A stretch of DNA of 63,765 nucleotides, taken from positions 1 through 63,765 of the forward strand of contig JAJFGE010000092.1 of assembly GCA_021776295.1 (NCBI GenBank). The letters are read 5' to 3'. The first letter of the stretch is position 1. Each line of letters starts with the position of its first letter. Position numbers and translations under genes: made by a program. Source of the DNA: Hyphococcus sp. Its GTDB lineage: Bacteria > Pseudomonadota > Alphaproteobacteria > Caulobacterales > Parvularculaceae. Below the pieces are notes generated by a model, which ran no database searches, was not told where the DNA came from, and saw only the letters and a list, made by a program, of their open reading frames with translations. Positions 1-63,765 of this stretch are shown here, in pieces.

Positions 1-57
1 GCGAGGCCCGCTATAGAGCAGCGCTTTCGGCGCTCTAAAACGCCGAACGGACCTCTT

Positions 58-134
58 GGCGGGGTAGCTCAGTTGGTGAGAGCGCAGGATTCATAACCCT
101 GAGGTCGCTGGTTCAAGTCCAGCTCCCGCTACCA
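58..134 (+). tRNA. tRNA with CAT anticodon, probably elongator tRNA-Met
   Basis: The 77-nt cloverleaf folds with a 7-bp acceptor stem (58-64 with 124-130, G-U pairs at both ends), D stem 67-70/80-83, anticodon stem 85-89/97-101 and T stem 107-111/119-123. CCA is encoded at 132-134. The anticodon CAT is at 92-94. The anticodon stem has an A-C mismatch next to the loop. The first acceptor pair is G-U rather than the C-A mismatch of bacterial initiators, so an elongator Met tRNA is favoured. A lysidine-modified Ile2 tRNA shares this anticodon and is not fully excluded. Confidence 0.93.
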
Positions 135-142
135 AAAACCAT

Positions 143-634
143 CTATTCCCGTTTACGAAGCTTGCGCATCCTGCGGTGGGAGGCATCCTCTTCAGTGCGA
201 TGCAGCAACTGCGCGCGGGCGTCTCCGTCCAGGCTTTCTATCGCATCGAGGAACGCTTCATCAAATAGCGCGCGTCCGCGATCGCGCGCATCCTGCAACT
301 CGCTGAGCGCCGCCTCGGCCGCCGCCCGATCCCATTCTTCCGCCCGCAAGGCGTTGTGATAGGCGCGCTGGAGATTGTGTATTTCTTCTCGTTGCGCACG
401 CAATTGCGGAATATTGGCGCGGATCGCATGACGAAAGGCGGTTCTGCTTTCTGGCGGCAGGTCTTTGGCGCGCCGCATGAAGCCTCTTGGGTTGTCCATG
501 CGGTGTTGGGGCGCCGCCATCATTGGCGTCGGCGGGGCATCGTTCGGCGTGATGATCCGCCCCATGATGAAACCGACCGCAAACACGTTCAGCGCCAGCG
601 ATGCAATCAGCGCAATGGTTATTCCCCGGCCCAT
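143..634 (-). CDS. periplasmic heavy-metal-sensor-like protein (Metal_resist/CpxP-like)
   Basis: This 163-residue protein has one N-terminal membrane segment (about residues 5-27). A charged, alpha-helical periplasmic part rich in Arg, Glu and Ala follows, with a proline/methionine-rich linker and an LPPESR motif near residue 60. This layout is that of small envelope proteins annotated as periplasmic heavy-metal sensors, related to CpxP and ZraP. It is the last gene of a minus-strand operon with an ECF sigma factor and a membrane protein, and overlaps the upstream gene by 16 nt. An AGGAGC Shine-Dalgarno sits before the ATG. Family assignment rests on architecture and neighbours; metal binding is not shown. 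Confidence 0.72.
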   Translation of the reverse strand: MGRGITIALIASLALNVFAVGFIMGRIITPNDAPPTPMMAAPQHRMDNPRGFMRRAKDLPPESRTAFRHAIRANIPQLRAQREEIHNLQRAYHNALRAEEWDRAAAEAALSELQDARDRGRALFDEAFLDAIESLDGDARAQLLHRTEEDASHRRMRKLRKRE

Positions 635-1017
635 CGGTCAAGCTCCTCATCATCTAAAAGCGCCAGATCAAACGTATCATCTGCATAGATGTACAACTCG
701 TCTTCCGGCGCCAGCGCAACGCCAGAATTTGCCGTTATCGCACCGGCCGTAAGGCCGAGCACGCTGATGCTGGCGAGGGCGGCGGCGCTTGCTATGCGAA
801 AACGTTCAAACAGATTGCCAATACCGGCAAAGCCGTCGCGTCGTTGTTGCTGTACATTATCATAGGCGGCGAGAATATCGCGCTTCAGGGCCTCTGGCGG
901 TGCGGGAACATCAGCCTTATTGAGAATGGCGTTGAGGGCCGCCTCATCGTCTCGCGCCCTATCTTCTTGGGCCCGATCTTCTTGCGTCTGGTCAGTTGGC
1001 GTTGGTGATTGCGTCAT
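619..1017 (-). CDS. single-pass membrane protein, candidate anti-sigma factor
   Basis: The 132-residue protein has an acidic, low-complexity N terminus with two QEDRA-type repeats. A helical segment (about 25-60) that could bind a sigma factor follows, then one membrane segment at about 74-96 and an acidic C-terminal tail. It overlaps the end of the ECF sigma gene and the start of the metal-sensor-like gene, as expected for translational coupling. A partner of an ECF sigma factor with a cytoplasmic N terminus and one membrane helix is typically an anti-sigma factor. No zinc-binding HxxxCxxC motif of the ZAS type is visible, so the role is inferred from context. Confidence 0.6.
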   Translation of the reverse strand: MTQSPTPTDQTQEDRAQEDRARDDEAALNAILNKADVPAPPEALKRDILAAYDNVQQQRRDGFAGIGNLFERFRIASAAALASISVLGLTAGAITANSGVALAPEDELYIYADDTFDLALLDDEELDRWAGE

Positions 1018-1594
1018 CGCTCATCCTTCCCGTTAGATGTTGTTGCATCGGCGCCAGCCGGTCGCGCAAAGCTCGGCGCGCGCGCGCCAATAGCGATTCC
1101 ACCGCCTCGACGCTGATCTCCATGATTGCCGCCGCTTCAATATTAGATAGCTCCTGAAAGTGGCATAGCGTAATCGCAAGCCGTTGACGATCCGGCAGCG
1201 TGCTGAGCGCGTCGTCGATTGCGGACCGTTGTTCGCCGGCAAAATAATTATCAGCGGGCCCGGGCGCCGGATCGGCAAGTTCCGGTGCGGCGTCTTCGCT
1301 GATCTCGCGGCCCGATTTCCTTAGCTGATCAAGGCAGGTGTTCATCGCCACCCTGTAGAGCCAGGTTTCAAATTTTGCGCCTTGAGGCTTCCATCGAGGG
1401 GCGTTTTTCCAAAGTCGCAGGAAAGTTTCCTGAGTGGCGTCCTGGGCGCTTGCGCGATTGCCCAGCATTCGAAAACACCCGGCATAGATTTTATCCGTAT
1501 GACGCTCAATCAGGATCGTCGCCGCCGCCCGGTCGCCGCGCCCCGCCAGGCGCACAAGCGCCTCATCGCTGTCGTCTGGTTGCGCCAATCGCAC
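992..1594 (-). CDS. ECF-family RNA polymerase sigma factor
   Basis: The 200-residue protein has sigma region 2 at about residues 28-98, including the DATQETFLRLW motif and a FETWLYRVAMN segment. Region 4 at about 125-185 ends in a helix-turn-helix (LSNIEAAAIMEISVEAVESL). It lacks regions 1 and 3, as ECF sigma factors do. It should direct RNA polymerase to a small envelope-stress regulon. The start is GTG with a weak GAAG upstream. The 3' end overlaps the candidate anti-sigma gene by 26 nt. The EF-hand gene lies 57 nt upstream on the same strand and may belong to its regulon. Confidence 0.9.
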   Translation of the reverse strand: MRLAQPDDSDEALVRLAGRGDRAAATILIERHTDKIYAGCFRMLGNRASAQDATQETFLRLWKNAPRWKPQGAKFETWLYRVAMNTCLDQLRKSGREISEDAAPELADPAPGPADNYFAGEQRSAIDDALSTLPDRQRLAITLCHFQELSNIEAAAIMEISVEAVESLLARARRALRDRLAPMQQHLTGRMSDDAITNAN

Positions 1595-1651
1595 CTTCGC
1601 GTTGTTGCGGCGCCGCTGCCAGTCGTCTGGTTGCGGCGCCGGTTAGAGATT

Positions 1652-2071
1652 TTAGTGTCGGCCGCGGCGGCGGTGGCGTTTTTGCCGCTCATCAGCACTC
1701 AATACGCCGTCGCCGTTCTTGTCCAGCTTTTCAAAGCGTTCTTCGGCCTTGGCGAGAAATTCGTCGTGATCGACAACGCCGTCGCCGTTCTTATCTGGGT
1801 TGTTCGCGGCGCGTTTGGCCATGCGGAAGGCCTGAAATTCCTCGCGCGATACCGATCCGTTGCCATCGGCGTCGGCCCCGGCGAGCATTTCTGCGCGTTG
1901 CTCCTTGCGGGCGTCGTCACGTGCATTCAGCTCCTCTGCGCTGATCTCGCCATCGCCATTTGTGTCCATGCGGTCAAAATGCTTGGCGCCCCTGCCGTCA
2001 CCGGCGATGGCGCTTGCCGCAACCAGGCTGAGCCCGGCGCCGGCGATCAAAGCAACGATAATCTTGTTCAT
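1652..2071 (-). CDS. secreted EF-hand calcium-binding protein
   Basis: The 139-residue protein has a signal peptide (about 1-23, ending AIA) and four EF-hand loops at residues 36-47, 67-78, 93-104 and 117-128. Each loop has the Dx[DN]xDG or DxDGNG pattern and a terminal Glu, so all four look competent for calcium. A short basic tail (KRHRRRGRH) ends the protein. An AGGAGC Shine-Dalgarno precedes the ATG. The protein is predicted to be periplasmic. Location just upstream of the ECF sigma gene suggests co-transcription or control by that sigma factor, but no promoter was identified. Confidence 0.88.
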   Translation of the reverse strand: MNKIIVALIAGAGLSLVAASAIAGDGRGAKHFDRMDTNGDGEISAEELNARDDARKEQRAEMLAGADADGNGSVSREEFQAFRMAKRAANNPDKNGDGVVDHDEFLAKAEERFEKLDKNGDGVLSADERQKRHRRRGRH

Positions 2072-2251
2072 AAGTAGCTCCTGTAAAAATTGGGGGTTTA
2101 TCGACCCAGCACCTCTTAAACGGCGGGGCCAGCAGATTCCGTCGGTGTTTTTTGGGGCATTTGGCCGGGAGCAGCGTTTTAGCCCGCGCTAAGTGCCGCG
2201 GAGGCCCCGAAATCACTTGACCCGGAGGCGCAAAAGGAGAGATTCAGCCTC

Positions 2252-3253
2252 ATGTCCCAGCAATTTCTCGCCGATAGTTTTGGCCGCGCAATCACCTATC
2301 TTCGCCTCTCTGTGACGGATCGGTGTGACTTGCGCTGCACCTACTGCATGAGCGAGGCGATGACGTTTCTGCCCAAGCGCGACGTGTTGAGCCTGGAAGA
2401 GCTGGAGCGCCTTTCCGTTGCGTTCATCAATCGCGGGGTTCGGAAAATCCGCCTGACCGGCGGAGAGCCGCTGGTGCGCCGCGACATCATGACGTTGCTG
2501 AAGCGGTTGTCTCCCCGCCTGGGCGCCGGGCTGGATGAGATCACGCTGACCACCAACGCAACCCAGCTGTCGCGCTATGCGAGCGAGCTTGCCGCCATTG
2601 GCGTCAAGCGCATCAATGTGTCACTCGACACGCTTGACGACGCCAGGTTTGAACAGCTGACGCGCCGCGCCGCGCTTGGCAAAGTGTTAAAGGGTATTGA
2701 TGCCGCGCAGGCGGCCGGCCTGAAAATAAAGATCAACACGGTGGCGCTGAAAGGCGTCAATGAAGACGAAATTCCGTCGTTAATCACCTGGGCGCATCAA
2801 CGCGATATTGACGTGACGCTGATCGAGGTGATGCCGCTTGGTGAAATCGAAGAAGATCGCGTCGATCAATATTTGCCGTTAACGGCGGTGCGCGACTCGC
2901 TTGAGGCGCGCTGGACGCTTGAGCCGATAGCGTTGAAAACCGGCGGTCCGGCGCGTTATGTCAAGGTCGCGCAGACCGGCGGCGTTGTCGGCTTTATCTC
3001 GCCGCTGACCAATAATTTTTGCGCCGATTGCAATCGTGTGCGCGTTACCTGCACCGGACAAATCTATATGTGCCTCGGCCATGACGATCATATTGATCTG
3101 CGCGCGGCGCTGCGCGGGCCACACCCGACCGAGGCGCTGAACGCGGCGCTTGATACGGCGATGTTGCGCAAGCCCGAGCGCCATGATTTTGACATTTCGT
3201 CGCGCGGCGCGGCGCCGGCGGTCTCCCGGCATATGTCGATGACTGGCGGTTAG
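2252..3253 (+). CDS. moaA: GTP 3',8-cyclase (molybdenum cofactor biosynthesis protein A)
   Basis: MoaA is a radical SAM enzyme that, with MoaC, converts GTP to cyclic pyranopterin monophosphate, the first step of molybdopterin synthesis. The 333-residue protein has the radical SAM cysteines C25, C29 and C32 (CDLRCTYC). The second 4Fe-4S site is at C257, C260 and C274 (CADC then C-x13). It ends in the conserved Gly-Gly needed for activity. An AAGGAG site lies upstream. It is the first gene of a seven-gene Moco run reaching 6791. No Moco riboswitch was recognised in the 180 nt upstream. Confidence 0.96.
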
Positions 3254-3257
3254 ATCG

Positions 3258-3506
3258 ATGGCGCGGATATTGTTTTTTGGCAGGCTTGCCGATCTCGCCG
3301 GAGGACGGGAGCGGGAATTGCACATCGGCGATAGCGTTCGCAATCTGCGCGAGCTAGTCGATCTGATAGCCAAAGACGACGACCGTCTCGGCGTGGCGCT
3401 CAGAGAAAAATCCGTTCAGACGATCATCAATGAACGCCTCAATTCCGGCGACGCCATCACCGATAGCGATGAGATCGCATTTTTACCGCCTGTCAGCGGC
3501 GGGTAG
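3258..3506 (+). CDS. moaD: molybdopterin synthase small subunit (sulfur carrier)
   Basis: The 82-residue protein has the ubiquitin-like fold signature of MoaD and ends in Gly-Gly, the site of adenylation and thiocarboxylation. It carries the dithiolene sulfur that MoaE transfers to precursor Z. It starts 4 nt after moaA and is followed by moaE, its partner in the heterotetrameric synthase. Confidence 0.93.
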   Translation: MARILFFGRLADLAGGRERELHIGDSVRNLRELVDLIAKDDDRLGVALREKSVQTIINERLNSGDAITDSDEIAFLPPVSGG

Positions 3507-3516
3507 GGCGGCTCCC

Positions 3517-3981
3517 GTGATCCGCATCAGCAAATCAAAGTTCAATCCCGGTAAGGAGCTATCTGCGTTTGAGCAAAAGACAGGAGACGCTGGCGCGGTT
3601 GTGAGTTTTCTCGGCCGGGTGCGCGGCGATAAAACAGAAGCTGCGGTCACGGCGCTCTATCTTGAGCACTACCCAGGCGTCACCGAGCGCGCGCTGGACC
3701 AGGTCGAGGCCGAGGCGCGCGGCCGCTGGTCGATTGATGAGCCGCTTATCATCCACCGGATAGGCGATCTAAAACCGGGTGAGCCTATCGTCTTTGTTTG
3801 CGTCAGCGCGCGTCATCGCCGCGAAGCGTTTGAGGCGGCGGATTTTTTGATGGACTATCTGAAAACCAAGGCGTTGTTCTGGAAAAAGGAAATCAGAGCC
3901 GACGGCGATAAATGGATTGAACCGCGCGAGCAGGACTATATGGATGCGGCGCGATGGCATGAGAACAGCAAGGACACCTGA
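3517..3981 (+). CDS. moaE: molybdopterin synthase catalytic subunit
   Basis: MoaE inserts sulfur from MoaD thiocarboxylate into cyclic pyranopterin monophosphate. The protein shows the family motifs VSFLGRVRG, ALYLEHYPG and the catalytic lysine segment KTKALFWKKE. The chosen start is GTG at 3517, just after the moaD stop; it gives 154 residues, normal for MoaE. The reading frame is open further upstream inside moaD, but that extension does not look like MoaE. Confidence 0.93.
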   Translation: MIRISKSKFNPGKELSAFEQKTGDAGAVVSFLGRVRGDKTEAAVTALYLEHYPGVTERALDQVEAEARGRWSIDEPLIIHRIGDLKPGEPIVFVCVSARHRREAFEAADFLMDYLKTKALFWKKEIRADGDKWIEPREQDYMDAARWHENSKDT

Positions 3982-3984
3982 CTA

Positions 3985-4515
3985 ATGCATGGAATAGATA
4001 AAGAACGTGAATTCAAGCCGGTGCGGATTGCGGTGCTGACCGTGACCGACAGCCGCACCTATGCGAACGACACTTCGGGCGATCTGCTGGCCCAGCGCAT
4101 CGAGGCGGCGGGGCATGTGCTTGCCGCGCGCGATCTCGTTCCTGACGAGAAGGAAATCATTGCGGCGACGGTTTCAAAATGGATTGCCGATCCGGCGGTG
4201 GAAGTGGTGATCTCCACCGGCGGCACCGGACTGACCGGCAGGGACATCACGCCAGAGGCGATTAGGCCGCTGTATGATAAAGAGATCGAAGGTTTTTCGG
4301 TGATCTTTCATAAGGTGAGTTTTGAAAGCGTCGGCCTGTCGACGCTGCAATCGCGGGCGACGGCCGGCGTGGCGCAGGGCACGTTTATATTTGCGCTGCC
4401 AGGGTCCAACGGCGCGGTTAAAGATGGCTGGGACAAGATCATTTCCTACCAGCTCGATTCGCGCCATGGCCCGTGCAATCTGGTGGAGCTGATGCCGCGA
4501 CTGATGGAAAAATAA
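3985..4515 (+). CDS. moaB: MoaB/MogA-family molybdopterin adenylyltransferase-like protein
   Basis: The 176-residue protein has the MoaB/Mog fold with the substrate-binding STGGTGLTGRD motif. The later TFIFALPGSNGAVKDGWDKI segment and the RHGPCNLVELMPR end resemble MoaB more than MogA. In bacteria the MogA role is adenylation of molybdopterin before metal insertion; MoaB can take that role in some lineages. It starts 4 nt after moaE. No separate mogA is present in the window, so this may be the functional adenylyltransferase here. Confidence 0.9.
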   Translation: MHGIDKEREFKPVRIAVLTVTDSRTYANDTSGDLLAQRIEAAGHVLAARDLVPDEKEIIAATVSKWIADPAVEVVISTGGTGLTGRDITPEAIRPLYDKEIEGFSVIFHKVSFESVGLSTLQSRATAGVAQGTFIFALPGSNGAVKDGWDKIISYQLDSRHGPCNLVELMPRLMEK

Positions 4516-4519
4516 ACCA

Positions 4520-5005
4520 ATGGCGAAGAGCGATCTCACCCATTTCGATGACCAGGGCCGTGCGCGCATGGTTGATGTCTCCGATAAGGCCGATACGCTG
4601 CGCCGCGCCGTGGCTCGCGGGCGGGTGGTGTTCTCAGCCAAAGCCTATGAGATCGCCCGAAGCGGCGGCGTCAAGAAGGGCGACATACTGAGCATTGCCG
4701 AGATCGCCGGAGTGATGGGCGCCAAGCGCACAAGCGATCTTATTCCGCTGTGTCATCCGTTGCCGATTACCGGACTGTCGGTGAGCGTTGAGCCGGACGA
4801 CGATGCCTGCGCGTTTATCGTTACCGCAGAGGTAAAAACCACCGGCAAAACCGGGGTTGAAATGGAAGCGCTGACGGCGGTGGCGACCGCCTGCCTGACG
4901 ATTTATGATATGGCCAAGGCGATCGATAAATCGATGATCATCGGCGATATCAAGCTGTTTGAAAAATCCGGCGGCAAATCTGGAGATTTCTCGCGCGATG
5001 ATTAA
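4520..5005 (+). CDS. moaC: cyclic pyranopterin monophosphate synthase
   Basis: MoaC completes conversion of the MoaA product to cyclic pyranopterin monophosphate. The 161-residue protein carries the family motifs MGAKRTSDLIPLCHPLPI and KTGVEMEALTAV, with the active-site lysine region DMAKAIDKSM. It follows moaB by 4 nt and its last 8 nt overlap moeA, consistent with one operon. Confidence 0.95.
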   Translation: MAKSDLTHFDDQGRARMVDVSDKADTLRRAVARGRVVFSAKAYEIARSGGVKKGDILSIAEIAGVMGAKRTSDLIPLCHPLPITGLSVSVEPDDDACAFIVTAEVKTTGKTGVEMEALTAVATACLTIYDMAKAIDKSMIIGDIKLFEKSGGKSGDFSRDD

Positions 5006-6191
5006 CGTCGATGAGGCCATCAACATTATCCTCGACGGCGCCTCAGCACTTGACGCCGAGACGGTCTCACTGGGCGCGCTCACGGGGCGCACTCTGGCGG
5101 CCGATGTCGTTGCGCGCATAACCCAACCGCCCTTTACGGCTTCGGCTATGGACGGCTATGCGGTCCGTTTCGGTGATATGGCGCCGGGCGCACAGTTGAG
5201 TGTTGTTGGCGAGGCGCCGGCGGGCGCGCCCTATGACGGGGCTATCGCCAGCGGCGAGGCGGTGCGGATACTCACCGGCGGCGTTGTTCCGCTCGGCGCC
5301 GAGCACGTCATCATGCAAGAAGACGTGACGCGCGAAGGCGACCGGATCACCATCAATGAGCTGCAGAAAAAGCCCCGCAATATACGCAAAGCCGGGGTTG
5401 ATTTTAGCAAAGGCGATATCCTCGCAAGGAAAGCCGCACGGCTTCACGATTTTAACGGCTCGATTTTCGCGGCGGCAAATATTTCCGCCGTATCAGTTAC
5501 GCGTCGCCCGCGTGTCGCGATTTTTTCTAACGGCGACGAGCTGGTTGAACCGGGGGCGACATTGGGGCCGGGCGAGATTGTCAACTCCAATCATATTGCG
5601 CTGTCGGCCATGGTTAAAAGCTGGGGCGGCGCGCCGGATTATTTGGGATGCGCTGCTGACAGCCAGGAAGCGATTGAAGATTTCTTCCGCCGCGCGCGCG
5701 ATGCGGATATCATCATTCCGATCGGCGGCGCTTCTGTGGGCGACTATGATTATGTGAAATCTGCATTCCAGGGCGCCGGCGGCGAAACCCTGTTTGAAAA
5801 AATTGCCGTGCGTCCCGGCAAACCGACATGGTTTGGCAAGCTCGGCAATACTCGCATTGTCGGCCTGCCGGGAAATCCCGCATCGGCGATTGTGACCGCG
5901 GCGCTTTTTGTCCAGCCGCTGGTGCGGCGACTGGCGGCAACGCAAAGCGATGCGCCGCATTTTTCAAATGCAGTATTGACAGAAAGTTTGCCCGCCAATG
6001 GCGCCCGCGAGACCTATTTGCGGGCGAGAGGCGAGCACCGCGATGAAGGCGGCGTCCATGTGACGCCGGCGCCTGATCAGGACAGCTCGCTGCTCATGCC
6101 CTTTGCCAGCGCCAATGTTTTGATCCGGCGGGCGGTGAATGCGCCGGCGGTCGTCGTTGGCGGCGAAGTTGAAATCGTACGGCTGCGATAA
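4998..6191 (+). CDS. moeA: molybdopterin molybdenumtransferase
   Basis: MoeA inserts molybdate into adenylated molybdopterin. The 398-residue length is usual. Visible motifs are PPFTASAMDGYAVR near the N terminus, RILTGGVVPLGA, the PRVAIFSNGDELVEPG segment, PIGGASVGDYDYVK, and FGLPGNPAS-like KLGNTRIVGLPGNPASA. The ATG at 4998 overlaps the end of moaC; upstream in-frame codons lie inside moaC and are not needed. Confidence 0.95.
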   Translation: MINVDEAINIILDGASALDAETVSLGALTGRTLAADVVARITQPPFTASAMDGYAVRFGDMAPGAQLSVVGEAPAGAPYDGAIASGEAVRILTGGVVPLGAEHVIMQEDVTREGDRITINELQKKPRNIRKAGVDFSKGDILARKAARLHDFNGSIFAAANISAVSVTRRPRVAIFSNGDELVEPGATLGPGEIVNSNHIALSAMVKSWGGAPDYLGCAADSQEAIEDFFRRARDADIIIPIGGASVGDYDYVKSAFQGAGGETLFEKIAVRPGKPTWFGKLGNTRIVGLPGNPASAIVTAALFVQPLVRRLAATQSDAPHFSNAVLTESLPANGARETYLRARGEHRDEGGVHVTPAPDQDSSLLMPFASANVLIRRAVNAPAVVVGGEVEIVRLR

Positions 6192-6791
6192 ATGACGATC
6201 CGTAAAAATCATACATCGCCGCGCATCGGCGTGATTTTAGCCGGCGGTTATGCACGGCGGATGGGCGCGGACAAACCCGCCGTTCTCTTGGCCGGGCGAC
6301 GGCTGATCGATCATGTGATTGACCGGCTTGTCCCGCAGGTAGACCGCATACTGATTGCCGGGCCTCATGCTTATGACACAGATCTGGCGTTCGCGTCCGA
6401 CCGCGGGACCGGGCCGCGCGGTCCGGCCGCGGGCCTGTGGGCGGCGGGCCACTGGTTACTGGAGCAGACGCCGGACGCCGCCGGGTTCGTTACCGCGCCT
6501 GTGGATGGGCCATTTTTACCTCCCGACCTCTATGAGAAACTTGCGGATGGCGATGGTTGCGCCGTCGCCAGTAATGAGGACGGCGAGCATCCCACATTTG
6601 CCTTCTGGCAGGCGCCGGTATTGTTGGAGAAACTCCGCTCAGCCCCGACCGACAAAGGTCTCGCCCTGCACGCGCTGGCGGAACAATGCGCCGCGCGCCA
6701 TGTGGCGTTTAGCCAGCGAAATTGTTTGATGAATATCAACGCGCCGGAAGAACTGGCAAACGCTGAAGCATTCATGTCAGCAAATGACTGA
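6192..6791 (+). CDS. mobA: molybdenum cofactor guanylyltransferase
   Basis: MobA transfers GMP to Mo-molybdopterin to make the MGD cofactor of DMSO-reductase-family enzymes. The 199-residue protein has the nucleotide-binding signature LAGGYARRMGADK (residues 16-28) and a later TAPVDGPFLPPDL segment. It abuts moeA directly. It is the last gene of the Moco run and converges with the PiT-like gene 8 nt away. Confidence 0.92.
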   Translation: MTIRKNHTSPRIGVILAGGYARRMGADKPAVLLAGRRLIDHVIDRLVPQVDRILIAGPHAYDTDLAFASDRGTGPRGPAAGLWAAGHWLLEQTPDAAGFVTAPVDGPFLPPDLYEKLADGDGCAVASNEDGEHPTFAFWQAPVLLEKLRSAPTDKGLALHALAEQCAARHVAFSQRNCLMNINAPEELANAEAFMSAND

Positions 6792-6799
6792 GCCTATCG

Positions 6800-7951
6800 C
6801 TATGCCAGCGGAAAGCTAAAAAACGCCAGAGCCGCCGCTGTCATCAGCGTCGCCAGAACAATCATCCGTGTATTGGATTTGCGGCGCAGATGCAGTCCCA
6901 CCGGAATGAGCAGAAGATTGGCGCTGCTAATAAACACCGCGTAACCCATCGTCGGCACGAGCTCGTCCAAAGGAAAGCCCCCACCCGCGAGCCCTCTTGC
7001 CAGGAACGGCAGCGACACCGCCATATCAATCGACAGGACAAGGCCGATATAGGCTTTGGCGATATCCGATAGCGCTACCTCGCAGGTGCGTAAAAAACTG
7101 ATGGCTTTTGTGGCCAGCGCAAAGCCGTATTCGCGCCCGGCGATCAGGCCGAGAAACACGAAAGTCGTGCTCATGGGAATGGAGTTGAGCTCTTTGAAAT
7201 AGAACAGCAGTGAGGCATAGGTGAAGTCGATAATCGTTGCGGAACGGATGTCGGACACCGCCGTCTTCGATTTCAAAATCCGTTGTACCGGGCCGCCATT
7301 ATTGGCGAAGGTGTAGGCGAGCAACGCGACGATGGCGAACATCGCCGTAAAGCCTTCGACTGCGGTTATCTCACGCGGGAGAAAAACAAAAATATTGGCG
7401 AAATCCTGGATCAGCCACACCGACCACAAATAGGCGGTCGTCATCCATTGCAAGAGCACCCAGATGGGATGGTGTTGCTGGTGTGCTGTTTTTCGGAAAA
7501 ACTTCTCAACCGTGTTGGAGGCGATGAGGTAAATCCCGAGGCCGACAGCAAAGGCCAGCCCGTAGCCGATCAGGGATTTTTGCAGCATCGATGTCAGCCC
7601 GCCGATGGAGGCGAAGACAGTGAGCACCATGAACGAGGTTGAGACCGGAACGCCGAACCGGGTGATGATCAACAGCACCAGCGGCGGCAGCGTGTGGTAC
7701 CATTGAACTTCAATAGGCGGATATTTTTTGAGATTGGAAAGGCGCCCAAAAGACGGGTCCCCCTCATTGATCACCCAGCCATAAGTGAACGTCACGACAA
7801 GGATGATCGCGGCGAACAGAAACAACCAGAACCAGTGCAGGCGGCTGTTGGAGCTGATGAAAGTGCCCAGCGTCTGCAGTGCGTCATTGCCGACAACGGC
7901 GTAGGCGGCAAACAAAAACCCGACAATGGCAAACAGAGAAATATCGAACAC
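6800..7951 (-). CDS. divergent PiT-family (inorganic phosphate transporter-like) membrane protein
   Basis: The 383-residue protein has about ten hydrophobic segments. Two motifs recall the inverted signature repeats of PiT phosphate/sodium symporters: AVVGNDALQTLGTF near residue 18 (compare GANDxANAxGT) and FGVPVSTSFMVLTVF near residue 113 (compare PVSTTH). The rest is divergent, so substrate is uncertain. The start is GTG with GAGGA upstream. A Pho-box-like site lies about 53 nt upstream, and a phosphate-selective-type porin is divergent from it, which supports a phosphate-related role. It might also carry another oxyanion. Confidence 0.65.
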   Translation of the reverse strand: MFDISLFAIVGFLFAAYAVVGNDALQTLGTFISSNSRLHWFWLFLFAAIILVVTFTYGWVINEGDPSFGRLSNLKKYPPIEVQWYHTLPPLVLLIITRFGVPVSTSFMVLTVFASIGGLTSMLQKSLIGYGLAFAVGLGIYLIASNTVEKFFRKTAHQQHHPIWVLLQWMTTAYLWSVWLIQDFANIFVFLPREITAVEGFTAMFAIVALLAYTFANNGGPVQRILKSKTAVSDIRSATIIDFTYASLLFYFKELNSIPMSTTFVFLGLIAGREYGFALATKAISFLRTCEVALSDIAKAYIGLVLSIDMAVSLPFLARGLAGGGFPLDELVPTMGYAVFISSANLLLIPVGLHLRRKSNTRMIVLATLMTAAALAFFSFPLA

Positions 7952-8003
7952 GGCTAGAAGAATCCTCTAAACGGAAATTTAGCGTGCCTAATATCGGCGA
8001 GTC

Positions 8004-8021
8004 TTGAAACTTTTGTGACAG
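8004..8021 (-). promoter_or_regulatory. degenerate Pho box upstream of the PiT-like gene
   Basis: Read on the minus strand the site is CTGTCAC, AAAA, GTTTCAA. It matches the 7-4-7 direct-repeat plan of the PhoB box (CTGTCAT-N4-CTGTCAT) at 6 of 7 and 4 of 7 positions. It lies about 53 nt before the GTG start of the PiT-like gene. The assignment is by eye and depends on the matching site for the divergent porin. Confidence 0.45.
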
Positions 8022-8151
8022 GGTGGCGGCGCATACGCCGTTATCGTGTTCTCATAAGCTATTCATTATTGAATGGCAGTTCGTCAGTGTGGCAGATTCA
8101 AAGGCGTTAGCGCACAAAAGACGCACTTTGTGCATGGGCTCGACCTGCGTG

Positions 8152-8169
8152 CTGTCAAAAAAATATCAT
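8152..8169 (+). promoter_or_regulatory. degenerate Pho box upstream of the OprO/P-like porin
   Basis: The site reads CTGTCAA, AAAA, ATATCAT on the plus strand. It matches the two Pho-box repeats at 6 of 7 and 5 of 7 positions. It lies about 75 nt before the porin ATG, a usual distance. An AT-rich stretch follows that could hold a -10 region. Confidence 0.45.
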
Positions 8170-8243
8170 AAAACATTCTTTAAAGCTTCACCGTTGCCCC
8201 TTAGGTGCGCGACAACCGAGGTCGCACCGAAAGCCTGTAAAAT

Positions 8244-9443
8244 ATGTTTTTTCGAATCGCATTTTTGGCGATAGGGGCGGTTTTCTTTTCTGGCCCAGCG
8301 GCGTTGGCGGCTCCACCTGATACGGGCCAGTCCGTAGCGCCAGCGCTGTCCGATCCCAAAGTCTTCGGCCGTGTTGTCGCTGACTATGCGATTGCGAGTG
8401 GCGAGAATTCTGCCTTTGATATCAGCAGCGGCGAGTTGCGTACGGCGCGCATCGGCCTGTCCGGGAAGCTTTATGGCCGGACAAAGTTTAAAGCCGAATT
8501 GAGCATCGACAATGATGGCGAGGTCGCCCTGACCGACGCATATGTGGAATACAAAATTGGCGGCCCGATGATCCGCGTCGGTCAGTTCAAGACGCCCAAT
8601 TCCTTCAACGAGCAAACATCATCGAAATATACTCTCACCCATGAGCGCGCCGCGTTTACAGATGCTTTTAGCCTCAACCGGCGTGTTGGCGTCGCGGTTC
8701 TGGAGAGCCGCGAGCGCTATAGCTATGCGTTGGGGATATTCGCCCAGAACATTGAAGGCGAGGCGAGTTTTGGCGGCTATGCGCTCGCCGGGCGCGTGAC
8801 GCTCGCGCCGCGATTTGGCGCCCTGGGCCTGCAAACCCATTTTGGCGTTTCTGCGCGATACCGAAAAGCCGACACAGACCAGCCGCTCTTTAGTTATAGC
8901 CAGCGACCGGCCTCCCACATTCCGGGGCGCATTCTGGCGACAGAACGATTTGCCGCCTCGGACGTTTTCATTGGCTTTGAAACCGCGGTCGCAAAGGGAC
9001 GCTTCTGGGCGGCCGGAGAATATGCGCTGACTTTTCCGACCTGCGCGGCCTGCCTGGGCGACGATGCGCTTTCCGGCGGCTATATCGAGGCCGGGTTTAT
9101 GGTGAACGGAGAACCTGCGCTCAAGGGCGCGCGCTTTGACCGGCCAACGGTTTTCAGCGACGTTGATGAGGGCGGGCTTGGCGCGCTGGCCTTCGCGTTG
9201 CGGGTGGACACAATCGATCTTGAAAACGCCCCGACATCCGGCGGCGCCTATAATTCCTATACCATCGGCGCAGATTGGTGGCTGAGCGCACAAATGCGAT
9301 TGGGCGTCAACGGCTATATTATCGACGCCGATCTCGGCGAGACGACGGCGGGGCTGGATCCCGCATTCGCCAGCATGGTGTTAGCCGGACTTGGCGATGA
9401 GACAGTGCGCGGCGTTGCGTTTCGAGCACAGTTCGATTTCTGA
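8244..9443 (+). CDS. OprO/OprP-type outer-membrane porin
   Basis: The 399-residue protein starts with a signal peptide (about 1-23, AALA-A). Amphipathic beta-strand repeats follow, and it ends in Phe, as outer-membrane barrels do. The motif series RTARIGLSGKLYGRTKFKAEL, TDAYVEYKIG, IRVGQFKTPNSFNEQTSSKY and LTHERAAFTDAFSLNRRVG is typical of phosphate-selective porin O/P family members. These proteins form trimeric anion pores. The divergent PiT-like gene and the Pho-box-like site upstream fit phosphate uptake, although many family members are annotated as phosphate porins without proof. Confidence 0.82.
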   Translation: MFFRIAFLAIGAVFFSGPAALAAPPDTGQSVAPALSDPKVFGRVVADYAIASGENSAFDISSGELRTARIGLSGKLYGRTKFKAELSIDNDGEVALTDAYVEYKIGGPMIRVGQFKTPNSFNEQTSSKYTLTHERAAFTDAFSLNRRVGVAVLESRERYSYALGIFAQNIEGEASFGGYALAGRVTLAPRFGALGLQTHFGVSARYRKADTDQPLFSYSQRPASHIPGRILATERFAASDVFIGFETAVAKGRFWAAGEYALTFPTCAACLGDDALSGGYIEAGFMVNGEPALKGARFDRPTVFSDVDEGGLGALAFALRVDTIDLENAPTSGGAYNSYTIGADWWLSAQMRLGVNGYIIDADLGETTAGLDPAFASMVLAGLGDETVRGVAFRAQFDF

Positions 9444-9520
9444 GCTCAGACCGAGACAGCCGCGCGCAAAGTCGCAGGCTCTATTTCGTCATGAATTATG
9501 TTGGGGTTTGCCGGAGCCGG

Positions 9521-9700
9521 TTATTCCGTGGCGGCGAAGACCGCAGCGTTGCTGCAGCTGGCGCCGAAGCATTCATCAAAAATGCCGCCGCCTGAGGCCT
9601 GACCAGAAGACACCGCAAGCGGGACAGCCAGCGCAATCGCAAATAGCGCGGCTACCACATATAAAAACGGGCGTCTTACACTCTGATTGGTCTCATACAT
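9521..9700 (-). CDS. small predicted membrane or secreted protein, 59 residues
   Basis: An ATG at 9700 opens a 59-codon frame ending TAA at 9521. The product has a basic N terminus (SVRR), a hydrophobic segment at residues 11-31 and a short tail with two cysteines (DECFGASCS), then FAATE. This looks like a signal anchor or an exported peptide. The Shine-Dalgarno is weak (AGG). A perfect Pho box lies 80 nt upstream, although it reads toward the plus strand. No family was recognised. Coding is plausible from composition but unproven. Confidence 0.45.
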   Translation of the reverse strand: MYETNQSVRRPFLYVVAALFAIALAVPLAVSSGQASGGGIFDECFGASCSNAAVFAATE

Positions 9701-10270
9701 AACGCTAACCTATTCTTTTCTTTTTATTTTCTACCGTCTTCCAGATGCTACACATGATATGTGACACAAACGATAAAAAACTGTCATTTATCTGTCATAA
9801 ATACCCTGCGCCTGTGTATAAGTCAACAAAAAGCGCAAAGGTTGCGCACAATTTATATAACTATCTGATATAAATATATAATTTGGCCATATGGGTCATG
9901 ATTATCGTTGCTGTGGGCCATATAAACCGCTGTATTTATGACCAAAATTGCCCAGCAGGCGCCAGCCCATTGGCTTGGGAAAAACGGATTGCGGCCTTTG
10001 GGACAGTGGTTTTCCCCAGTTTCGTTGGCGTGTGGCGAATGACGATATTTCCCAAACCGCCTGATAACGGCGCCTGCGAGCTCGGCGCTGCTCCCATAGA
10101 TAAGACGGCGCCTAGCTTGGCCGTTATCGGCAGAGCTGACCAACCGCAATTGCGCTCGATCGCCGGCGCAGTGCAGGATAATTGGACACATTTCGCAGGA
10201 TAATGCGCCTTCTGGACAAGCCGCCTGCAGCGCGGTTATTGCCCTGCGTGAGCCCGTTAGGAGAGAACCG
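9701..10270. other. 570-nt gap upstream of adhC
   Basis: The gap holds the perfect Pho box at 9781-9798 and an imperfectly placed palindrome (CACAT-GAT-ATGTG, 9751-9763). A very AT-rich stretch lies at about 9849-9888, and the Shine-Dalgarno of adhC (AGGAGAG) is at its end. A 106-codon frame at 9883-10203 has no Shine-Dalgarno and no recognisable family, so I do not call it a gene. A small RNA or short peptide under PhoB control would fit. Confidence 0.5.
9781..9798 (+). promoter_or_regulatory. perfect Pho box (PhoB site), target unclear
   Basis: The sequence CTGTCATTTATCTGTCAT is two exact CTGTCAT repeats separated by 4 nt, the consensus PhoB box. On the plus strand a TATAAG hexamer follows at 9817-9822. 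The next convincing plus-strand gene, adhC, starts only at 10271. On the minus strand the small gene starting at 9700 is nearer, but the box reads away from it. The match is too exact to be dismissed; the regulated transcript is unknown. Confidence 0.75.
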
Positions 10271-11383
10271 ATGAAAACCAGAGCGGCTATCGCCATTGCG
10301 CCGAACCAGCCGCTGGTCATCGAAGAGGTTGACCTTGAAGGTCCGAAAGCCGGCGAGGTCCTGGTTGAGATCATGGCAACCGGCGTCTGCCACACCGACG
10401 CCTATACGCTTGAAGGCAAGGATTCTGAGGGTATCTTCCCGTCCATTCTCGGCCATGAGGGCGCAGGCATCGTGCGCGAGATTGGCGCCGGCGTCACCAG
10501 CGTTGAACCCGGTGATCATGTCATCCCGCTTTACACAGCCGAATGTCGGCAATGCAAAACCTGCCTGTCGCAGAAATCAAATCTGTGTACGTCGGTTCGA
10601 GCGACGCAAGGCCAGGGCGTCATGCCTGATGGGACCAGCCGGTTCTCCTTCAAGGGCGAGAAGCTGTTTCACTATATGGGGTGTTCGACCTTTTCGAATT
10701 TCACCGTATTGCCGGAAGTATCGGTCGCAAAAATCCGCAAGGATGCGCCATTTGATAAAGCCTGTTACATCGGTTGCGGCGTTACCACTGGCGTCGGCGC
10801 GGTGGTGTGGACGGCGGGCGTTGGGCCGGGCGCAAGCGTCGTTGTCTTTGGCCTTGGCGGCATTGGACTGAATGTCGTTCAGGGCGCGAGGCTGGTCGGC
10901 GCCGACAACATTATTGGCGTTGATATCAATCCCCGGCGACGCGAGATCGCCGAGAAATTTGGCATGACGCAATTCATCGATGTCAATGAGGTCGGCGCCG
11001 GCAATGTGGTTGAGAAGGTTGTGGAACTTACCGGCGGCGGCGCGGACTATTCGTTCGATTGCACCGGCAATACCGACGTTATGCGCCAAGCGCTGGAATG
11101 CTGCCATCGCGGCTGGGGCCAGTCGATCATCATTGGCGTTGCCGAAGCCGGTAAGGAAATTTCAACACGGCCATTCCAACTTGTAACCGGCCGGGTATGG
11201 AAGGGAACGGCCTTTGGCGGCGCTCGCGGGCGCACCGACACACCGAAAATCGTCGACTGGTATATGGATGATAAGATCAATATCGACGATCTGATCACCC
11301 ACACCATGCCACTGGAAGATATTAATAAGGCGTTTGATTTGATGCATGCGGGCAAAAGCATTCGTTCTGTAGTGATTTATTGA
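10271..11383 (+). CDS. adhC: S-(hydroxymethyl)glutathione dehydrogenase / class III alcohol dehydrogenase
   Basis: The enzyme oxidises S-hydroxymethylglutathione, the spontaneous adduct of formaldehyde and glutathione, to S-formylglutathione with NAD. The 370-residue protein has catalytic zinc ligands C40 and H62 (GHEGAG), structural zinc cysteines C92, C95, C98 and C106, and the NAD-binding FGLGGIG. The AFGGARGRTD segment is typical of class III enzymes. It starts a co-directional run with a GNAT gene and fghA, whose product hydrolyses its reaction product. It may also act as GSNO reductase, as class III enzymes do. Confidence 0.96.
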   Translation: MKTRAAIAIAPNQPLVIEEVDLEGPKAGEVLVEIMATGVCHTDAYTLEGKDSEGIFPSILGHEGAGIVREIGAGVTSVEPGDHVIPLYTAECRQCKTCLSQKSNLCTSVRATQGQGVMPDGTSRFSFKGEKLFHYMGCSTFSNFTVLPEVSVAKIRKDAPFDKACYIGCGVTTGVGAVVWTAGVGPGASVVVFGLGGIGLNVVQGARLVGADNIIGVDINPRRREIAEKFGMTQFIDVNEVGAGNVVEKVVELTGGGADYSFDCTGNTDVMRQALECCHRGWGQSIIIGVAEAGKEISTRPFQLVTGRVWKGTAFGGARGRTDTPKIVDWYMDDKINIDDLITHTMPLEDINKAFDLMHAGKSIRSVVIY

Positions 11384-11391
11384 GGCTGCAA

Positions 11392-11865
11392 ATGAACACC
11401 CGCAATATAGAGATTATACACGCCACGTCTGTTGGCGATGTCGCGGCGGTCAAATTGTTGTTTCGTGACTATGCGGCGTTTCTTAAAAACGATTTATGCC
11501 TTGAGGATTTCAATGAGGAGATGGCGGCATTTCCGAAATTTTATAAATTTTTGTTGCTCGCGCGTGTCGGCGGGCTTGGCGCGGCTGCGGTGGGCCTGAA
11601 GGATATTGGCGACGGCGTTTGTGAGATGAAAAGGCTTTATGCACGGCCGAATTACCGAGGGTTAGGTCTTGGGCGACGCCTCTGTAAAGATCTGATCGAA
11701 CAGGCGCGCAAGCAGGAATTCAGCATCATGCGTCTCGATACGCTCAAGAGGTTGACGCGGGCGGTTTCGCTGTATCGCGCATACGGATTTGTCGAGGTCG
11801 ACAGTCAGGACGAAAATCCAGAAGACGGCGTTATCCACATGGAGCTGGCGCTCGGAACCAAATAA
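11392..11865 (+). CDS. GNAT-family N-acetyltransferase
   Basis: The 157-residue protein has the acetyl-CoA-binding motif A of GNAT enzymes ([17 protein letters not shown], about residues 83-99). The C-terminal [10 protein letters not shown] motif B is also present. The start used is ATG 11392 with GAGG just upstream; a TTG at 11380 overlaps the adhC stop and is less likely. It sits between adhC and fghA. Its acceptor substrate is unknown, and no function in formaldehyde metabolism can be read from sequence. Confidence 0.88.
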
Positions 11866-11866
11866 A

Positions 11867-12736
11867 ATGATAGCACTGTCAACGGTTAAAATTTTTGGCG
11901 GGATCGGGTCCGTCTTTTCACAGGCCAGTGCGGCATGCGGCTGTGATATGCGCTTCGCCGTATATACGCCGCCCGAAGATATTCACGGCGCGGGGCCGCA
12001 CCCGGTGTTATACTGGCTGTCTGGTCTGACCTGTACGGAAGAAAATTTCATCGCCAAGGCCGGCGTGCAGCGCATTGCTGCGGAGCTGGGTCTTGTTATC
12101 GTTGCGCCCGACACGTCGCCGCGTGGCCCCGATATCAATGGAAATGACGTGCCCGATGATCCGGACGGCGCCTATGATTTTGGGCTTGGCGCCGGCTTTT
12201 ATGTCGATGCTACTGAGGCGCCGTGGTCGAAGCATTACAATATGTATTCCTATATAACGGAAGAACTGCCTGCGCTGATCGAAAATGAATTTCCGGTTGA
12301 TGCTGCGCGGAGTGGAATTTTCGGCCATTCCATGGGCGGCCATGGTGCGCTGACTATTCATTTAAAAAACCCGAAAAAATACAAATCTTGCTCAGCTTTC
12401 GCACCAATAGTCGCGCCTTCAGCCGTCCCCTGGGGAGAGAAGGCGCTATCAAACTATCTTGGTGCGGATAAAAACAAATGGGCGCCCTATGATGCAACGG
12501 CGCTTTTGCGCGATCATGGCGGCAGCCAGGCGCATATTCTGATTGACCAGGGCACGGCGGATCAGTTCCTAGAAACTGAGCTAAAGCCGGAAATATTCAA
12601 AGCGGCGGCAGACCAAGCCGGTCAAACGCTGACCTTGCGTATGCAGGCCGGCTACGACCATTCTTACTATTTTATCGCCACCTTTATCGAAGACCATCTG
12701 CGGTGGCATCACCGGGACCTGACGCAAACGGCGTAA
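11867..12736 (+). CDS. fghA: S-formylglutathione hydrolase
   Basis: It hydrolyses S-formylglutathione to formate and glutathione, completing glutathione-dependent formaldehyde oxidation. The 289-residue esterase-D-family protein has the conserved [11 protein letters not shown] segment and the nucleophile elbow GHSMGGHG (S155). A later Asp (DQGTADQFL) and His (GYDHSYYF) complete the triad. The ATG lies 1 nt after the GNAT stop. The frame is open upstream inside the GNAT gene, but that part is not used. Confidence 0.95.
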
Positions 12737-12766
12737 GTAACGCTGTTATAACTATGGAGACGCGCG

Positions 12767-13936
12767 TTGAGTAATAATACAGAACATTTCGACGCTTGGA
12801 TTCGCACGCCTTTTGTAGAGATGAACACTGCGCTTGAAGAGAAATATTTCGCCCGTGAAAATCGCGCGGATGTTGACGGCGTCGGCGATGGTATCAAAAA
12901 GCAAATTTTAGAAGATGGCCGCGCCTATATCATTAAACTGGTGGCGGAAGGTAATACTGACGAGGGCTTTGATAATGCTTTCGACCTTCTCGGCAATCTC
13001 GGGCTGTATATGGCGGCGTTGCGCCGTCATGAGATGACCAATCCTGCGCGCGAACAAAAATCGCCGCATCAAGAAGCCTCAGCTCTCGGCATGCATATCG
13101 CGACGTCGCTGGGCGTGACCCCGCGTTTCGCGACCAGCCATCTGTCAACGCATAATTATGCGCTCGGCGGCGTACAGAAGAGCTTCACATCGCTTAAGGA
13201 CGAATTTCTTTTTTTGGATTATAACACTTGCGGCATTCTGGCGTTTAAACGCGCTGCGGATGCATTGATCAGAATTTTGCCGCTTGGCGTGTCGAATCCG
13301 GCCTCTTTAACACTCCTTGGCGACGCGGCGGATGCTTTGCGCGCCGTGAAAAAATTCAATGAAAAATTGTTTGGCGATCTCGATACCCAACGTTTCTTTT
13401 TCTGTGTGCGGCCTTACTACAAACCCTATCGGGTCGGTCGTCATGAATATCGCGGCGCCAATGCGGGAGATTTTTCAGGCATTAACGAGATCGATCTGTT
13501 GCTCGGCCTGTGCCGCGCCAATGATCCTTATTATTCGCAGCTTCTGGTCGACAAGATGTTATTCATGATGCCTGCCGATCAGGCATCGCTTCGTGCTTGC
13601 ATGTCCAAGCGCCCGCTGTTGGATGAATTCCTTGATTGCGCACCCTCTGCAAGCGAGACATGGTTTCAGAACAGCGCCGCTGCGTTTCTTGAGGTCTGCG
13701 CGCTGCATGGCGAGATCGCCGCGCAGCATCATGATCAGCTGGTTGAAAAATTTATTGCCGGCCCGGCGGGATCAATAACCGGCGCGCATCTCGATCAGGT
13801 CACGGCGAGCGGCCCGCCTTTGCCGGTTCTGCTCAAAGCGCTGGAAGTGCTACGCGATTTACGCGTCGCTGCGGACCGTAGCGACATAACGACGAGCCAC
13901 ACGCAGATTGAGCGGTTACGAGGTCTTGTTTCGTAA
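12767..13936 (+). CDS. PrnB-family (monodechloroaminopyrrolnitrin synthase-like) heme protein
   Basis: The 389-residue protein resembles PrnB of pyrrolnitrin biosynthesis, a heme enzyme of the tryptophan/indoleamine dioxygenase superfamily. The best-matching segment is RPYYKPYRVG (residues 215-224) followed by YRGANAG; PrnB has an RPFYEPIRVG-type sequence there. An HHD at 321-323 aligns, by my recollection of PrnB, with the region of its proximal heme histidine. The start is TTG with GGAG upstream. It follows fghA by 30 nt. No prnA, prnC or prnD homologue is in the window, so pyrrolnitrin synthesis is unlikely; the substrate is unknown. Confidence 0.7.
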   Translation: MSNNTEHFDAWIRTPFVEMNTALEEKYFARENRADVDGVGDGIKKQILEDGRAYIIKLVAEGNTDEGFDNAFDLLGNLGLYMAALRRHEMTNPAREQKSPHQEASALGMHIATSLGVTPRFATSHLSTHNYALGGVQKSFTSLKDEFLFLDYNTCGILAFKRAADALIRILPLGVSNPASLTLLGDAADALRAVKKFNEKLFGDLDTQRFFFCVRPYYKPYRVGRHEYRGANAGDFSGINEIDLLLGLCRANDPYYSQLLVDKMLFMMPADQASLRACMSKRPLLDEFLDCAPSASETWFQNSAAAFLEVCALHGEIAAQHHDQLVEKFIAGPAGSITGAHLDQVTASGPPLPVLLKALEVLRDLRVAADRSDITTSHTQIERLRGLVS

Positions 13937-13982
13937 ATGCTGAGCGCGGCTCGTCGGAGTTTTGGGGGCACGTTGGCGGCTT

Positions 13983-14753
13983 TTAAAAATCTGCGCTGAA
14001 GCCAACGCCCCACCAAAAGCCGCCGGCCTGTCTTGTACCGAGTATGGCGTCATCGAAGACGGCGCCGCCGGCAATGTCCGAGCCGCTATAGCGCAGGCTG
14101 GTATAGACCGAGCCACTATCGCTAAGCGTGTATGAGAGGTCCGCCGATGCGGTTCCGTATAGATAATCCGCGCCGCCAACATCGTCGAAAACATAGCCGA
14201 TATACCCGCCAAGATCGAAGCTGGCTTTTTCCGATAGCGGAAATGAGTGGGAGACGTTGCCCTGGACGGTTGTCGTGTCGAGGAAGAAGTCGTGGTAGAG
14301 ATAGACCGACGGCGCCAGGGCAGCGTCGAACGCTACGCCGAGATAGGGCTCAAGCGTATTGGCGCCCAATCCGTCGCCGTCTTCTCGCAGCACATCAAAA
14401 AATCCACTCGCCAGGTCAGGAAAGACGTAATAGGTGAGACCGATATCATAGCTGATTAGGTCGTTTAACGATGCTGAATAGCCTGCAATAAGATCGAGCT
14501 CTTCTCCTCCCGGCGTCACAACAAGATCATCGTCGCCAATCGGCAGGTTAAACCAACTGTTTAGATAGAGGTTGCCGTAGCTGAGATTAATTGCCGGTTG
14601 TATGCTGGTCTCGGCAAATTGTACGCCGCGAAAAACATAACGCGATTCAAAGGCGACCGTTGTCGATACCTCTACGGATTGGGCGCTGGCAGCGCCAATT
14701 GCAGACATTGAAGCGCCTAGTATGAACAATGCAAACAGGGCAGCACGGTTCAT
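13983..14753 (-). CDS. TorF-family putative porin (Gcw_chp type)
   Basis: The 256-residue protein has a signal peptide (about 1-22, ASA-Q) and the family's opening motif VEVSTTVAFESRYVFRGVQFAETSIQPAI. Alternating beta-strands follow, with a terminal Phe. Members of this family are predicted outer-membrane barrels. The ATG at 14753 has an AGGAA site; an upstream in-frame ATG at 14846 adds 31 unlikely residues. It is divergent from glnK-amtB, and such genes are often seen beside ammonium transporters, suggesting a role in nitrogen-compound uptake. That role is inference. Confidence 0.82.
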   Translation of the reverse strand: MNRAALFALFILGASMSAIGAASAQSVEVSTTVAFESRYVFRGVQFAETSIQPAINLSYGNLYLNSWFNLPIGDDDLVVTPGGEELDLIAGYSASLNDLISYDIGLTYYVFPDLASGFFDVLREDGDGLGANTLEPYLGVAFDAALAPSVYLYHDFFLDTTTVQGNVSHSFPLSEKASFDLGGYIGYVFDDVGGADYLYGTASADLSYTLSDSGSVYTSLRYSGSDIAGGAVFDDAILGTRQAGGFWWGVGFSADF

Positions 14754-15400
<647 letters not shown>

Positions 15401-15417
15401 GGATTTTGGGGATTAGA

Positions 15418-16710
15418 ATGATCAAGAAACAAGCTGTTTTTGCTGCAACGCTCGCCGCCCTTGTGCTGGCTAGCAGCGCTTATGCGCAGGACACGCCGGT
15501 CGCCTCTGATGCGTCAGTTTTTGTGTTCAATACGACGCTGTTTCTGATATCAGGAATGGTGGTCATGTTTATGGCCGCCGGGTTTTGCATGCTTGAGGTT
15601 GGCCTCGTCCGGTCGAAAAATGCTGCAACGATCTGTGTCAAGAACATTGCACTATATTCGATCGCCGGGATCATGGTCTGGTTGTTTGGCTATAATTTAA
15701 TTTACGGCGTCGCTGAAGGCGGCGTTTTCGGCACATTGAAGATCTGGGGCGCGGATGATGCCGATGCGCTCGGAACCGGTTACGCCGCTAGCGCCGACTG
15801 GTATTTCCAGATGGTGTTTGTTGCGACGGCGGCGTCTATCGTTTCAGGAACGCTGGCGGAACGGGTCAAGCTATGGCCATTTTTATTGTTTGTCGCGGTC
15901 TTGACCGGCTTCATCTATCCGATCCAGGCCGGTTGGGTTTGGGGTGCGGGGTTTCTTGACGCGCGGTTTGATGATTTTGCCGGCTCAACGCTGGTGCACT
16001 CGACCGGAGGCTGGGCGGCGCTTGCCGGCGCACTTGTTCTGGGCGCACGCAAGGGCAAATATGAAGGCGGGCGGGTGCATCCGTTTCCCGGATCGTCCTT
16101 GCCGCTGGCGACGCTCGGCACATTTATTCTTTGGCTTGGCTGGTTCGGTTTTAATGGCGGCTCGCAATTGGCGCTCGGCACGATTGACGACGCGATTGCG
16201 GTCGCGAAAATCTTCGTCAACACCAACATGGCCGCATGCGCCGGTGTTGTGACAGCACTGGCCCTGACGCAGTTGCTTTACAAGAAAGTCGATTTGACGA
16301 TTGTCCTCAACGGCGCCATCGGTGGGCTGGTGTCGATTACCGCAGAGCCATTGCAGCCGGAAATATATCAGACGATCCTGATCGGCGCTGTCGGCGGCGC
16401 GATAGTCACCTTTGCGGTTCCGCTGCTCGATAAGCTTAAAATTGACGATGTCGTCGGCGCGATACCGGCGCATCTATTTTGCGGCATATGGGGGACGCTC
16501 ATCGTGCCGCTGAGCAACAAGGACGTGACGTTTTTTGGCCAGCTCACTGGCGTTGTCGTGATTGGCGCCTTTGTTTTTACAGCCAGTATGCTGGTCTGGC
16601 TTGCCCTGAAATATTCAATGGGCATCAGAGCCAATGACCATGATGAGCGCATTGGGCTAGACAAATCCGAGCTTGGCCTTGAAGCCTATCCGGAATTTGT
16701 GTCGACTTGA
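15418..16710 (+). CDS. amtB: ammonium transporter
   Basis: AmtB is a trimeric inner-membrane channel for ammonium. The 430-residue protein starts with a signal peptide (about 1-23, AYA-Q), then eleven hydrophobic segments. The twin pore histidines are in STLVHSTGG and PAHLFCGIWG. An in-frame TTG at 15406 was not used because ATG 15418 gives a clean signal peptide. The gene follows glnK, its regulator, and precedes gltD-gltB, so uptake and assimilation are encoded together. Confidence 0.96.
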   Translation: MIKKQAVFAATLAALVLASSAYAQDTPVASDASVFVFNTTLFLISGMVVMFMAAGFCMLEVGLVRSKNAATICVKNIALYSIAGIMVWLFGYNLIYGVAEGGVFGTLKIWGADDADALGTGYAASADWYFQMVFVATAASIVSGTLAERVKLWPFLLFVAVLTGFIYPIQAGWVWGAGFLDARFDDFAGSTLVHSTGGWAALAGALVLGARKGKYEGGRVHPFPGSSLPLATLGTFILWLGWFGFNGGSQLALGTIDDAIAVAKIFVNTNMAACAGVVTALALTQLLYKKVDLTIVLNGAIGGLVSITAEPLQPEIYQTILIGAVGGAIVTFAVPLLDKLKIDDVVGAIPAHLFCGIWGTLIVPLSNKDVTFFGQLTGVVVIGAFVFTASMLVWLALKYSMGIRANDHDERIGLDKSELGLEAYPEFVST

Positions 16711-16747
16711 CCGCAAACTTTGATGGAGAAGTTCCATTACTGAACGA

Positions 16748-18175
16748 ATGTTGAAATTTACGTCGCGTGACCGTGAGACGCCAGCGAAACGAGATCCCGG
16801 CGCCAGAGCCCGGGATTTCGATGAAATATATAAATCGTTCGCAAAAGACCATGCCGCCGCGCAAGCGTCGCGCTGTAGCCAGTGCGGCGTGCCGTTTTGT
16901 TCAGACCATTGCCCGCTTGGCAATGATATTCCCGACTGGCTGAAACTGGTGGCCGAAGACCGCCTGGAAGAAGCCTATGCGGTCTCGTCCGCGACCAACA
17001 ACATGCCGGAAGTGTGCGGCAGAATTTGCCCCCAGGACCGACTTTGCGAAGGCTCCTGCGTCATCGAACAATCCGGTCACGGAACAGTGACGATCGGATC
17101 GGTTGAGCAATATATAACCGAGACTGCATGGGAAAAGGGTTGGATCAAACCGCTGCGCCCCGCGCGCGAGCAGATGCAATCAGTCGGGATTATCGGCGCC
17201 GGACCAGCGGGACTTGCCGCGGCGGAGGAGCTGCGCCGCGATGGCTTCCAGGTGAAAGTCTATGACCGTCATGACCGCGCCGGCGGGCTGCTGATTTACG
17301 GTATTCCGAATTTCAAACTTGAAAAACAGGTGGTGACGCGGCGCACCAATTATCTTGAACAGAGCGGCGTTGAATTCGCCGCGAATTTCGAAGTCGGCCG
17401 CGATGCGACGCTTGGCGATCTGCGTGCGCAACATGATGCGATCTTGATCGCTACTGGTGTTTATAAAGCGCGCGATCTGGTTTGCCCCGGCAGCGGCAAT
17501 AAAGGCGTGGTTGCGGCGCTGGATTATCTGATAACCTCCAATCGCAAAGGACTTGGCGATAAGCTTCCCGCGAGTGATGCGACGACGCTCGACGCCGCCG
17601 GCAAAAAGGTTGTTGTCGTTGGCGGCGGCGACACGGCGATGGATTGCGTGCGCACGGCGGTGCGCCAGGGCGCGATTTCGGTGATCTGTCTTTATCGGCG
17701 CGACCGCAAAAACATGCCAGGCTCGGCGCGTGAGGTGGCGAACGCGGAAGAAGAAGGCGTCATTTTTGAATGGCTCGCGGCGCCCAAAGCCGTGCTTGGC
17801 GATGCGGTGCGTGCGGCGGGTTTGCGTGTTGTGCGGATGGAACTGGGTGAGGCGGATGAAACCGGGCGCCGGGCGCCAGTTGAAATCCCCGGCGGCGAAT
17901 ATGATTTAGACGCCGACATGGTCATCAAAGCGCTCGGCTTTGAGCCGGAAGATTTACCGCACATGTTTGGCGAGCCGGCGTTGAAGACAACGGCGCGCGG
18001 CACGTTGCGGGTCAATCCGACAACCCTGGAGACCAATCTTGCGGGCGTTTACGCTGCCGGCGATATTGTTCGCGGCGCGTCACTGGTGGTGTGGGCGATC
18101 CGCGATGGACGGGTCGCCGCCGCGGCCATCAGCGCCCAGCTAAAACAAACGACACAGCCAATTGCGGCCGAATAA
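16748..18175 (+). CDS. gltD: glutamate synthase [NADPH] small subunit
   Basis: GltD oxidises NADPH and passes electrons through FAD and iron-sulfur centres to GltB. The 475-residue protein has the N-terminal cysteine clusters (CSQCGVPFC-x-HCPLGN and CGRICPQDRLCEGSC). The FAD-binding GAGPAGLAAAEE motif and the NADPH-binding VVGGGDTAMDC motif follow. It lies 37 nt after amtB and 18 nt before gltB. Confidence 0.96.
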   Translation: MLKFTSRDRETPAKRDPGARARDFDEIYKSFAKDHAAAQASRCSQCGVPFCSDHCPLGNDIPDWLKLVAEDRLEEAYAVSSATNNMPEVCGRICPQDRLCEGSCVIEQSGHGTVTIGSVEQYITETAWEKGWIKPLRPAREQMQSVGIIGAGPAGLAAAEELRRDGFQVKVYDRHDRAGGLLIYGIPNFKLEKQVVTRRTNYLEQSGVEFAANFEVGRDATLGDLRAQHDAILIATGVYKARDLVCPGSGNKGVVAALDYLITSNRKGLGDKLPASDATTLDAAGKKVVVVGGGDTAMDCVRTAVRQGAISVICLYRRDRKNMPGSAREVANAEEEGVIFEWLAAPKAVLGDAVRAAGLRVVRMELGEADETGRRAPVEIPGGEYDLDADMVIKALGFEPEDLPHMFGEPALKTTARGTLRVNPTTLETNLAGVYAAGDIVRGASLVVWAIRDGRVAAAAISAQLKQTTQPIAAE

Positions 18176-18193
18176 GAGTTACAAGGCTACTGG

Positions 18194-21100
18194 ATGACTG
18201 ATTTCGTCACGACATATGCAGAGCGCCGCGCGCGCCTTATCGCTGGAAACGCCTATGATCCGGCCTCGGAACATGACGCCTGCGGCGTTGGCCTGGTGGC
18301 GGCGCTCGATGCGCGTCCGCGCCGCGAGGTTGTGGAGATGGCGATTGCTGCGCTGAAAGCGGTGTGGCATCGCGGCGCCATTGATGCTGACGGGAAAACT
18401 GGCGACGGCGCAGGCATTCGTCTTAATGTCCCGCAAGGCTTGTTTCGGTCTTTCGTTGAGCGCACCGGCCACCGCCCCGGCGAGCAAGATATCTGCGTAG
18501 GCATGGTGTTTTTGCCGCGGACGAATTTTGCGGCGCAAGATGCCGCGCGCGCCATTGTTGAATCGGAAATTCTGCGCCGCGGCTTTTATATTTACGGCTG
18601 GCGCCAGGCGCCGGTGAATGCTGCCTGCCTTGGCGAGAAAGCCAATGCGACGCGCCCCGGCATCGAGCAGATTTTGTTCTGTGATCCGAAAGGGCGCGAG
18701 CAGGAAGAGCTTGATATCGCCCTATATATTGTCAGACGACGGATAGAACAGCAGGCCCGCGAGCAAGGCATGCACGAGCTATATATCTGTTCGCTGTCAT
18801 CGCAAGATGTTGTTTATAAAGGCATGTTCCTGGCCGAAGATATCGATGAGTTTTATACTGACCTGAAAGACGAGCGCTTTGTCTCGCGGGTGGCGATTTT
18901 TCATCAGCGCTATTCGACCAACACGTTTCCGGAATGGCGCCTCGCGCAACCGTTCCGCATGCTCGCCCATAATGGCGAGATCAATACGCTTAAAGGCAAC
19001 ACCAACTGGATGAAAAGTCATGAAATCGCGATGACGTCGGAGACCTTTGGCGAAGACGACCATTATACCAAGCCGGTGATCCAGCCCGGCTCGTCGGATT
19101 CTGCAGCGCTCGACCAGGTGTTTGAGCTTCTGGTGCGCGCCGGACGCACCGCGCCGATGGCCAAGACGCTACTGATCCCCGAGGCATGGTCGAAACGCGG
19201 CTCGGTGATGCCGTCGCAATGGCGTGCGCTGTTTGAATATTGCAACGCGGTGATGGAGCCATGGGACGGCCCGGCGGCAATCGCTGCTTATGACGGACGC
19301 TGGGCGGTTGCGGGTCTCGACCGCAGTGGGCTCAGGCCGTTGCGCTACGCCATCACCGAGGATGGCATTCTGGCGGTCGGATCAGAGGCCGGCATGTGTC
19401 CGCTGGAGGGGCGCAAGGTCAAAAAGCGCGGCGCCCTCGGGCCCGGTCAGATGATTGCTGTCGATATGGAAGAAGCAAGGTTCTATAATTCCGACGATAT
19501 TCTGAATCGTCTCGCCAATCGCTTTCCGTATAAGGAATGGTTGGAAAACATTGTAGAACTCGATCCCCAAATTGGCCCAGGCGCTGAAGATCGTTTGTTC
19601 GAAAGTGAAAATCTCGCACGCCGTCAGGCCGGCGCCGGTTATGATATGGAGGAGCTGGAGCTGATCTTGCGGCCCCTGGTCGAAGACGCCAAGGAGGCTG
19701 TCGGCTCCATGGGCGACGATACGCCGATTGCAGTTTTGTCTAATAATTATCGACCCTTATCGCATTTTTTTCGGCAGAATTTCAGCCAGGTCACCAATCC
19801 GCCAATCGATCCGTTGCGCGAGCACGGGGTGATGAGCCTGAAGACGCGGTTTAAAAACCTTGGCAATATTCTGGCGATAAATAAAACGCAGACGGACGTT
19901 TTCGTGCTGGAAAGCCCGATTTTAACCAACGGTATGTTTGCGCGACTGAAGGGTTTCCTCGATCAGAAGATTGTCGAAATCGATTGCACCTATGAGGTCG
20001 CGGCAGCAACGGGCAATGGCGAGGCGTTGCGCGATGCTTTGAAGCGCATCCGTGCAGAAGCAGCAGCGGCGGTCAAGGCAGGCGCCGGGCATGTGATCCT
20101 GACGGATGAATATCAGGGGCGGGGCCGCATTGCTGTACCAATGATCCTCGTCGCCGGCGGTGTTCACGCCCATCTTACCAATGCCGGCAGTCGGTCTTTT
20201 TGCTCGATCATCGTGCGCTCGGCCGAATGCATAGACTCGCATTATCTCGCCGTTCTGGTCGGCGCCGGCGCGACGGTGGTCAATCCCTATCTCGCCTTTG
20301 ACAGCATCGCTGATGCGCAAGCGAAGGGGCGCTATGGCAGCCGCTCGCTTAGCGATTGCGTTATCAATTATAAGGTCGGCCTTGAGGCGGGCCTGATGAA
20401 AATTATTTCTAAGATGGGGATCTCGGTGATTTCATCCTACCGCGGCGGCTGCAATTTTGAAGCGCTGGGCCTGTCGCGCACATTGGTGGGAGATTTTTTT
20501 CCCGGCATGACCAGCCGGATTTCCGGGATCGGCCTTGCCGGGCTGGAACAAAAAACCGCAGAGCTGCACGCGGCGGCATGGCAAGGCGAAGCGCCGCCGC
20601 TGCCGGTCGGTGGGTTTTTTCGCCAGCGCAGTCGTGGCGAACATCATATTGTCCAGGCCGGGTTGGTGAGCGATTTGCAAACCGCCGTGCGCGATGACGA
20701 TGCTACGGCCTATGCGCGTTATTCGGATGCGCTAAAAGACCAGCCGCCATCGCATATTCGCGACCTGTTGCGCGCCCGCCCGGCGGGCGACGCCGTCAGC
20801 CTTGATGATGTGGAAACCGCGAACGATACTCGCCAGCGTTTTTTAACGCCGGGGATGTCGCTTGGCGCCCTGTCGCCGGAAGCCCATGGCGCCTTGAACA
20901 TCGCCATGAACCGCATCGGCGCCAAGTCAGTTTCCGGCGAGGGCGGCGAAGACCCGGAGCGCTATACGCCGCGTCCGAATGGCGACAACGCCAACTCGGT
21001 GGTGAAACAGATCGCATCGGGACGGTTTGGCGTTACCGCGGAATATCTAAACCAGTGCCGCGAGATTGAAATTAAAGTCGCCCAAGGCGCCAAGCCCGGC

Positions 21101-22705
21101 GAGGGCGGGCAGCTGCCGGGATTTAAGGTCACCGAGTTCATCGCCCGCATGCGATTGGCGACGCCCGGCGTGACATTGATTTCGCCGCCGCCGCATCACG
21201 ACATTTATTCGATCGAGGATCTGGCGCAGTTAATTTACGATCTGAAACAGATCAATCCCGACGCACGGGTCTGCGTGAAATTAGTCTCCGCGACCGGCAT
21301 TGGCGCCATCGCTGCCGGCGTCGCCAAAGCCAAAGCCGATATCATTTTGATATCCGGCAATGTCGGCGGCACCGGCGCCAGCGCCCAGACTTCGATAAAA
21401 TTCGCCGGCGCGCCATGGGAGCTGGGACTGTCGGAAGCCCACCAGGTCCTTACCCTGAACAATTTGCGCGAGCAGGTGACGCTCAGAACTGATGGCGGCA
21501 TCCGCACCGGCCGTGATATTGTCGTCGCCGCGATGTTGGGCGCGGAAGAATACGGCATCGGCACAATTTCTCTCATCGCGCTCGGCTGTCTCATGGTGCG
21601 TCAGTGCCATTCAAACACCTGTCCAGTCGGGATTTGCACGCAGGATGACGCGTTGCGCGAACGTTTTGCCGGCGCGCCGGACCATGTTGTGAATCTCATG
21701 ACGTTCCTCGCTGAAGAAACGCGGCAGATATTAGCCTCGCTTGGCGCCCGTTCGCTTGAAGACATTATCGGCCGCGCCGATCTTCTCGATCAGGTGTCGC
21801 GTGGCGCCGCGCATCTTGATGACCTCGATCTCAATCCGATCCTCATACGCGCCGAAGCCGGAGAGCGCCCGAGGCGGTCAACGCGCAAAGGCCGAAACAG
21901 CGTTGAAGACACGCTCGACCAGCGCATCATGCCGGAAATTGCGCCGTTCCTAGAGCGGAGTGAGAAGATGCAGCTTTCCTATCCGGTGAAAAATACCGAC
22001 CGGGCGATTGGCGCGCGGATTTCTTCCCACATCGTTCGCAAGTTTAACAAAGGCGAGCTGTGCGAAGGCCATTTGACTATCCGGCTTACAGGTTCGGCCG
22101 GTCAGTCTCTCGGCGCCTTTAGCGCGCGCGGGTTGAAGTTGATCGTTGATGGCGAGGCTAATGATTATGTCGGCAAAGGGCTTTCCGGCGCCAGCATCGT
22201 GGTGCGCCCGGAAGCCGCACGCGCCGGCGCCGGCGATGCGATCATCGGCAATACCTGTCTTTATGGCGCGACGTCGGGTGCGCTGTTTGCGGCGGGCCGC
22301 GCGGGCGGGCGGTTTGCGGTTCGCAACTCCGGGGCGGTCACAGTGATTGAGGGCTGTTCGGCCAATGGCTGTGAATATATGACCGGCGGCGTTGCGGTTA
22401 TTCTAGGCCGCGTCGGCGCCAACTTTGCCGCTGGGATGACCGGCGGACGGGCTTTCGTTTTTGACGAAGCGTTGCTGTTCGAAGGCGTTGTCAACCCGGA
22501 CAGTGTCGCCTGGCGGCGGTTTTCCCATGGCGACGACGACAAGGAATGCCGTGCTCTAATTGAACGCCACTGGCGTGAGACCCGCTCGCCAAAAGCGCGC
22601 GGCCTGCTCGACGACTGGTCCAATGCGGCGGCAAAATTCTGGGTCATCGAGCCGCTTGAAACGCTCGCGCGCAAACAGATTGCGGACGTCGCCCAATTAG
22701 CGTGA
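18194..22705 (+). CDS. gltB: glutamate synthase [NADPH] large subunit
   Basis: GltB makes two glutamates from glutamine and 2-oxoglutarate. The 1503-residue protein has a short propeptide before the nucleophile C30 (HDACGVGLVA) of the class II amidotransferase domain. A central domain, the FMN-binding synthase domain (GGEDPERYTPRPNGDN, KPGEGGQLPG) and a 3Fe-4S cluster motif (CHSNTCPVGIC) follow. The C-terminal beta-helix (GXXG) domain is complete. Length and domain order are standard. It is the last gene of the nitrogen cluster. Confidence 0.97.
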   Translation: MTDFVTTYAERRARLIAGNAYDPASEHDACGVGLVAALDARPRREVVEMAIAALKAVWHRGAIDADGKTGDGAGIRLNVPQGLFRSFVERTGHRPGEQDICVGMVFLPRTNFAAQDAARAIVESEILRRGFYIYGWRQAPVNAACLGEKANATRPGIEQILFCDPKGREQEELDIALYIVRRRIEQQAREQGMHELYICSLSSQDVVYKGMFLAEDIDEFYTDLKDERFVSRVAIFHQRYSTNTFPEWRLAQPFRMLAHNGEINTLKGNTNWMKSHEIAMTSETFGEDDHYTKPVIQPGSSDSAALDQVFELLVRAGRTAPMAKTLLIPEAWSKRGSVMPSQWRALFEYCNAVMEPWDGPAAIAAYDGRWAVAGLDRSGLRPLRYAITEDGILAVGSEAGMCPLEGRKVKKRGALGPGQMIAVDMEEARFYNSDDILNRLANRFPYKEWLENIVELDPQIGPGAEDRLFESENLARRQAGAGYDMEELELILRPLVEDAKEAVGSMGDDTPIAVLSNNYRPLSHFFRQNFSQVTNPPIDPLREHGVMSLKTRFKNLGNILAINKTQTDVFVLESPILTNGMFARLKGFLDQKIVEIDCTYEVAAATGNGEALRDALKRIRAEAAAAVKAGAGHVILTDEYQGRGRIAVPMILVAGGVHAHLTNAGSRSFCSIIVRSAECIDSHYLAVLVGAGATVVNPYLAFDSIADAQAKGRYGSRSLSDCVINYKVGLEAGLMKIISKMGISVISSYRGGCNFEALGLSRTLVGDFFPGMTSRISGIGLAGLEQKTAELHAAAWQGEAPPLPVGGFFRQRSRGEHHIVQAGLVSDLQTAVRDDDATAYARYSDALKDQPPSHIRDLLRARPAGDAVSLDDVETANDTRQRFLTPGMSLGALSPEAHGALNIAMNRIGAKSVSGEGGEDPERYTPRPNGDNANSVVKQIASGRFGVTAEYLNQCREIEIKVAQGAKPGEGGQLPGFKVTEFIARMRLATPGVTLISPPPHHDIYSIEDLAQLIYDLKQINPDARVCVKLVSATGIGAIAAGVAKAKADIILISGNVGGTGASAQTSIKFAGAPWELGLSEAHQVLTLNNLREQVTLRTDGGIRTGRDIVVAAMLGAEEYGIGTISLIALGCLMVRQCHSNTCPVGICTQDDALRERFAGAPDHVVNLMTFLAEETRQILASLGARSLEDIIGRADLLDQVSRGAAHLDDLDLNPILIRAEAGERPRRSTRKGRNSVEDTLDQRIMPEIAPFLERSEKMQLSYPVKNTDRAIGARISSHIVRKFNKGELCEGHLTIRLTGSAGQSLGAFSARGLKLIVDGEANDYVGKGLSGASIVVRPEAARAGAGDAIIGNTCLYGATSGALFAAGRAGGRFAVRNSGAVTVIEGCSANGCEYMTGGVAVILGRVGANFAAGMTGGRAFVFDEALLFEGVVNPDSVAWRRFSHGDDDKECRALIERHWRETRSPKARGLLDDWSNAAAKFWVIEPLETLARKQIADVAQLA

Positions 22706-22757
22706 CTTAATGCGGGTAGGGTGCTAGATCGCGCCGGGATGGCGACCGCGAGTAAAT

Positions 22758-23939
22758 ATGACGAATACTGAAGAATTCTACCGTATCAAACAGTTGCCGC
22801 CTTATGTGTTCGAGGAGGTCAACGCGCTGAAAGCAAGGCTTCGGGCGAGTGGGCGCGATATTATCGACCTCGGCATGGGCAATCCCGATATGCCGACGCC
22901 GCCGCATATCGTCGATAAGCTGATCGAGACGGCGCGCGATCCAAAGGCCCATCGCTATTCGGCCTCGCGCGGGATCATTGGCTTGCGCCGGGCGATGGCG
23001 CGCTATTATGAGCGGCGTTTCGGTGTTGGGCTGGATCCGGAAACGGAAGTCGTTGCGACCATCGGCTCCAAAGAAGGCTTCGCTAACCTCGCCCAGGCGA
23101 TCACCGCGCCGGGCGATATTATTTTGTCGCCCAACCCCGCATATCCGATTCACGCCTATGGCTTCATCATCGCCGGCGGAGTGATTGAAGCGATGCCAGC
23201 GTTGACGCCGGAGCAATATCTCTCCGGTCTCAGCGCAGCGATTGCCGCCAGCGCAACCAGCCCGCGCGCGATGGTCATCAACTATCCGTCAAACCCGACG
23301 GCGCAAACCGTGGAGCTTGAGTTTTACAAAGATGTGGTCGCGCTGGCGCGCAAGAATGACATCATCATCCTGTCCGACCTTGCCTATGGCGAGATATATT
23401 TTGACGCGCCGCCGCCCTCGATCCTGCAAGTAGAAAGCGCGAGGGAGATTGCAGTTGAAATCAATTCCCTGTCGAAAACCTTTGCCATGGCGGGATGGCG
23501 GATCGGCATGGCGGTCGGCAATCAGCGGCTGATCGCAGCGCTCGCTCGCGTCAAATCCTATCTCGATTACGGCGCCTTTACGCCGATCCAGGTCGCCGCC
23601 ATTGCCGCGCTTGATGGGCCGACGGATTGTATTGAGGAGATCCGCCAGACCTATCGCGCCCGCCGCGACACTGTCATCGAGCACTTTGCCATGGCCGGTT
23701 GGGAGATCCCGACGCCTGACGCATCGATGTTCGCCTGGGCCGAAATACCGGAGCAATATCGCAGCCTGGGCTCGGTAGAATTTGCAAAAATGCTGATGGA
23801 AAAGGCCGATGTCGCGGTCGCGCCTGGGCTCGGCTTTGGCGAATATGGCGACGGTCATGTGCGCATTAGTTTGGTCGAGAACCAGCAGCGCATTCGCCAG
23901 GCGGCGCGCAATATCAAGCGCGCGTTTCAAAATAATTAG
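22758..23939 (+). CDS. alaC: AlaC-like pyridoxal-phosphate aminotransferase (alanine or LL-DAP type)
   Basis: The 393-residue class I/II aminotransferase closely resembles E. coli AlaC. Shared segments include RIKQLPPYVF, IIDLGMGNPDMPTPPHIV, RYSASRGIIGLRRA, TIGSKEGFANL, the PLP lysine motif SLSKTFAMAGWRIG, and LENxxRIRQA-type LVENQQRIRQA near the end. AlaC makes alanine from pyruvate and glutamate. Related proteins are often labelled LL-diaminopimelate aminotransferase. It stands alone between gltB and the SAM riboswitch. Confidence 0.88.
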   Translation: MTNTEEFYRIKQLPPYVFEEVNALKARLRASGRDIIDLGMGNPDMPTPPHIVDKLIETARDPKAHRYSASRGIIGLRRAMARYYERRFGVGLDPETEVVATIGSKEGFANLAQAITAPGDIILSPNPAYPIHAYGFIIAGGVIEAMPALTPEQYLSGLSAAIAASATSPRAMVINYPSNPTAQTVELEFYKDVVALARKNDIIILSDLAYGEIYFDAPPPSILQVESAREIAVEINSLSKTFAMAGWRIGMAVGNQRLIAALARVKSYLDYGAFTPIQVAAIAALDGPTDCIEEIRQTYRARRDTVIEHFAMAGWEIPTPDASMFAWAEIPEQYRSLGSVEFAKMLMEKADVAVAPGLGFGEYGDGHVRISLVENQQRIRQAARNIKRAFQNN

Positions 23940-24042
23940 CCGCGTCAGATATGGTTTCTATACGACCGATCAGAAATTATATTGATCCGCTCGGGCGCCA
24001 TTAGACGATTAATGCAAACTTATTGCTTCGCAATATTTTCAG

Positions 24043-24070
24043 TTGACGCGCCAGATAATCTGACTAAACC
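24043..24070 (+). promoter_or_regulatory. candidate promoter of the metX-metB leader
   Basis: A TTGACG hexamer at 24043-24048 is followed after 16 nt by TAAACC at 24065-24070. Transcription would begin about 7 nt later, just at the 5' edge of the riboswitch. The -10 match is weak, so the call leans on position. Confidence 0.35.
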
Positions 24071-24077
24071 TCCCGGC

Positions 24078-24208
24078 AACTCATCAAGACCAGCTGAGGG
24101 ACAGGCCCTGTGACGCTGGGGCAACCGCTGAAAAGCCAGACCGGCTTTGAGGAAAGGTGCCAATTCCTTCGAGACGCCGATTTATCGGATGGTTTCGAGA
24201 GATGAGTC
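24078..24208 (+). promoter_or_regulatory. S-adenosylmethionine riboswitch, SAM-I (S-box) class
   Basis: The leader has the S-box core. P1 is CTCATC (24080-24085) paired with GATGAG (24201-24206), followed by AAGA. P2a is CCAGC/GCTGG (24090-24094/24115-24119) with the kink-turn GAGGGAC...GTGAC. The conserved GGCAACC lies near 24119-24125 and GGTGCCAATTCC near 24157-24168. P4 is a long hairpin capped by ATTTAT. This motif binds S-adenosylmethionine and lowers expression of methionine genes. It precedes metX-metB, its expected target. SAM-IV shares much of the core and is an alternative. Confidence 0.88.
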
Positions 24209-24241
24209 GGACGAGTGACGGCGATTTTCGTCCGATTAGGT

Positions 24242-24284
24242 CTCTGCGAATTGCTTTTTGAGCAATGGGTCGAGTGATGCAGAG
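24242..24284 (+). promoter_or_regulatory. putative expression platform: RBS-sequestering stem of metX
   Basis: CTCTGC (24242-24247) can pair with GCAGAG (24279-24284), which contains most of the metX Shine-Dalgarno AGAGG. An inner ATTGC/GCAAT stem (24250-24254/24262-24266) stabilises it. No U-tract terminator is present between the aptamer and metX. Control at translation initiation is therefore more likely than transcription termination. Confidence 0.5.
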
Positions 24285-24291
24285 GCGTGTG

Positions 24292-25284
24292 ATGAACAGT
24301 GCAATTCAAAAATTACCAGGCGCATATGCGCCAGCAGTGGCTGAGTTTTGCGATGTCAGCATTCTTCTGCCGGCAGATTTTGTGTTGGGCAGCTTTGAGA
24401 AGCTAAGCCGCGCCGAGCTGCGTTTGCGCATCCATGGCGATCTTGAAAAACCTGTGATAGCGGTCGCCGGCGGCGTTTCCGCGAGCCGGATTGTCGCCGA
24501 TGCGGGCAGCGAGAAAGGCTGGTGGCGCGATATTGTCGCGCGCGGCGGCGCCATCGACCTTGACCAGTTTTGCGTCCTTGGTTTTGACTTTCTGCCTGGG
24601 GATAGAGAGACCGCGCGCATGATTTCGACCGCCGATCAGGCCCGCGCGCTGGCGGCGGCGCTGACTTCACTGAAGATCAAGACGCTGTTTGCTTTTGCCG
24701 GGGCGTCCTATGGCGCCATGGTGGCGCTAGCCTTTGCCGCGGCCTATCCGGCCCGCGTCAAACATCTTTGCATTGTCTCAGCGGCGGCGAAGCCGCATCC
24801 GGCGACGACGGCGATGCGCGGGGTGCAGCGGCGGATCATTGATTTTGCGCAGCGCGTTGGCGAGCCACGCGAGGGCGTGCGTCTGGCGCGCCAGTTGGCG
24901 ATGATCAGCTATCGCACGCCGACGGAGTTCGAGACCCGGTTCAACCACAGGCCGGGCGCCGGCGTCGGTGATCCACATGAGGTTTGCGATTATCTGATTG
25001 CGCGCGGGCGCGCCTATCCGATGTCCGCCGAGCGCTATCTGACGCTATCGGATTCGGTTGATCGCCATTGCGTTGATCCGACAACAATTGATGCCGACAG
25101 TCTCTTGATGGCCGTTACAAGTGACCAGCTGGCGCCAGTGGACGACATGCGCAGCCTCGCGCGCGCGCTTCAAACCGCGACGCTTTATGAGATTGATTCC
25201 CTCTACGGCCACGACGCCTTCCTGAAAGAAGCCATCATCATTGGCCCTGTTATCAAAACTTTCCTTGAGGACCGCTTGCTATGA
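24292..25284 (+). CDS. metX: homoserine O-acyltransferase, MetX family
   Basis: MetX activates homoserine by acylation, the first committed step of methionine synthesis. The 330-residue alpha/beta hydrolase has the nucleophile elbow FAGASYGAMVALAFA and a triad Asp and His in VTSDQLAP and YGHDAFL. Transfer of acetyl or succinyl cannot be decided by eye. The ATG at 24292 has AGAGG 6 nt upstream; an in-frame ATG at 24265 lacks one. The last 4 nt overlap metB (ATGA). A SAM riboswitch lies upstream. Confidence 0.85.
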   Translation: MNSAIQKLPGAYAPAVAEFCDVSILLPADFVLGSFEKLSRAELRLRIHGDLEKPVIAVAGGVSASRIVADAGSEKGWWRDIVARGGAIDLDQFCVLGFDFLPGDRETARMISTADQARALAAALTSLKIKTLFAFAGASYGAMVALAFAAAYPARVKHLCIVSAAAKPHPATTAMRGVQRRIIDFAQRVGEPREGVRLARQLAMISYRTPTEFETRFNHRPGAGVGDPHEVCDYLIARGRAYPMSAERYLTLSDSVDRHCVDPTTIDADSLLMAVTSDQLAPVDDMRSLARALQTATLYEIDSLYGHDAFLKEAIIIGPVIKTFLEDRLL

Positions 25285-26549
25285 GCCACGACCTTCACGC
25301 CGAAACCCGGATTGCCTGCGCCGGCATATCGACCGACACCGCCCACAACAGCGTCTCGCCGCCGCTTCATCTGTCGGCCAATTATTATTGGAACGACCCA
25401 TGCGAGAAGCCGCAATATGATTATGCGCGCTCGGGAAACCCGACACGGTCGCAGTTGGAAGAAGCGCTTGCTTCGCTGGAGGGCGCTGCAAAAGGCGTTA
25501 TCACCGCATCGGGAATGGCGGCGGTTGATCTGGTGTTCAATCTCGTTAAGCCGGGCGATCTGGTTCTTGCGCCCCATGATTGTTATGGCGGCACCCACAG
25601 ATTGCTGACCGCGCGTGCAAAGTGCGGACATTTTAACGTGGCGTGGGTCGATCAGACCGACCCCGTAGCGTTCAAAGCCGCTTTTGTGCGGGGCCCGAAG
25701 CTGGTTCTGATTGAAACGCCGAGCAACCCGCTATTGCGTATCACCGACATTCGCGCGGTTGTCGCTCTCGCGAAGGATTGCGGCGCCATCATCGTCGCCG
25801 ACAACACATTTTTGTCACCGGCCCTGCAGCGCCCGCTGGAGCTGGGCTGCGATATTGTGGTTCATTCGACCACAAAGTTCATCAATGGCCACAGCGACGT
25901 GGTTGGCGGCGCGGTGTTGGCGCGCGAGGCAAAGCTTGGTGAGGAACTGGCCTGGTGGGCGAACTGCACCGGCGTTACCGGCGCCCCGTTTGATAGTTTT
26001 ATGACCTTGCGTGGTTTGCGCACGCTGTTTCCGCGCATTGAACGTCAGCAGATGACGGCGCGCGAAATTGTTGAAGGGCTTGTTCAAGACGGTCGCGTCG
26101 CGAAGATTTTCTTCCCTGGTCTTGCATCACATCCGGGCCATGAAATAGCCAAGGCGCAGCAAATGGGCTTCGGCTCTATGTTCTCGGTGGAATTCGCCGC
26201 CGGCGTTGATGTTCTGGAGCTGCTGCGCAGGCTGAAGATTTTCACCATTGCAGAATCTCTTGGCGGGTTTGAAAGCCTGGTTTGCGTGCCGGCGGTGATG
26301 ACCCATGCATCGATGACGCCGGAAGCGCGCGCAATTGCCGGTATATCTGATCGCCTGGTTCGGTTTTCCATCGGCCTAGAGCATGGCGAGGATCTCGCGC
26401 GTGATTTATTTCAGGCGCTGGAACACGCTTCAGTCAGCGGACGAGGTTTGAGGGGAGGAAGCTGTTTTGAAGAAAATGAGGATGCCCATCTGGCCGCGCC
26501 CGGCGGCAGTCAAGAATTTTCTTTGAAAAGCGCGCCGCCGCTCGCATAA
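25281..26549 (+). CDS. metB: cystathionine gamma-synthase / O-acylhomoserine lyase family enzyme
   Basis: The 422-residue Cys/Met-metabolism PLP enzyme joins acylhomoserine with cysteine to cystathionine, or with sulfide to homocysteine. Motifs include YDYARSGNPTRSQLE, the HSTTKFINGHSD lysine site and SLGGFESLVCVPAVMTHASM. It overlaps metX by 4 nt. A tail of about 35 residues after the usual end (LFQALEHA) contains RGLRGGSCFEENEDAH and has no known role. The activity choice between gamma-synthase and sulfhydrylase remains open. Confidence 0.88.
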   Translation: MSHDLHAETRIACAGISTDTAHNSVSPPLHLSANYYWNDPCEKPQYDYARSGNPTRSQLEEALASLEGAAKGVITASGMAAVDLVFNLVKPGDLVLAPHDCYGGTHRLLTARAKCGHFNVAWVDQTDPVAFKAAFVRGPKLVLIETPSNPLLRITDIRAVVALAKDCGAIIVADNTFLSPALQRPLELGCDIVVHSTTKFINGHSDVVGGAVLAREAKLGEELAWWANCTGVTGAPFDSFMTLRGLRTLFPRIERQQMTAREIVEGLVQDGRVAKIFFPGLASHPGHEIAKAQQMGFGSMFSVEFAAGVDVLELLRRLKIFTIAESLGGFESLVCVPAVMTHASMTPEARAIAGISDRLVRFSIGLEHGEDLARDLFQALEHASVSGRGLRGGSCFEENEDAHLAAPGGSQEFSLKSAPPLA

Positions 26550-26558
26550 CATTCGACT

Positions 26559-27704
26559 ATGGAAAAGACGGTTTCACCTGATGCAGCCCAAACGTTGCGC
26601 GCGGCAAAGCGGATTGTCGTCAAAGTCGGCTCAGCGATCCTCTGCGCCGAGGACGGCGCCGTGCGTGCGGCGTGGCTCGCCTCGCTGGCGGACGATATCG
26701 CGGCGTTGCGGGGCGACGGCTGTGAAGTGGTGGTCGTCACCTCGGGCGCGATTGCGCTGGGGCGAAAGCGCCTCGGTCTCGACCGCACCTTGCAGCTCGA
26801 CGAAAAACAAGCCGCCTCCGCCGCCGGGCAGGCGGCGCTGGCGCAAGCCTGGCAGCGCGCCTTTGACCCCCATGATACGCATATCGCACAGCTATTGCTA
26901 ACCCTTGACGACACCGAGAACCGCCGCCGCTATCTGAATGCGCGCGCAACTTTCCGCACACTGCTGGATTTAAAAGCGCTGCCCATGGTCAACGAGAACG
27001 ACACTGTCGCCACCAGCGAAATTCGCTATGGCGACAATGATCGGCTTGCCGCCCATGCGGCTCAGATTGTTGAAAGCGATGTGTTGATCATCCTCTCCGA
27101 TGTGGATGGACTTTATACGGCTGATCCGAGGAAAGACCCGGGTGCGAGGCACATTCCGGTGGTCGAGACGATAACGCCGGAGATTGAACAATCGGCGGCC
27201 GGACCGAATAAGGCGGCGGGCATTGGCTCCGGCGGCATGGCGTCGAAAATCGCCGCCGCGAAAATCGCCGGCGCCAACGGATGCGTGACGATTATTGCCG
27301 CCGGCGCGCGCCTCAATCCGATTGCGGCGATCAGGGATGGAGCAGCGGCGACGCTGTTGCGCGCAACCGGAAACCCGGAGCGGGCGCGCCGCCAATGGAT
27401 CGGCGGGCGCATCAAACCGGCGGGAACGATTACGATTGACGCAGGCGCGGCGATGGCGTTGGCGGGTGGTGCAAGCCTGTTGCCGGCTGGCGTCGTTGCG
27501 GTTGCCGGAGATTTCTCGCGTGGCGACGCGGTGACGATCATTGCGCCAGGCAGTAAGGTTTTGGGCCAGGGACTGTCCGCTTATTTTTCCGACGAGATCA
27601 GAAAAATAGCTGGACGAAGGTCAGATGAACTGGAAGAAATCCTTGGCTATCGCCGCCGTCCGGCAGTGGTAGAAAAGAACGATCTGGTTTTGCGAACGGA
27701 GTAG
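26559..27704 (+). CDS. proB: glutamate 5-kinase
   Basis: ProB phosphorylates glutamate as the first step of proline synthesis. The 381-residue protein has an N-terminal amino-acid kinase domain (VKVGSAIL, VVTSGAIALG, PMVNENDTVAT, GIGSGGMASKIAAAKIA). A C-terminal PUA domain (about 290-370) completes it. Length is normal for the two-domain form. It follows metB by 9 nt and precedes proA by 4 nt. Confidence 0.95.
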   Translation: MEKTVSPDAAQTLRAAKRIVVKVGSAILCAEDGAVRAAWLASLADDIAALRGDGCEVVVVTSGAIALGRKRLGLDRTLQLDEKQAASAAGQAALAQAWQRAFDPHDTHIAQLLLTLDDTENRRRYLNARATFRTLLDLKALPMVNENDTVATSEIRYGDNDRLAAHAAQIVESDVLIILSDVDGLYTADPRKDPGARHIPVVETITPEIEQSAAGPNKAAGIGSGGMASKIAAAKIAGANGCVTIIAAGARLNPIAAIRDGAAATLLRATGNPERARRQWIGGRIKPAGTITIDAGAAMALAGGASLLPAGVVAVAGDFSRGDAVTIIAPGSKVLGQGLSAYFSDEIRKIAGRRSDELEEILGYRRRPAVVEKNDLVLRTE

Positions 27705-27708
27705 ATTT

Positions 27709-28989
27709 GTGAACACGCTCGATAAAAATATGTCCGTATCCGCCTATATGAATGACATCGGCGCGAAGGCGCGCGCGGCTGCGCGGGTGATGGCGTCGGT
27801 TCCGGGAGAGCACAAAACCGCTGCATTACGCGCCGCCGCACAAACCATCGGCGAGCGCAAGGATGATATTCTGGCGATCAACGCTCACGAAGTTGAAGCG
27901 GCGATCGAGCGGGGACAAAAAGCTTCCTTCGTAGACCGTATGACGCTGACGCGCGCGCGCATCGACGACATTATCAATGCGCTTGGCGAAATTGCTGCAC
28001 AGGATGACCCGGTCGGCAAGGTCATCCGCAAATGGTCGCGGCCGAGCGGGCTAGACTTTGAACGCGTGCGCACGCCGATTGGCGTCATTGCGGTGATCTA
28101 TGAAAGCCGCCCGAATGTAACGGTGGACGCCGCCGCGATTGCGGTCAAAGCCGGAAACGCGGTTATCTTGCGCGGCGGTTCGGAATGTATCAGCACGTCG
28201 AAAGCGCTTTTCGACTGTTTGCAAGAGGGGTTGGCTTCAAACGGTCTGCCAGAATGCGCCGCGCAATTTATTGAGACGCCTGACCGGGCGGCGGTTGGGG
28301 AGCTTCTCTCCGGTCTCGACGGACATGTGGATCTGGTTATTCCCCGCGGCGGGAAATCACTGATCGCTCGTGTCCAATCAGATGCGCGTGCGCCGGTCCT
28401 CAGCCATCTTGACGGAATTTGCCATGTCTATCTTGATCGCGATGCGGATATTCGCAAAGCCGTCGATATCACTCTCAATTCGAAGATGCGTCGCACCGGC
28501 GTTTGTGGCGCTGCGGAGACGCTGTTGATTGATCGGGCGCGCCTCGATGAAATCTGGCCGCCAGTGGCGAGCGCGTTGCGCGAGGCCGGCTGCGAGTTGC
28601 GCGGCGACGAAACGATTCAAAAAATCGATAGCAACGTAATACCCGCGAGCGAAGAAGATTGGCGAACGGAATATCTTGCGCCGATCCTGTCCGTTGCCGT
28701 GGTCGACGGCGTCGCTGGTGCGATGGCGCATATCGAGAAATATTCATCAGCGCACACAGAAGCGATCGTCACGGAAAACCAAAAGACAGCGGAAGCGTTT
28801 CTTTTCGGCGTCGACAGCGCGATCATTTTGCATAACGCCTCGACCCAATATGCCGATGGCGGTGAGTTCGGTCTCGGCGCGGAAATCGGCATCGCCACGG
28901 GCCGCTTACATGCACGCGGACCAGTCGGCGTCGAGGAGTTGACCAGCTACAAAAATATTGTGCGGGGCAGCGGACAGGTCCGGCCCTGA
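27709..28989 (+). CDS. proA: gamma-glutamyl phosphate reductase
   Basis: ProA reduces gamma-glutamyl phosphate to glutamate semialdehyde with NADPH. The 426-residue protein has the family motifs FERVRTPIGVIAVIYESRPNVT and GNAVILRGG, the catalytic cysteine in TGVCGAAETLLID, and ARGPVGVEELTSYK near the end. The start is GTG with GGAG upstream; ATG 27730 is an alternative. It pairs with proB in one operon. Confidence 0.95.
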   Translation: MNTLDKNMSVSAYMNDIGAKARAAARVMASVPGEHKTAALRAAAQTIGERKDDILAINAHEVEAAIERGQKASFVDRMTLTRARIDDIINALGEIAAQDDPVGKVIRKWSRPSGLDFERVRTPIGVIAVIYESRPNVTVDAAAIAVKAGNAVILRGGSECISTSKALFDCLQEGLASNGLPECAAQFIETPDRAAVGELLSGLDGHVDLVIPRGGKSLIARVQSDARAPVLSHLDGICHVYLDRDADIRKAVDITLNSKMRRTGVCGAAETLLIDRARLDEIWPPVASALREAGCELRGDETIQKIDSNVIPASEEDWRTEYLAPILSVAVVDGVAGAMAHIEKYSSAHTEAIVTENQKTAEAFLFGVDSAIILHNASTQYADGGEFGLGAEIGIATGRLHARGPVGVEELTSYKNIVRGSGQVRP

Positions 28990-29008
28990 AGCAGCTGAAA
29001 ACCAACAT

Positions 29009-29023
29009 TAGCATAATTTGCTA
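29009..29023. promoter_or_regulatory. Lrp-like operator
   Basis: TAGCATAATTTGCTA is the core of a perfect inverted repeat (TTAGCA, 5 nt, TGCTAA; 29008-29024). It matches 14 of 15 positions of the E. coli Lrp consensus YAGHAWATTWTDCTR. It ends 5 nt before the candidate -35. A leucine-responsive regulator at an ilv-leu promoter would be logical. Confidence 0.5.
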
Positions 29024-29028
29024 ATAAC

Positions 29029-29057
29029 TTGACACATAAGCGTCTCTGGGTTGAATT
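29029..29057 (+). promoter_or_regulatory. candidate ilvL promoter
   Basis: A perfect TTGACA at 29029-29034 is followed after 17 nt by TGAATT at 29052-29057. The -35 is exact and the -10 weak. It sits just downstream of the Lrp-like site and about 100 nt before the leader gene. Confidence 0.5.
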
Positions 29058-29153
29058 AATTCCAGCAAACATGATTTTTATGTTGTTTATTAACCAGTTC
29101 CTGGTGTAAGCATTTGATGCGTTGCAACACGATGCGCGCAAAAGGAACGGAAA

Positions 29154-29300
29154 ATGCAGTCAATTATGGCGTCAGGATCGGATGACGGGCTCACCAGCTT
29201 TGCTTTGAGCCCTTTCATGCTGTCCGGAATTCTCCTCCTTATTATGGTGGCGCTCCTTATGAGCGCCAATCAGGGAGCGGCCATGGAGCCCGCGCGCTAA
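29154..29300 (+). CDS. ilvL: ilv leader peptide, 48 residues
   Basis: ATG 29154 has AAGGA at 29142-29146. The peptide holds a dense run of branched-chain codons, ILLLIMVALLM, at residues 26-36 (29229-29261). A Rho-independent terminator follows the stop codon before ilvD. Stalling of the ribosome in that run when charged Ile, Leu or Val tRNA is scarce would favour an antiterminator. The hydrophobic run could also be a membrane segment, but the RNA structures favour a leader-peptide role. Confidence 0.8.
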   Translation: MQSIMASGSDDGLTSFALSPFMLSGILLLIMVALLMSANQGAAMEPAR

Positions 29301-29356
29301 CGAACAGCAGCACGGACCTCGACATACCCCGCTCCCGAAAGGAAGCGGGTTTTTTT
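29249..29356 (+). promoter_or_regulatory. ilv attenuator (mutually exclusive RNA stems)
   Basis: Region 1 CGCTCC (29251-29256) lies within the Ile/Leu/Val codon run. Region 2 GGGAGCGG (29273-29280) can pair with region 1. Region 2 can also pair perfectly over 8 bp with region 3 CCGCTCCC (29329-29336), which forms most of the 5' arm of the terminator. Region 4 is the terminator 3' arm (29344-29349). This is the classic 1:2, 2:3, 3:4 plan of amino-acid attenuators. A further 7-bp hairpin (29249-29255/29261-29267) lies in the codon run. Confidence 0.78.
29328..29356 (+). terminator. Rho-independent terminator before ilvD
   Basis: CCCGCT (29328-29333) pairs with AGCGGG (29344-29349) around an inner CC/GG pair and a GAAA loop. 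Seven T residues follow (29350-29356). Its position between ilvL and ilvD makes it the attenuator terminator. Confidence 0.88.
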
Positions 29357-29382
29357 ATGCGACGTAGTTTGGAAATAAACCG

Positions 29383-31053
29383 ATGAGCAAGCAAACTTCA
29401 AAACGATCGGATGCGATCACCAAGGGGCCAGCCAAAGCGCCAGCGCGGGCGATGTTGCGCGCTGTTGGCTTTGGCGACAAGAATTTTGACCAACCTGTGG
29501 TCGCGGTCGTTAACACCTGGTCGACGATTACGCCGTGTAACATACATCTCGGCGCGCTGGCCGAACCGGTGCGTGAGGGCGTGCGCGCCGGCGGGGCGAC
29601 GCCGGTTGATTTCAACACCATCGTGGTTTCCGACGGCATCACCATGGGCGGCGAGGGCATGCGCGCCTCGCTGATCTCGCGCGAGGTGATTGCCGATTCC
29701 ATTGAACTGGCGGTGCGCGGCCATTCGCTTGATGCGGCGGTCATTCTGGTCGGTTGCGACAAGACCATTCCGGCCGCAGCGATGGCGCTGGCGCGCATGG
29801 ATGTTCCGGGCGTCGTGCTTTATGGCGGGACGATCATGGCCGGCCATTGCAAAGGCCGCGATATTTCAATTCAGGATGTATTCGAGGCGGTCGGCGCTCA
29901 TGCCAAGGGCGACATTTCCGACAGCGAGCTTGAGGAAATTGAACGCGCTGCCTGTCCCGGCGCCGGCGCTTGCGGCGGGCAGTTCACGGCCAATACAATG
30001 GCGATGGCGCTGGCTTTTCTGGGGCTTGCGCCCATGGGCGCGGGCGATCCGCCGGCGACGCATCCGGATAAGGCCGGTGAGGCCGAACGTTGCGGGCGCC
30101 TTGCCGCGGAACTCGCCGCCAAGGGCGTCGGCGCGAGGCAGTTCATTACTGAGACGTCTTTGCGCAACGCCGCAACCGCCGTGGTCGCCAGCGGCGGATC
30201 GACCAATGCGGTGCTCCACCTGCCGGCGATAGCCGCTGAAGCCGGCATAACGTTTTCGATTGATGAGTTCGACCGGCTGTCGCGCGAGACGCCGGTCATC
30301 ACCGACTTGAAACCGGGCGGACAGTTTCTCGCAAAAGACCTTTTCGCCGCCGGCGGCATGCGCCTGTTCGGCGCGCGCCTGAAAGACGGCGGCATGCTGG
30401 AAGACGCGCCGACCGTGAGCGGTAAGTCATTATTTGAAGAGCTGAGCTCAGCGCAGGAGACCGCAGGCCAGAGGGTTGTTTCTTCCGTTCAAGAACCGTT
30501 CAAAAAAACTGGCGGCTTGCGTATTCTCTATGGCGATGTCGCGCCGGAGGGCGCGGTTTTAAAAACCGCCGGCTATAGCGACGGCGCCTTTGAAGGCCGT
30601 GCACGGATTTTTGAAAGCGAGGAGGCCGCGTTTGAGGCGGTTTCCAACCGCGATATCAAAGAAGGTGATGTCGTCGTCATTCGCTATGAGGGCCCAAAGG
30701 GCGGCCCGGGCATGCGCGAGATGCTGGCGGTGACGGCGGCGGTCGCTGGCCAAGGTCTTGCCGGCAAGGTTGCACTGATTACCGACGGGCGTTTTTCCGG
30801 CGCGTCGCACGGCTTTGTCATCGGTCATGTCTCGCCGGAAGCCGCCGTTGGCGGGCCGATCGGGCTGCTTGAAGAGGGCGACCTCATCACCATTGACGCC
30901 GAAGCGCGCCGCATCGACGCCGATGTTGATTGGCGTGCGCGCCGCGCCGCCTTCACGCCCAAGGCGCCAAACCGCATGGGCGGCGCTTTCGACAAATACG
31001 CAAAACTGGTTTCCTCGGCGTCCAAAGGCGCCGTCACCATCGAGACGGACTGA
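29383..31053 (+). CDS. ilvD: dihydroxy-acid dehydratase
   Basis: IlvD dehydrates dihydroxy acids to the 2-keto acid precursors of isoleucine and valine. The 556-residue protein has the Fe-S cysteines in [20 protein letters not shown] and [17 protein letters not shown]. The C-terminal [19 protein letters not shown] motif is present. It is the first structural gene after the attenuator. The order ilvD-ilvC-ilvB-ilvN is consistent with one operon. Confidence 0.96.
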
Positions 31054-31091
31054 ACATTTAACACATCAAGATAAAACCAAGGACGACGACA

Positions 31092-32102
31092 ATGAAACTT
31101 TATACCCAGGATGATGCAAACCCCGCCGCGGTAAAATCCGGACCGGTCGCCGTCATCGGTTATGGCAGCCAGGGCCGGGCCCATGCTTTAAACCTTAAAA
31201 ACTCCGGTTGCGATGTTATTGTCGGCGTCCGCCCGGGCGGGCCGAGTGCGAAACGCGCGGCGGAAGAAGGGCTTGAGGTGGCAAGCATCGCGCGTGCGGC
31301 GGCGAATGCGCGCCTGATTGCCATCCTGACACCGGATATGAGCCATGAGCAGATTTTCAACGACGAAATCGCTCCGGAGCTAAAAGACGGCGATACGCTT
31401 TTATTCGCACACGGATTCACGGTGCTTTATGAACGCGTCAAGCCGCCGCAAGGCGTTGACGTGGTTCTGGTGGCCCCAAAAGGCCCGGGAGATCTTGTGC
31501 GCCGTGAATATCAGCGCGGACGCGGCGTGCCGTGTCTGTTTGCCGTGCATCAGGATGCGAGCGGCAAGGCCAAGGAAAGAGCGCTCGCTTATGCGAGCCT
31601 GATTGGCGGCACGGCGGCGGGGGCGATTGAAACAACCTTCCGGGAAGAAACTGAAACCGACTTGTTTGGCGAGCAGGCGGTGCTGTGCGGCGGCGCGACG
31701 GAGTTGGTGCTGGCCGGATTCGAGACGCTGACCGAGGCTGGCTACAAACCCGAGGTCGCATATTACGAATGTCTGCATGAGCTGAAACTGATCGTTGACC
31801 TTCTTTATGAAGGCGGTCTTGCGAAGATGCATGAGTTCATTTCCGAAACCGCAATTTATGGCGACCTCACCTCTGGCCCACGGATTATCAATGATGAGAC
31901 GCGCGCGCGTATGCGCGAAGTGCTGAGCGATATCCAGTCGGGCAAGTTCGCGCGCGACTGGGTTGCGGAAAACCAATCCGGCAAAGCGCAATATGACAAA
32001 ATGCTGGCGACTGATCTTGCGCACCCAATTGAAAAAACCGGCAAGGAATTGCGTGAGCTGATGTCGTGGCTGCAGCCCGGCGCCGAGAGCAATAAAGCTT
32101 GA
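31092..32102 (+). CDS. ilvC: ketol-acid reductoisomerase, class I
   Basis: IlvC isomerises and reduces acetolactate or acetohydroxybutyrate with NADPH and magnesium. The 336-residue length marks class I. The Rossmann motif [15 protein letters not shown] lies near the N terminus. The metal-binding [17 protein letters not shown] and [13 protein letters not shown] segments follow. AAGGACG precedes the ATG. Confidence 0.96.
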
Positions 32103-32145
32103 AAAAAAGCACGAGCCCTTGGGCCGAGCCGAACGAGGCAATAAG

Positions 32146-33972
32146 ATGACAACGCTGTTGGAACAAACCGAAGACCTGGAGCCGGCGCAAACCGCGCCCA
32201 GCGCCGAACCGGGCGCCGCACAAAAAGCCGGCGCTGAACTGCTGCTCGACGCGCTGGAAGAGCAGGGCGTTGACGTTATTTTTGGCTATCCCGGCGGCGC
32301 GGTCCTGCCGATCTATGATGCGCTTCATCAACGCCGGACCATTCGTCATGTCATGGTGCGTCACGAACAAGGCGCGGTGCATGCGGCCGAAGGCTATGCG
32401 CGCTCCAGCGGCAAGGTCGGGGTTGTTCTGGTGACATCGGGGCCGGGCGCCACCAATGCGGTGACCGGGCTCACCGATGCGTTGCTCGATTCCATTCCGT
32501 TGGTGTGCATCACCGGACAGGTGGCGCGCGGGCTGATCGGCACGGACGCATTTCAGGAATGCGATACGATCGGCATCACCCGCGCCTGCACCAAACATAA
32601 CTATCTCGTTGGCGATGCGCACAATTTGCCGGCGACTGTGCATGAAGCGTTTCATGTGGCGCGCAATGGCCGACCGGGTCCGGTGCTGATTGATATCCCC
32701 AAAGACGTGCAATTTGAAAAAGCTGATTACGTAACCCGCCGCGTCGCGCGCCAACGCAATTGCATCATCACGCCGCCGATGCGTTCAAGTGAAATTGAGC
32801 AGGCGGTTGAGCTGATGCGCCAGGCGCGTCGGCCGGTGTTTTACACCGGCGGCGGTGTTATAAACGCTGGCGTTGAAGCCAGCGCCGCGCTCCGCGCGCT
32901 GGCGCGCGAGACCGGCTTTCCGGTGACCTCGACCTTGATGGGGCTTGGCGCCTTTCCGGCGTCTGATCCGCAATGGCTTGGCATGCTCGGCATGCATGGC
33001 AGCTTTGAAGCCAATAACGCCATGCATGACTGTGATCTAATGATCGCAGTCGGCGCCCGGTTCGACGACCGCGTCACCGGCCGGCTTGATGCGTTCTCTC
33101 CAGGCTCGCGAAAAATCCAGATCGATATTGATCCGTCCTCAGTTAATAAAATCGTTAAGGTCGACTTCCCGATCATCGGCGATGCCGGCGCTATTCTGAA
33201 AGCGTTGCTGGCTGAATGGCGCCGCCGCGCGAGCGATGCGCCGGTTGAACAAACGCGACTGTCTGACTGGGTTGAACAGATTGAAACATGGCGGCGCAAG
33301 AATTCCTTTGCCTATGAGGCCTCGGATCAGGTGATCAAACCGCAATATGCGATTGAACGCCTCTACCAGTTGACCCGCGGCAAGGATGTTTATGTGACCA
33401 CCGAGGTTGGCCAGCATCAGATGTGGGCCGCGCAGCAGTTTCACTTTGACGACCCCAACCGATGGATGACCTCCGGCGGTCTCGGCACCATGGGCTACGG
33501 TCTGCCGGCGGCGATTGGCGTTCAGATCGCCCATCCGGACGCTCTGGTGATAGATATCGCCGGCGATGCATCAGTGCAGATGATGATGCAGGAAATGTCG
33601 ACGGCGATACAACATGATTTGCCGGTCAAAGTTTTTATTCTGAACAATGAATATCTCGGCATGGTGCGGCAATGGCAGGAGCTGCTTCATGATGGTCGTT
33701 ATTCGCATACTTATTCCGAAAGTCTGCCGGATTTCGTCAAGCTCGCCGAGGCTTATGGCGGCGCCGGGCTGCGGGTGGAAAAACCGGACGAGCTTGATGA
33801 CGCGATTAAAGACATGATCGCGATCGACAAGCCGGTGATCTTCGATTGCCGGGTTAGCGCTGAAGAAAATGTGTTCCCGATGATCCCTTCGGGTGCGGCG
33901 CATAATCAAATGTTGTTTGGCGGCGCTTTCACTGGCAATGAAGTCAGCCAGGAAGGGCGCGTGCAGGTTTAA
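32146..33972 (+). CDS. ilvB: acetolactate synthase large subunit
   Basis: The catalytic subunit condenses pyruvate to acetolactate or acetohydroxybutyrate using thiamine diphosphate and FAD. The 608-residue protein has the catalytic Glu in VMVRHEQGAVHAAEGYAR, a central FAD domain, and the ThDP motif running from AGDASVQMM to LNNEYLGMVRQWQ. An N-terminal extension of about 25 residues precedes the first domain. The ATG at 32146 has GAGG upstream; an in-frame TTG at 32119 is less likely. Its 3' end lies 1 nt from ilvN. Confidence 0.95.
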   Translation: MTTLLEQTEDLEPAQTAPSAEPGAAQKAGAELLLDALEEQGVDVIFGYPGGAVLPIYDALHQRRTIRHVMVRHEQGAVHAAEGYARSSGKVGVVLVTSGPGATNAVTGLTDALLDSIPLVCITGQVARGLIGTDAFQECDTIGITRACTKHNYLVGDAHNLPATVHEAFHVARNGRPGPVLIDIPKDVQFEKADYVTRRVARQRNCIITPPMRSSEIEQAVELMRQARRPVFYTGGGVINAGVEASAALRALARETGFPVTSTLMGLGAFPASDPQWLGMLGMHGSFEANNAMHDCDLMIAVGARFDDRVTGRLDAFSPGSRKIQIDIDPSSVNKIVKVDFPIIGDAGAILKALLAEWRRRASDAPVEQTRLSDWVEQIETWRRKNSFAYEASDQVIKPQYAIERLYQLTRGKDVYVTTEVGQHQMWAAQQFHFDDPNRWMTSGGLGTMGYGLPAAIGVQIAHPDALVIDIAGDASVQMMMQEMSTAIQHDLPVKVFILNNEYLGMVRQWQELLHDGRYSHTYSESLPDFVKLAEAYGGAGLRVEKPDELDDAIKDMIAIDKPVIFDCRVSAEENVFPMIPSGAAHNQMLFGGAFTGNEVSQEGRVQV

Positions 33973-33973
33973 C

Positions 33974-34513
33974 ATGGAAAATGCTTCCGTATATCCGGTC
34001 CCGCAAAGCGAAGCTGCTGTGGCTGAGAGCATTCTGGCGGTTATTGTCGACAATGAGCCGGGCGTGTTGTCGCGGGTGATCGGGCTGATCTCGGCGCGCG
34101 GGTATAACATTGAAAGCCTGACCGTTGCTGAGGTTGACGCCGAAAAGCATCGCTCGCGCATCACCGTGGTGACGCGCGGCACGCCGCAAAAAATTGAACA
34201 GATCAAAGCCCAGCTTGGCCGTCTCGTGCCGGTGCGCCGGGTGATCGACGTTAGTAAGGAAAGTGATGCGCTGACGCGTGAGCTGGCGCTGGTCAAGATT
34301 GTCTCAACCGGAGAGCAGCGCGTTGAAGCCATGCGGTTGGCTGAAATTTTTCGCGCCCGGCCGCTCGATACCACGCATACGTCATTTATATTTGAGCTCA
34401 CCGGCGCGCGCGACAAAATCAACGCATTTCTGGACCTTTTAAAACCGCTGGGCCTGACGGAAGTCTCGCGCACTGGCGTGTTGTCGATCCGCCGCGGCTC
34501 GGAGGCTGAATAA
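33974..34513 (+). CDS. ilvN: acetolactate synthase small (regulatory) subunit
   Basis: The 179-residue protein has the N-terminal ACT domain (AVIVDNEPGVLSRVIGLISARGYNIESL region) and the C-terminal small-subunit domain. It stimulates IlvB and mediates valine feedback inhibition. The start at ATG 33974 is 1 nt after the ilvB stop. The frame is open upstream inside ilvB, but that stretch is not IlvN-like. Confidence 0.95.
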   Translation: MENASVYPVPQSEAAVAESILAVIVDNEPGVLSRVIGLISARGYNIESLTVAEVDAEKHRSRITVVTRGTPQKIEQIKAQLGRLVPVRRVIDVSKESDALTRELALVKIVSTGEQRVEAMRLAEIFRARPLDTTHTSFIFELTGARDKINAFLDLLKPLGLTEVSRTGVLSIRRGSEAE

Positions 34514-34553
34514 TCTTATGACCAATTGCCGCTCACAATACCTATCCACTCGA

Positions 34554-34618
34554 CTTAGTCCCGCGCAGAATAAGATTCCGCGCAAGAGAAGCGTTTAACG
34601 GATATAAAAAGGACTAAG
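34554..34618 (+). promoter_or_regulatory. inverted repeat that can mask the leuA ribosome-binding site
   Basis: CTTAGTCC (34554-34561) is the perfect complement of GGACTAAG (34611-34618), which overlaps the leuA Shine-Dalgarno AAGGA. In the RNA an 8-bp stem closing a 49-nt loop would hide the ribosome-binding site. No alternative pairing partner was recognised. It could be chance, or could couple leuA translation to ribosomes leaving ilvN. Confidence 0.35.
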
Positions 34619-34621
34619 ACG

Positions 34622-36163
34622 ATGAGCGATGATCATGTGAGAATTTTCGACACCACTTTGCGCGACGGCGAACAGGCGCCGGGTTTTTCAATGGCGACGG
34701 ACGCCAAACTGATAATCGCGCGGACGCTGTGCGATCTGAATGTCGATATTATCGAGGCGGGATTTGCCGCCGCCTCGCCGGGGGATGCGGCGGCTGTACG
34801 GGCGGTGGCGGAAGAAATTGAGGGCCCGCGCATCTGCTCACTGGCGCGCCTTAATGGGGCTGATATCGACGCTGCGGGCCGCGCGCTTGAACCTGCAAAA
34901 TCAAAGCGAATTCATACCTTTATCGGGACAAGCCCACTCCATCGTGAAGCTAAGCTGAAGCTGACCAGGGGAGAAATTCTCGCGCGGATTTCCGATTTGG
35001 TGGCGCATGCCAAGTCAATCTGCGACGACGTTGAATTCTCGCCCGAAGACGCCATCCGCACCGAGCGCGACTATCTGGTTGAGACGGTTCAGGCGGCGAT
35101 TGAGGCGGGCGCGACAACGATAAATATTCCCGATACGGTTGGGTATACGACGCCGGAAGAAATTGCCGACCTGTTCCGGTTTCTTCGCGCCAACGCGCCG
35201 GGCGACAGCGACGTGACATTCAGCACCCATTGTCACGATGACCTCGGCATGGCGGTTGCCAACAGCCTTGCAGCTGTGCGCGGCGGCGCACGGCAGATTG
35301 AGTGCGCTATCAACGGCATTGGCGAACGGGCGGGAAATTGCTCACTGGAAGAAGCGGTGATGGCGCTTGCCACGCGTAAGGATTTCTTCGGTGTTTCCAC
35401 GCAAATTGAAACGCCTAAGATTTTCGCCGCCAGCGTTGCGCTTGCGCGTGTTACGCACAACCCAATTCCGCGCAACAAAGCCATCGTCGGGAAAAACGCC
35501 TTCGCCCATGAGGCCGGTATTCATCAGCATGGCGTGTTGGCCAACAAGCGCACCTATGAAATCATGGACGCTGAGGCCGTCGGCATGCCGTCCAACTCAA
35601 TCGTGCTCGGCAAACATTCCGGCAAGCATGCGCTGCGGTCGCGCATTGAAGCGCTGGAGTTGAGCGTAACGCCGGAACGCCTTGATGAGCTGTTCGTCAA
35701 GTTTAAACGCCTGGCGGACGCCCAGCGCGAGGTTACTGACGCCGATGTCGTGCGTCTGGTCACCGGTTCGAACAAACGCCCGGGCCGGGCCGGTCCCTGG
35801 CGGTTGCGGCGGGTCGAGATGCGCGTCGAACTGGACGAAGACACGCCCCCCTATGCGCGCATCGGTCTGGAGCATGAAAATGGCGAGCGCCAGACCGTGA
35901 CGTGCGAAGGCGAGGGGCCGTTTGATGCGGCCTTTAATGCGGTTTGCGCGATTGCCGGCGTTGAAGGGCGGATTTTGACGCTCGACATTCACCATGTCGC
36001 CGGCGCCGAAGAGGGGATTGTTCGCGCCGAAACGCTAATTGAAATTGGTGATCAGGAATTTCTCGGCACGGTCAGAGAAATCGATGTCGCTCATGCGGCG
36101 GTGGGTGCGTTTGTGGTGGCGATCAATCAATGCGTTTCCGGCCGCAAAGTCGTGGCGGCCTGA
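34622..36163 (+). CDS. leuA: 2-isopropylmalate synthase
   Basis: LeuA condenses acetyl-CoA with 2-ketoisovalerate, the first leucine-specific step. The 513-residue protein has the DRE-TIM motif FDTTLRDGEQAPGFSM, metal-binding FSTHCHDDLGMAVANS and INGIGERAGN. A C-terminal LeuA dimer domain (about 385-505), the site of leucine feedback, is complete. It is 108 nt after ilvN, with no terminator between, so it is probably co-transcribed. Confidence 0.96.
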   Translation: MSDDHVRIFDTTLRDGEQAPGFSMATDAKLIIARTLCDLNVDIIEAGFAAASPGDAAAVRAVAEEIEGPRICSLARLNGADIDAAGRALEPAKSKRIHTFIGTSPLHREAKLKLTRGEILARISDLVAHAKSICDDVEFSPEDAIRTERDYLVETVQAAIEAGATTINIPDTVGYTTPEEIADLFRFLRANAPGDSDVTFSTHCHDDLGMAVANSLAAVRGGARQIECAINGIGERAGNCSLEEAVMALATRKDFFGVSTQIETPKIFAASVALARVTHNPIPRNKAIVGKNAFAHEAGIHQHGVLANKRTYEIMDAEAVGMPSNSIVLGKHSGKHALRSRIEALELSVTPERLDELFVKFKRLADAQREVTDADVVRLVTGSNKRPGRAGPWRLRRVEMRVELDEDTPPYARIGLEHENGERQTVTCEGEGPFDAAFNAVCAIAGVEGRILTLDIHHVAGAEEGIVRAETLIEIGDQEFLGTVREIDVAHAAVGAFVVAINQCVSGRKVVAA

Positions 36164-36195
36164 GTGGTGAGAAATGATAAGTGGTGAGAACTGAA

Positions 36196-37635
36196 ATGAG
36201 CGAAGAAATGTCGCTGCGATCCTTGTTTGATAAACTCTGGGACGAGCATGTCGTTGTCGCCGAGACCCGGGAAAGTCCGGCGGTGCTTTATATCGACTTA
36301 CATCTCGTCCATGAGGTGACGTCGCCACAGGCGTTTTCGGTATTGGCGGAGCGTGATTTGAACGTGCGCCGTCCCGATCTCACGATTGCAACGCTTGACC
36401 ATTCCACGCCGACATCGCCGCCGAAACCCAATGGCGAGCTTGCCTATGCAACGCCGCAAGCAAAACGTCAGGTGGATCGGCTAATTAAAAATTGCGCCGA
36501 GCATAAAATCCGATTGCTCGGTCTTGGCGATCCGCGGCGCGGCATTGTTCATGTGATTGGCCCCGAACTTGGTCTCACCCAGCCGGGAAAAACCATTGTC
36601 TGCGGCGACAGTCATACATCGACCCATGGCGCTTTCGGCGCGCTCGCCTTCGGTATCGGCACGACGGAAGTCGGGCATGTGCTGGCGAGCCAATGCGTCC
36701 TCCAGCGCAAGCCAAAATCCATGCGGGTTACGTTTAAGGGCGAATTGCCCGCGGGCGTCACCGCAAAGGACATGGCGCTCTATATGATCGCCGAAATCGG
36801 CGCCAGCGGCGGGCAGGGCTATGCCATGGAGTTCGCCGGCCAAGCGGTGCGGGCGCTGTCGATGGAAGGGCGGATGACATTGTGCAACATGTCGATTGAA
36901 GCCGGCGCCAGGTTTGGCATGATCGCGCCGGATGAGACGACCACAGATTACCTGCAAAATCGCGAACAGGCGCCGCAAGGCGCGGCGTGGGACCGCGCGG
37001 TCCGACGTTGGCTATTGTTGCCGAGCGATGACGGCGCCCTGTTTGATAGGGAAATCGAAATCGATTCCTCGAAGATCCGTCCGATGATAACCTATGGCGT
37101 GTCGCCGGATGCGGCCGCCGCAGTTGATGCAGCTGCCCCGCAAGCGCAATCAGACGCTGATCGCCTGGCTCTGGACTATATGGAAATCGCGCCGGGCCGA
37201 CCATTCTCCGTGACCGAAGTCGACCGCGTTTTTATCGGCAGTTGCACCAATTCGCGCCTGTCTGATTTGCGTGAGGCCGCCGAAATTATGCGCGGGCGCA
37301 AGGTCAACGACAAGGTCGTGGCGCTCATTGTGCCGGGGTCTGAGGCGATCAAGCGCGCCGCGGAAGCGGAAGGCCTCGATAAAGTCTTTATCGCAGCGGG
37401 GGCAGAGTGGCGCGAGCCGGGCTGTTCGATGTGTATCGCGATGAATGGCGATCAGGGCGCGCCGGGCGAGTTGGTTGTGTCCACTTCAAACCGAAACTTT
37501 GTCGGCCGGCAGGGCAAAGGCGTGCGCACGGTTCTCGCCAGCCCCGCAACCGCCGCCGCTTCGGCCATAGAAGGCCGCATTGCCGATCCTCGAAACTATC
37601 AACCCAACAAGATGGAGCAGGCTGATGTCGCTTGA
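36196..37635 (+). CDS. leuC: 3-isopropylmalate dehydratase large subunit
   Basis: LeuC with LeuD isomerises isopropylmalate. The 479-residue aconitase-family protein has the Fe-S cysteine motifs [13 protein letters not shown] and [11 protein letters not shown], and the [19 protein letters not shown] signature. The next segment reads [11 protein letters not shown], where many LeuC proteins have TSEVEHVLATQ, so a usual Glu is Gly here. Start choice among GTG 36181, ATG 36196 and ATG 36208 is uncertain. It overlaps leuD by 11 nt. Confidence 0.94.
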
Positions 37636-38215
37636 GCCCATTCAAAAGCTCACCTCGCGCACGATTGTGATGCGGCAGGAAAATATTGACACGGACCAAA
37701 TTATCCCGGCGCGGTTCCTGACCACGACCACGCGCAAAGGGCTTGGCAAGTCGGTGTTTTTTGACTGGCGTTATAATGCAGAAGGCAGGCTGCGCAATGA
37801 CAGCCCGCTCGATGGGTTTAATCCGGCGGAATACAAGATTTTGGTGGCGGGATCGAATTTTGGCTGCGGTTCCTCGCGCGAACATGCGCCCTGGGCGCTC
37901 GCCGATTTTGGTTTTCGCGCGATCATAAGCTCTGACATTGCCGATATTTTCAAAAGTAACGCCCTGAAAAACGGCTTGTTGCCACTTGAGGTTGATGACA
38001 AAACCCACCGTCGGCTTTTGGCCTCGCCCGGGGAGGAAATTTCGGTCGATCTGGTGAGCCAGACGGTGCGTTTCGGCGAGGAGGGATGGCAGACCGTCTT
38101 TCAGGTTGATCCCTTTGCACGGCGCTGCATGCTCGATGGCGTTGACCCGCTGGGGCATTTGCTCAATCAGCTTGCGGTCATTGAGAAATATGAAGAGGAC
38201 CGGCGTGGGCTTTAA
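37625..38215 (+). CDS. leuD: 3-isopropylmalate dehydratase small subunit
   Basis: LeuD supplies the swivelling domain of isopropylmalate isomerase. The 196-residue protein shows [12 protein letters not shown] near the N terminus and the [17 protein letters not shown] motif. ATG 37625 overlaps the end of leuC, with GGAG upstream, and gives the usual length. leuB starts inside its last codons. Confidence 0.95.
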
Positions 38216-39251
38216 CATCACTTACCTGCCGGGCGACGGCGTTGGACCGGAAGTAGCGGGAGCAGCGCGATTGGTTGCGGAAAAGGCCGCGGAAAAGTTC
38301 GCACTTTCACTTGCCTTTCACGAATTTCCGTTTGGCGGCGCGGCGATTGATACGCATGACGATCCGTTTCCGTCCGTCACCAGGCGCGCCTGCGCCGAAG
38401 CGGATGCGGTGCTTCTGGGCGCCGTTGGCGGGCCCAAATGGGATGGCGGGCCCGTGCGGCCTGAAGCCGGGCTTTTGGACCTGCGCAAAATGCTCGGCCT
38501 TTACGCCAATCTTCGTCCGATCCGCATCATGGCGGGGATGGAGGCGTTATCGCCGCTAAAAGCGGCGCGCGCACGCGACGTTGATATTCTATTCGTCCGT
38601 GAGCTGACGGGCGGGATTTATTTTGGCAAGCGGATTGAGGGCGATGAGCATGCAAGTGATGAATGCGCCTATTCGCGTGAGGAAGTCGAGCGCGTAGCGC
38701 GGGTTGCGTTTGAGGCGGCGCATGCGCGCAAGGGCAGGCTGGCCTCGGTCGATAAAGCCAACGTCCTGGCGACCAGCCGGCTCTGGCGCAGTGTTGTGAA
38801 CGCGCTTCATAAAAGCGATTACAGCGATGTTGAGCTTGAGCATGTCTTGGTCGACGCCATGGCGATGAAGCTCATCCAACAGCCGGCGGCGTTTGATGTG
38901 GTCCTGACCGAGAACATGTTCGGCGATATTTTAAGCGATGAAGCCTCGGTCATTATCGGCTCTATCGGGCTTGCGCCCTCGGCCTCGCTGGGCAGGGGCA
39001 AGGCGGGGCTTTATGAGGCGATCCACGGCTCAGCGCCTGACATAGCCGGCCAGGACAAAGCCAATCCTGCGGGCGCGATATTGAGCGCGGCGATGATGTT
39101 TCGTCATAGCTTTGACGCCGAGGCGCCAGCGCAAGCGATTGAGGAGGCCGTCGAGGCGGTTCTCGCGGCGGGCCATGGCACAGCCGACATTGGCGGCGAT
39201 GATGGATGCGCGGCATTTTCTGAGCGGGTTGTCGCGCAACTGGCGAATTGA
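38205..39251 (+). CDS. leuB: 3-isopropylmalate dehydrogenase
   Basis: LeuB oxidatively decarboxylates 3-isopropylmalate with NAD. The 348-residue protein has LPGDGVGPEV at the N terminus and GAVGGPKWDG, VRELTGGIYFG and DKANVL motifs. The catalytic DAMAMKLIQ segment with NMFGDILSDEAS and the NAD-binding HGSAPDIAGQDKANP are also present. GTG 38205 has GAGGA upstream; ATG 38190 is an alternative. Both overlap leuD. It closes the ilv-leu block. ilvA and ilvE are not in the window. Confidence 0.94.
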   Translation: MGFNITYLPGDGVGPEVAGAARLVAEKAAEKFALSLAFHEFPFGGAAIDTHDDPFPSVTRRACAEADAVLLGAVGGPKWDGGPVRPEAGLLDLRKMLGLYANLRPIRIMAGMEALSPLKAARARDVDILFVRELTGGIYFGKRIEGDEHASDECAYSREEVERVARVAFEAAHARKGRLASVDKANVLATSRLWRSVVNALHKSDYSDVELEHVLVDAMAMKLIQQPAAFDVVLTENMFGDILSDEASVIIGSIGLAPSASLGRGKAGLYEAIHGSAPDIAGQDKANPAGAILSAAMMFRHSFDAEAPAQAIEEAVEAVLAAGHGTADIGGDDGCAAFSERVVAQLAN

Positions 39252-39266
39252 GATAGCTATCAATAA

Positions 39267-39290
39267 ATTAATATCTGTACAGATTAATAT
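39267..39290. promoter_or_regulatory. palindromic operator-like site before the flavoprotein gene
   Basis: The core ATCTGTACAGAT (39273-39284) is a perfect 12-bp palindrome. It is flanked by the direct repeat ATTAATAT at 39267-39274 and 39283-39290. The site lies in the only AT-rich gap between leuB and the reductase. It looks like a transcription-factor site; the factor is unknown. Confidence 0.4.
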
Positions 39291-39416
39291 CACTCATTCA
39301 TAGTGTGTCAAAATCCACCGCATCCTTGTGGTGACAATGCTGACGGAGAGGGCTAACCTGCCGCCGGATTCGTGGACGCACACGCTTGCGGCCTGTTTGT
39401 AATATGGGAGCAAATT

Positions 39417-40637
39417 TTGACGGTTGTGATTATCGGCGGCGGACAAGCGGCAAGCCAGGCGGCGGCGAGCCTGCGTCAGGAGGGCTGGACGGCGCCCATC
39501 ACCATTCTCGCTGAGGAAGACCGGCCGCCCTATCAGCGCCCGCCTCTGTCGAAAAAATTTCTCGAAGGCGCGCTTGAAGCTGAGCGGCTGCTGCTAAAGC
39601 CGGAACAATTTTATGTGCAAAATTCTATCGATTTGCGGCTTGGCATGCGCGCCATATCGATAGATGTCGATGGCAAATCAGTGTCGCTCGCATCGGACGA
39701 AAAGCTTGGTTACGATAAACTCATCATCGCCACCGGATCGGCGCCGCGCAAGCTGCCGATTCCCGGCGCGGATGCCGACGGTGTTTTCTACTTGCGCAGC
39801 GCGGCGGATGCGCTCGCCTTGAAGCCGCGTCTGGCGGAGGGGAAATCCATTGCAATTATTGGCGCTGGCTATGTAGGGCTTGAGGTAGCAGCGACAGCGC
39901 GCAAGGCCGGCGTCAATGTCATCATCATCGAATCCGCCCCTCGCGTGATGTCGCGTGTTACCGGAGAATTCTTATCCGGTTATTTGCAAAAACATCACGT
40001 CGCCAGGGGCGTCAAAGTATTGCTGGAAGCGATGACGGCGGGTCTTGAGACCGAAGACGGCCGTCTGGCCGCCTGCACATTCGCCAATGGTGAAAGGATT
40101 GCAATCGACACCGCTGTCATCGGCATCGGCGTTATGCCGTCTACGGATATTGCAGAGCGCGCCGGGATAAAATGCGACAATGGCGTCACCGTCGATGAAT
40201 ATTGCCGCACCAATATCGAGGGTATTTTCGCCGCGGGCGATTGCGCCAATCATTTCAATACCCATTACGACATGAATTTACGGCTTGAATCCGTACACAA
40301 TGCCATTGAGCAGGCCAAGACCGTTGCAGCGACCATTTGCGGCAAGGACAAACCTTATCGCCAGGCGCCGTGGTTCTGGTCTGACCAGTATGATCTGAAA
40401 ATCCAATCCGTCGGCGTCAGTGCAGGGCATGATGATTATTTCGTTTCCGGCAACCCGGAAGAGGATAGTTTTTCAGTGCTTTATTTCTCAGACAATCGGC
40501 TTATCGCTGCTGATTGTGTTTGCCGGCCCGCCGATTATATGGTTGTAAGAAAACTGCTTCAGGATCAAAAGTTAATTTCCATGGACGACGTTAAAGGCGC
40601 GGACGGGGATTTAAAGGCCCTGATGGCGCGGCGATAA
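39417..40637 (+). CDS. FAD-dependent ferredoxin/rubredoxin-reductase-like oxidoreductase
   Basis: The 406-residue protein has two dinucleotide-binding motifs, VVIIGGGQAASQAA at the N terminus and IAIIGAGYVGLEVAA in the middle. The FAD motif GIFAAGDCA and a C-terminal reductase domain (from about residue 325, FWSDQYDLKIQSVG) follow. This is the plan of NAD(P)H:ferredoxin reductases serving Rieske dioxygenases or P450s. No such partner is nearby. TTG 39417 has GGGAG 6 nt upstream and gives the usual N terminus. Confidence 0.88.
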   Translation: MTVVIIGGGQAASQAAASLRQEGWTAPITILAEEDRPPYQRPPLSKKFLEGALEAERLLLKPEQFYVQNSIDLRLGMRAISIDVDGKSVSLASDEKLGYDKLIIATGSAPRKLPIPGADADGVFYLRSAADALALKPRLAEGKSIAIIGAGYVGLEVAATARKAGVNVIIIESAPRVMSRVTGEFLSGYLQKHHVARGVKVLLEAMTAGLETEDGRLAACTFANGERIAIDTAVIGIGVMPSTDIAERAGIKCDNGVTVDEYCRTNIEGIFAAGDCANHFNTHYDMNLRLESVHNAIEQAKTVAATICGKDKPYRQAPWFWSDQYDLKIQSVGVSAGHDDYFVSGNPEEDSFSVLYFSDNRLIAADCVCRPADYMVVRKLLQDQKLISMDDVKGADGDLKALMARR

Positions 40638-40653
40638 AAGAAGGTACCCATAT

Positions 40654-42126
40654 ATGATACACATCTCTCGCCGCGCGGCGTTAAAATCATCCGCCGCGAT
40701 CAGCATGCTGGCCGGCTTTGGCTGCGGACGCTCCGCGCCTTCAACGACGGATGAGCTGGCAAACTTAGATGGCATTGCAACCGCACAAGCGATCAAGAGC
40801 GGAAACATCACCGCGCTTGATGTCGTCAACGCCGCGATCGACCGGGCGGAGAAAATCAACCCGGCGATCAATGCGATTGTCACGCCTTATTATGACACAG
40901 CGCGCGAACAAGCCGCCGCCGCGCCGGCGGGCGCATGGTTCGGGGTTCCAACCTTTATTAAAGACCTCAACAATGTCATCGGACAACGTACGACCTATGG
41001 GTCGCGGGCGTTTGCAAACTATGTTGCAACCGAGCAATCGGCGCATATCTCTGCGATCTTTGCAAACGGGCTCATCAGTCTCGGCAAAAGCGCGTCGCCG
41101 GAATTTGGCCTCACCGCCACCACTGAACCAATGGTGAGCGGCGCGGCGCGTAACCCGTGGAATACCAACCATTCTACTGGTGGTTCATCAGGCGGCGCGG
41201 CGGCGCTGGTTGCCGCGCGCGTCACACCCGTCGCGCACGCATCAGACGGCGGCGGGTCAATTCGCATTCCAGCATCGTGTTGCGGTGTGGTTGGCCTTAA
41301 ACCAACGCGCGCGCGGATGCCGATCCCCGATGGCGACCCGAACGCGCCGCTGGTCTTGACCGAACACGGGATTGAAAGCCGCACACTGCGCGATACCGCC
41401 GCCTATCTTGCGATGATGGAAGTGGACAATGATCTCCCGAAAGTCGGGCTGGTGAGCGGTCCGGTGTCTGCGCGTAAGAAGGTTGCCTTTTTCACCAAAG
41501 CGCCGACCGGCGTTGCGGTTGACCACGAAGTTGCCGCTGTCACCGAGGCTACCGCATACAAGCTTGAAGAACTCGGTCATGAAGTGACAGAAATTGAACC
41601 GCCTTTTGATTCCGCGGTGATACAGGATTTTGGAATCTACTGGGCGGCGCGCGTTGCTGCAGTGGTCGCGAACTGGGAAAGGGCGAGTGGACAAAAAGCC
41701 AATTACAACGCATTTGAGCCGTTCACCTTCGGCCTGATCGAATATTATGAGGCGCGTCGCGGTCTTCTGGAAACGGCGATCACGCGTCTGGTTGCTTTTG
41801 AGCGGGATTACCGCGCGGCGTTTTCGGATGTCGATCTGTTGTTGTCACCGGTTTTAGCGAAGCCGCCGCCGGAGGTCGGTTATTTATCGACAGCCTATGG
41901 CTTTGATTTGATGATGGAGCGCCTCGGCGAATATGTCGCCTTTACGCAGGTCGTCAATGTATCCGGCGGCGCGGCAATCTCTCTGCCGGTTGGCGTGTCG
42001 GCGAGCGGTTTGCCAATCGGCGCCCAGCTTGCCGCCGCACCGGGCAATGAAAAGGCAATTCTTGAAGTTGCCTATGAGTTGGAAGAAGAATTTGAATGGA
42101 GCAAACGCGCGCCAGCCCTTTCATAG
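40654..42126 (+). CDS. exported amidase-signature family hydrolase
   Basis: The 490-residue protein starts with a twin-arginine-like signal (SRRAALK, then a hydrophobic stretch to about residue 24). It is therefore probably exported folded; C24 might be lipidated but the lipobox is poor. The amidase Ser-cisSer-Lys triad is visible as K103 (FIKDLNN), S178 in GGSSGG and S202 in [10 protein letters not shown]. Substrate cannot be predicted. It follows the flavoprotein gene by 16 nt and may share its transcript. Confidence 0.85.
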
Positions 42127-42242
42127 TACGCCAATCTTTGGCGCGTCAGTTCGCCACGCATTAAAGGGCTGCTCATCAACTTTATGTAAAGCCTCATTAA
42201 CTATGTTGAGCGTGAGCCCCGGAAAATGAAGGAGGCCAGCTC

Positions 42243-42659
42243 ATGCCAATCATGAATTGGGACCAGACACTTGATATAGGCGTTCCAGCAATGAACGCGG
42301 ATCATCGCTGCATTCTTGATGCGATGAACGAGATATTCGATGCGCATGCGGCGGGACAGGAAGGCGATAGCATAAACCGGCTTGTGACCCGATTGGGCGC
42401 TATTTGCATGCGCCATTTCGCGGATGAAGAAGTCTTCATGGAGAGTGTCGGCTATCCAGGCCTTAATTCCCACAAGCTTATTCACAAGAAACTACTGGAA
42501 GACTTTTCAGGCCATGCGGCGGCGATAAAATCTGCGGGCGGTAAAGCAAATGAAGATTTCTTCGGCTTTCTGAAACGCTGGCTCGTCGCTCATATCAAGG
42601 GCATCGACATCAAATACGCCGAACACGCAAATGACAGTCTGTCGGCCGCAAACGGTTAG
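42243..42659 (+). CDS. bacteriohemerythrin
   Basis: The 138-residue protein carries all seven expected di-iron ligands: H21, H58, E62, H77, H81, H117 and D122. Single-domain bacteriohemerythrins bind oxygen and may deliver or sense it. A strong AGGAGG lies before the ATG. It is a single gene with no enzyme partner nearby. Confidence 0.93.
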   Translation: MPIMNWDQTLDIGVPAMNADHRCILDAMNEIFDAHAAGQEGDSINRLVTRLGAICMRHFADEEVFMESVGYPGLNSHKLIHKKLLEDFSGHAAAIKSAGGKANEDFFGFLKRWLVAHIKGIDIKYAEHANDSLSAANG

Positions 42660-43123
42660 CGCGCTCCTGCTCGTCAAGAATCTTTGTGCGGTGCAAAGCT
42701 ACTTTTGCCCCTACGGATAAGAATTGACCGTCAGGCGTCACGGCGGGCTCGCATCAACTGCACTCCAGTTGACCGGCGATGCTGAACACGGCTTCAATGT
42801 CTGTGCACGCCAGCCACAATGGCAAGCTTACTATGAGGCCGGTTCATCGGTTCAGGCACGCGGCGATCAAAACTCTGTTACAAAATTTTATTTAACCAAT
42901 AGCCATCCGGCCACAGCGTTAGCTTCGGATTTACGCTGGAGTGTGTTGGATGCATGTTGCCTTTTGCGCCTATTTAGGGCGTGCTGTTTGCCGGATTTTA
43001 TTTTTGTGAAAGAGGCCGTATTTGAGTCCGCCCAGTGGACAGTGACGGCGAGAAAATGTGGGATTGTCCAAAATGGCGCGTGCGACATTCTCTTTTAGTT
43101 CTTTGAATTTATTGAAAAAAACT
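42660..43123. other. 464-nt gap between hemerythrin and dusA genes
   Basis: I see no convincing gene, terminator or RNA structure. A 124-codon frame (42724-43098) starts with TTG, has no ribosome-binding site, an unusual cysteine-rich composition and overlaps the possible upstream dusA start, so it is not called. An in-frame ATG at 43073 could extend dusA by 17 residues. Confidence 0.5.
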
Positions 43124-44104
43124 ATGAAAAATCAGTCGCATAGATTTTCCGTTGCGCCGATGATGGACGGCACTGACCGCCATTGCCGCTATTTTTACCG
43201 GCTGCTGTCCAGACGCGCACGCCTCTACACCGAAATGATTACCGCGGATGCGATTATTCATGGCGACCGCGAGCGCCTGCTTGGTTTTGACACGCGCGAG
43301 CATCCCGTCGCCTTGCAGCTCGGCGGCGGCGATCCGGTTAAACTTGCGCAAGCGGCCAGCATTGGCGAGGCTTTTGGCTATGACGAGATTAATCTCAATG
43401 TCGGTTGTCCATCGGGCCGGGTGCAGTCGGGCGCATTTGGTGCTTGCCTGATGAAACAGCCGGCGCTGGTCGCACGTTGTGTCGCAGCGATGCGCGGTGC
43501 GGTCGATATTCCAGTGACGGTGAAATGTCGTATCGGCGTTGACGATCAGGCCCCAGAGGAGAGCCTGTTTGAATTCATTGATGCGGTTGCGCAATCAGGC
43601 TGCAATATTTTCATTGTCCATGCGCGCAAAGCCTGGCTCGACGGTTTGAGCCCAAAAGAAAACCGCACCATCCCGCCACTTGATTATGGTCTCGTGCGCC
43701 GCCTCAAGCGTGAGCGGTCGGGCCTGACCGTGGTGCTGAATGGCGGGCTTGAAAGCCTCGCCCAAGCTCGCGCTGAGCATCATGGTGTCGATGGGGTGAT
43801 GCTTGGGCGCGCCGCATACGGAACGCCCTATATTTTATCGGATGTCGACCGGGAATTTTTCGGTGAAACGGCGCCGGCGCCGCTGCGCGACGATGTTGCG
43901 TGCGCGATGTCGGACTATCTAAAAGCGCAATTTGTGCAGGGCGTGCGGCCGCATTCGATTACTCGTCATATGCTCGGGCTGTTTCACGGGGCGCCCGGCG
44001 CCCGCACATGGCGACGGTTTTTATCTGAAAACGCGCCCGCATCGCGTGACGACATTTTAGATCGTGCAGCCGACGCCATGCGCAATAGATATGTGGCGGC
44101 ATAG
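43124..44104 (+). CDS. dusA: tRNA-dihydrouridine synthase A
   Basis: DusA reduces U20 and U20a in tRNA with FMN and NADPH. The 326-residue protein has the N-terminal VAPMMDGTDRHCRYFYRLLS, the catalytic-cysteine motif LNVGCPSGRVQSGAFGACLM, and the FIVHARKAWLDGLSPKENR segment typical of DusA. Starts at 43058, 43073 and 43124 are possible; the last fits family length. dusA is a known phage insertion hotspot, but no prophage is seen here. Confidence 0.93.
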   Translation: MKNQSHRFSVAPMMDGTDRHCRYFYRLLSRRARLYTEMITADAIIHGDRERLLGFDTREHPVALQLGGGDPVKLAQAASIGEAFGYDEINLNVGCPSGRVQSGAFGACLMKQPALVARCVAAMRGAVDIPVTVKCRIGVDDQAPEESLFEFIDAVAQSGCNIFIVHARKAWLDGLSPKENRTIPPLDYGLVRRLKRERSGLTVVLNGGLESLAQARAEHHGVDGVMLGRAAYGTPYILSDVDREFFGETAPAPLRDDVACAMSDYLKAQFVQGVRPHSITRHMLGLFHGAPGARTWRRFLSENAPASRDDILDRAADAMRNRYVAA

Positions 44105-44106
44105 TT

Positions 44107-44943
44107 TTGGCCCTCATCGACCTCCTCTCCGATCACGGATTTTTAGTGCTTGGCGTAATGCTGGCCGGTATTCTTGCGGGTTTTGTCGGCGGCATGTTCG
44201 GCATAGGCGGCGGGATCATCACCGTGCCGGTTTTATATGCGGTGTTTCAGTCGCTGGGCGTGAGCGAGGAGGCGAGCCTTAAAACCGCAATCGGTACTTC
44301 ACTCAGCGTCATTGTTGTCACATCAATCCGTTCCCTGATGACGCATCACCGCGCCGGTCATGTGGACGGTGAAATGCTGCGCGCCTGGGCGCCTTGGATT
44401 GCGTTGGGCGCCGCTGCCGGCGGGGTCCTTGCGCGCTGGGCGTCGGTTGAGTTGTTGACCATCATCTTTGCGGGCGGTGCGATTTATATCGGCTACCGGC
44501 GGATATTTCCGAAGAACCGGACGACGGTGGCAGACGTCAACCTCATGCGCAAGCGCCTGAAAATACCGCTCGGCGCCGGGACCGGGCTGTTCTCCAGCCT
44601 GATGGGGCTCGGCGGCGGCGCGGTCGGCGTGTTGGTGATGACGCTGGCGGGCCGGCCGATGCATCAGGCGATTGCGACATCGGCGGGCTTCGGCATTGCC
44701 GTCGCGGTTCCCGGCGTGATCGGATTTGTGATTTCCGGCTGGGATGCGCCGGGCCTGCCGGCGGCCTCGTTCGGCTTCGTTAATGCGGCGGCGTTTGCGG
44801 CGATGGCGGCGATGGCGGCGCTTACCGCGCCGATGGGCGCTCGCCTCGCGCATCGTCTCAATGGCGCCCTCCTGTCGAGGATGTTCGGGCTTTATGTCTT
44901 CATCGCGGCGGCGGGCCTGGTTTGGGATGTTTTTCACCCATAA
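44107..44943 (+). CDS. TauE/SafE-family membrane transporter
   Basis: The 278-residue protein has about eight membrane segments and the two family repeats, beginning GFVGGMFGIGGGIITVPVL (residues 25-43) and FSSLMGLGGGAVGVLVM. The family exports or imports sulfite, sulfoacetate or related anions. The start is TTG 2 nt after dusA, so translation may be coupled. Substrate cannot be assigned. Confidence 0.88.
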   Translation: MALIDLLSDHGFLVLGVMLAGILAGFVGGMFGIGGGIITVPVLYAVFQSLGVSEEASLKTAIGTSLSVIVVTSIRSLMTHHRAGHVDGEMLRAWAPWIALGAAAGGVLARWASVELLTIIFAGGAIYIGYRRIFPKNRTTVADVNLMRKRLKIPLGAGTGLFSSLMGLGGGAVGVLVMTLAGRPMHQAIATSAGFGIAVAVPGVIGFVISGWDAPGLPAASFGFVNAAAFAAMAAMAALTAPMGARLAHRLNGALLSRMFGLYVFIAAAGLVWDVFHP

Positions 44944-45043
44944 GGTGTTGCGCAGAAAATGTTGCAACGCGAAAATTTTTGTTTCCATCGCGCCTGCGCC
45001 CTGATAAGCTTTTTTGAGCATGAAGCAGCGAGTACTGTCGACC

Positions 45044-46012
45044 ATGGAAACGATTATTTCAGGCGTCGGCAGTTATCTGCCCGAAAATGCCGTCACCAAT
45101 AGTGAACTCGCCAAACGCATTGACACGTCGGATGAGTGGATTCGCTCGCGCAGCGGCATCGGCCAGCGCCATTTCGCCGCCGACGATCAGGCGACATCGG
45201 ACATGGCGCGCGAAGCGGCGTGGAAAGCGCTGGAGCAGGCCGGTCTCAAACCAACCGATATCGGGCTGATTATCGTCGCAACGGTGACGCCGGACAAAAC
45301 CTTTCCATCAACTGCTGTTTATGTTCAGGAAAAGCTTGGCGTGCCGCCTTGTATCGCTTTTGATGTGTCGGCTGCCTGCGCCGGGTTCATCTATGCGATG
45401 AATGTCGCCCATAGCTTCATCACTACGGGACAAGTCAAGCACGCGTTGATTATTGGCGCGGAGAAACTCTCGTGTTTTCTCGACTGGGAGGATCGCGCAA
45501 CTTGTGTCCTGTTTGGCGACGGCGCGGGTGCGGCTATCTTAAGCGGCGTCCCGGCGCGTACTGCAGCGCGGCCAAGAGGTATTCTGGCGACATACCTCGC
45601 GGCAGATGGGCGCCTTGCAAAACATCTTTACGCCGATGGCGGCCCATCGACCACCGGCACGGTCGGCCAAGTGCGGATGAACGGCAAGGAAGTTTTCCGC
45701 AATGCAGTTCAGGAAATTGCCGGTGCAGTTTTTGAGGTGACAGAACGCGCCAAGGTCAGCCGCCACGATATCGACTGGTTCGTGCCGCATCAGGCCAATA
45801 TCCGGATCATTCATTCCTGCGCCAAGAAGCTGGAGCTGGACGAGAGCAAGGTCATCGTCACCATCGACAAACACGCCAACACATCCTCGGCGTCCATACC
45901 GCTGGCGCTCGATGTCGGCATTCGCGACGGGCGGATCAAACGTGGCGATCTCCTGGTCTTCGCCGCCCTCGGCGGCGGCCTCGCCTGGGGCTCGGCCCTA
46001 GTGCGGTATTAA
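45044..46012 (+). CDS. fabH: beta-ketoacyl-ACP synthase III
   Basis: FabH starts fatty-acid synthesis by condensing acetyl-CoA with malonyl-ACP. The 322-residue protein has C112 (SAACAGF), the VPHQANIRII histidine and the HANTSSASIP asparagine of the Cys-His-Asn triad. ATG 45044 gives the usual METIISGVGSYLP start. It lacks the common plsX partner upstream; slyX follows. Confidence 0.94.
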   Translation: METIISGVGSYLPENAVTNSELAKRIDTSDEWIRSRSGIGQRHFAADDQATSDMAREAAWKALEQAGLKPTDIGLIIVATVTPDKTFPSTAVYVQEKLGVPPCIAFDVSAACAGFIYAMNVAHSFITTGQVKHALIIGAEKLSCFLDWEDRATCVLFGDGAGAAILSGVPARTAARPRGILATYLAADGRLAKHLYADGGPSTTGTVGQVRMNGKEVFRNAVQEIAGAVFEVTERAKVSRHDIDWFVPHQANIRIIHSCAKKLELDESKVIVTIDKHANTSSASIPLALDVGIRDGRIKRGDLLVFAALGGGLAWGSALVRY

Positions 46013-46069
46013 CCACAGGCGCTTGATGGCGATCGATAGCGCGGCCTGTTTTAAAGGTAAATTTCTGCA

Positions 46070-46288
46070 ATGAGTGAACAAGCTTTGAACGCACGCATTG
46101 AAAAGCTTGAAGAGCGCGCGGCTTTTCAGGAAGCCGCCATTGAAGAGCTGTCCGATGCGGTTACCGATCAATGGAAACTGATCGATGCGTTGAAACGCGA
46201 CACCCAGCGCCTTGGTGATGAGCTTAAAGAGGTTGAAGGAAACCTCGTGCCGGGCGAACAGGGTGAGCCGCCGCCGCCGCATTATTAA
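46070..46288 (+). CDS. slyX: SlyX family protein
   Basis: The 72-residue protein is a short coiled coil (about 4-60) followed by a proline-rich end PPPPHY, the hallmark of SlyX. Its molecular role is unknown. It converges with the phosphohexomutase gene, only 3 nt apart. Confidence 0.88.
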   Translation: MSEQALNARIEKLEERAAFQEAAIEELSDAVTDQWKLIDALKRDTQRLGDELKEVEGNLVPGEQGEPPPPHY

Positions 46289-46291
46289 ACA

Positions 46292-47791
46292 TCAAATCTT
46301 CTGATTATAAGCGCCGATTTCCGGGTGCTGTTTAATCACCGCGTCCAGTTCTGCGAACATCGCTTTCATATTATCTTGCGAGGTCGGGCTTTCGACCACG
46401 ACCACAAGCTCGGGCTTGTTGGAGGATGCGCGCACCAGTCCCCAGGTGCCGTCTTCGGCAGTTATCCTGACGCCATTGATGGTGACGACATCGCGAATTT
46501 TCTGGCCGATGATCTCGCCGCCCGCTCCTTCACGGTCGACAAAGCTTTTGACGATTTTATCGACCACGCCATATTTGGTTTCATCCGCGCAATGCGGCGA
46601 CATGGTCGGCGACTGATAAGTTTTAGCGAGCGATTTACGCATGTCGGAGAGTTTTTTGTCCGGATTGCGGTCGAGCATTTGTAACAGCGCAATCGCAGCG
46701 ACAAGCCCGTCATCATAGCCGCGGCCAATCGGTTCGTTAAAAAAGAAGTGCCCGGATTTTTCAAACCCTGCCAGCGCGCCCATCTCATGGCTCTTGCGTT
46801 TAATGTAAGAATGGCCGGTTTTCCAATATTTGGTTTTTGCGCCATTCGCCTGCAATATTGGGTCGGTGACGAACAAGCCGGTTGATTTAACATCAACCAC
46901 GAATTGCGCGTTTTCATGAAGCGCGGAGAGATCGCGTGCGAGCAGAACGCCGATTTTGTCGGCGAAAATCTCCTCGCCTTCATCATCGACGACGCCGCAG
47001 CGGTCGCCGTCGCCGTCAAAGCCGAGGGCGATATCGGCGCCATGTTCCCGAACCGCATCGCGCATGGCGTGCAGCATTTCCATATCTTCCGGGTTCGGAT
47101 TATAGCGCGGAAAACTGTGGTCGAGTTCGGCGTCCATGGGTACGACATCAAGGCCAAGCCGCTCCAGCGTTTCCGGTGCAAAGGCGCCGGCGGTGCCGTT
47201 GCCGCAGGCGGCGACGACTTTCATTTTGCGTTTGAAGGAAACGCCTTCGACGAGATCCGCAATATAGCGCTCGCGCAGGCCCTCGACATATTTATAGGCG
47301 CCGCCGTCAAATTGTTTGTACGCGCCTTTAAGAACAATTTCCTTCAGCCGGCTCATTTCATCGGGACCGAAGGTGAGGGGACGGGCCGCGCCCATTTTAA
47401 CCCCGGTCCAGCCATTTTCATTGTGGCTTGCCGTCACCATCGCGACGCAGTCAATTTCGAGATCGAACTGCGCAAAATAGGCGACCGGCGACAAAGCGAG
47501 GCCGATATCGTTGACTTCAATCCCGGCCGTCATCAGCCCGACGGTCAGCGCCTGTTTGATGGAAATCGAATAGCTGCGAAAATCATGGCCGACGACAATG
47601 CGCGGCGGCTTGCCCATTTCGCGGATCAGCGTGCCGAGCCCCTGGCCCAGCGCCTGGATGCCGAGCAGGTTAATTTCCTTTTCAAACACCCAGCGCGCGT
47701 CATATTCGCGAAACCCCGTCGGTTTGACCAGCGGGGTCACCTCATAGGCGAGAGTGTTGGATTTTATGTCGGCGCGCGGGCTCGGCAGCAT
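46292..47791 (-). CDS. phosphomannomutase/phosphoglucomutase
   Basis: The enzyme interconverts hexose 1- and 6-phosphates for sugar nucleotides. The 499-residue alpha-D-phosphohexomutase has the phosphoserine loop VTASHNENGWTG, the magnesium loop GFDGDGDRCGVVD, the sugar-specificity loop GFEKSGHFFFN and the phosphate-binding RASSNKPEL. FEKSGH points to dual PMM/PGM activity as in AlgC. ATG 47791 has AGGA upstream; the longer frame to 47887 runs into repeat DNA. Confidence 0.92.
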   Translation of the reverse strand: MLPSPRADIKSNTLAYEVTPLVKPTGFREYDARWVFEKEINLLGIQALGQGLGTLIREMGKPPRIVVGHDFRSYSISIKQALTVGLMTAGIEVNDIGLALSPVAYFAQFDLEIDCVAMVTASHNENGWTGVKMGAARPLTFGPDEMSRLKEIVLKGAYKQFDGGAYKYVEGLRERYIADLVEGVSFKRKMKVVAACGNGTAGAFAPETLERLGLDVVPMDAELDHSFPRYNPNPEDMEMLHAMRDAVREHGADIALGFDGDGDRCGVVDDEGEEIFADKIGVLLARDLSALHENAQFVVDVKSTGLFVTDPILQANGAKTKYWKTGHSYIKRKSHEMGALAGFEKSGHFFFNEPIGRGYDDGLVAAIALLQMLDRNPDKKLSDMRKSLAKTYQSPTMSPHCADETKYGVVDKIVKSFVDREGAGGEIIGQKIRDVVTINGVRITAEDGTWGLVRASSNKPELVVVVESPTSQDNMKAMFAELDAVIKQHPEIGAYNQKI

Positions 47792-47840
47792 GGAACTCGT
47801 CCTTTGATGTGGAATTGCGGCGCACCATAGAGCGCCGGGC

Positions 47841-47863
47841 GAAAAAGTGGAAACCGGTTTTTC
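47841..47863 (+). repeat. dispersed AAAAGTGG/CCGGTTTT repeat, copy 1
   Basis: GAAAAAGTGGAAACCGGTTT (47841-47860) resembles the reverse complement of the segment at 55834-55856, which reads GGAAAAGTGGGTCCGGTTTT. Shared blocks are AAAAGTGG and CCGGTTTT. Similar short repeats are scattered between genes in many alphaproteobacteria. Confidence 0.55.
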
Positions 47864-47869
47864 ACACCC

Positions 47870-47914
47870 GACCGCGAAGGCGGTCAAGTCATGGTTAGCG
47901 CGCCTTCGCGCGCG
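47870..47914 (+). repeat. double-palindrome repeat, intergenic copy
   Basis: Two hairpins occur in tandem: GACCGC-GAAG-GCGGTC (47870-47885) and GCGCGC-CTTC-GCGCGC (47898-47913). The same arrangement, with the same spacing and a shared CAT and AGCGCGC, occurs inside rsmB at 58126-58169. The match shows that this is a repeated element rather than chance structure. Confidence 0.7.
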
Positions 47915-47939
47915 AACCGGCGTGCAGTAAATAATCTAA

Positions 47940-47973
47940 CGTATCGGGTGATTAACAGAAATCACCCGATACG
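47940..47973. repeat. perfect 14-bp inverted repeat
   Basis: CGTATCGGGTGATT (47940-47953) and AATCACCCGATACG (47960-47973) flank a 6-nt loop. No T-run follows on either strand, so it is not a standard terminator. It lies between two divergent genes, so termination is not needed there. Confidence 0.7.
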
Positions 47974-48247
47974 CTAGGGCCGCCGGCGTTATATACAACA
48001 CTGAGGCCTGCGGGAAAGAATCACACCTAATACAGTGACATTGTGGCGTTTTTTGACCATAGTCCCGCCTCTTCAAACCGTCGCTCAGACGGGGATCACA
48101 GCTGCGCGTCGGCGGGGGGCGAGAAAACGAAGGTAGGGGTTCATGGATTTGCCGCCTGATATCAGCGACGTTCGATTGCGTTGCACGGCTATCATGACGC
48201 CTGTTGCGTAGCAGAATTTCACTTCAGTCTATCAAAGAGGGTGACGA

Positions 48248-49501
48248 ATGGGCGCGAAAACTATTGAAATGCTAGAGGGCCGTTTTGTCGGTCTCATCGG
48301 CGTCTTTGTGATCATCCTGATCGCGGTGATATTTTCACGCAACCGCAGGGCCATTAACCTCAGGATTGTGTTGAGCGCCTTTGGTTTGCAACTCGCTGTC
48401 GCTTTTTTTGCGCTTTATTCGACCGCTGGAAAAAACACCATCGGCGCCATGTCGCAAGGGGTGACGAACATTCTTGGATACGCCAATGCCGGGATTGAGA
48501 TGGTGTTCGGACAACTTGCCGGCGACAGCTTTGGCACGGTCTTCGCCATTCATGTCTTGCCAATCATCATATTCTTTTCCGCGCTGATGTCGGTGCTTTA
48601 TCATTTGCGCGTCATGCAGGTGATTGTCGCCGGGGTTGGCGGCTTTTTACAAATCATTATCGGCACCCGTCCGGTCGAGTCGCTAAACGCCGCAGCAAAT
48701 GTATTTGTCGGCCAGACCGAAGCCCCGCTTGCGATCAAGCCATTCCTTGGCCGGGTCACGGGCCCGCAATTATTCGCCATCATGGTGTCGGGCCTTGCCT
48801 CCGTCGCCGGCACGGTGCTCGCTGCCTATGCGCAAATCGGCATTGAGCTTAAATACTTGCTGGCCGCCAGCTTGATGGCCGCGCCAGGCGGGTTGCTGAT
48901 GGCGAAATTGATTATTCCCGATGATGACGAGGAAGAAGACGAAAGCAAACTGACCGTGGTGGCGATCACCAAGGAGCGCTCGCCTCACACCAATGTTGTG
49001 ATGGCCGCAGCGGTTGGCGCGCAGGACGGCTTGAAGCTGGCGCTGACCATTGGCGCTATGTTGATTGCCTTTGTCGGGTTGATCGCGCTGGTCAACGGTT
49101 TGCTTGGCGGCATTGGCGGGCTTTTCGGCATGGAAGATCTGTCCGCGCAAATGATTTTGGGCTGGATTTTTGCACCATTGATGTATTTGTTAAGCATCCC
49201 CTGGGCCGAAGCGCAGACGGCCGGTGCGATCTTTGGCGAGAAGCTGATCTTAAATGAATTTGTCGCCTATTTCAGCCTGATTGCACAGGCCGACACGTTG
49301 AGCCCGAAGACTGTTGCGATTGTCACCTTTGCGCTTTGTGGTTTCGCCAATGTTTCTTCAATTGCAATTCTTCTGGGTGGGTTAGGCTCGCTGATCCCGG
49401 ACCGGATGGAAGAAATTGCAAAATATGGCGTATACGCAGTGTTGGCGGGATCATTATCGAATCTGATGAGCGCGGCGCTGGCTGGTTTGATTTTGCCGTG
49501 A
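48248..49501 (+). CDS. concentrative nucleoside transporter (CNT/NupC family)
   Basis: The 417-residue membrane protein has the family motifs [47 protein letters not shown], and [26 protein letters not shown] near the end. CNT proteins import nucleosides with sodium or protons. The C-terminal half has the core transport helices. GAGGG precedes the ATG. It may feed the purine salvage served by guaB and guaA nearby, but it is not in an operon with them. Confidence 0.93.
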
Positions 49502-49559
49502 GCTAAGGCGGTTTCCCGACGGCGCCAACAGATTATCGACTTGTGTAAATGAAAGTAAG

Positions 49560-50162
49560 ATGGCGCCATCGCTGACAACACTGCTGAAGCATATTCGCGG
49601 CTGCGATATTTGCGTTGAAGCGCCGCTAAAAGCGCCGCTGCCGCATACGCCGCGGCCGGTTGTGCAGGCGTCGAAAAATGCGCGGCTCGGTGTCTTCGGT
49701 CAGGCCCCCGGAAACCTCGTTCACCAATCCGGCGTGCCGTTCAACGATCCGTCCGGCGAGCGGTTGCGCGACTGGATGGGAGTGACGCGTGAAGAGTTTT
49801 ACGATGACCGCCGCATCGCCATCATCCCGATGGGGTTTTGTTTTCCGGGCAATGACGCCAAGGGCGGCGACCTGCCGCCGCGCAAGGAATGTGCGCCGGC
49901 GTGGCGCGAGCCGCTGATGGACGCCTTGCCGAACATTGAAACCGCCATTCTCGTTGGCGGCTATGCGCAGAAATGGCACCTTGGCAAAGGCGCGAAGAAA
50001 ACGCTGACCGAGACAGTGGCGGATTGGCGAGATTTTACGCCGTCATTCTTCCCAACGCCGCATCCGTCATGGCGCAATACTGGATGGCTGAAGAAAAATC
50101 CGTGGTTCGAAACCGAACTCTTGCCGGTTCTGAAGCGCCGGGTGCGGAGGTTGCTCGGCTAG
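49560..50162 (+). CDS. uracil-DNA glycosylase superfamily protein
   Basis: The 200-residue protein has the UDG-fold motif GVFGQAPGNLVHQSGVPFND (about residues 44-63) and the C-terminal PTPHPSWRN motif. MGFCFPGNDAKGGDLPPRKECAPAW is characteristic of a proteobacterial subgroup of uncertain activity. CDIC near residue 15 does not form the four-cysteine Fe-S site of family 4. Repair of uracil in DNA is possible but not certain. Confidence 0.85.
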   Translation: MAPSLTTLLKHIRGCDICVEAPLKAPLPHTPRPVVQASKNARLGVFGQAPGNLVHQSGVPFNDPSGERLRDWMGVTREEFYDDRRIAIIPMGFCFPGNDAKGGDLPPRKECAPAWREPLMDALPNIETAILVGGYAQKWHLGKGAKKTLTETVADWRDFTPSFFPTPHPSWRNTGWLKKNPWFETELLPVLKRRVRRLLG

Positions 50163-51067
50163 CGTCGGAAGTTGCGCCAGTCGTCAAACCGGGCGTAGAT
50201 GACGAACAAAGCAGACAGAACAATCAACACTAATAGCGCAAATTGGATTTGCGCCTCGACTGCATGGACTTCGTGTTTGGACGGACGATCGACTTGCATT
50301 TCGGTCATTTGACTGGTTTGCGTGTCGGTTTCGCCGCCGATCACCGGATTGCCATCCTCATCGACGCCGACCGTTATATCGCCGTCTTTGGTCGGCTTAT
50401 GTTCGGTCATACTATGACCGCTCTCTATATTGGCTTCAGTCTGTCTAAGCTCTTTTACGCTGTCGCTGCCGAGGGTTGAGGCGGCAGCGCCGGCGCCGCC
50501 GGCGACGGTTGCGCCCTGCACGGTTCGGCTCTGGGCGACATTGCCGCGCCGCGGCGAGTCTTCTATCGGTGTGATACGCGAGTTTTCGTTGATCTTTTTA
50601 GGATCGCGCACGATCGGCGGATTAGAGGGTTCAAGAAATAGCGCGCGTTCCGCAGCGCGTCGCCGCGTCAGGCCAAGCACTTCGCGCAACACGCCGCCGA
50701 CGGTCGCCTTGTTCCACCAGGTCAGTGCGTCAGCCGCGCCGATACGGTCGCCGCGGTTAAGGCGTTTGCGCGCGGTTGAGCCGCCAAATGCTGCCGCGCC
50801 AACATTGTAGACGAACGATACCAGCGCATCGAATTCATTTTGACTAAGGGAAATCGAAGCAAAACGGTCAACCGCATCTTCGCGCGGTTTTAAATCTTTG
50901 CGTAGCAGGGCTTCAGCTTCGCGCTCGCTAATACGCATGCCCGGCTCAACATCGTCGCCAGTATGCCCGTAGCCGATGGTCCAGATCCCGGCGATGTCTT
51001 GATAGGCCTCAAGCTCCAGGCCTTCAAAACTCTTCAGTAAATTTATGCCCCGTTCGGATATTCTCAC
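50159..51067 (-). CDS. GH24 (phage-type) lysozyme with C-terminal membrane anchor
   Basis: The 302-residue protein starts with a T4-lysozyme-type muramidase domain (about 1-150): catalytic Glu in KSFEGLELEAYQDIAG and the WTIGYGHTG motif with its Thr. A low-complexity linker of about 120 residues follows. A membrane helix (FALLVLIVLSALFVIYA, about 276-292) and a basic end close the protein. No signal peptide is visible, so the catalytic domain may face the cytoplasm unless the C-terminal anchor inserts it outward. No other phage gene is near. GTG start with GGAG upstream. Confidence 0.85.
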   Translation of the reverse strand: MRISERGINLLKSFEGLELEAYQDIAGIWTIGYGHTGDDVEPGMRISEREAEALLRKDLKPREDAVDRFASISLSQNEFDALVSFVYNVGAAAFGGSTARKRLNRGDRIGAADALTWWNKATVGGVLREVLGLTRRRAAERALFLEPSNPPIVRDPKKINENSRITPIEDSPRRGNVAQSRTVQGATVAGGAGAAASTLGSDSVKELRQTEANIESGHSMTEHKPTKDGDITVGVDEDGNPVIGGETDTQTSQMTEMQVDRPSKHEVHAVEAQIQFALLVLIVLSALFVIYARFDDWRNFRR

Positions 51068-51215
51068 AATACTGCTCCACCCCCATACTCAAGGACATCT
51101 TAGACGGAATTGTGGCGTAAGGGTAGGAGTGTGAGACACAGATGCGTGAGCGCTTGCATGGGCGGCCACAGCTGATAGGCTCCGGCCTTCATGATAGGCG
51201 ATATCTGAGGGAATT

Positions 51216-51932
51216 ATGTCCAATCTGTTGAATTTTAAGACTATTCTCGCGGCGGCGTCATTGGTTGCAATATTAACTGGTGCGGCGACCGCACAGTCGG
51301 CCGCAAACAATCAACTGCAATCCAGCAGCGCCAAACATCACTTCAGCGCTGGCGAGGTGTCGGCCATATTGGCGGAATTTGCGATTACATCAGCGCTTGC
51401 GCCTTATGATGGCAACGGCTCTGCGACCCTTCTCGCCCAGACATCAGGCGATGCCAATTTTGTAGTCTCGCTGTTTGGTTGCGAAAATCCAGCTGATGGA
51501 TCGCGATGCGTGGGCGCGGTCATCTATACCGCGACGTCTAACGCCGGGATCGCTTATGATGATATCAATAGATTTAACGCGTCCACCAATGTCACCATCG
51601 CGGTCAACGTTGCGGAACAGAATATCATCCTGTTCGGACGTCAGTTGTTCTTTGCCGGCGGGGTCGGCCGTGATAATTTCAAATATATCACCGCGCTGTT
51701 TTTGCGCGACATGCAGAATTTTATGGATGCGCGGGTTGCTGCGGGAACATCGGTGTCTCTTCAGGCAGCTCCTGCGACTAAAGGCAAAACCGATAATCTT
51801 GCAGGTGCTGGCGATACGATCACATTCGTCGCGAAATCGATCTCGATTGGCGATGTGCATGCGCTTTCCGCCGCTATCGCCAATACCTGGCAAGTGTCGT
51901 TTGACCCGCCAAGCACGTTAACGGACGAATAG
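51216..51932 (+). CDS. secreted YbjN-domain protein
   Basis: The 238-residue protein has a signal peptide (about 1-26, ATA-Q) and a YbjN-type domain. The segments FSAGEVSAILAEFAI, DGSRCVGAVIYT and DDINRFNASTN, then DNFKYITALFLRDMQNFM, follow that family's pattern. YbjN proteins resemble type III secretion chaperones in fold but have no defined biochemical role. It is divergent from the lysozyme gene. Confidence 0.68.
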   Translation: MSNLLNFKTILAAASLVAILTGAATAQSAANNQLQSSSAKHHFSAGEVSAILAEFAITSALAPYDGNGSATLLAQTSGDANFVVSLFGCENPADGSRCVGAVIYTATSNAGIAYDDINRFNASTNVTIAVNVAEQNIILFGRQLFFAGGVGRDNFKYITALFLRDMQNFMDARVAAGTSVSLQAAPATKGKTDNLAGAGDTITFVAKSISIGDVHALSAAIANTWQVSFDPPSTLTDE

Positions 51933-52138
51933 CTAAACCTGCGCCGGGGTATGTTGCGGCGCAGCGAGCCTAAGCCATTTCGATCTGAGGACGATATAAT
52001 TAACGGATTTTGCCGAGGAAATGTGCTGCCTGCCCGTATCCTCGCGCCAGACTGAGCGATTTATCCATGTCTGAGCAACTGAAAATCAATAATTCATTTC
52101 TATAGAAGGGCAGCGACGGGAGGGGCGCAAATCAGCTC

Positions 52139-52167
52139 TTGAGCCTTGCTAGTCTCGCCGTTATACA
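52139..52167 (+). promoter_or_regulatory. candidate dksA promoter
   Basis: TTGAGC (52139-52144) and TATACA (52162-52167) are separated by 17 nt. Transcription would start about 50 nt before the dksA ATG. The rest of the 292-nt gap after the YbjN gene shows nothing clear. Confidence 0.55.
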
Positions 52168-52224
52168 GGCCGCGCTGCGGCTGTGGCGCCTGATGAGCGA
52201 CGGTGCGTAATCGGAGAGTAGAAT

Positions 52225-52641
52225 ATGTCGGCGAGTGAATTAGACGAATACCGTCCGTCCGCAGATGAACCGTTTATGAATGCCCGCCAAAAAGACTATT
52301 TTCGGCGCAAGCTCATGGACTGGAAACAAGAAATCATCCGCGAGAGCCAGGGCACGTTGAACAATCTCCAGGAAGCAGACAATCAGCTGCCCGATGTTTC
52401 TGATCGCGCCTCAAGCGAGACGGAAAAAGCGCTGGAGCTTCGCACGCGCGACCGCCAGCGTAAGCTGACATCGAAAATAGATGCTGCGTTGCGCCGCATT
52501 GAAACCGGTGACTATGGTTATTGTGAAGAAACCGGCGAGCCGATTAGCTTGCGCCGGCTGGATGCGCGGCCGGTCGCGACCTTGTCGCTGGAAGCGCAGG
52601 AACGCCATGAACGCAATGAAAAAGTTTATTGCGAAGATTGA
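52225..52641 (+). CDS. dksA: RNA polymerase-binding transcription factor DksA
   Basis: DksA enters the RNA polymerase secondary channel and, with ppGpp, tunes rRNA and biosynthetic promoters. The 138-residue protein has the coiled-coil (about 20-100) with the DRASSETEKALELRTRDRQRKL stretch. In the finger region only the first cysteine remains (GYCEETGEPISLRRLDARP), so zinc is probably not bound. This cysteine-poor form is common in alphaproteobacteria. Confidence 0.94.
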   Translation: MSASELDEYRPSADEPFMNARQKDYFRRKLMDWKQEIIRESQGTLNNLQEADNQLPDVSDRASSETEKALELRTRDRQRKLTSKIDAALRRIETGDYGYCEETGEPISLRRLDARPVATLSLEAQERHERNEKVYCED

Positions 52642-52679
52642 GGGTATCTCTGCGCGCCAGGCGCGCTCTAAATCTCGAA

Positions 52680-53009
52680 TTATGTATCCTGACGCAGGAC
52701 TAACGCAGTTGTAATCACTGCCGCCGCTAGAACAACAGCGGCGCTGAGTTGCGTCGCCGTATCGACGCTGACCGTGTAGGACGGCAGGACCTCAGCCAAA
52801 TATGGAGCCGCCAGACGGCCAAGATCGGCAAATTGTGACGCCGAAAAAGCCGCGCCGAGACCGCCGGCAAGACCGATAACGCCAAGTCTGGCCCGGCTTC
52901 TCGCGGTTAACCTGAGCAGAAGTCGCTTTTCAAACCGGTCATGTTCTAATCGACGGGCAAGATCGTCAAAGTCGGCTTGCAGAAGTATTTCGATATCATC
53001 AGATGGCAT
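52680..53009 (-). CDS. small membrane protein, candidate anti-sigma partner
   Basis: The 109-residue protein has a charged cytoplasmic N terminus (about 1-40) and two hydrophobic segments (about 43-70 and 88-104). It overlaps the end of the ECF sigma gene by 11 nt. No family was recognised. The position and layout suggest an anti-sigma role. Confidence 0.6.
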   Translation of the reverse strand: MPSDDIEILLQADFDDLARRLEHDRFEKRLLLRLTARSRARLGVIGLAGGLGAAFSASQFADLGRLAAPYLAEVLPSYTVSVDTATQLSAAVVLAAAVITTALVLRQDT

Positions 53010-53598
53010 AAATCACTCCCTTGTGGGTGGGGGATGTCTCGGTTTTGGGGGGACGATTGTCTGAGATATCGCTCAACGCCGCGCGCATCTTTTTTCGGCC
53101 GCGCGCAATATAGGTCTTCACCGACCCAAGCGGCGCATTGAGCACGCGCGCCGCCTCGCCATGAGAGAGCCCGGCGGCGTCACACAACAACAGCGCCGCG
53201 CGCTCGCTCTCTTCAAGGTCCAATAGCGCCCGGCGCAAATCTATCGACAAGCCGTCTTCAATGCCGCCGCCGGTGGTCTCGATTTTGACGACATCATTTT
53301 TGAACGCCTCTTTAACACGCGCCACAGCCTTCGCGCGGCGCCGGTCCTGAAGGAATTCACGATAGGCTATAGCGTAAAGCCAACTTCTAAACGACGCGCC
53401 GCCGCGGAATTTCACCAGGCCCTCATAAGCCTTGATGAAAGTCTCCTGGGCAATATCGTCGGCGAGGTGGTCGCTGCCGCACAGCCGGCGTAAAAACGCC
53501 CGTAAGCGCGCCTGATGTCTGCGCACCAGCTTGGCGAAAGCGACGCCATCTTGCGCAACCTTTGCCAATGCGACCAGCTCAATGTCGTTCGGACCCAT
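52999..53598 (-). CDS. ECF-family RNA polymerase sigma factor
   Basis: The 199-residue protein has region 2 (LADDIAQETFIKAYEGL and FRSWLYAIAYREFLQDRRR, about 46-92) and region 4 with the helix-turn-helix LSHGEAARVLNAPLGSVKTYIARGRKKM (about 146-172). It differs clearly from the sigma factor at 992-1594. It is the middle gene of a three-gene minus-strand operon. Confidence 0.9.
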   Translation of the reverse strand: MGPNDIELVALAKVAQDGVAFAKLVRRHQARLRAFLRRLCGSDHLADDIAQETFIKAYEGLVKFRGGASFRSWLYAIAYREFLQDRRRAKAVARVKEAFKNDVVKIETTGGGIEDGLSIDLRRALLDLEESERAALLLCDAAGLSHGEAARVLNAPLGSVKTYIARGRKKMRAALSDISDNRPPKTETSPTHKGVIYAI

Positions 53599-53625
53599 GT
53601 TGCGGCCTCCCGCCAGAGCCGTAGT

Positions 53626-53994
53626 CTAGACGGTCGGCTCTCTCGGGGCAAAGAAGTGGAACGCCACATAGGCAAGGCCAATCAGCCCGGGAAATGAGGC
53701 GACGCCTATCATTGGCCCAATGGCCTCCGCATCATCAATCATATTGCCCAAAAAGACGAAGGCGAGGCCAACGGAGATGAGAATGATGCCTTTTCTGAGA
53801 TCGGCATTGGCGCCGACATTATCGCGCAGGATCGATTCGACCAGCGTGCCGTCAACCGCCCCGGTTTTTTCAATCGATAGCCGGATGGTCTCGTGGATGG
53901 CCTGGCGTTTTTTGTAGCTAAAATGGAACGCCGCAACGAGAATGGTCGCCAGCGATGCAAACACGATAAACGGGATTAAAATATCTTCGGTCAT
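53626..53994 (-). CDS. DUF6249-type membrane protein
   Basis: The 122-residue protein has three membrane segments (about 7-25, 69-86, 95-113) and a short conserved stretch ESILRDNVGANADLRKGIILISVGLAF. Proteins like this often sit beside ECF sigma genes. ATG 53994 has AAGGA upstream; the frame extends to 54297 but the extension is not protein-like. It lies 27 nt before the sigma gene. Confidence 0.65.
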   Translation of the reverse strand: MTEDILIPFIVFASLATILVAAFHFSYKKRQAIHETIRLSIEKTGAVDGTLVESILRDNVGANADLRKGIILISVGLAFVFLGNMIDDAEAIGPMIGVASFPGLIGLAYVAFHFFAPREPTV

Positions 53995-54218
53995 GGGTAT
54001 TCCTTTTCTTGAAGCCGCGGGCGCTCTGGCCCGTTTGTAATGACCGTTAGATGCATCCAAGGCCTGGTTTGGATGTAAGGCGAGGAAAAGTTTTTGAAAA
54101 ATGACGGCAGGCAGCCTGCAAAGCCAGCAACGCCGCCATTTTCCGGTTTCCTGCGCCTTGCGCTGCACCGCCGAATAAATCCCGCTTGTCAGGCCGCCAG
54201 ACTCCGCTATGAAGGCCC

Positions 54219-55025
54219 ATGAAGCGAGGCAAATCTTCCAAGCCGCCCAAACGGGCCGCGCCGGCGAAAAAGCGCCAGCGGAAATCCAATATCGCAAAAA
54301 CTGCGCTTGGAGCGGAACCGGAAAAGCGTGTCCGCAACAAGGCCGCGCCGATGCGGGGCGAGGCCCAGCCGCGGGCGCTGAAGGTCAATGTCAAAACCGC
54401 CAAGGACCGTGAGATTGGCTCGACGTTATGGCTGCGCCGCCAGCTCAACGACCCTTATGTACGCCGCGCCAAGGCCGAAGGCTGGCGCTCGCGCGCGGCC
54501 TTTAAGCTGTTGGAACTCGATGAGAAATTTGGACTGTTAAAGCCGCGTGCGAGGATCGTCGATCTGGGCTGCGCGCCGGGCGGCTGGCTCCAGGTCTCGG
54601 TCAAGGCGACGGGCAAAAAGGGCCATGTGGTCGGGATTGACTATCTGAATGTCCCGGCGGTGCCTGGCGCCGACATTTTGGAGATGGATTTTCTGGACGA
54701 GGGCGCGCCTGAGCGCCTGAAAGCCATGCTTGGCGGCAAGGCGGACCTGGTTCTTTCCGATATGGCGGCGCCGACCACCGGGCATAAGTCGACCGATCAC
54801 TTGCGCATTGTCGCGCTGGCGGAAGCCGCGCTCGATTTTGCCGAGGACGTGCTGGCGCCCGGCGGCGCGTTTGTCTGCAAAGTTTTCGCCGGCGGCGCTG
54901 AGGGCGAATTGCTGAACCGGCTGAAACTAAATTTTGAATTCGTCAAACACGCCAAACCAAAGGCGAGCCGTTCGGGTTCGGCGGAGAAATATGTCGTGGC
55001 GATGGGCTTTAGGGGGGGAGGGTGA
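54219..55025 (+). CDS. rlmE: 23S rRNA (uridine-2'-O)-methyltransferase
   Basis: RlmE (FtsJ/RrmJ) methylates U2552 in the A loop of 23S rRNA. The 268-residue protein has the SAM motif [13 protein letters not shown] and the K96-D181-K221-E256 tetrad. A very basic N-terminal extension of about 65 residues is absent from the E. coli enzyme and may bind rRNA. Confidence 0.94.
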
Positions 55026-55047
55026 TGCGCGCATCAAATTCCACGTC

Positions 55048-55094
55048 ATCCCGGATGCGCTGCAATATGCAATATTGCTGCGCGGGTCCGGGAT
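55048..55094. repeat. imperfect palindromic intergenic repeat
   Basis: The arms begin ATCCCGGA (55048-55055) and end TCCGGGAT (55087-55094), with an inner GCAATAT/ATATTGC pair (55062-55068/55072-55078). The form matches scattered ATCCCGGA...TCCGGGAT repeats of alphaproteobacterial genomes. It lies between rlmE and the Ntn-hydrolase gene and has no T-run. Confidence 0.55.
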
Positions 55095-55206
55095 CGCCAA
55101 AGGCGCCTTTGGTGAGTGCGGTAAGCGATCGCGTATCTGCATCGCATTATCAAAGATACTGCCATGCGCACGCGATGACGGCGCGCTATTTTAATGAGGG
55201 CGCAAC

Positions 55207-55776
55207 ATGACCATTCTCACCGTCATTGATGATGCTGCGAGCGATGTCGTCTGGCTCGGTTCAAACGGCCGCGCGACGTTGGGCAGTCTGGTGGGCCCGT
55301 CAGTGGACAAGAAATGGCTGGCGCTTGGCGGGTGGCTGATCGGGATTACCGGAACCGGCCCCAAGATTGAGGCCATTAAAGCGCATACGGATGAGTTTCC
55401 AAAAGACTCGGCGCATCCGTTTGAGGTTTTGCAGTTCCTCAAAGCCGCATATGAAAAGTTTGATATTGGCGAGACCGAAGAAGGGCTGAAGCGCTATTGC
55501 GGCAGCGGGTTCCTTATCCATAAGGACGGCGCGATTTGGGATTTCGACAACAGCTTCTGCCTTTCGGAAGTGCCCCGCGGCGCCTATTGGGCGCGCGGCT
55601 CGGGCATGGACCTTGCCATTGGCGCGGCTGCTGGGCTCAAACCCTTTATGCGTTCTGCAAAAGACCTCACCCGCCGGGCGCTTGAAATCACCATCGCCAT
55701 GGATGTCGATTGTCCCGGCGAAGTCCTGGTGCAGACATTTGACCGCGAAGGCGTTCTATCGGACCCCATAGCCTAG
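55207..55776 (+). CDS. HslV/proteasome-like Ntn-hydrolase family protein
   Basis: The 189-residue protein starts MTILTVIDD, so Thr2 could become the N-terminal nucleophile. The pattern resembles non-HslV proteasome-fold proteins: LALGGWLIGITGTGPKIEAI, GSGFLIHKDGAIWDFDNSF, and the closing-strand ARGSGMDLAIGAA, where HslV has a GSGGxxAxAA motif. No ATPase partner (hslU) is near. Substrate is unknown. Confidence 0.7.
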   Translation: MTILTVIDDAASDVVWLGSNGRATLGSLVGPSVDKKWLALGGWLIGITGTGPKIEAIKAHTDEFPKDSAHPFEVLQFLKAAYEKFDIGETEEGLKRYCGSGFLIHKDGAIWDFDNSFCLSEVPRGAYWARGSGMDLAIGAAAGLKPFMRSAKDLTRRALEITIAMDVDCPGEVLVQTFDREGVLSDPIA

Positions 55777-55813
55777 AGCCGATTGTCGTGAGACAAACGG
55801 CTCTAGGGTTTTT
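55772..55813 (+). terminator. Rho-independent terminator after the Ntn-hydrolase gene
   Basis: The arms CCTAGAGCCGATTGTC (55772-55787) and GACAAACGGCTCTAGG (55792-55807) pair with one mismatch around a GTGA loop. Five T residues follow at 55809-55813. The stop codon lies within the 5' arm. Confidence 0.8.
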
Positions 55814-55821
55814 GTATTATC

Positions 55822-55865
55822 GCGTTTTTATAACGGAAAACCGGACCCACTTTTCCTAAAAACGC
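55822..55865. repeat. dispersed AAAAGTGG/CCGGTTTT repeat, copy 2, with 9-bp terminal inverted repeats
   Basis: GCGTTTTTA (55822-55830) and TAAAAACGC (55857-55865) are perfect inverted ends. Between them, on the minus strand, is the AAAAGTGG...CCGGTTTT core also seen at 47841-47863. It ends 19 nt before the guaB start, so it forms part of the guaB leader. Confidence 0.6.
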
Positions 55866-55869
55866 TTGA

Positions 55870-57359
<1,490 letters not shown>

Positions 57360-57360
<1 letters not shown>

Positions 57361-57731
57361 TGACCTATGAAGACTACAATGCGTTTTGCAAATCACTGCC
57401 GAAAACGACGCATGTTGTGCAATGGGGCGGGGCGCATGTGTGGAAGGTTGGCGGTAAGATGTTCGCGGTTGGCGGCTGGAACGATGACGGCGTGACCGGC
57501 GTGACATTTAAAGTGTCTGAGATCGCCTTTGAAGTTCTGAAGGACCGCCCGGGTCTGCGTCCCGCGCCTTATTTGGCGTCGCGTGGGATGAAATGGATCC
57601 AGCATTACGCCAAGCCCGGCCTATCCGATAAGGATTTGCGCGCGCATCTTAGCGAAAGTCACCGCATCGTGTCGTTGGGCCTGACAAAGAAATTGCAAAA
57701 ACAGCTTGGCCTCAATCAGGATGCGTCATGA
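57360..57731 (+). CDS. MmcQ/YjbR family protein
   Basis: The 123-residue protein has the YjbR-type CyaY-like fold pattern (FCKSLPKTTHVVQW, HVWKVGGKMFAVGG, PAPYLASRGMKWI). The family is linked to DNA binding, with no clear function. Its ATG overlaps the guaB stop by 1 nt and its end overlaps rsmB by 4 nt, so the three are translationally coupled. Confidence 0.88.
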
Positions 57732-59146
57732 AAACTGCAGGCCGGCTTACAGCGGCGATTGAAATTCTGACCGACTTCAACAGTCGCCGTGTGCCGCTGA
57801 AAACAGCGATGGCGGACTGGGCGCGCGGCAACCGTTATGCCGGCGCTAAGGACCGGGCGTGGATATCGGGCCTGTGTCTTGATGTGTTGCGCAAGAAAAA
57901 TTCCCTGACTGCGGCAATGGGCGACGACAACCCGCGTGCTCTGGCGCTTGGCGCGATACGGTTTTTGTGGCGCATGCCGGTTGGGGAACTTGGTGAAGTT
58001 GCTGCAGAAGAACCGCATGGCGCCGGGGCGTTGAGTGACGATGAGATTCAATCCTTGTCGACTTCTCTTCCGCTCTTTCCCGCGGAAGCGGGAATCCAGC
58101 CGCAAGAAGAACTGGATTCCCTCCCGACCGCAAAGCGGTCAGACCATAAACAGCGCGCGTTCGCGCGCGGGGATGAGAGGGAATTGGAAACAGCGCCTCA
58201 TATATCGGGCGACTTCCCCGAATGGCTTACGCCCCACATCACCCGCGCCTTGGGCGATGAGGCGGCGACGATCATGTCGGCCTTCGCAGCCCGCGCCGAT
58301 GTCGATTTGCGCCTCAATACATTAAAAGCCGAACCGGAAAAATCGCTAAAGGCATTAAAGAGTGTTCAGAGTGAGGCCGTTCCCATACTGACGACATCCG
58401 CGCGCATTGTCGCGCCGGACCCGGCGGAGCGCGCGCCGGCGGTCACCATCATTCCGGCCTATAATAAAGGCTGGCTTGAGGTGCAGGATCTTGGCAGTCA
58501 GATCGCCGCGGCGGCTGCGGGCGCGATCAAAGGCGCGCAGGTTTTGGACTATTGCGCCGGCGGCGGCGGCAAGACGCTGGCGCTGGCGGCGCTGATGGGA
58601 AACACCGGCCAACTCTACGCTTATGACAATGATGCACGGCGATTAAAGCCGCTGTTTCATCGCGCCAAGCGTGCAGGGCTCAGAAACCTGCAAATACGCT
58701 CGCCCGCGGCCGGGGAGGGGCTGGACGATCTTGAAGACAAGATGGACGTCGTCTTTGTCGATGCACCTTGCTCCGGCGCCGGCACATGGCGGCGTCACCC
58801 GGACACAAAATGGCGCCTTACGCAAGCGCAACTCACCCGGCGCATGGACGAACAGGACAAAGTGCTGGGCGAGGCGGCGCGGTACTGCAAGCCCGGCGGA
58901 GGCATGGTGTGGGTGACATGCTCATTTTTGAAGGAAGAAAACGAGGATCGCATCGAGGCTTTCCTTGCCGAGCATTCAGATTTCGCCACATCATCCGTAA
59001 TCGAACAAATTACCGCCAGCGGGATCATCACTGAAGAAGGCCGGGCGGTGCTGGCCCCGTGCATCACGCCCGACGGCGCGCTGCGCCTGACGCCGGACAA
59101 ACTCCGCGCCGACGGATTTTTTGTTGCGGTGCTGACGAGGGTGTAG
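57728..59146 (+). CDS. rsmB: RsmB/NOP-family rRNA cytosine-C5 methyltransferase, with in-frame repeat insertion
   Basis: The 472-residue protein has an N-terminal NusB-like part (about 1-100) and a SAM-methyltransferase domain. The latter contains CAGGGGKTLALAALM, VDAPCSGAGTWRRHP (base-release Cys) and VWVTCSFLKEENEDRIEAF (nucleophile Cys). It probably makes m5C967 in 16S rRNA. Residues about 113-153 are encoded by a chain of palindromes found as a repeat elsewhere in the window. This segment looks like an insertion between the two domains and keeps the frame. Confidence 0.9.
   Translation: MKTAGRLTAAIEILTDFNSRRVPLKTAMADWARGNRYAGAKDRAWISGLCLDVLRKKNSLTAAMGDDNPRALALGAIRFLWRMPVGELGEVAAEEPHGAGALSDDEIQSLSTSLPLFPAEAGIQPQEELDSLPTAKRSDHKQRAFARGDERELETAPHISGDFPEWLTPHITRALGDEAATIMSAFAARADVDLRLNTLKAEPEKSLKALKSVQSEAVPILTTSARIVAPDPAERAPAVTIIPAYNKGWLEVQDLGSQIAAAAAGAIKGAQVLDYCAGGGGKTLALAALMGNTGQLYAYDNDARRLKPLFHRAKRAGLRNLQIRSPAAGEGLDDLEDKMDVVFVDAPCSGAGTWRRHPDTKWRLTQAQLTRRMDEQDKVLGEAARYCKPGGGMVWVTCSFLKEENEDRIEAFLAEHSDFATSSVIEQITASGIITEEGRAVLAPCITPDGALRLTPDKLRADGFFVAVLTRV
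58077..58169. repeat. palindromic repeat cluster inside rsmB
   Basis: Four inverted repeats follow one another. TTCCCGC/GCGGGAA spans 58077-58094. GGGAATCCAG/CTGGATTCCC is at 58090-58099/58112-58121. GACCGC-AAA-GCGGTC is at 58126-58140. CGCGCG-TT-CGCGCG lies near 58154-58167. The last two match the intergenic repeat at 47870-47914 in order and spacing. No stop codon is introduced in the rsmB frame. Confidence 0.8.
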
Positions 59147-59537
59147 CGGGGGAGTTGAACCTGTGCATGCCGATTTCTATGGTTCTCCAGAGCGCCCCCT
59201 TCGACCGCTTCGCGGCCACTTCCCCCATAAATGGGGGAAGACAAGAGGCAGCCTATAGCTCAACCTTATTCCTCCCCCGTTTACGGGGGAGGTGTCACCG
59301 AAGGTGACGGAGGGGGCTCTTGAGCCCAAAAGAAAGCGGCGCAAATCCAAACAACTACAACACGAATTGAATCTTCGATTTTGCAACCCAGAGAGGGTAG
59401 TTGGCCATCAAACCTATATTTGGTGAAAAGTTATCCTCACCGATTCCAGCGGCCCTATACTCCTTTACACGGATATGGAGAGGTGTGGTCGTCACATTTC
59501 TTCAACATCCACAATTGCGGCCAAAGGAGCAAACCAG
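59147..59537. other. 391-nt gap after rsmB
   Basis: The first half holds the MITE-like element at 59190-59327. The rest shows no gene that I can support. The candidate small gene at 59538 begins after it. Confidence 0.5.
59190..59327. repeat. MITE-like element with long imperfect terminal inverted repeats
   Basis: About 38 nt at each end are imperfect inverted copies: a GAGCGCCCCCTTCG start, an inner small hairpin, and a CTTCCCCC block, mirrored at the other end as GGGGGAGG, GTCACC-GAA-GGTGAC and GGAGGGGGCTC. Hairpins CTTCCCCCAT/ATGGGGGAAG (59219-59228/59231-59240) and CCTCCCCCGT/ACGGGGGAGG (59271-59280/59283-59292) are perfect. No transposase is encoded. Confidence 0.65.
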
Positions 59538-59732
59538 ATGCAACGCATCGAGATGCAGCGCATAAAGATAGCCCGGCGACAGGCGGCGCCAGCGCTATCA
59601 CTGAAGCGGGCGATCGCGACAGAAAAATGTTGGACCAGATTCGGCTGCAGGCCCCGTGGTTGCTGGGCTCATAAAAGACGCGAGTCCCCTAGTGACGGCG
59701 GGAGAAGACTCCCTTATGCGAAGGCGCCATGA
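59538..59732 (+). CDS. small basic protein or upstream leader ORF, 64 residues
   Basis: ATG 59538 has a strong AAGGAG 8 nt upstream. The frame ends TGA within ATGA, overlapping the guaA start by 4 nt. The product is very basic (many Arg and Lys) with four cysteines and no recognisable family. Translation through it would deliver ribosomes to guaA. It may be a regulatory upstream ORF or a chance frame; ribosome-binding site and overlap favour the former. Confidence 0.42.
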
Positions 59733-61318
59733 CCATTGACCCTCATGCCACGACCCACGAACGCGCCCTGATAGTCGATTTTGGCAGCCAGGTGACGCAG
59801 CTGATCGCCCGGCGACTGCGCGAGAGCGGGGTTTATTGTGAAATTCATCCGTTCAACCGTGTCGATGCGGCATTTCTGGACGCATATGCGCCGAAGGCGG
59901 TGATCCTTTCCGGCGGACCGTCAAGCGTGAAAAGCGCAACCAGTCCGCGGGCGGCGCAGGAAATCTTCGAGATTGGCGTGCCGGTATTGGCGATTTGTTA
60001 TGGTCAGCAGGCCATGGCTGTCCAGCTTGGCGGCGAAGTTGAACCGAGCGACGAACGCGAATTCGGACGCGCTGATGTTGAAATTCACCAGACAAGCCCG
60101 CTGTTCGAAGGCATTTGGGAGGTTGGCAAGAAATACCCCGTATGGATGAGCCATGGCGATCGGGTCACCAGATTGGCCGATGGGTTTAAGGTCATTGGAA
60201 CCTCGCCAAACGCACCCTTCGCGATTGCGGTTGACGAGGCGCGCCGGTTTTACAGCGTGATGTTTCACCCGGAGGTGATGCACACGCCCGACGGCGCCAA
60301 ACTGCTCAGGAATTTCACCCACAACATCGCCGGGCTTTCCGGCGACTGGACCATGGCGGCGTTCCGTGACGAGGCGGTTGCGGCGATCCGCGAACAGGTC
60401 GGCGACGCTCGGGTGATTTGTGGGCTATCCGGCGGCGTTGATTCCTCCGTCGCCGCAGTTTTGATCCATGAGGCGATCGGTGAGCAGCTGACTTGTGTTT
60501 TCGTCGATACCGGTTTGATGCGCCAAAATATTGACGGTGTTGGCGAGGGCGAGGAGGTCGTGCGCCTGTTTCGCGACAGCTACAATATTCCGCTTGTTCA
60601 TGTGGAGGCCGAAGCGCTGTTTTTAGACAAACTGGCGGGCGTCGATGATCCGGAACAAAAGCGCAAGATTATCGGCGCGACCTTCATCGATATTTTCGAC
60701 GAGGAAGCCGGCAAGATTGAGAATGTCGAATTTCTGGCGCAGGGAACGCTCTACCCGGATGTGATTGAAAGCGTCTCGTTCGACGGCGGGCCGTCCGTGA
60801 CGATTAAGTCGCACCACAATGTTGGCGGGCTACCGGAGCGCATGAATTTGAAACTGGTCGAGCCGTTGCGCGAGCTTTTCAAAGACGAAGTGCGTGCGTT
60901 GGGGCGGGAGCTAGGACTGCCGGATCATTTTGTCGCCCGCCACCCGTTTCCGGGGCCGGGCCTGGCGATCCGAATTCCCGGCGCGGTGACGAAAGAAAAG
61001 GCCGATATATTGCGCAAGGCGGATGCGATCTATCTCGATGAGATTGCCAAAGCCGGACTTTATGACGATATTTGGCAGGCTTTCGCGATTTTACTCCCGG
61101 TACGGACGGTTGGTGTTATGGGCGATGGGCGCACTTATGATTATGTACTGGTGCTGCGCGCCGTCACCTCAACCGACGGCATGACGGCGGATTATTATCC
61201 GTTCAGCCATGAGTTTCTCAGCGCCTGTGCAACCCGCATCATCAACCAGGTCCGCGGCGTTAATCGGGTTGTTTATGACGTGACATCAAAACCACCGGGG
61301 ACGATCGAGTGGGAATGA
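59729..61318 (+). CDS. guaA: GMP synthase (glutamine-hydrolysing)
   Basis: GuaA aminates XMP to GMP with ATP and glutamine. The 529-residue protein has the class I amidotransferase domain with C90 (AICYGQQ) and the [10 protein letters not shown] histidine-glutamate pair. The PP-loop [15 protein letters not shown], the dimerisation domain and the terminal KPPGTIEWE follow. It acts directly after GuaB. GAAGG lies 5 nt before the ATG. Confidence 0.97.
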
Positions 61319-61669
61319 TCCGGGACAGGTACAGTCTTATGCGGACCATATTTCTTCAGCGCACCGCGCCATGGGAAAGCGGAAAATATGGCTCGATCCG
61401 TGACAGCTGTTTGTTCGATAACCAGATTAATTCGCTCATTGCAAAGTCTCCTTTGCTATGCGTGAATTTTGAATGTTTTAACCGCATCCCGCCATCGTAG
61501 ATGTTTTAAACATCTGGGACAGCTCGTTGAATTTTTTCTAAATGCGAGACAAGATGCCGTTGGAAATCTAACGCCAGCTAACACTCGTCATTGCCCATGA
61601 AAGACAATGCCGTATCGGCATTTGCTCGATTTGGCCCGTGGTAAAATACACCAAGAATTTTGTGCCCGG
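61319..61669. other. 351-nt gap between guaA and the sensor kinase gene
   Basis: No gene is supported. Small inverted repeats occur: GCAAAG-TCTC-CTTTGC (61441-61456) and the palindrome AGATGTTTTAAACATCT (61499-61515). Neither is followed by a T-run. The two flanking genes converge here, so a bidirectional stop signal would be expected but was not clearly seen. Confidence 0.5.
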
Positions 61670-63100
61670 TCACTTAACATTTCCCGGGAAGATGATAGCG
61701 ATTACTAGACCCGGCTCTTGGTTTTTCAACGTCACCCGGCCCCCATGCCGGATCGCGACGGCTTGTACAAAACGCAGACCAAAACCGTAACCGGCGACGG
61801 GGCCGCGCGCACCGCGTGCTATCAGCTCGCCGATATCGTCCGTATCCGTTCCTGCTCCGTTGTCGGCAACGCTTAACGTAACGGCGCCATCATCGGTCCT
61901 GATCGTCACTGTCACCGCGCCGCCTCGTGGCGTGTGTTTCAAGGCATTGTTCAATAAATTGGCGATCATGTTGGTGATCAACGGCGCCCGTCCAAGGATT
62001 GTCACGTCTGGGCTGGAGGTTGGTGCGGTCAGCGAAACGCCCTTGTCTTCATAGGCGTCCTTATAGAGCGTAATCGCTTCATCTACGCAGTCACCTAGAT
62101 TTATGAGCTGCATCTCATAGCCGGGCGCCGATTTAATCCGCGCTAGCTCCAGAATTTCACGCAATAAGGCGAGCAACGCACCGGCTGCGCTTTTCATTTT
62201 TTGATCGCCCGCTTCAGCCGCCAGTTGTTGCAGGCGCTCTACCTCTTTGTTCAACTCGTGCGCGGCGGTCTGGCTGACCGCATCAAGACCTTTCATTAGC
62301 CGCGCAATTTCATCAAGGGCAGCGTTAATCTCGGCGCCGAGTTGCGCTAGCTCATCGCCTTGCTTCAGTGATGCGTTCGAGACCCGCGCATCAACAGCGC
62401 CGCTGCGAACTTCGCGGAAGACTCCATTCAGCGCGCCGACACGGGCATTGAAACTACGCGCAAAAAGACTGGTGAAAAAGGCGGACACCGCCGCCATAGC
62501 GAGCGCGATGATGACCATAGCGGGGATAAACCCCCGATAGAGCGCATCATAGGCCGCCAGCCGGCGCCCAACGATCAGTGTGAAGCGCTTATTGTGGACG
62601 GATTTAACTTTCGCGATAATGGCGCCGGGCACGGCGCCGGCCGCGGCGCCGTCAAAGCGGCTCCATCCAGTTTTATATGAGACGCCGTCCGGCCATGTTG
62701 CCAGATTGCCGACAACAAGCGACTGATCCTTGCGAATGAGCAGATAGACAAATAGTGAAGGCTTTTCGCCCTCTTCCGGCATGAGGCGAAAGTCGAGAGA
62801 CCTTTCATCTTCATCCGGAAGGATACGAAAGCTGATGGCCTTCGCATAACCGAATCCCTCATGGGGTAGTTTCCCCTGATTCATTTGTCCATGCTGATCG
62901 AGAGTATGAATTTCCGCCTCGATGTCGGCGCGCGCCGATGCCTCCACCGCTTTTCCAACAGCGAAAAACGCCGCCGCGACGGCCGCACCCGCCAGCAACA
63001 GCGACAAGGTCAGGTTAAGAAGCAAAACCTGCCGGAATAAAGGTCGACGGATATTTCCTGAAGATGGCATATGTGATGGCTGGTCTTTTACATCAGACAT
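61670..63100 (-). CDS. two-component sensor histidine kinase
   Basis: The 476-residue membrane kinase has two membrane helices (about 24-48 and 191-214) flanking a periplasmic domain of about 140 residues. A HAMP segment, a dimerisation helix with H281 and an ATPase domain follow. The H-box reads AAHELNKEVERL; the usual HELRTPL Arg, Thr and Pro are missing. The N box (NMIANLLNNALKHT), G1 (VADNGAG) and G2 (GYGFGLRFV) are intact. Its gene starts 6 nt after the response regulator gene. Signal unknown. Confidence 0.88.
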   Translation of the reverse strand: MSDVKDQPSHMPSSGNIRRPLFRQVLLLNLTLSLLLAGAAVAAAFFAVGKAVEASARADIEAEIHTLDQHGQMNQGKLPHEGFGYAKAISFRILPDEDERSLDFRLMPEEGEKPSLFVYLLIRKDQSLVVGNLATWPDGVSYKTGWSRFDGAAAGAVPGAIIAKVKSVHNKRFTLIVGRRLAAYDALYRGFIPAMVIIALAMAAVSAFFTSLFARSFNARVGALNGVFREVRSGAVDARVSNASLKQGDELAQLGAEINAALDEIARLMKGLDAVSQTAAHELNKEVERLQQLAAEAGDQKMKSAAGALLALLREILELARIKSAPGYEMQLINLGDCVDEAITLYKDAYEDKGVSLTAPTSSPDVTILGRAPLITNMIANLLNNALKHTPRGGAVTVTIRTDDGAVTLSVADNGAGTDTDDIGELIARGARGPVAGYGFGLRFVQAVAIRHGGRVTLKNQEPGLVIAIIFPGNVK

Positions 63101-63106
63101 GTTCGC

Positions 63107-63765
63107 TCATTCCTTGATGACAAGCCGATAGCCAAGGTCTTCGCTTACGATTTCGATGCAGCCTGTTGCTTTATTCAAACCCGTCCGTAGACGGTTAATC
63201 GCCGTATTGATAACCGGGTCTTGCGGTGGCAGGTTTTTATTCTCCGGCCAAACTGCGCGCCACAGCGCCTCGCGGCTGACATAGTCGCCCTTGTGAAGGG
63301 CGAGCGCATGTAAGACTTTGAACGATTGCGGACGCAGTTCGATCGTGCCGCCGTTCCATAAGGCGCGCTCATTAAGGGTACGAAGTTCCAGATCGCCCCA
63401 GATCAGAACCGTTTTCGGCGATCGTGTCGCGTCTACCCGGCGCGCCAGCGCTTTCAGCCTTGCCGCCAGTTCACGCATCTCGAACGGTTTGTTGATATAA
63501 TCGTCGGCGCCAAGCTCCAGCCCGCGAATATGATCATCCGTCGTAGACAAGCGGCTGGCGACAAGCACGCCGGGCGCCGGCGCCTCCAGCGCTTTGAACC
63601 AGGAGAGCAACGCCAGCCCATCTTCACTGTCGGCGAGCATCCGGTCGAGGATGATGAGATCAACATCATTCTCCGCATAAAGCGCGCGAGCGCCCTGAAC
63701 AGTATCCGCATGGAGACCACGCGCACCGAGCGCCGCGATTTCGGCAAGGGCATCTTGCGCCATCG
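63107..63765 (-). CDS. OmpR-family response regulator, N terminus cut by window edge
   Basis: The visible 218 residues hold most of a receiver domain with the phosphorylated Asp (D40 of the visible part, LIILDRML) and the conserved Lys (INKPFEMRE). A winged-helix DNA-binding domain follows (about 125-216, ELRPQSFKVLHALALHKGDYVSREAL). The first strand with its acidic pair is missing, so the true start lies beyond 63765. It forms a two-component system with the kinase encoded downstream. Confidence 0.9.
   Translation of the reverse strand, partial: MAQDALAEIAALGARGLHADTVQGARALYAENDVDLIILDRMLADSEDGLALLSWFKALEAPAPGVLVASRLSTTDDHIRGLELGADDYINKPFEMRELAARLKALARRVDATRSPKTVLIWGDLELRTLNERALWNGGTIELRPQSFKVLHALALHKGDYVSREALWRAVWPENKNLPPQDPVINTAINRLRTGLNKATGCIEIVSEDLGYRLVIKE

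Follow-up and report, generated by a model that had tools for sequence, protein, structure and literature searches.

The ilvD-ilvC-ilvB-ilvN-leu operon of the marine bacterium Hyphococcus sp. is very probably preceded by a ribosome-mediated transcription attenuator, a reading supported by the sequence of the leader, its conservation, compensatory differences between clades, codon bias and the match between the codon run of the leader and the operon that follows. From the same evidence, we infer termination itself as well as the direction and the trigger of the switch. Three features expected of such an attenuator can be recognized in the window (the whole stretch of DNA that was analysed, 63,765 nt): a short open reading frame (ORF) with a run of Ile, Leu and Val codons, an apparent intrinsic terminator between this ORF and the first structural gene, identified by sequence and conservation, and an antiterminator, based on the conserved 2:3 pairing, that has one arm in common with the terminator and is capped by a further hairpin, W:X (Table 1). 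Attenuation had already been proposed in a first-pass annotation of the sequence. That proposal is upheld here with amendments, as the suggested 1:2 register is weak, the apical W:X hairpin has to be added and attenuation in front of ilvD-first operons was already known.

In the proposed mechanism, scarcity of charged tRNA for Leu, Ile or Val would cause the ribosome to stall within the codon run. Segment 2 would then be free to pair with segment 3, the W:X hairpin would cap this helix, and the resulting composite antiterminator (2:3 plus W:X) would block the terminator and allow RNA polymerase to enter ilvD. Under good supply, the ribosome would continue to the stop codon, which is located in the apical hairpin. 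A ribosome at this position would cover arm W, the antiterminator could not close and the 3:4 hairpin would terminate transcription.

Table 1. Features of the putative attenuator and of the downstream operon in the window.
Feature	Position	Strand	Basis or details
Leader peptide ORF, 48 codons plus TAA (29298-29300), ATG at 29154	29154..29300	+	reading frame; T at codon position 2 conserved
Control-codon run, holds segment 1	29229..29261	+	ATT CTC CTC CTT ATT ATG GTG GCG CTC CTT ATG
Local hairpin GGCGCTC/GAGCGCC in the run region	29249..29267 (29249-29255/29261-29267)	+	-13.6 kcal/mol
Segment 2, GGGAGCGG, 5' arm of the antiterminator	29273..29280	+	complementarity, conservation
Arm W of the apical antiterminator hairpin, coding for the end of the peptide and extending to the first base of the stop codon	29286..29298	+	
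Arm X of the apical antiterminator hairpin	29306..29320	+	
Segment 3, CCGCTCCC, common to antiterminator and terminator	29329..29336	+	complementarity
Putative intrinsic terminator 3:4, CCCGCTCCCGAAAGGAAGCGGG (29328-29349) plus T7 (29350-29356)	29328..29356	+	sequence, folding
ilvD, first structural gene	29383..31053	+	NF002068 and TIGR00110 above curated cut-offs
ilvC, ilvB, ilvN, leuA, leuC	31092..37635	+	NCBIfam
Two ORFs resembling leuD and leuB	37580..39251	+	translations, named by eye

Pairing elements and their conservation

The 48-codon gene encoding ILLLIMVALLM, the terminator with its T7 tail upstream of ilvD and the complementarity of segments 2 and 3, perfect over 8 bp, all lie, base for base, where the first-pass annotation had placed them. 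The terminator stem contains one C.A mismatch, and a simple terminator scanner listed no terminator at 29328-29356. For the RNA 29154-29370, folding gives z = -2.57, and the energies in the window are -28.1 for 2:3 plus W:X vs -14.3 for 3:4. The antiterminator is larger than earlier described, because the 2:3 helix is capped by a second hairpin that carries the leader stop codon. Between segments 2 and 3 of 87 parsed leaders, a few of them mis-parsed (e.g. L020, L033, L058, L066, L068), this W:X hairpin has a mean z of -2.1 vs shuffles, with z < -1 in 72 leaders; 53 of the 87 have a stop codon that starts 17 nt downstream of segment 2.

Loss of the 2:3 complementarity in relatives had been named as an observation that would speak against attenuation; instead, 95.1% of cells pair among 33 leaders of the family. 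In an alignment of 88 leaders that was fitted to the structure model (90 loci were given, with L114 and L123 unmatched), 18 of 20 antiterminator pairs display two-sided change, and the number of two-sided cells reaches 137 vs 45.9 in shuffles, a value as high being found in none of 500 shuffles. In the family alignment, built without fitting to the structure, co-variation does not rise above shuffles (4 cells vs 3.3); the terminator is conserved, but its co-variation is not significant. An alignment-free test (n = 64) compared the W and X arms of the same leader (-15.2 kcal/mol) with species-swapped arms (-11.3 kcal/mol). Swapping between two large clades weakened the pairing to -9.5 and -8.8 kcal/mol, whereas the gain of the own W:X combination within clades is modest (-14.5 vs -13.4 and -15.7 vs -13.6 kcal/mol), and the test supports W:X co-variation between clades. 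The comparison of relatives that had been recommended as a check yields conserved Ile/Leu/Val runs and co-variation between clades, but no excess over shuffles on the unfitted family alignment.

The first-pass annotation had formulated a 1:2/2:3/3:4 logic, of which 2:3 and 3:4 are borne out and the exact 1:2 register is weak. CGCTCC (29251-29256) can pair with GGAGCG (29274-29279), with -8.9 kcal/mol for this pairing alone. All six pairs of the register are possible in 6 of the 33 family leaders and the inner four in 21, while the pair 29252-29278 is present in 8. When three stretches of the window were folded without segment 3, the partner of segment 2 was 29236-29239 in two of them and 29220-29225 in the third. 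Other registers than 29251-29256 are preferred in the window, and the partner that shields segment 2 may differ from species to species. The arm GAGCGCC of the local hairpin in the run region is absent from the other rows of the leader alignment.

A stem flanking the terminator and U-tract, formed by X and the segment before the ilvD start, was also considered. It is not regarded as part of the mechanism, because its own partners rank just 0.52 and 0.62 among all partners and its score in the window (13) does not exceed the shuffled mean (13.9). Among the 63 leaders of the 86 in which it could be parsed, it scored above 95% of shuffles in a fraction of 0.44 of the 25 from Parvularculaceae and in 0.53 of the 38 others. 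The 3' arm of this stem has an alternative pairing partner around the ilvD ribosome-binding site (e.g. in L004, L007, L009, L048 and L074), and extra control of ilvD translation by this arm is possible.

The attenuator layout is far above chance. A combined detector that demands a terminator, a complementary segment 2 and, within an ORF, 8 or more Ile, Leu or Val codons in 12 fires in the window in three overlapping tiles over the leader alone (2116 tiles of 300 nt, both strands). Of 107 unique regions upstream of ilvD, it recognizes 73, and it fires in none of 1070 dinucleotide shuffles made from such regions. The 34 regions that fail this strict detector include visible variants of the layout, e.g. 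L034, L102 and L105 (the last from G014), as well as L096 and L100, in which no leader is visible in the sequence upstream of ilvD.

Folding model of the switch

Folding with and without the ribosome-covered segment, another check recommended by the first-pass annotation, was modelled as equilibrium folding with the ribosome footprint masked. Termination with a ribosome at the stop codon is reproduced well and antitermination upon stalling weakly. With the mask at the stop codon, the terminator has a median probability of 0.95 and the antiterminator 0 in 85 leaders, segment 2 being free and arm W covered; the exception is L011, which is antiterminated even with a ribosome at the stop. A ribosome in the run gives a mean antiterminator value of 0.32 (median 0.23), and the unmasked RNA 0.27 (median 0.02). 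The value with a ribosome in the run is higher than the unmasked value in 58 of the 85 leaders and higher than the stop-codon value in 83. For the window, folding with a short 5' part results in antiterminator values of 0.52 (run), 0.40 (unmasked) and 0.03 (stop). Folding of the whole leader results in 0.00-0.46 for ribosome positions within the run, drops to 0 over 29262-29295 and gives 0.10 for the stop, while ribosomes upstream of the run give 0.92 (29190) and 0.63 (29193). Equilibrium folding is a poor model for a co-transcriptional switch. Taken together with the comparative evidence, the folding results support classical attenuation with a composite antiterminator, in which the terminating ribosome would be what breaks the antiterminator.

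Control codons and the operons they precede

The sequence AGGAA (29143-29147) is found 6 nt 5' of the leader ATG, and the leader ORF is presumably translated. Its run also contains ATG and GCG codons and reaches just 8 Ile, Leu or Val codons per 12. All five Leu codons are CTC or CTT, both Ile codons are ATT and the single Val codon is GTG. The 33 unique family leaders come from three genera, and their best frame holds at least 8 Ile, Leu or Val codons per 12 near the peptide end. Of ten codons in these leaders (alignment columns 7-36), six have an invariant T at codon position 2 and three more have it in at least 29 of the 33 leaders, a signature that is partly selected since the frame was chosen for its maximal content of Ile, Leu and Val. 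Codon choice is skewed as well: across 85 unique ilv runs, CTC plus CTT account for 82% of Leu codons vs 30% in ilvD (first 500 codons, same loci), while ATT represents 86% of Ile codons vs 23%, and GTA 39% of Val codons vs 3%, in the ilvD of the same loci. Biased choice of control codons is reported for attenuators (PMC1183508).

Six leaders located before aspartokinase-homoserine dehydrogenase (AK-HSD) genes (L183, L187 and L216-L219) share the same layout, but their run consists largely of threonine, as in TTMTMTSWT or TTTMITTTTSW. The identity of the AK-HSD genes was assigned by family search for L183 and L187 and by similarity to L187 for L216-L219. The last 25 residues of the six peptides contain 5-7 Thr and 3-6 Ile, Leu or Val, and those of 86 unique ilv leaders a mean of 1.2 Thr and 11.8 Ile, Leu or Val. 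Because the run matches the operon, with Ile/Leu/Val before ilv genes and Thr before AK-HSD genes, this exchange is the strongest argument for the codon run being the sensor. It also weighs against the idea that the RNA is conserved as a riboswitch or as a protein-binding leader and contains the ORF incidentally. Such an element would account for the conservation and stable folding of the RNA from segment 2 to the terminator and for the weak effect of stalling in the folding model, but not for a run that follows the operon, nor for the conserved codon position 2 and the strongly skewed codon choice. Rfam 15, searched at gathering level, likewise contains no family matching the leader or the related loci in six relatives, while two other elements were found in the window. 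A riboswitch or protein-binding leader is thus very improbable.

Distribution in genus, family and order

Within the genus, a DNA match to the leader was obtained in 21 of 28 genomes, the genome of the window included. Among the other seven, G014 and G018 have the leader when the sequence is read (L105 and L107), ilvD is cut at a contig end in G010 and G019, and the IlvD search at 1e-100 was negative in G005, G006 and G020. Some genomes of the family encode distant copies of IlvD, with about 50% identity, and the leaders surveyed here belong to the closer ones. Ten Parvularcula-type loci from a fourth genus (L114-L123) were parsed separately, and the parser did not find a terminator in L123.

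For the wider search, a covariance model (R1) was built from the 33 family leaders and applied to 200 genomes of the order, which we take to be Caulobacterales. It returned 73 matches in 70 genomes, 23 of them training loci. The 50 non-training matches lie before ilvD (42), ilvC-ilvB (6) or AK-HSD genes (2); 47 were read in sequence (39, 6 and 2, respectively), and the remaining three (G028, G075 and G082) are directly upstream of ilvD by position. In the two cases preceding AK-HSD genes, the match is confined to the region downstream of the codon run. Since the R1 model contains the codon run, a second search was based on the bare 2:3/3:4 pairing pattern. It identified 40 sites in 35 of the 200 genomes, and the reversed pattern used as control gave 0 in each of the 200. 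All 40 sites are accounted for, 35 before ilv genes and 5 before AK-HSD (thr) genes; at one of the 35, in G058 (L221), the preceding ORF stops at segment 2 and has a short Leu run alone.

This restriction of the bare pattern to positions upstream of ilv or AK-HSD genes, together with the joint conservation of segment 2, segment 3 and the ORF in relatives, makes it highly unlikely that the terminator is a mere proBA/ilvD boundary, with ilvD served by another promoter and a spurious ORF. The element does sit in the gap that follows proB and proA (NCBIfam; proA ends at 28989), and no promoter-like site is listed on the + strand at 28990-29450. That the leader peptide acts in trans besides attenuation, by analogy with peTrpL of Sinorhizobium, a leader peptide reported as trans-acting (PMC10117765), is less credible still. 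The peptide end GAAMEPAR is kept in many leaders of the genus, but arm W of the RNA hairpin accounts for this conservation, and Parvularcula-type leaders keep the RNA around segment 2 while their stop varies in position between -9 and +10, counted from the segment 2 end.

The attenuator layout is not confined to ilvD. At L166, L170, L175, L177, L178 and L184, the leader is situated upstream of ilvC-ilvB, and the sequence retrieved around it contains no ilvD; leaders of this type belong to another family of the order, apart from L177, which is from the same family as the window. Records named Citromicrobium, Alteriqipengyuania, Luteimonas and Lysobacter also have leaders of the same kind upstream of ilvD (L032, L037, L098 and L099). 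A class-wide IlvD search at 1e-180 retrieved 1 of 153 genomes, that of the window, this cut being too strict to inform on leaders.

Relation to known attenuators

The principle of attenuation is classical and not new, and the version described here is widespread among relatives with conserved details. In the passages available from the sources cited below, the ilvBN attenuator of Caulobacter crescentus is described with tandem Ile and Val codons in its leader and a Rho-independent terminator (Tarleton 1994, cited in PMC4117421). It resembles the leader of the window in its occurrence in a related alphaproteobacterium, its control codons, its terminator and its association with branched-chain amino acid (BCAA) genes, but is located upstream of ilvBN and not of ilvD. 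Another BCAA leader peptide of alphaproteobacteria is the ilvB leader described by Vitreschak 2004 (cited in PMC1273637). In Staphylococcus aureus, a leader peptide of 26 aa with Ile and Leu codons and a terminator precede an ilvD-first ilv-leu operon, as in the window; this bacterium belongs to another phylum, and the antiterminator proposed for it releases a motif for pairing with the poly-U tail (PMC5794164). The ribosome-mediated attenuator Rli60 of Listeria, also from another phylum, lies before ilvD, encodes a 13-aa peptide and was tested by terminator, RBS and start-codon mutants (PMC5864092). The first-pass annotation had stressed control of an ilvD-first gene order in an alphaproteobacterium; the layout is indeed present, but the Staphylococcus and Listeria systems demonstrate that ilvD-first attenuation is not new. 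The Veillonella ilvD motif is likewise a conserved RNA upstream of ilvD, reported as a weak riboswitch candidate from Veillonella alone, with no leader peptide named in the passages seen (PMC8632094).

The Rfam family Trp_leader (RF00513) produced a weak same-strand match at 29239-29358. Membership was rejected, as its 21.3 bits are far below the gathering score of 41, and the run of the window has no Trp codons. Among the literature matches listed, no ilvD leader from Caulobacterales or Parvularculaceae is described in titles or abstract openings, and no description was found of a stop codon in an apical hairpin or of an exchange of runs between operons.

With these leaders, probable BCAA attenuation is located at the ilvD-first operons of numerous bacteria in an order near the model Caulobacter, which also holds genomes named Brevundimonas and Maricaulis. 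A broader proposal is that a single layout, an antiterminator of two stacked hairpins whose apical member carries the stop codon, serves ilvD, ilvC and AK-HSD operons with exchanged control codons, and that the terminating ribosome, not a 1:2 protector, breaks the antiterminator. This generalization is tentative and somewhat more likely to fail than to hold; if true, the two-stacked-hairpin layout would represent a distinct attenuator subclass and a new Rfam-scale family. The many natural variants, threonine versions included, make stop-codon position and codon choice directly testable.

Genomic context

The genes after the leader are arranged on one strand in the order ilvD-ilvC-ilvB-ilvN-leuA-leuC, followed by the leuD-like and leuB-like ORFs. 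In the gap between proA and the leader, an inverted repeat, TTAGCA-N5-TGCTAA (29008-29024), could be an operator; L002 has a similar and L003 a partly similar sequence. The source assembly is a draft of 186 contigs with a completeness of 85.5% and a contamination of 6.1%, and the named records nearest in IlvD are Marinicaulis, Parvularcula and other Parvularculaceae MAGs. A second leader-ilvD copy in the same assembly (G000:C25:64601-64887, L101), with 91% DNA identity and 97% identity of IlvD, probably derives from a second strain within the draft genome.

Elsewhere in the window, a SAM-I riboswitch (RF00162, 76.6 bits) is present at 24078-24208, upstream of metX-type and cystathionine gamma-synthase-type genes. 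SAM-II is the usual class of SAM riboswitch in alphaproteobacteria, and the SAM-I element may therefore merit attention.
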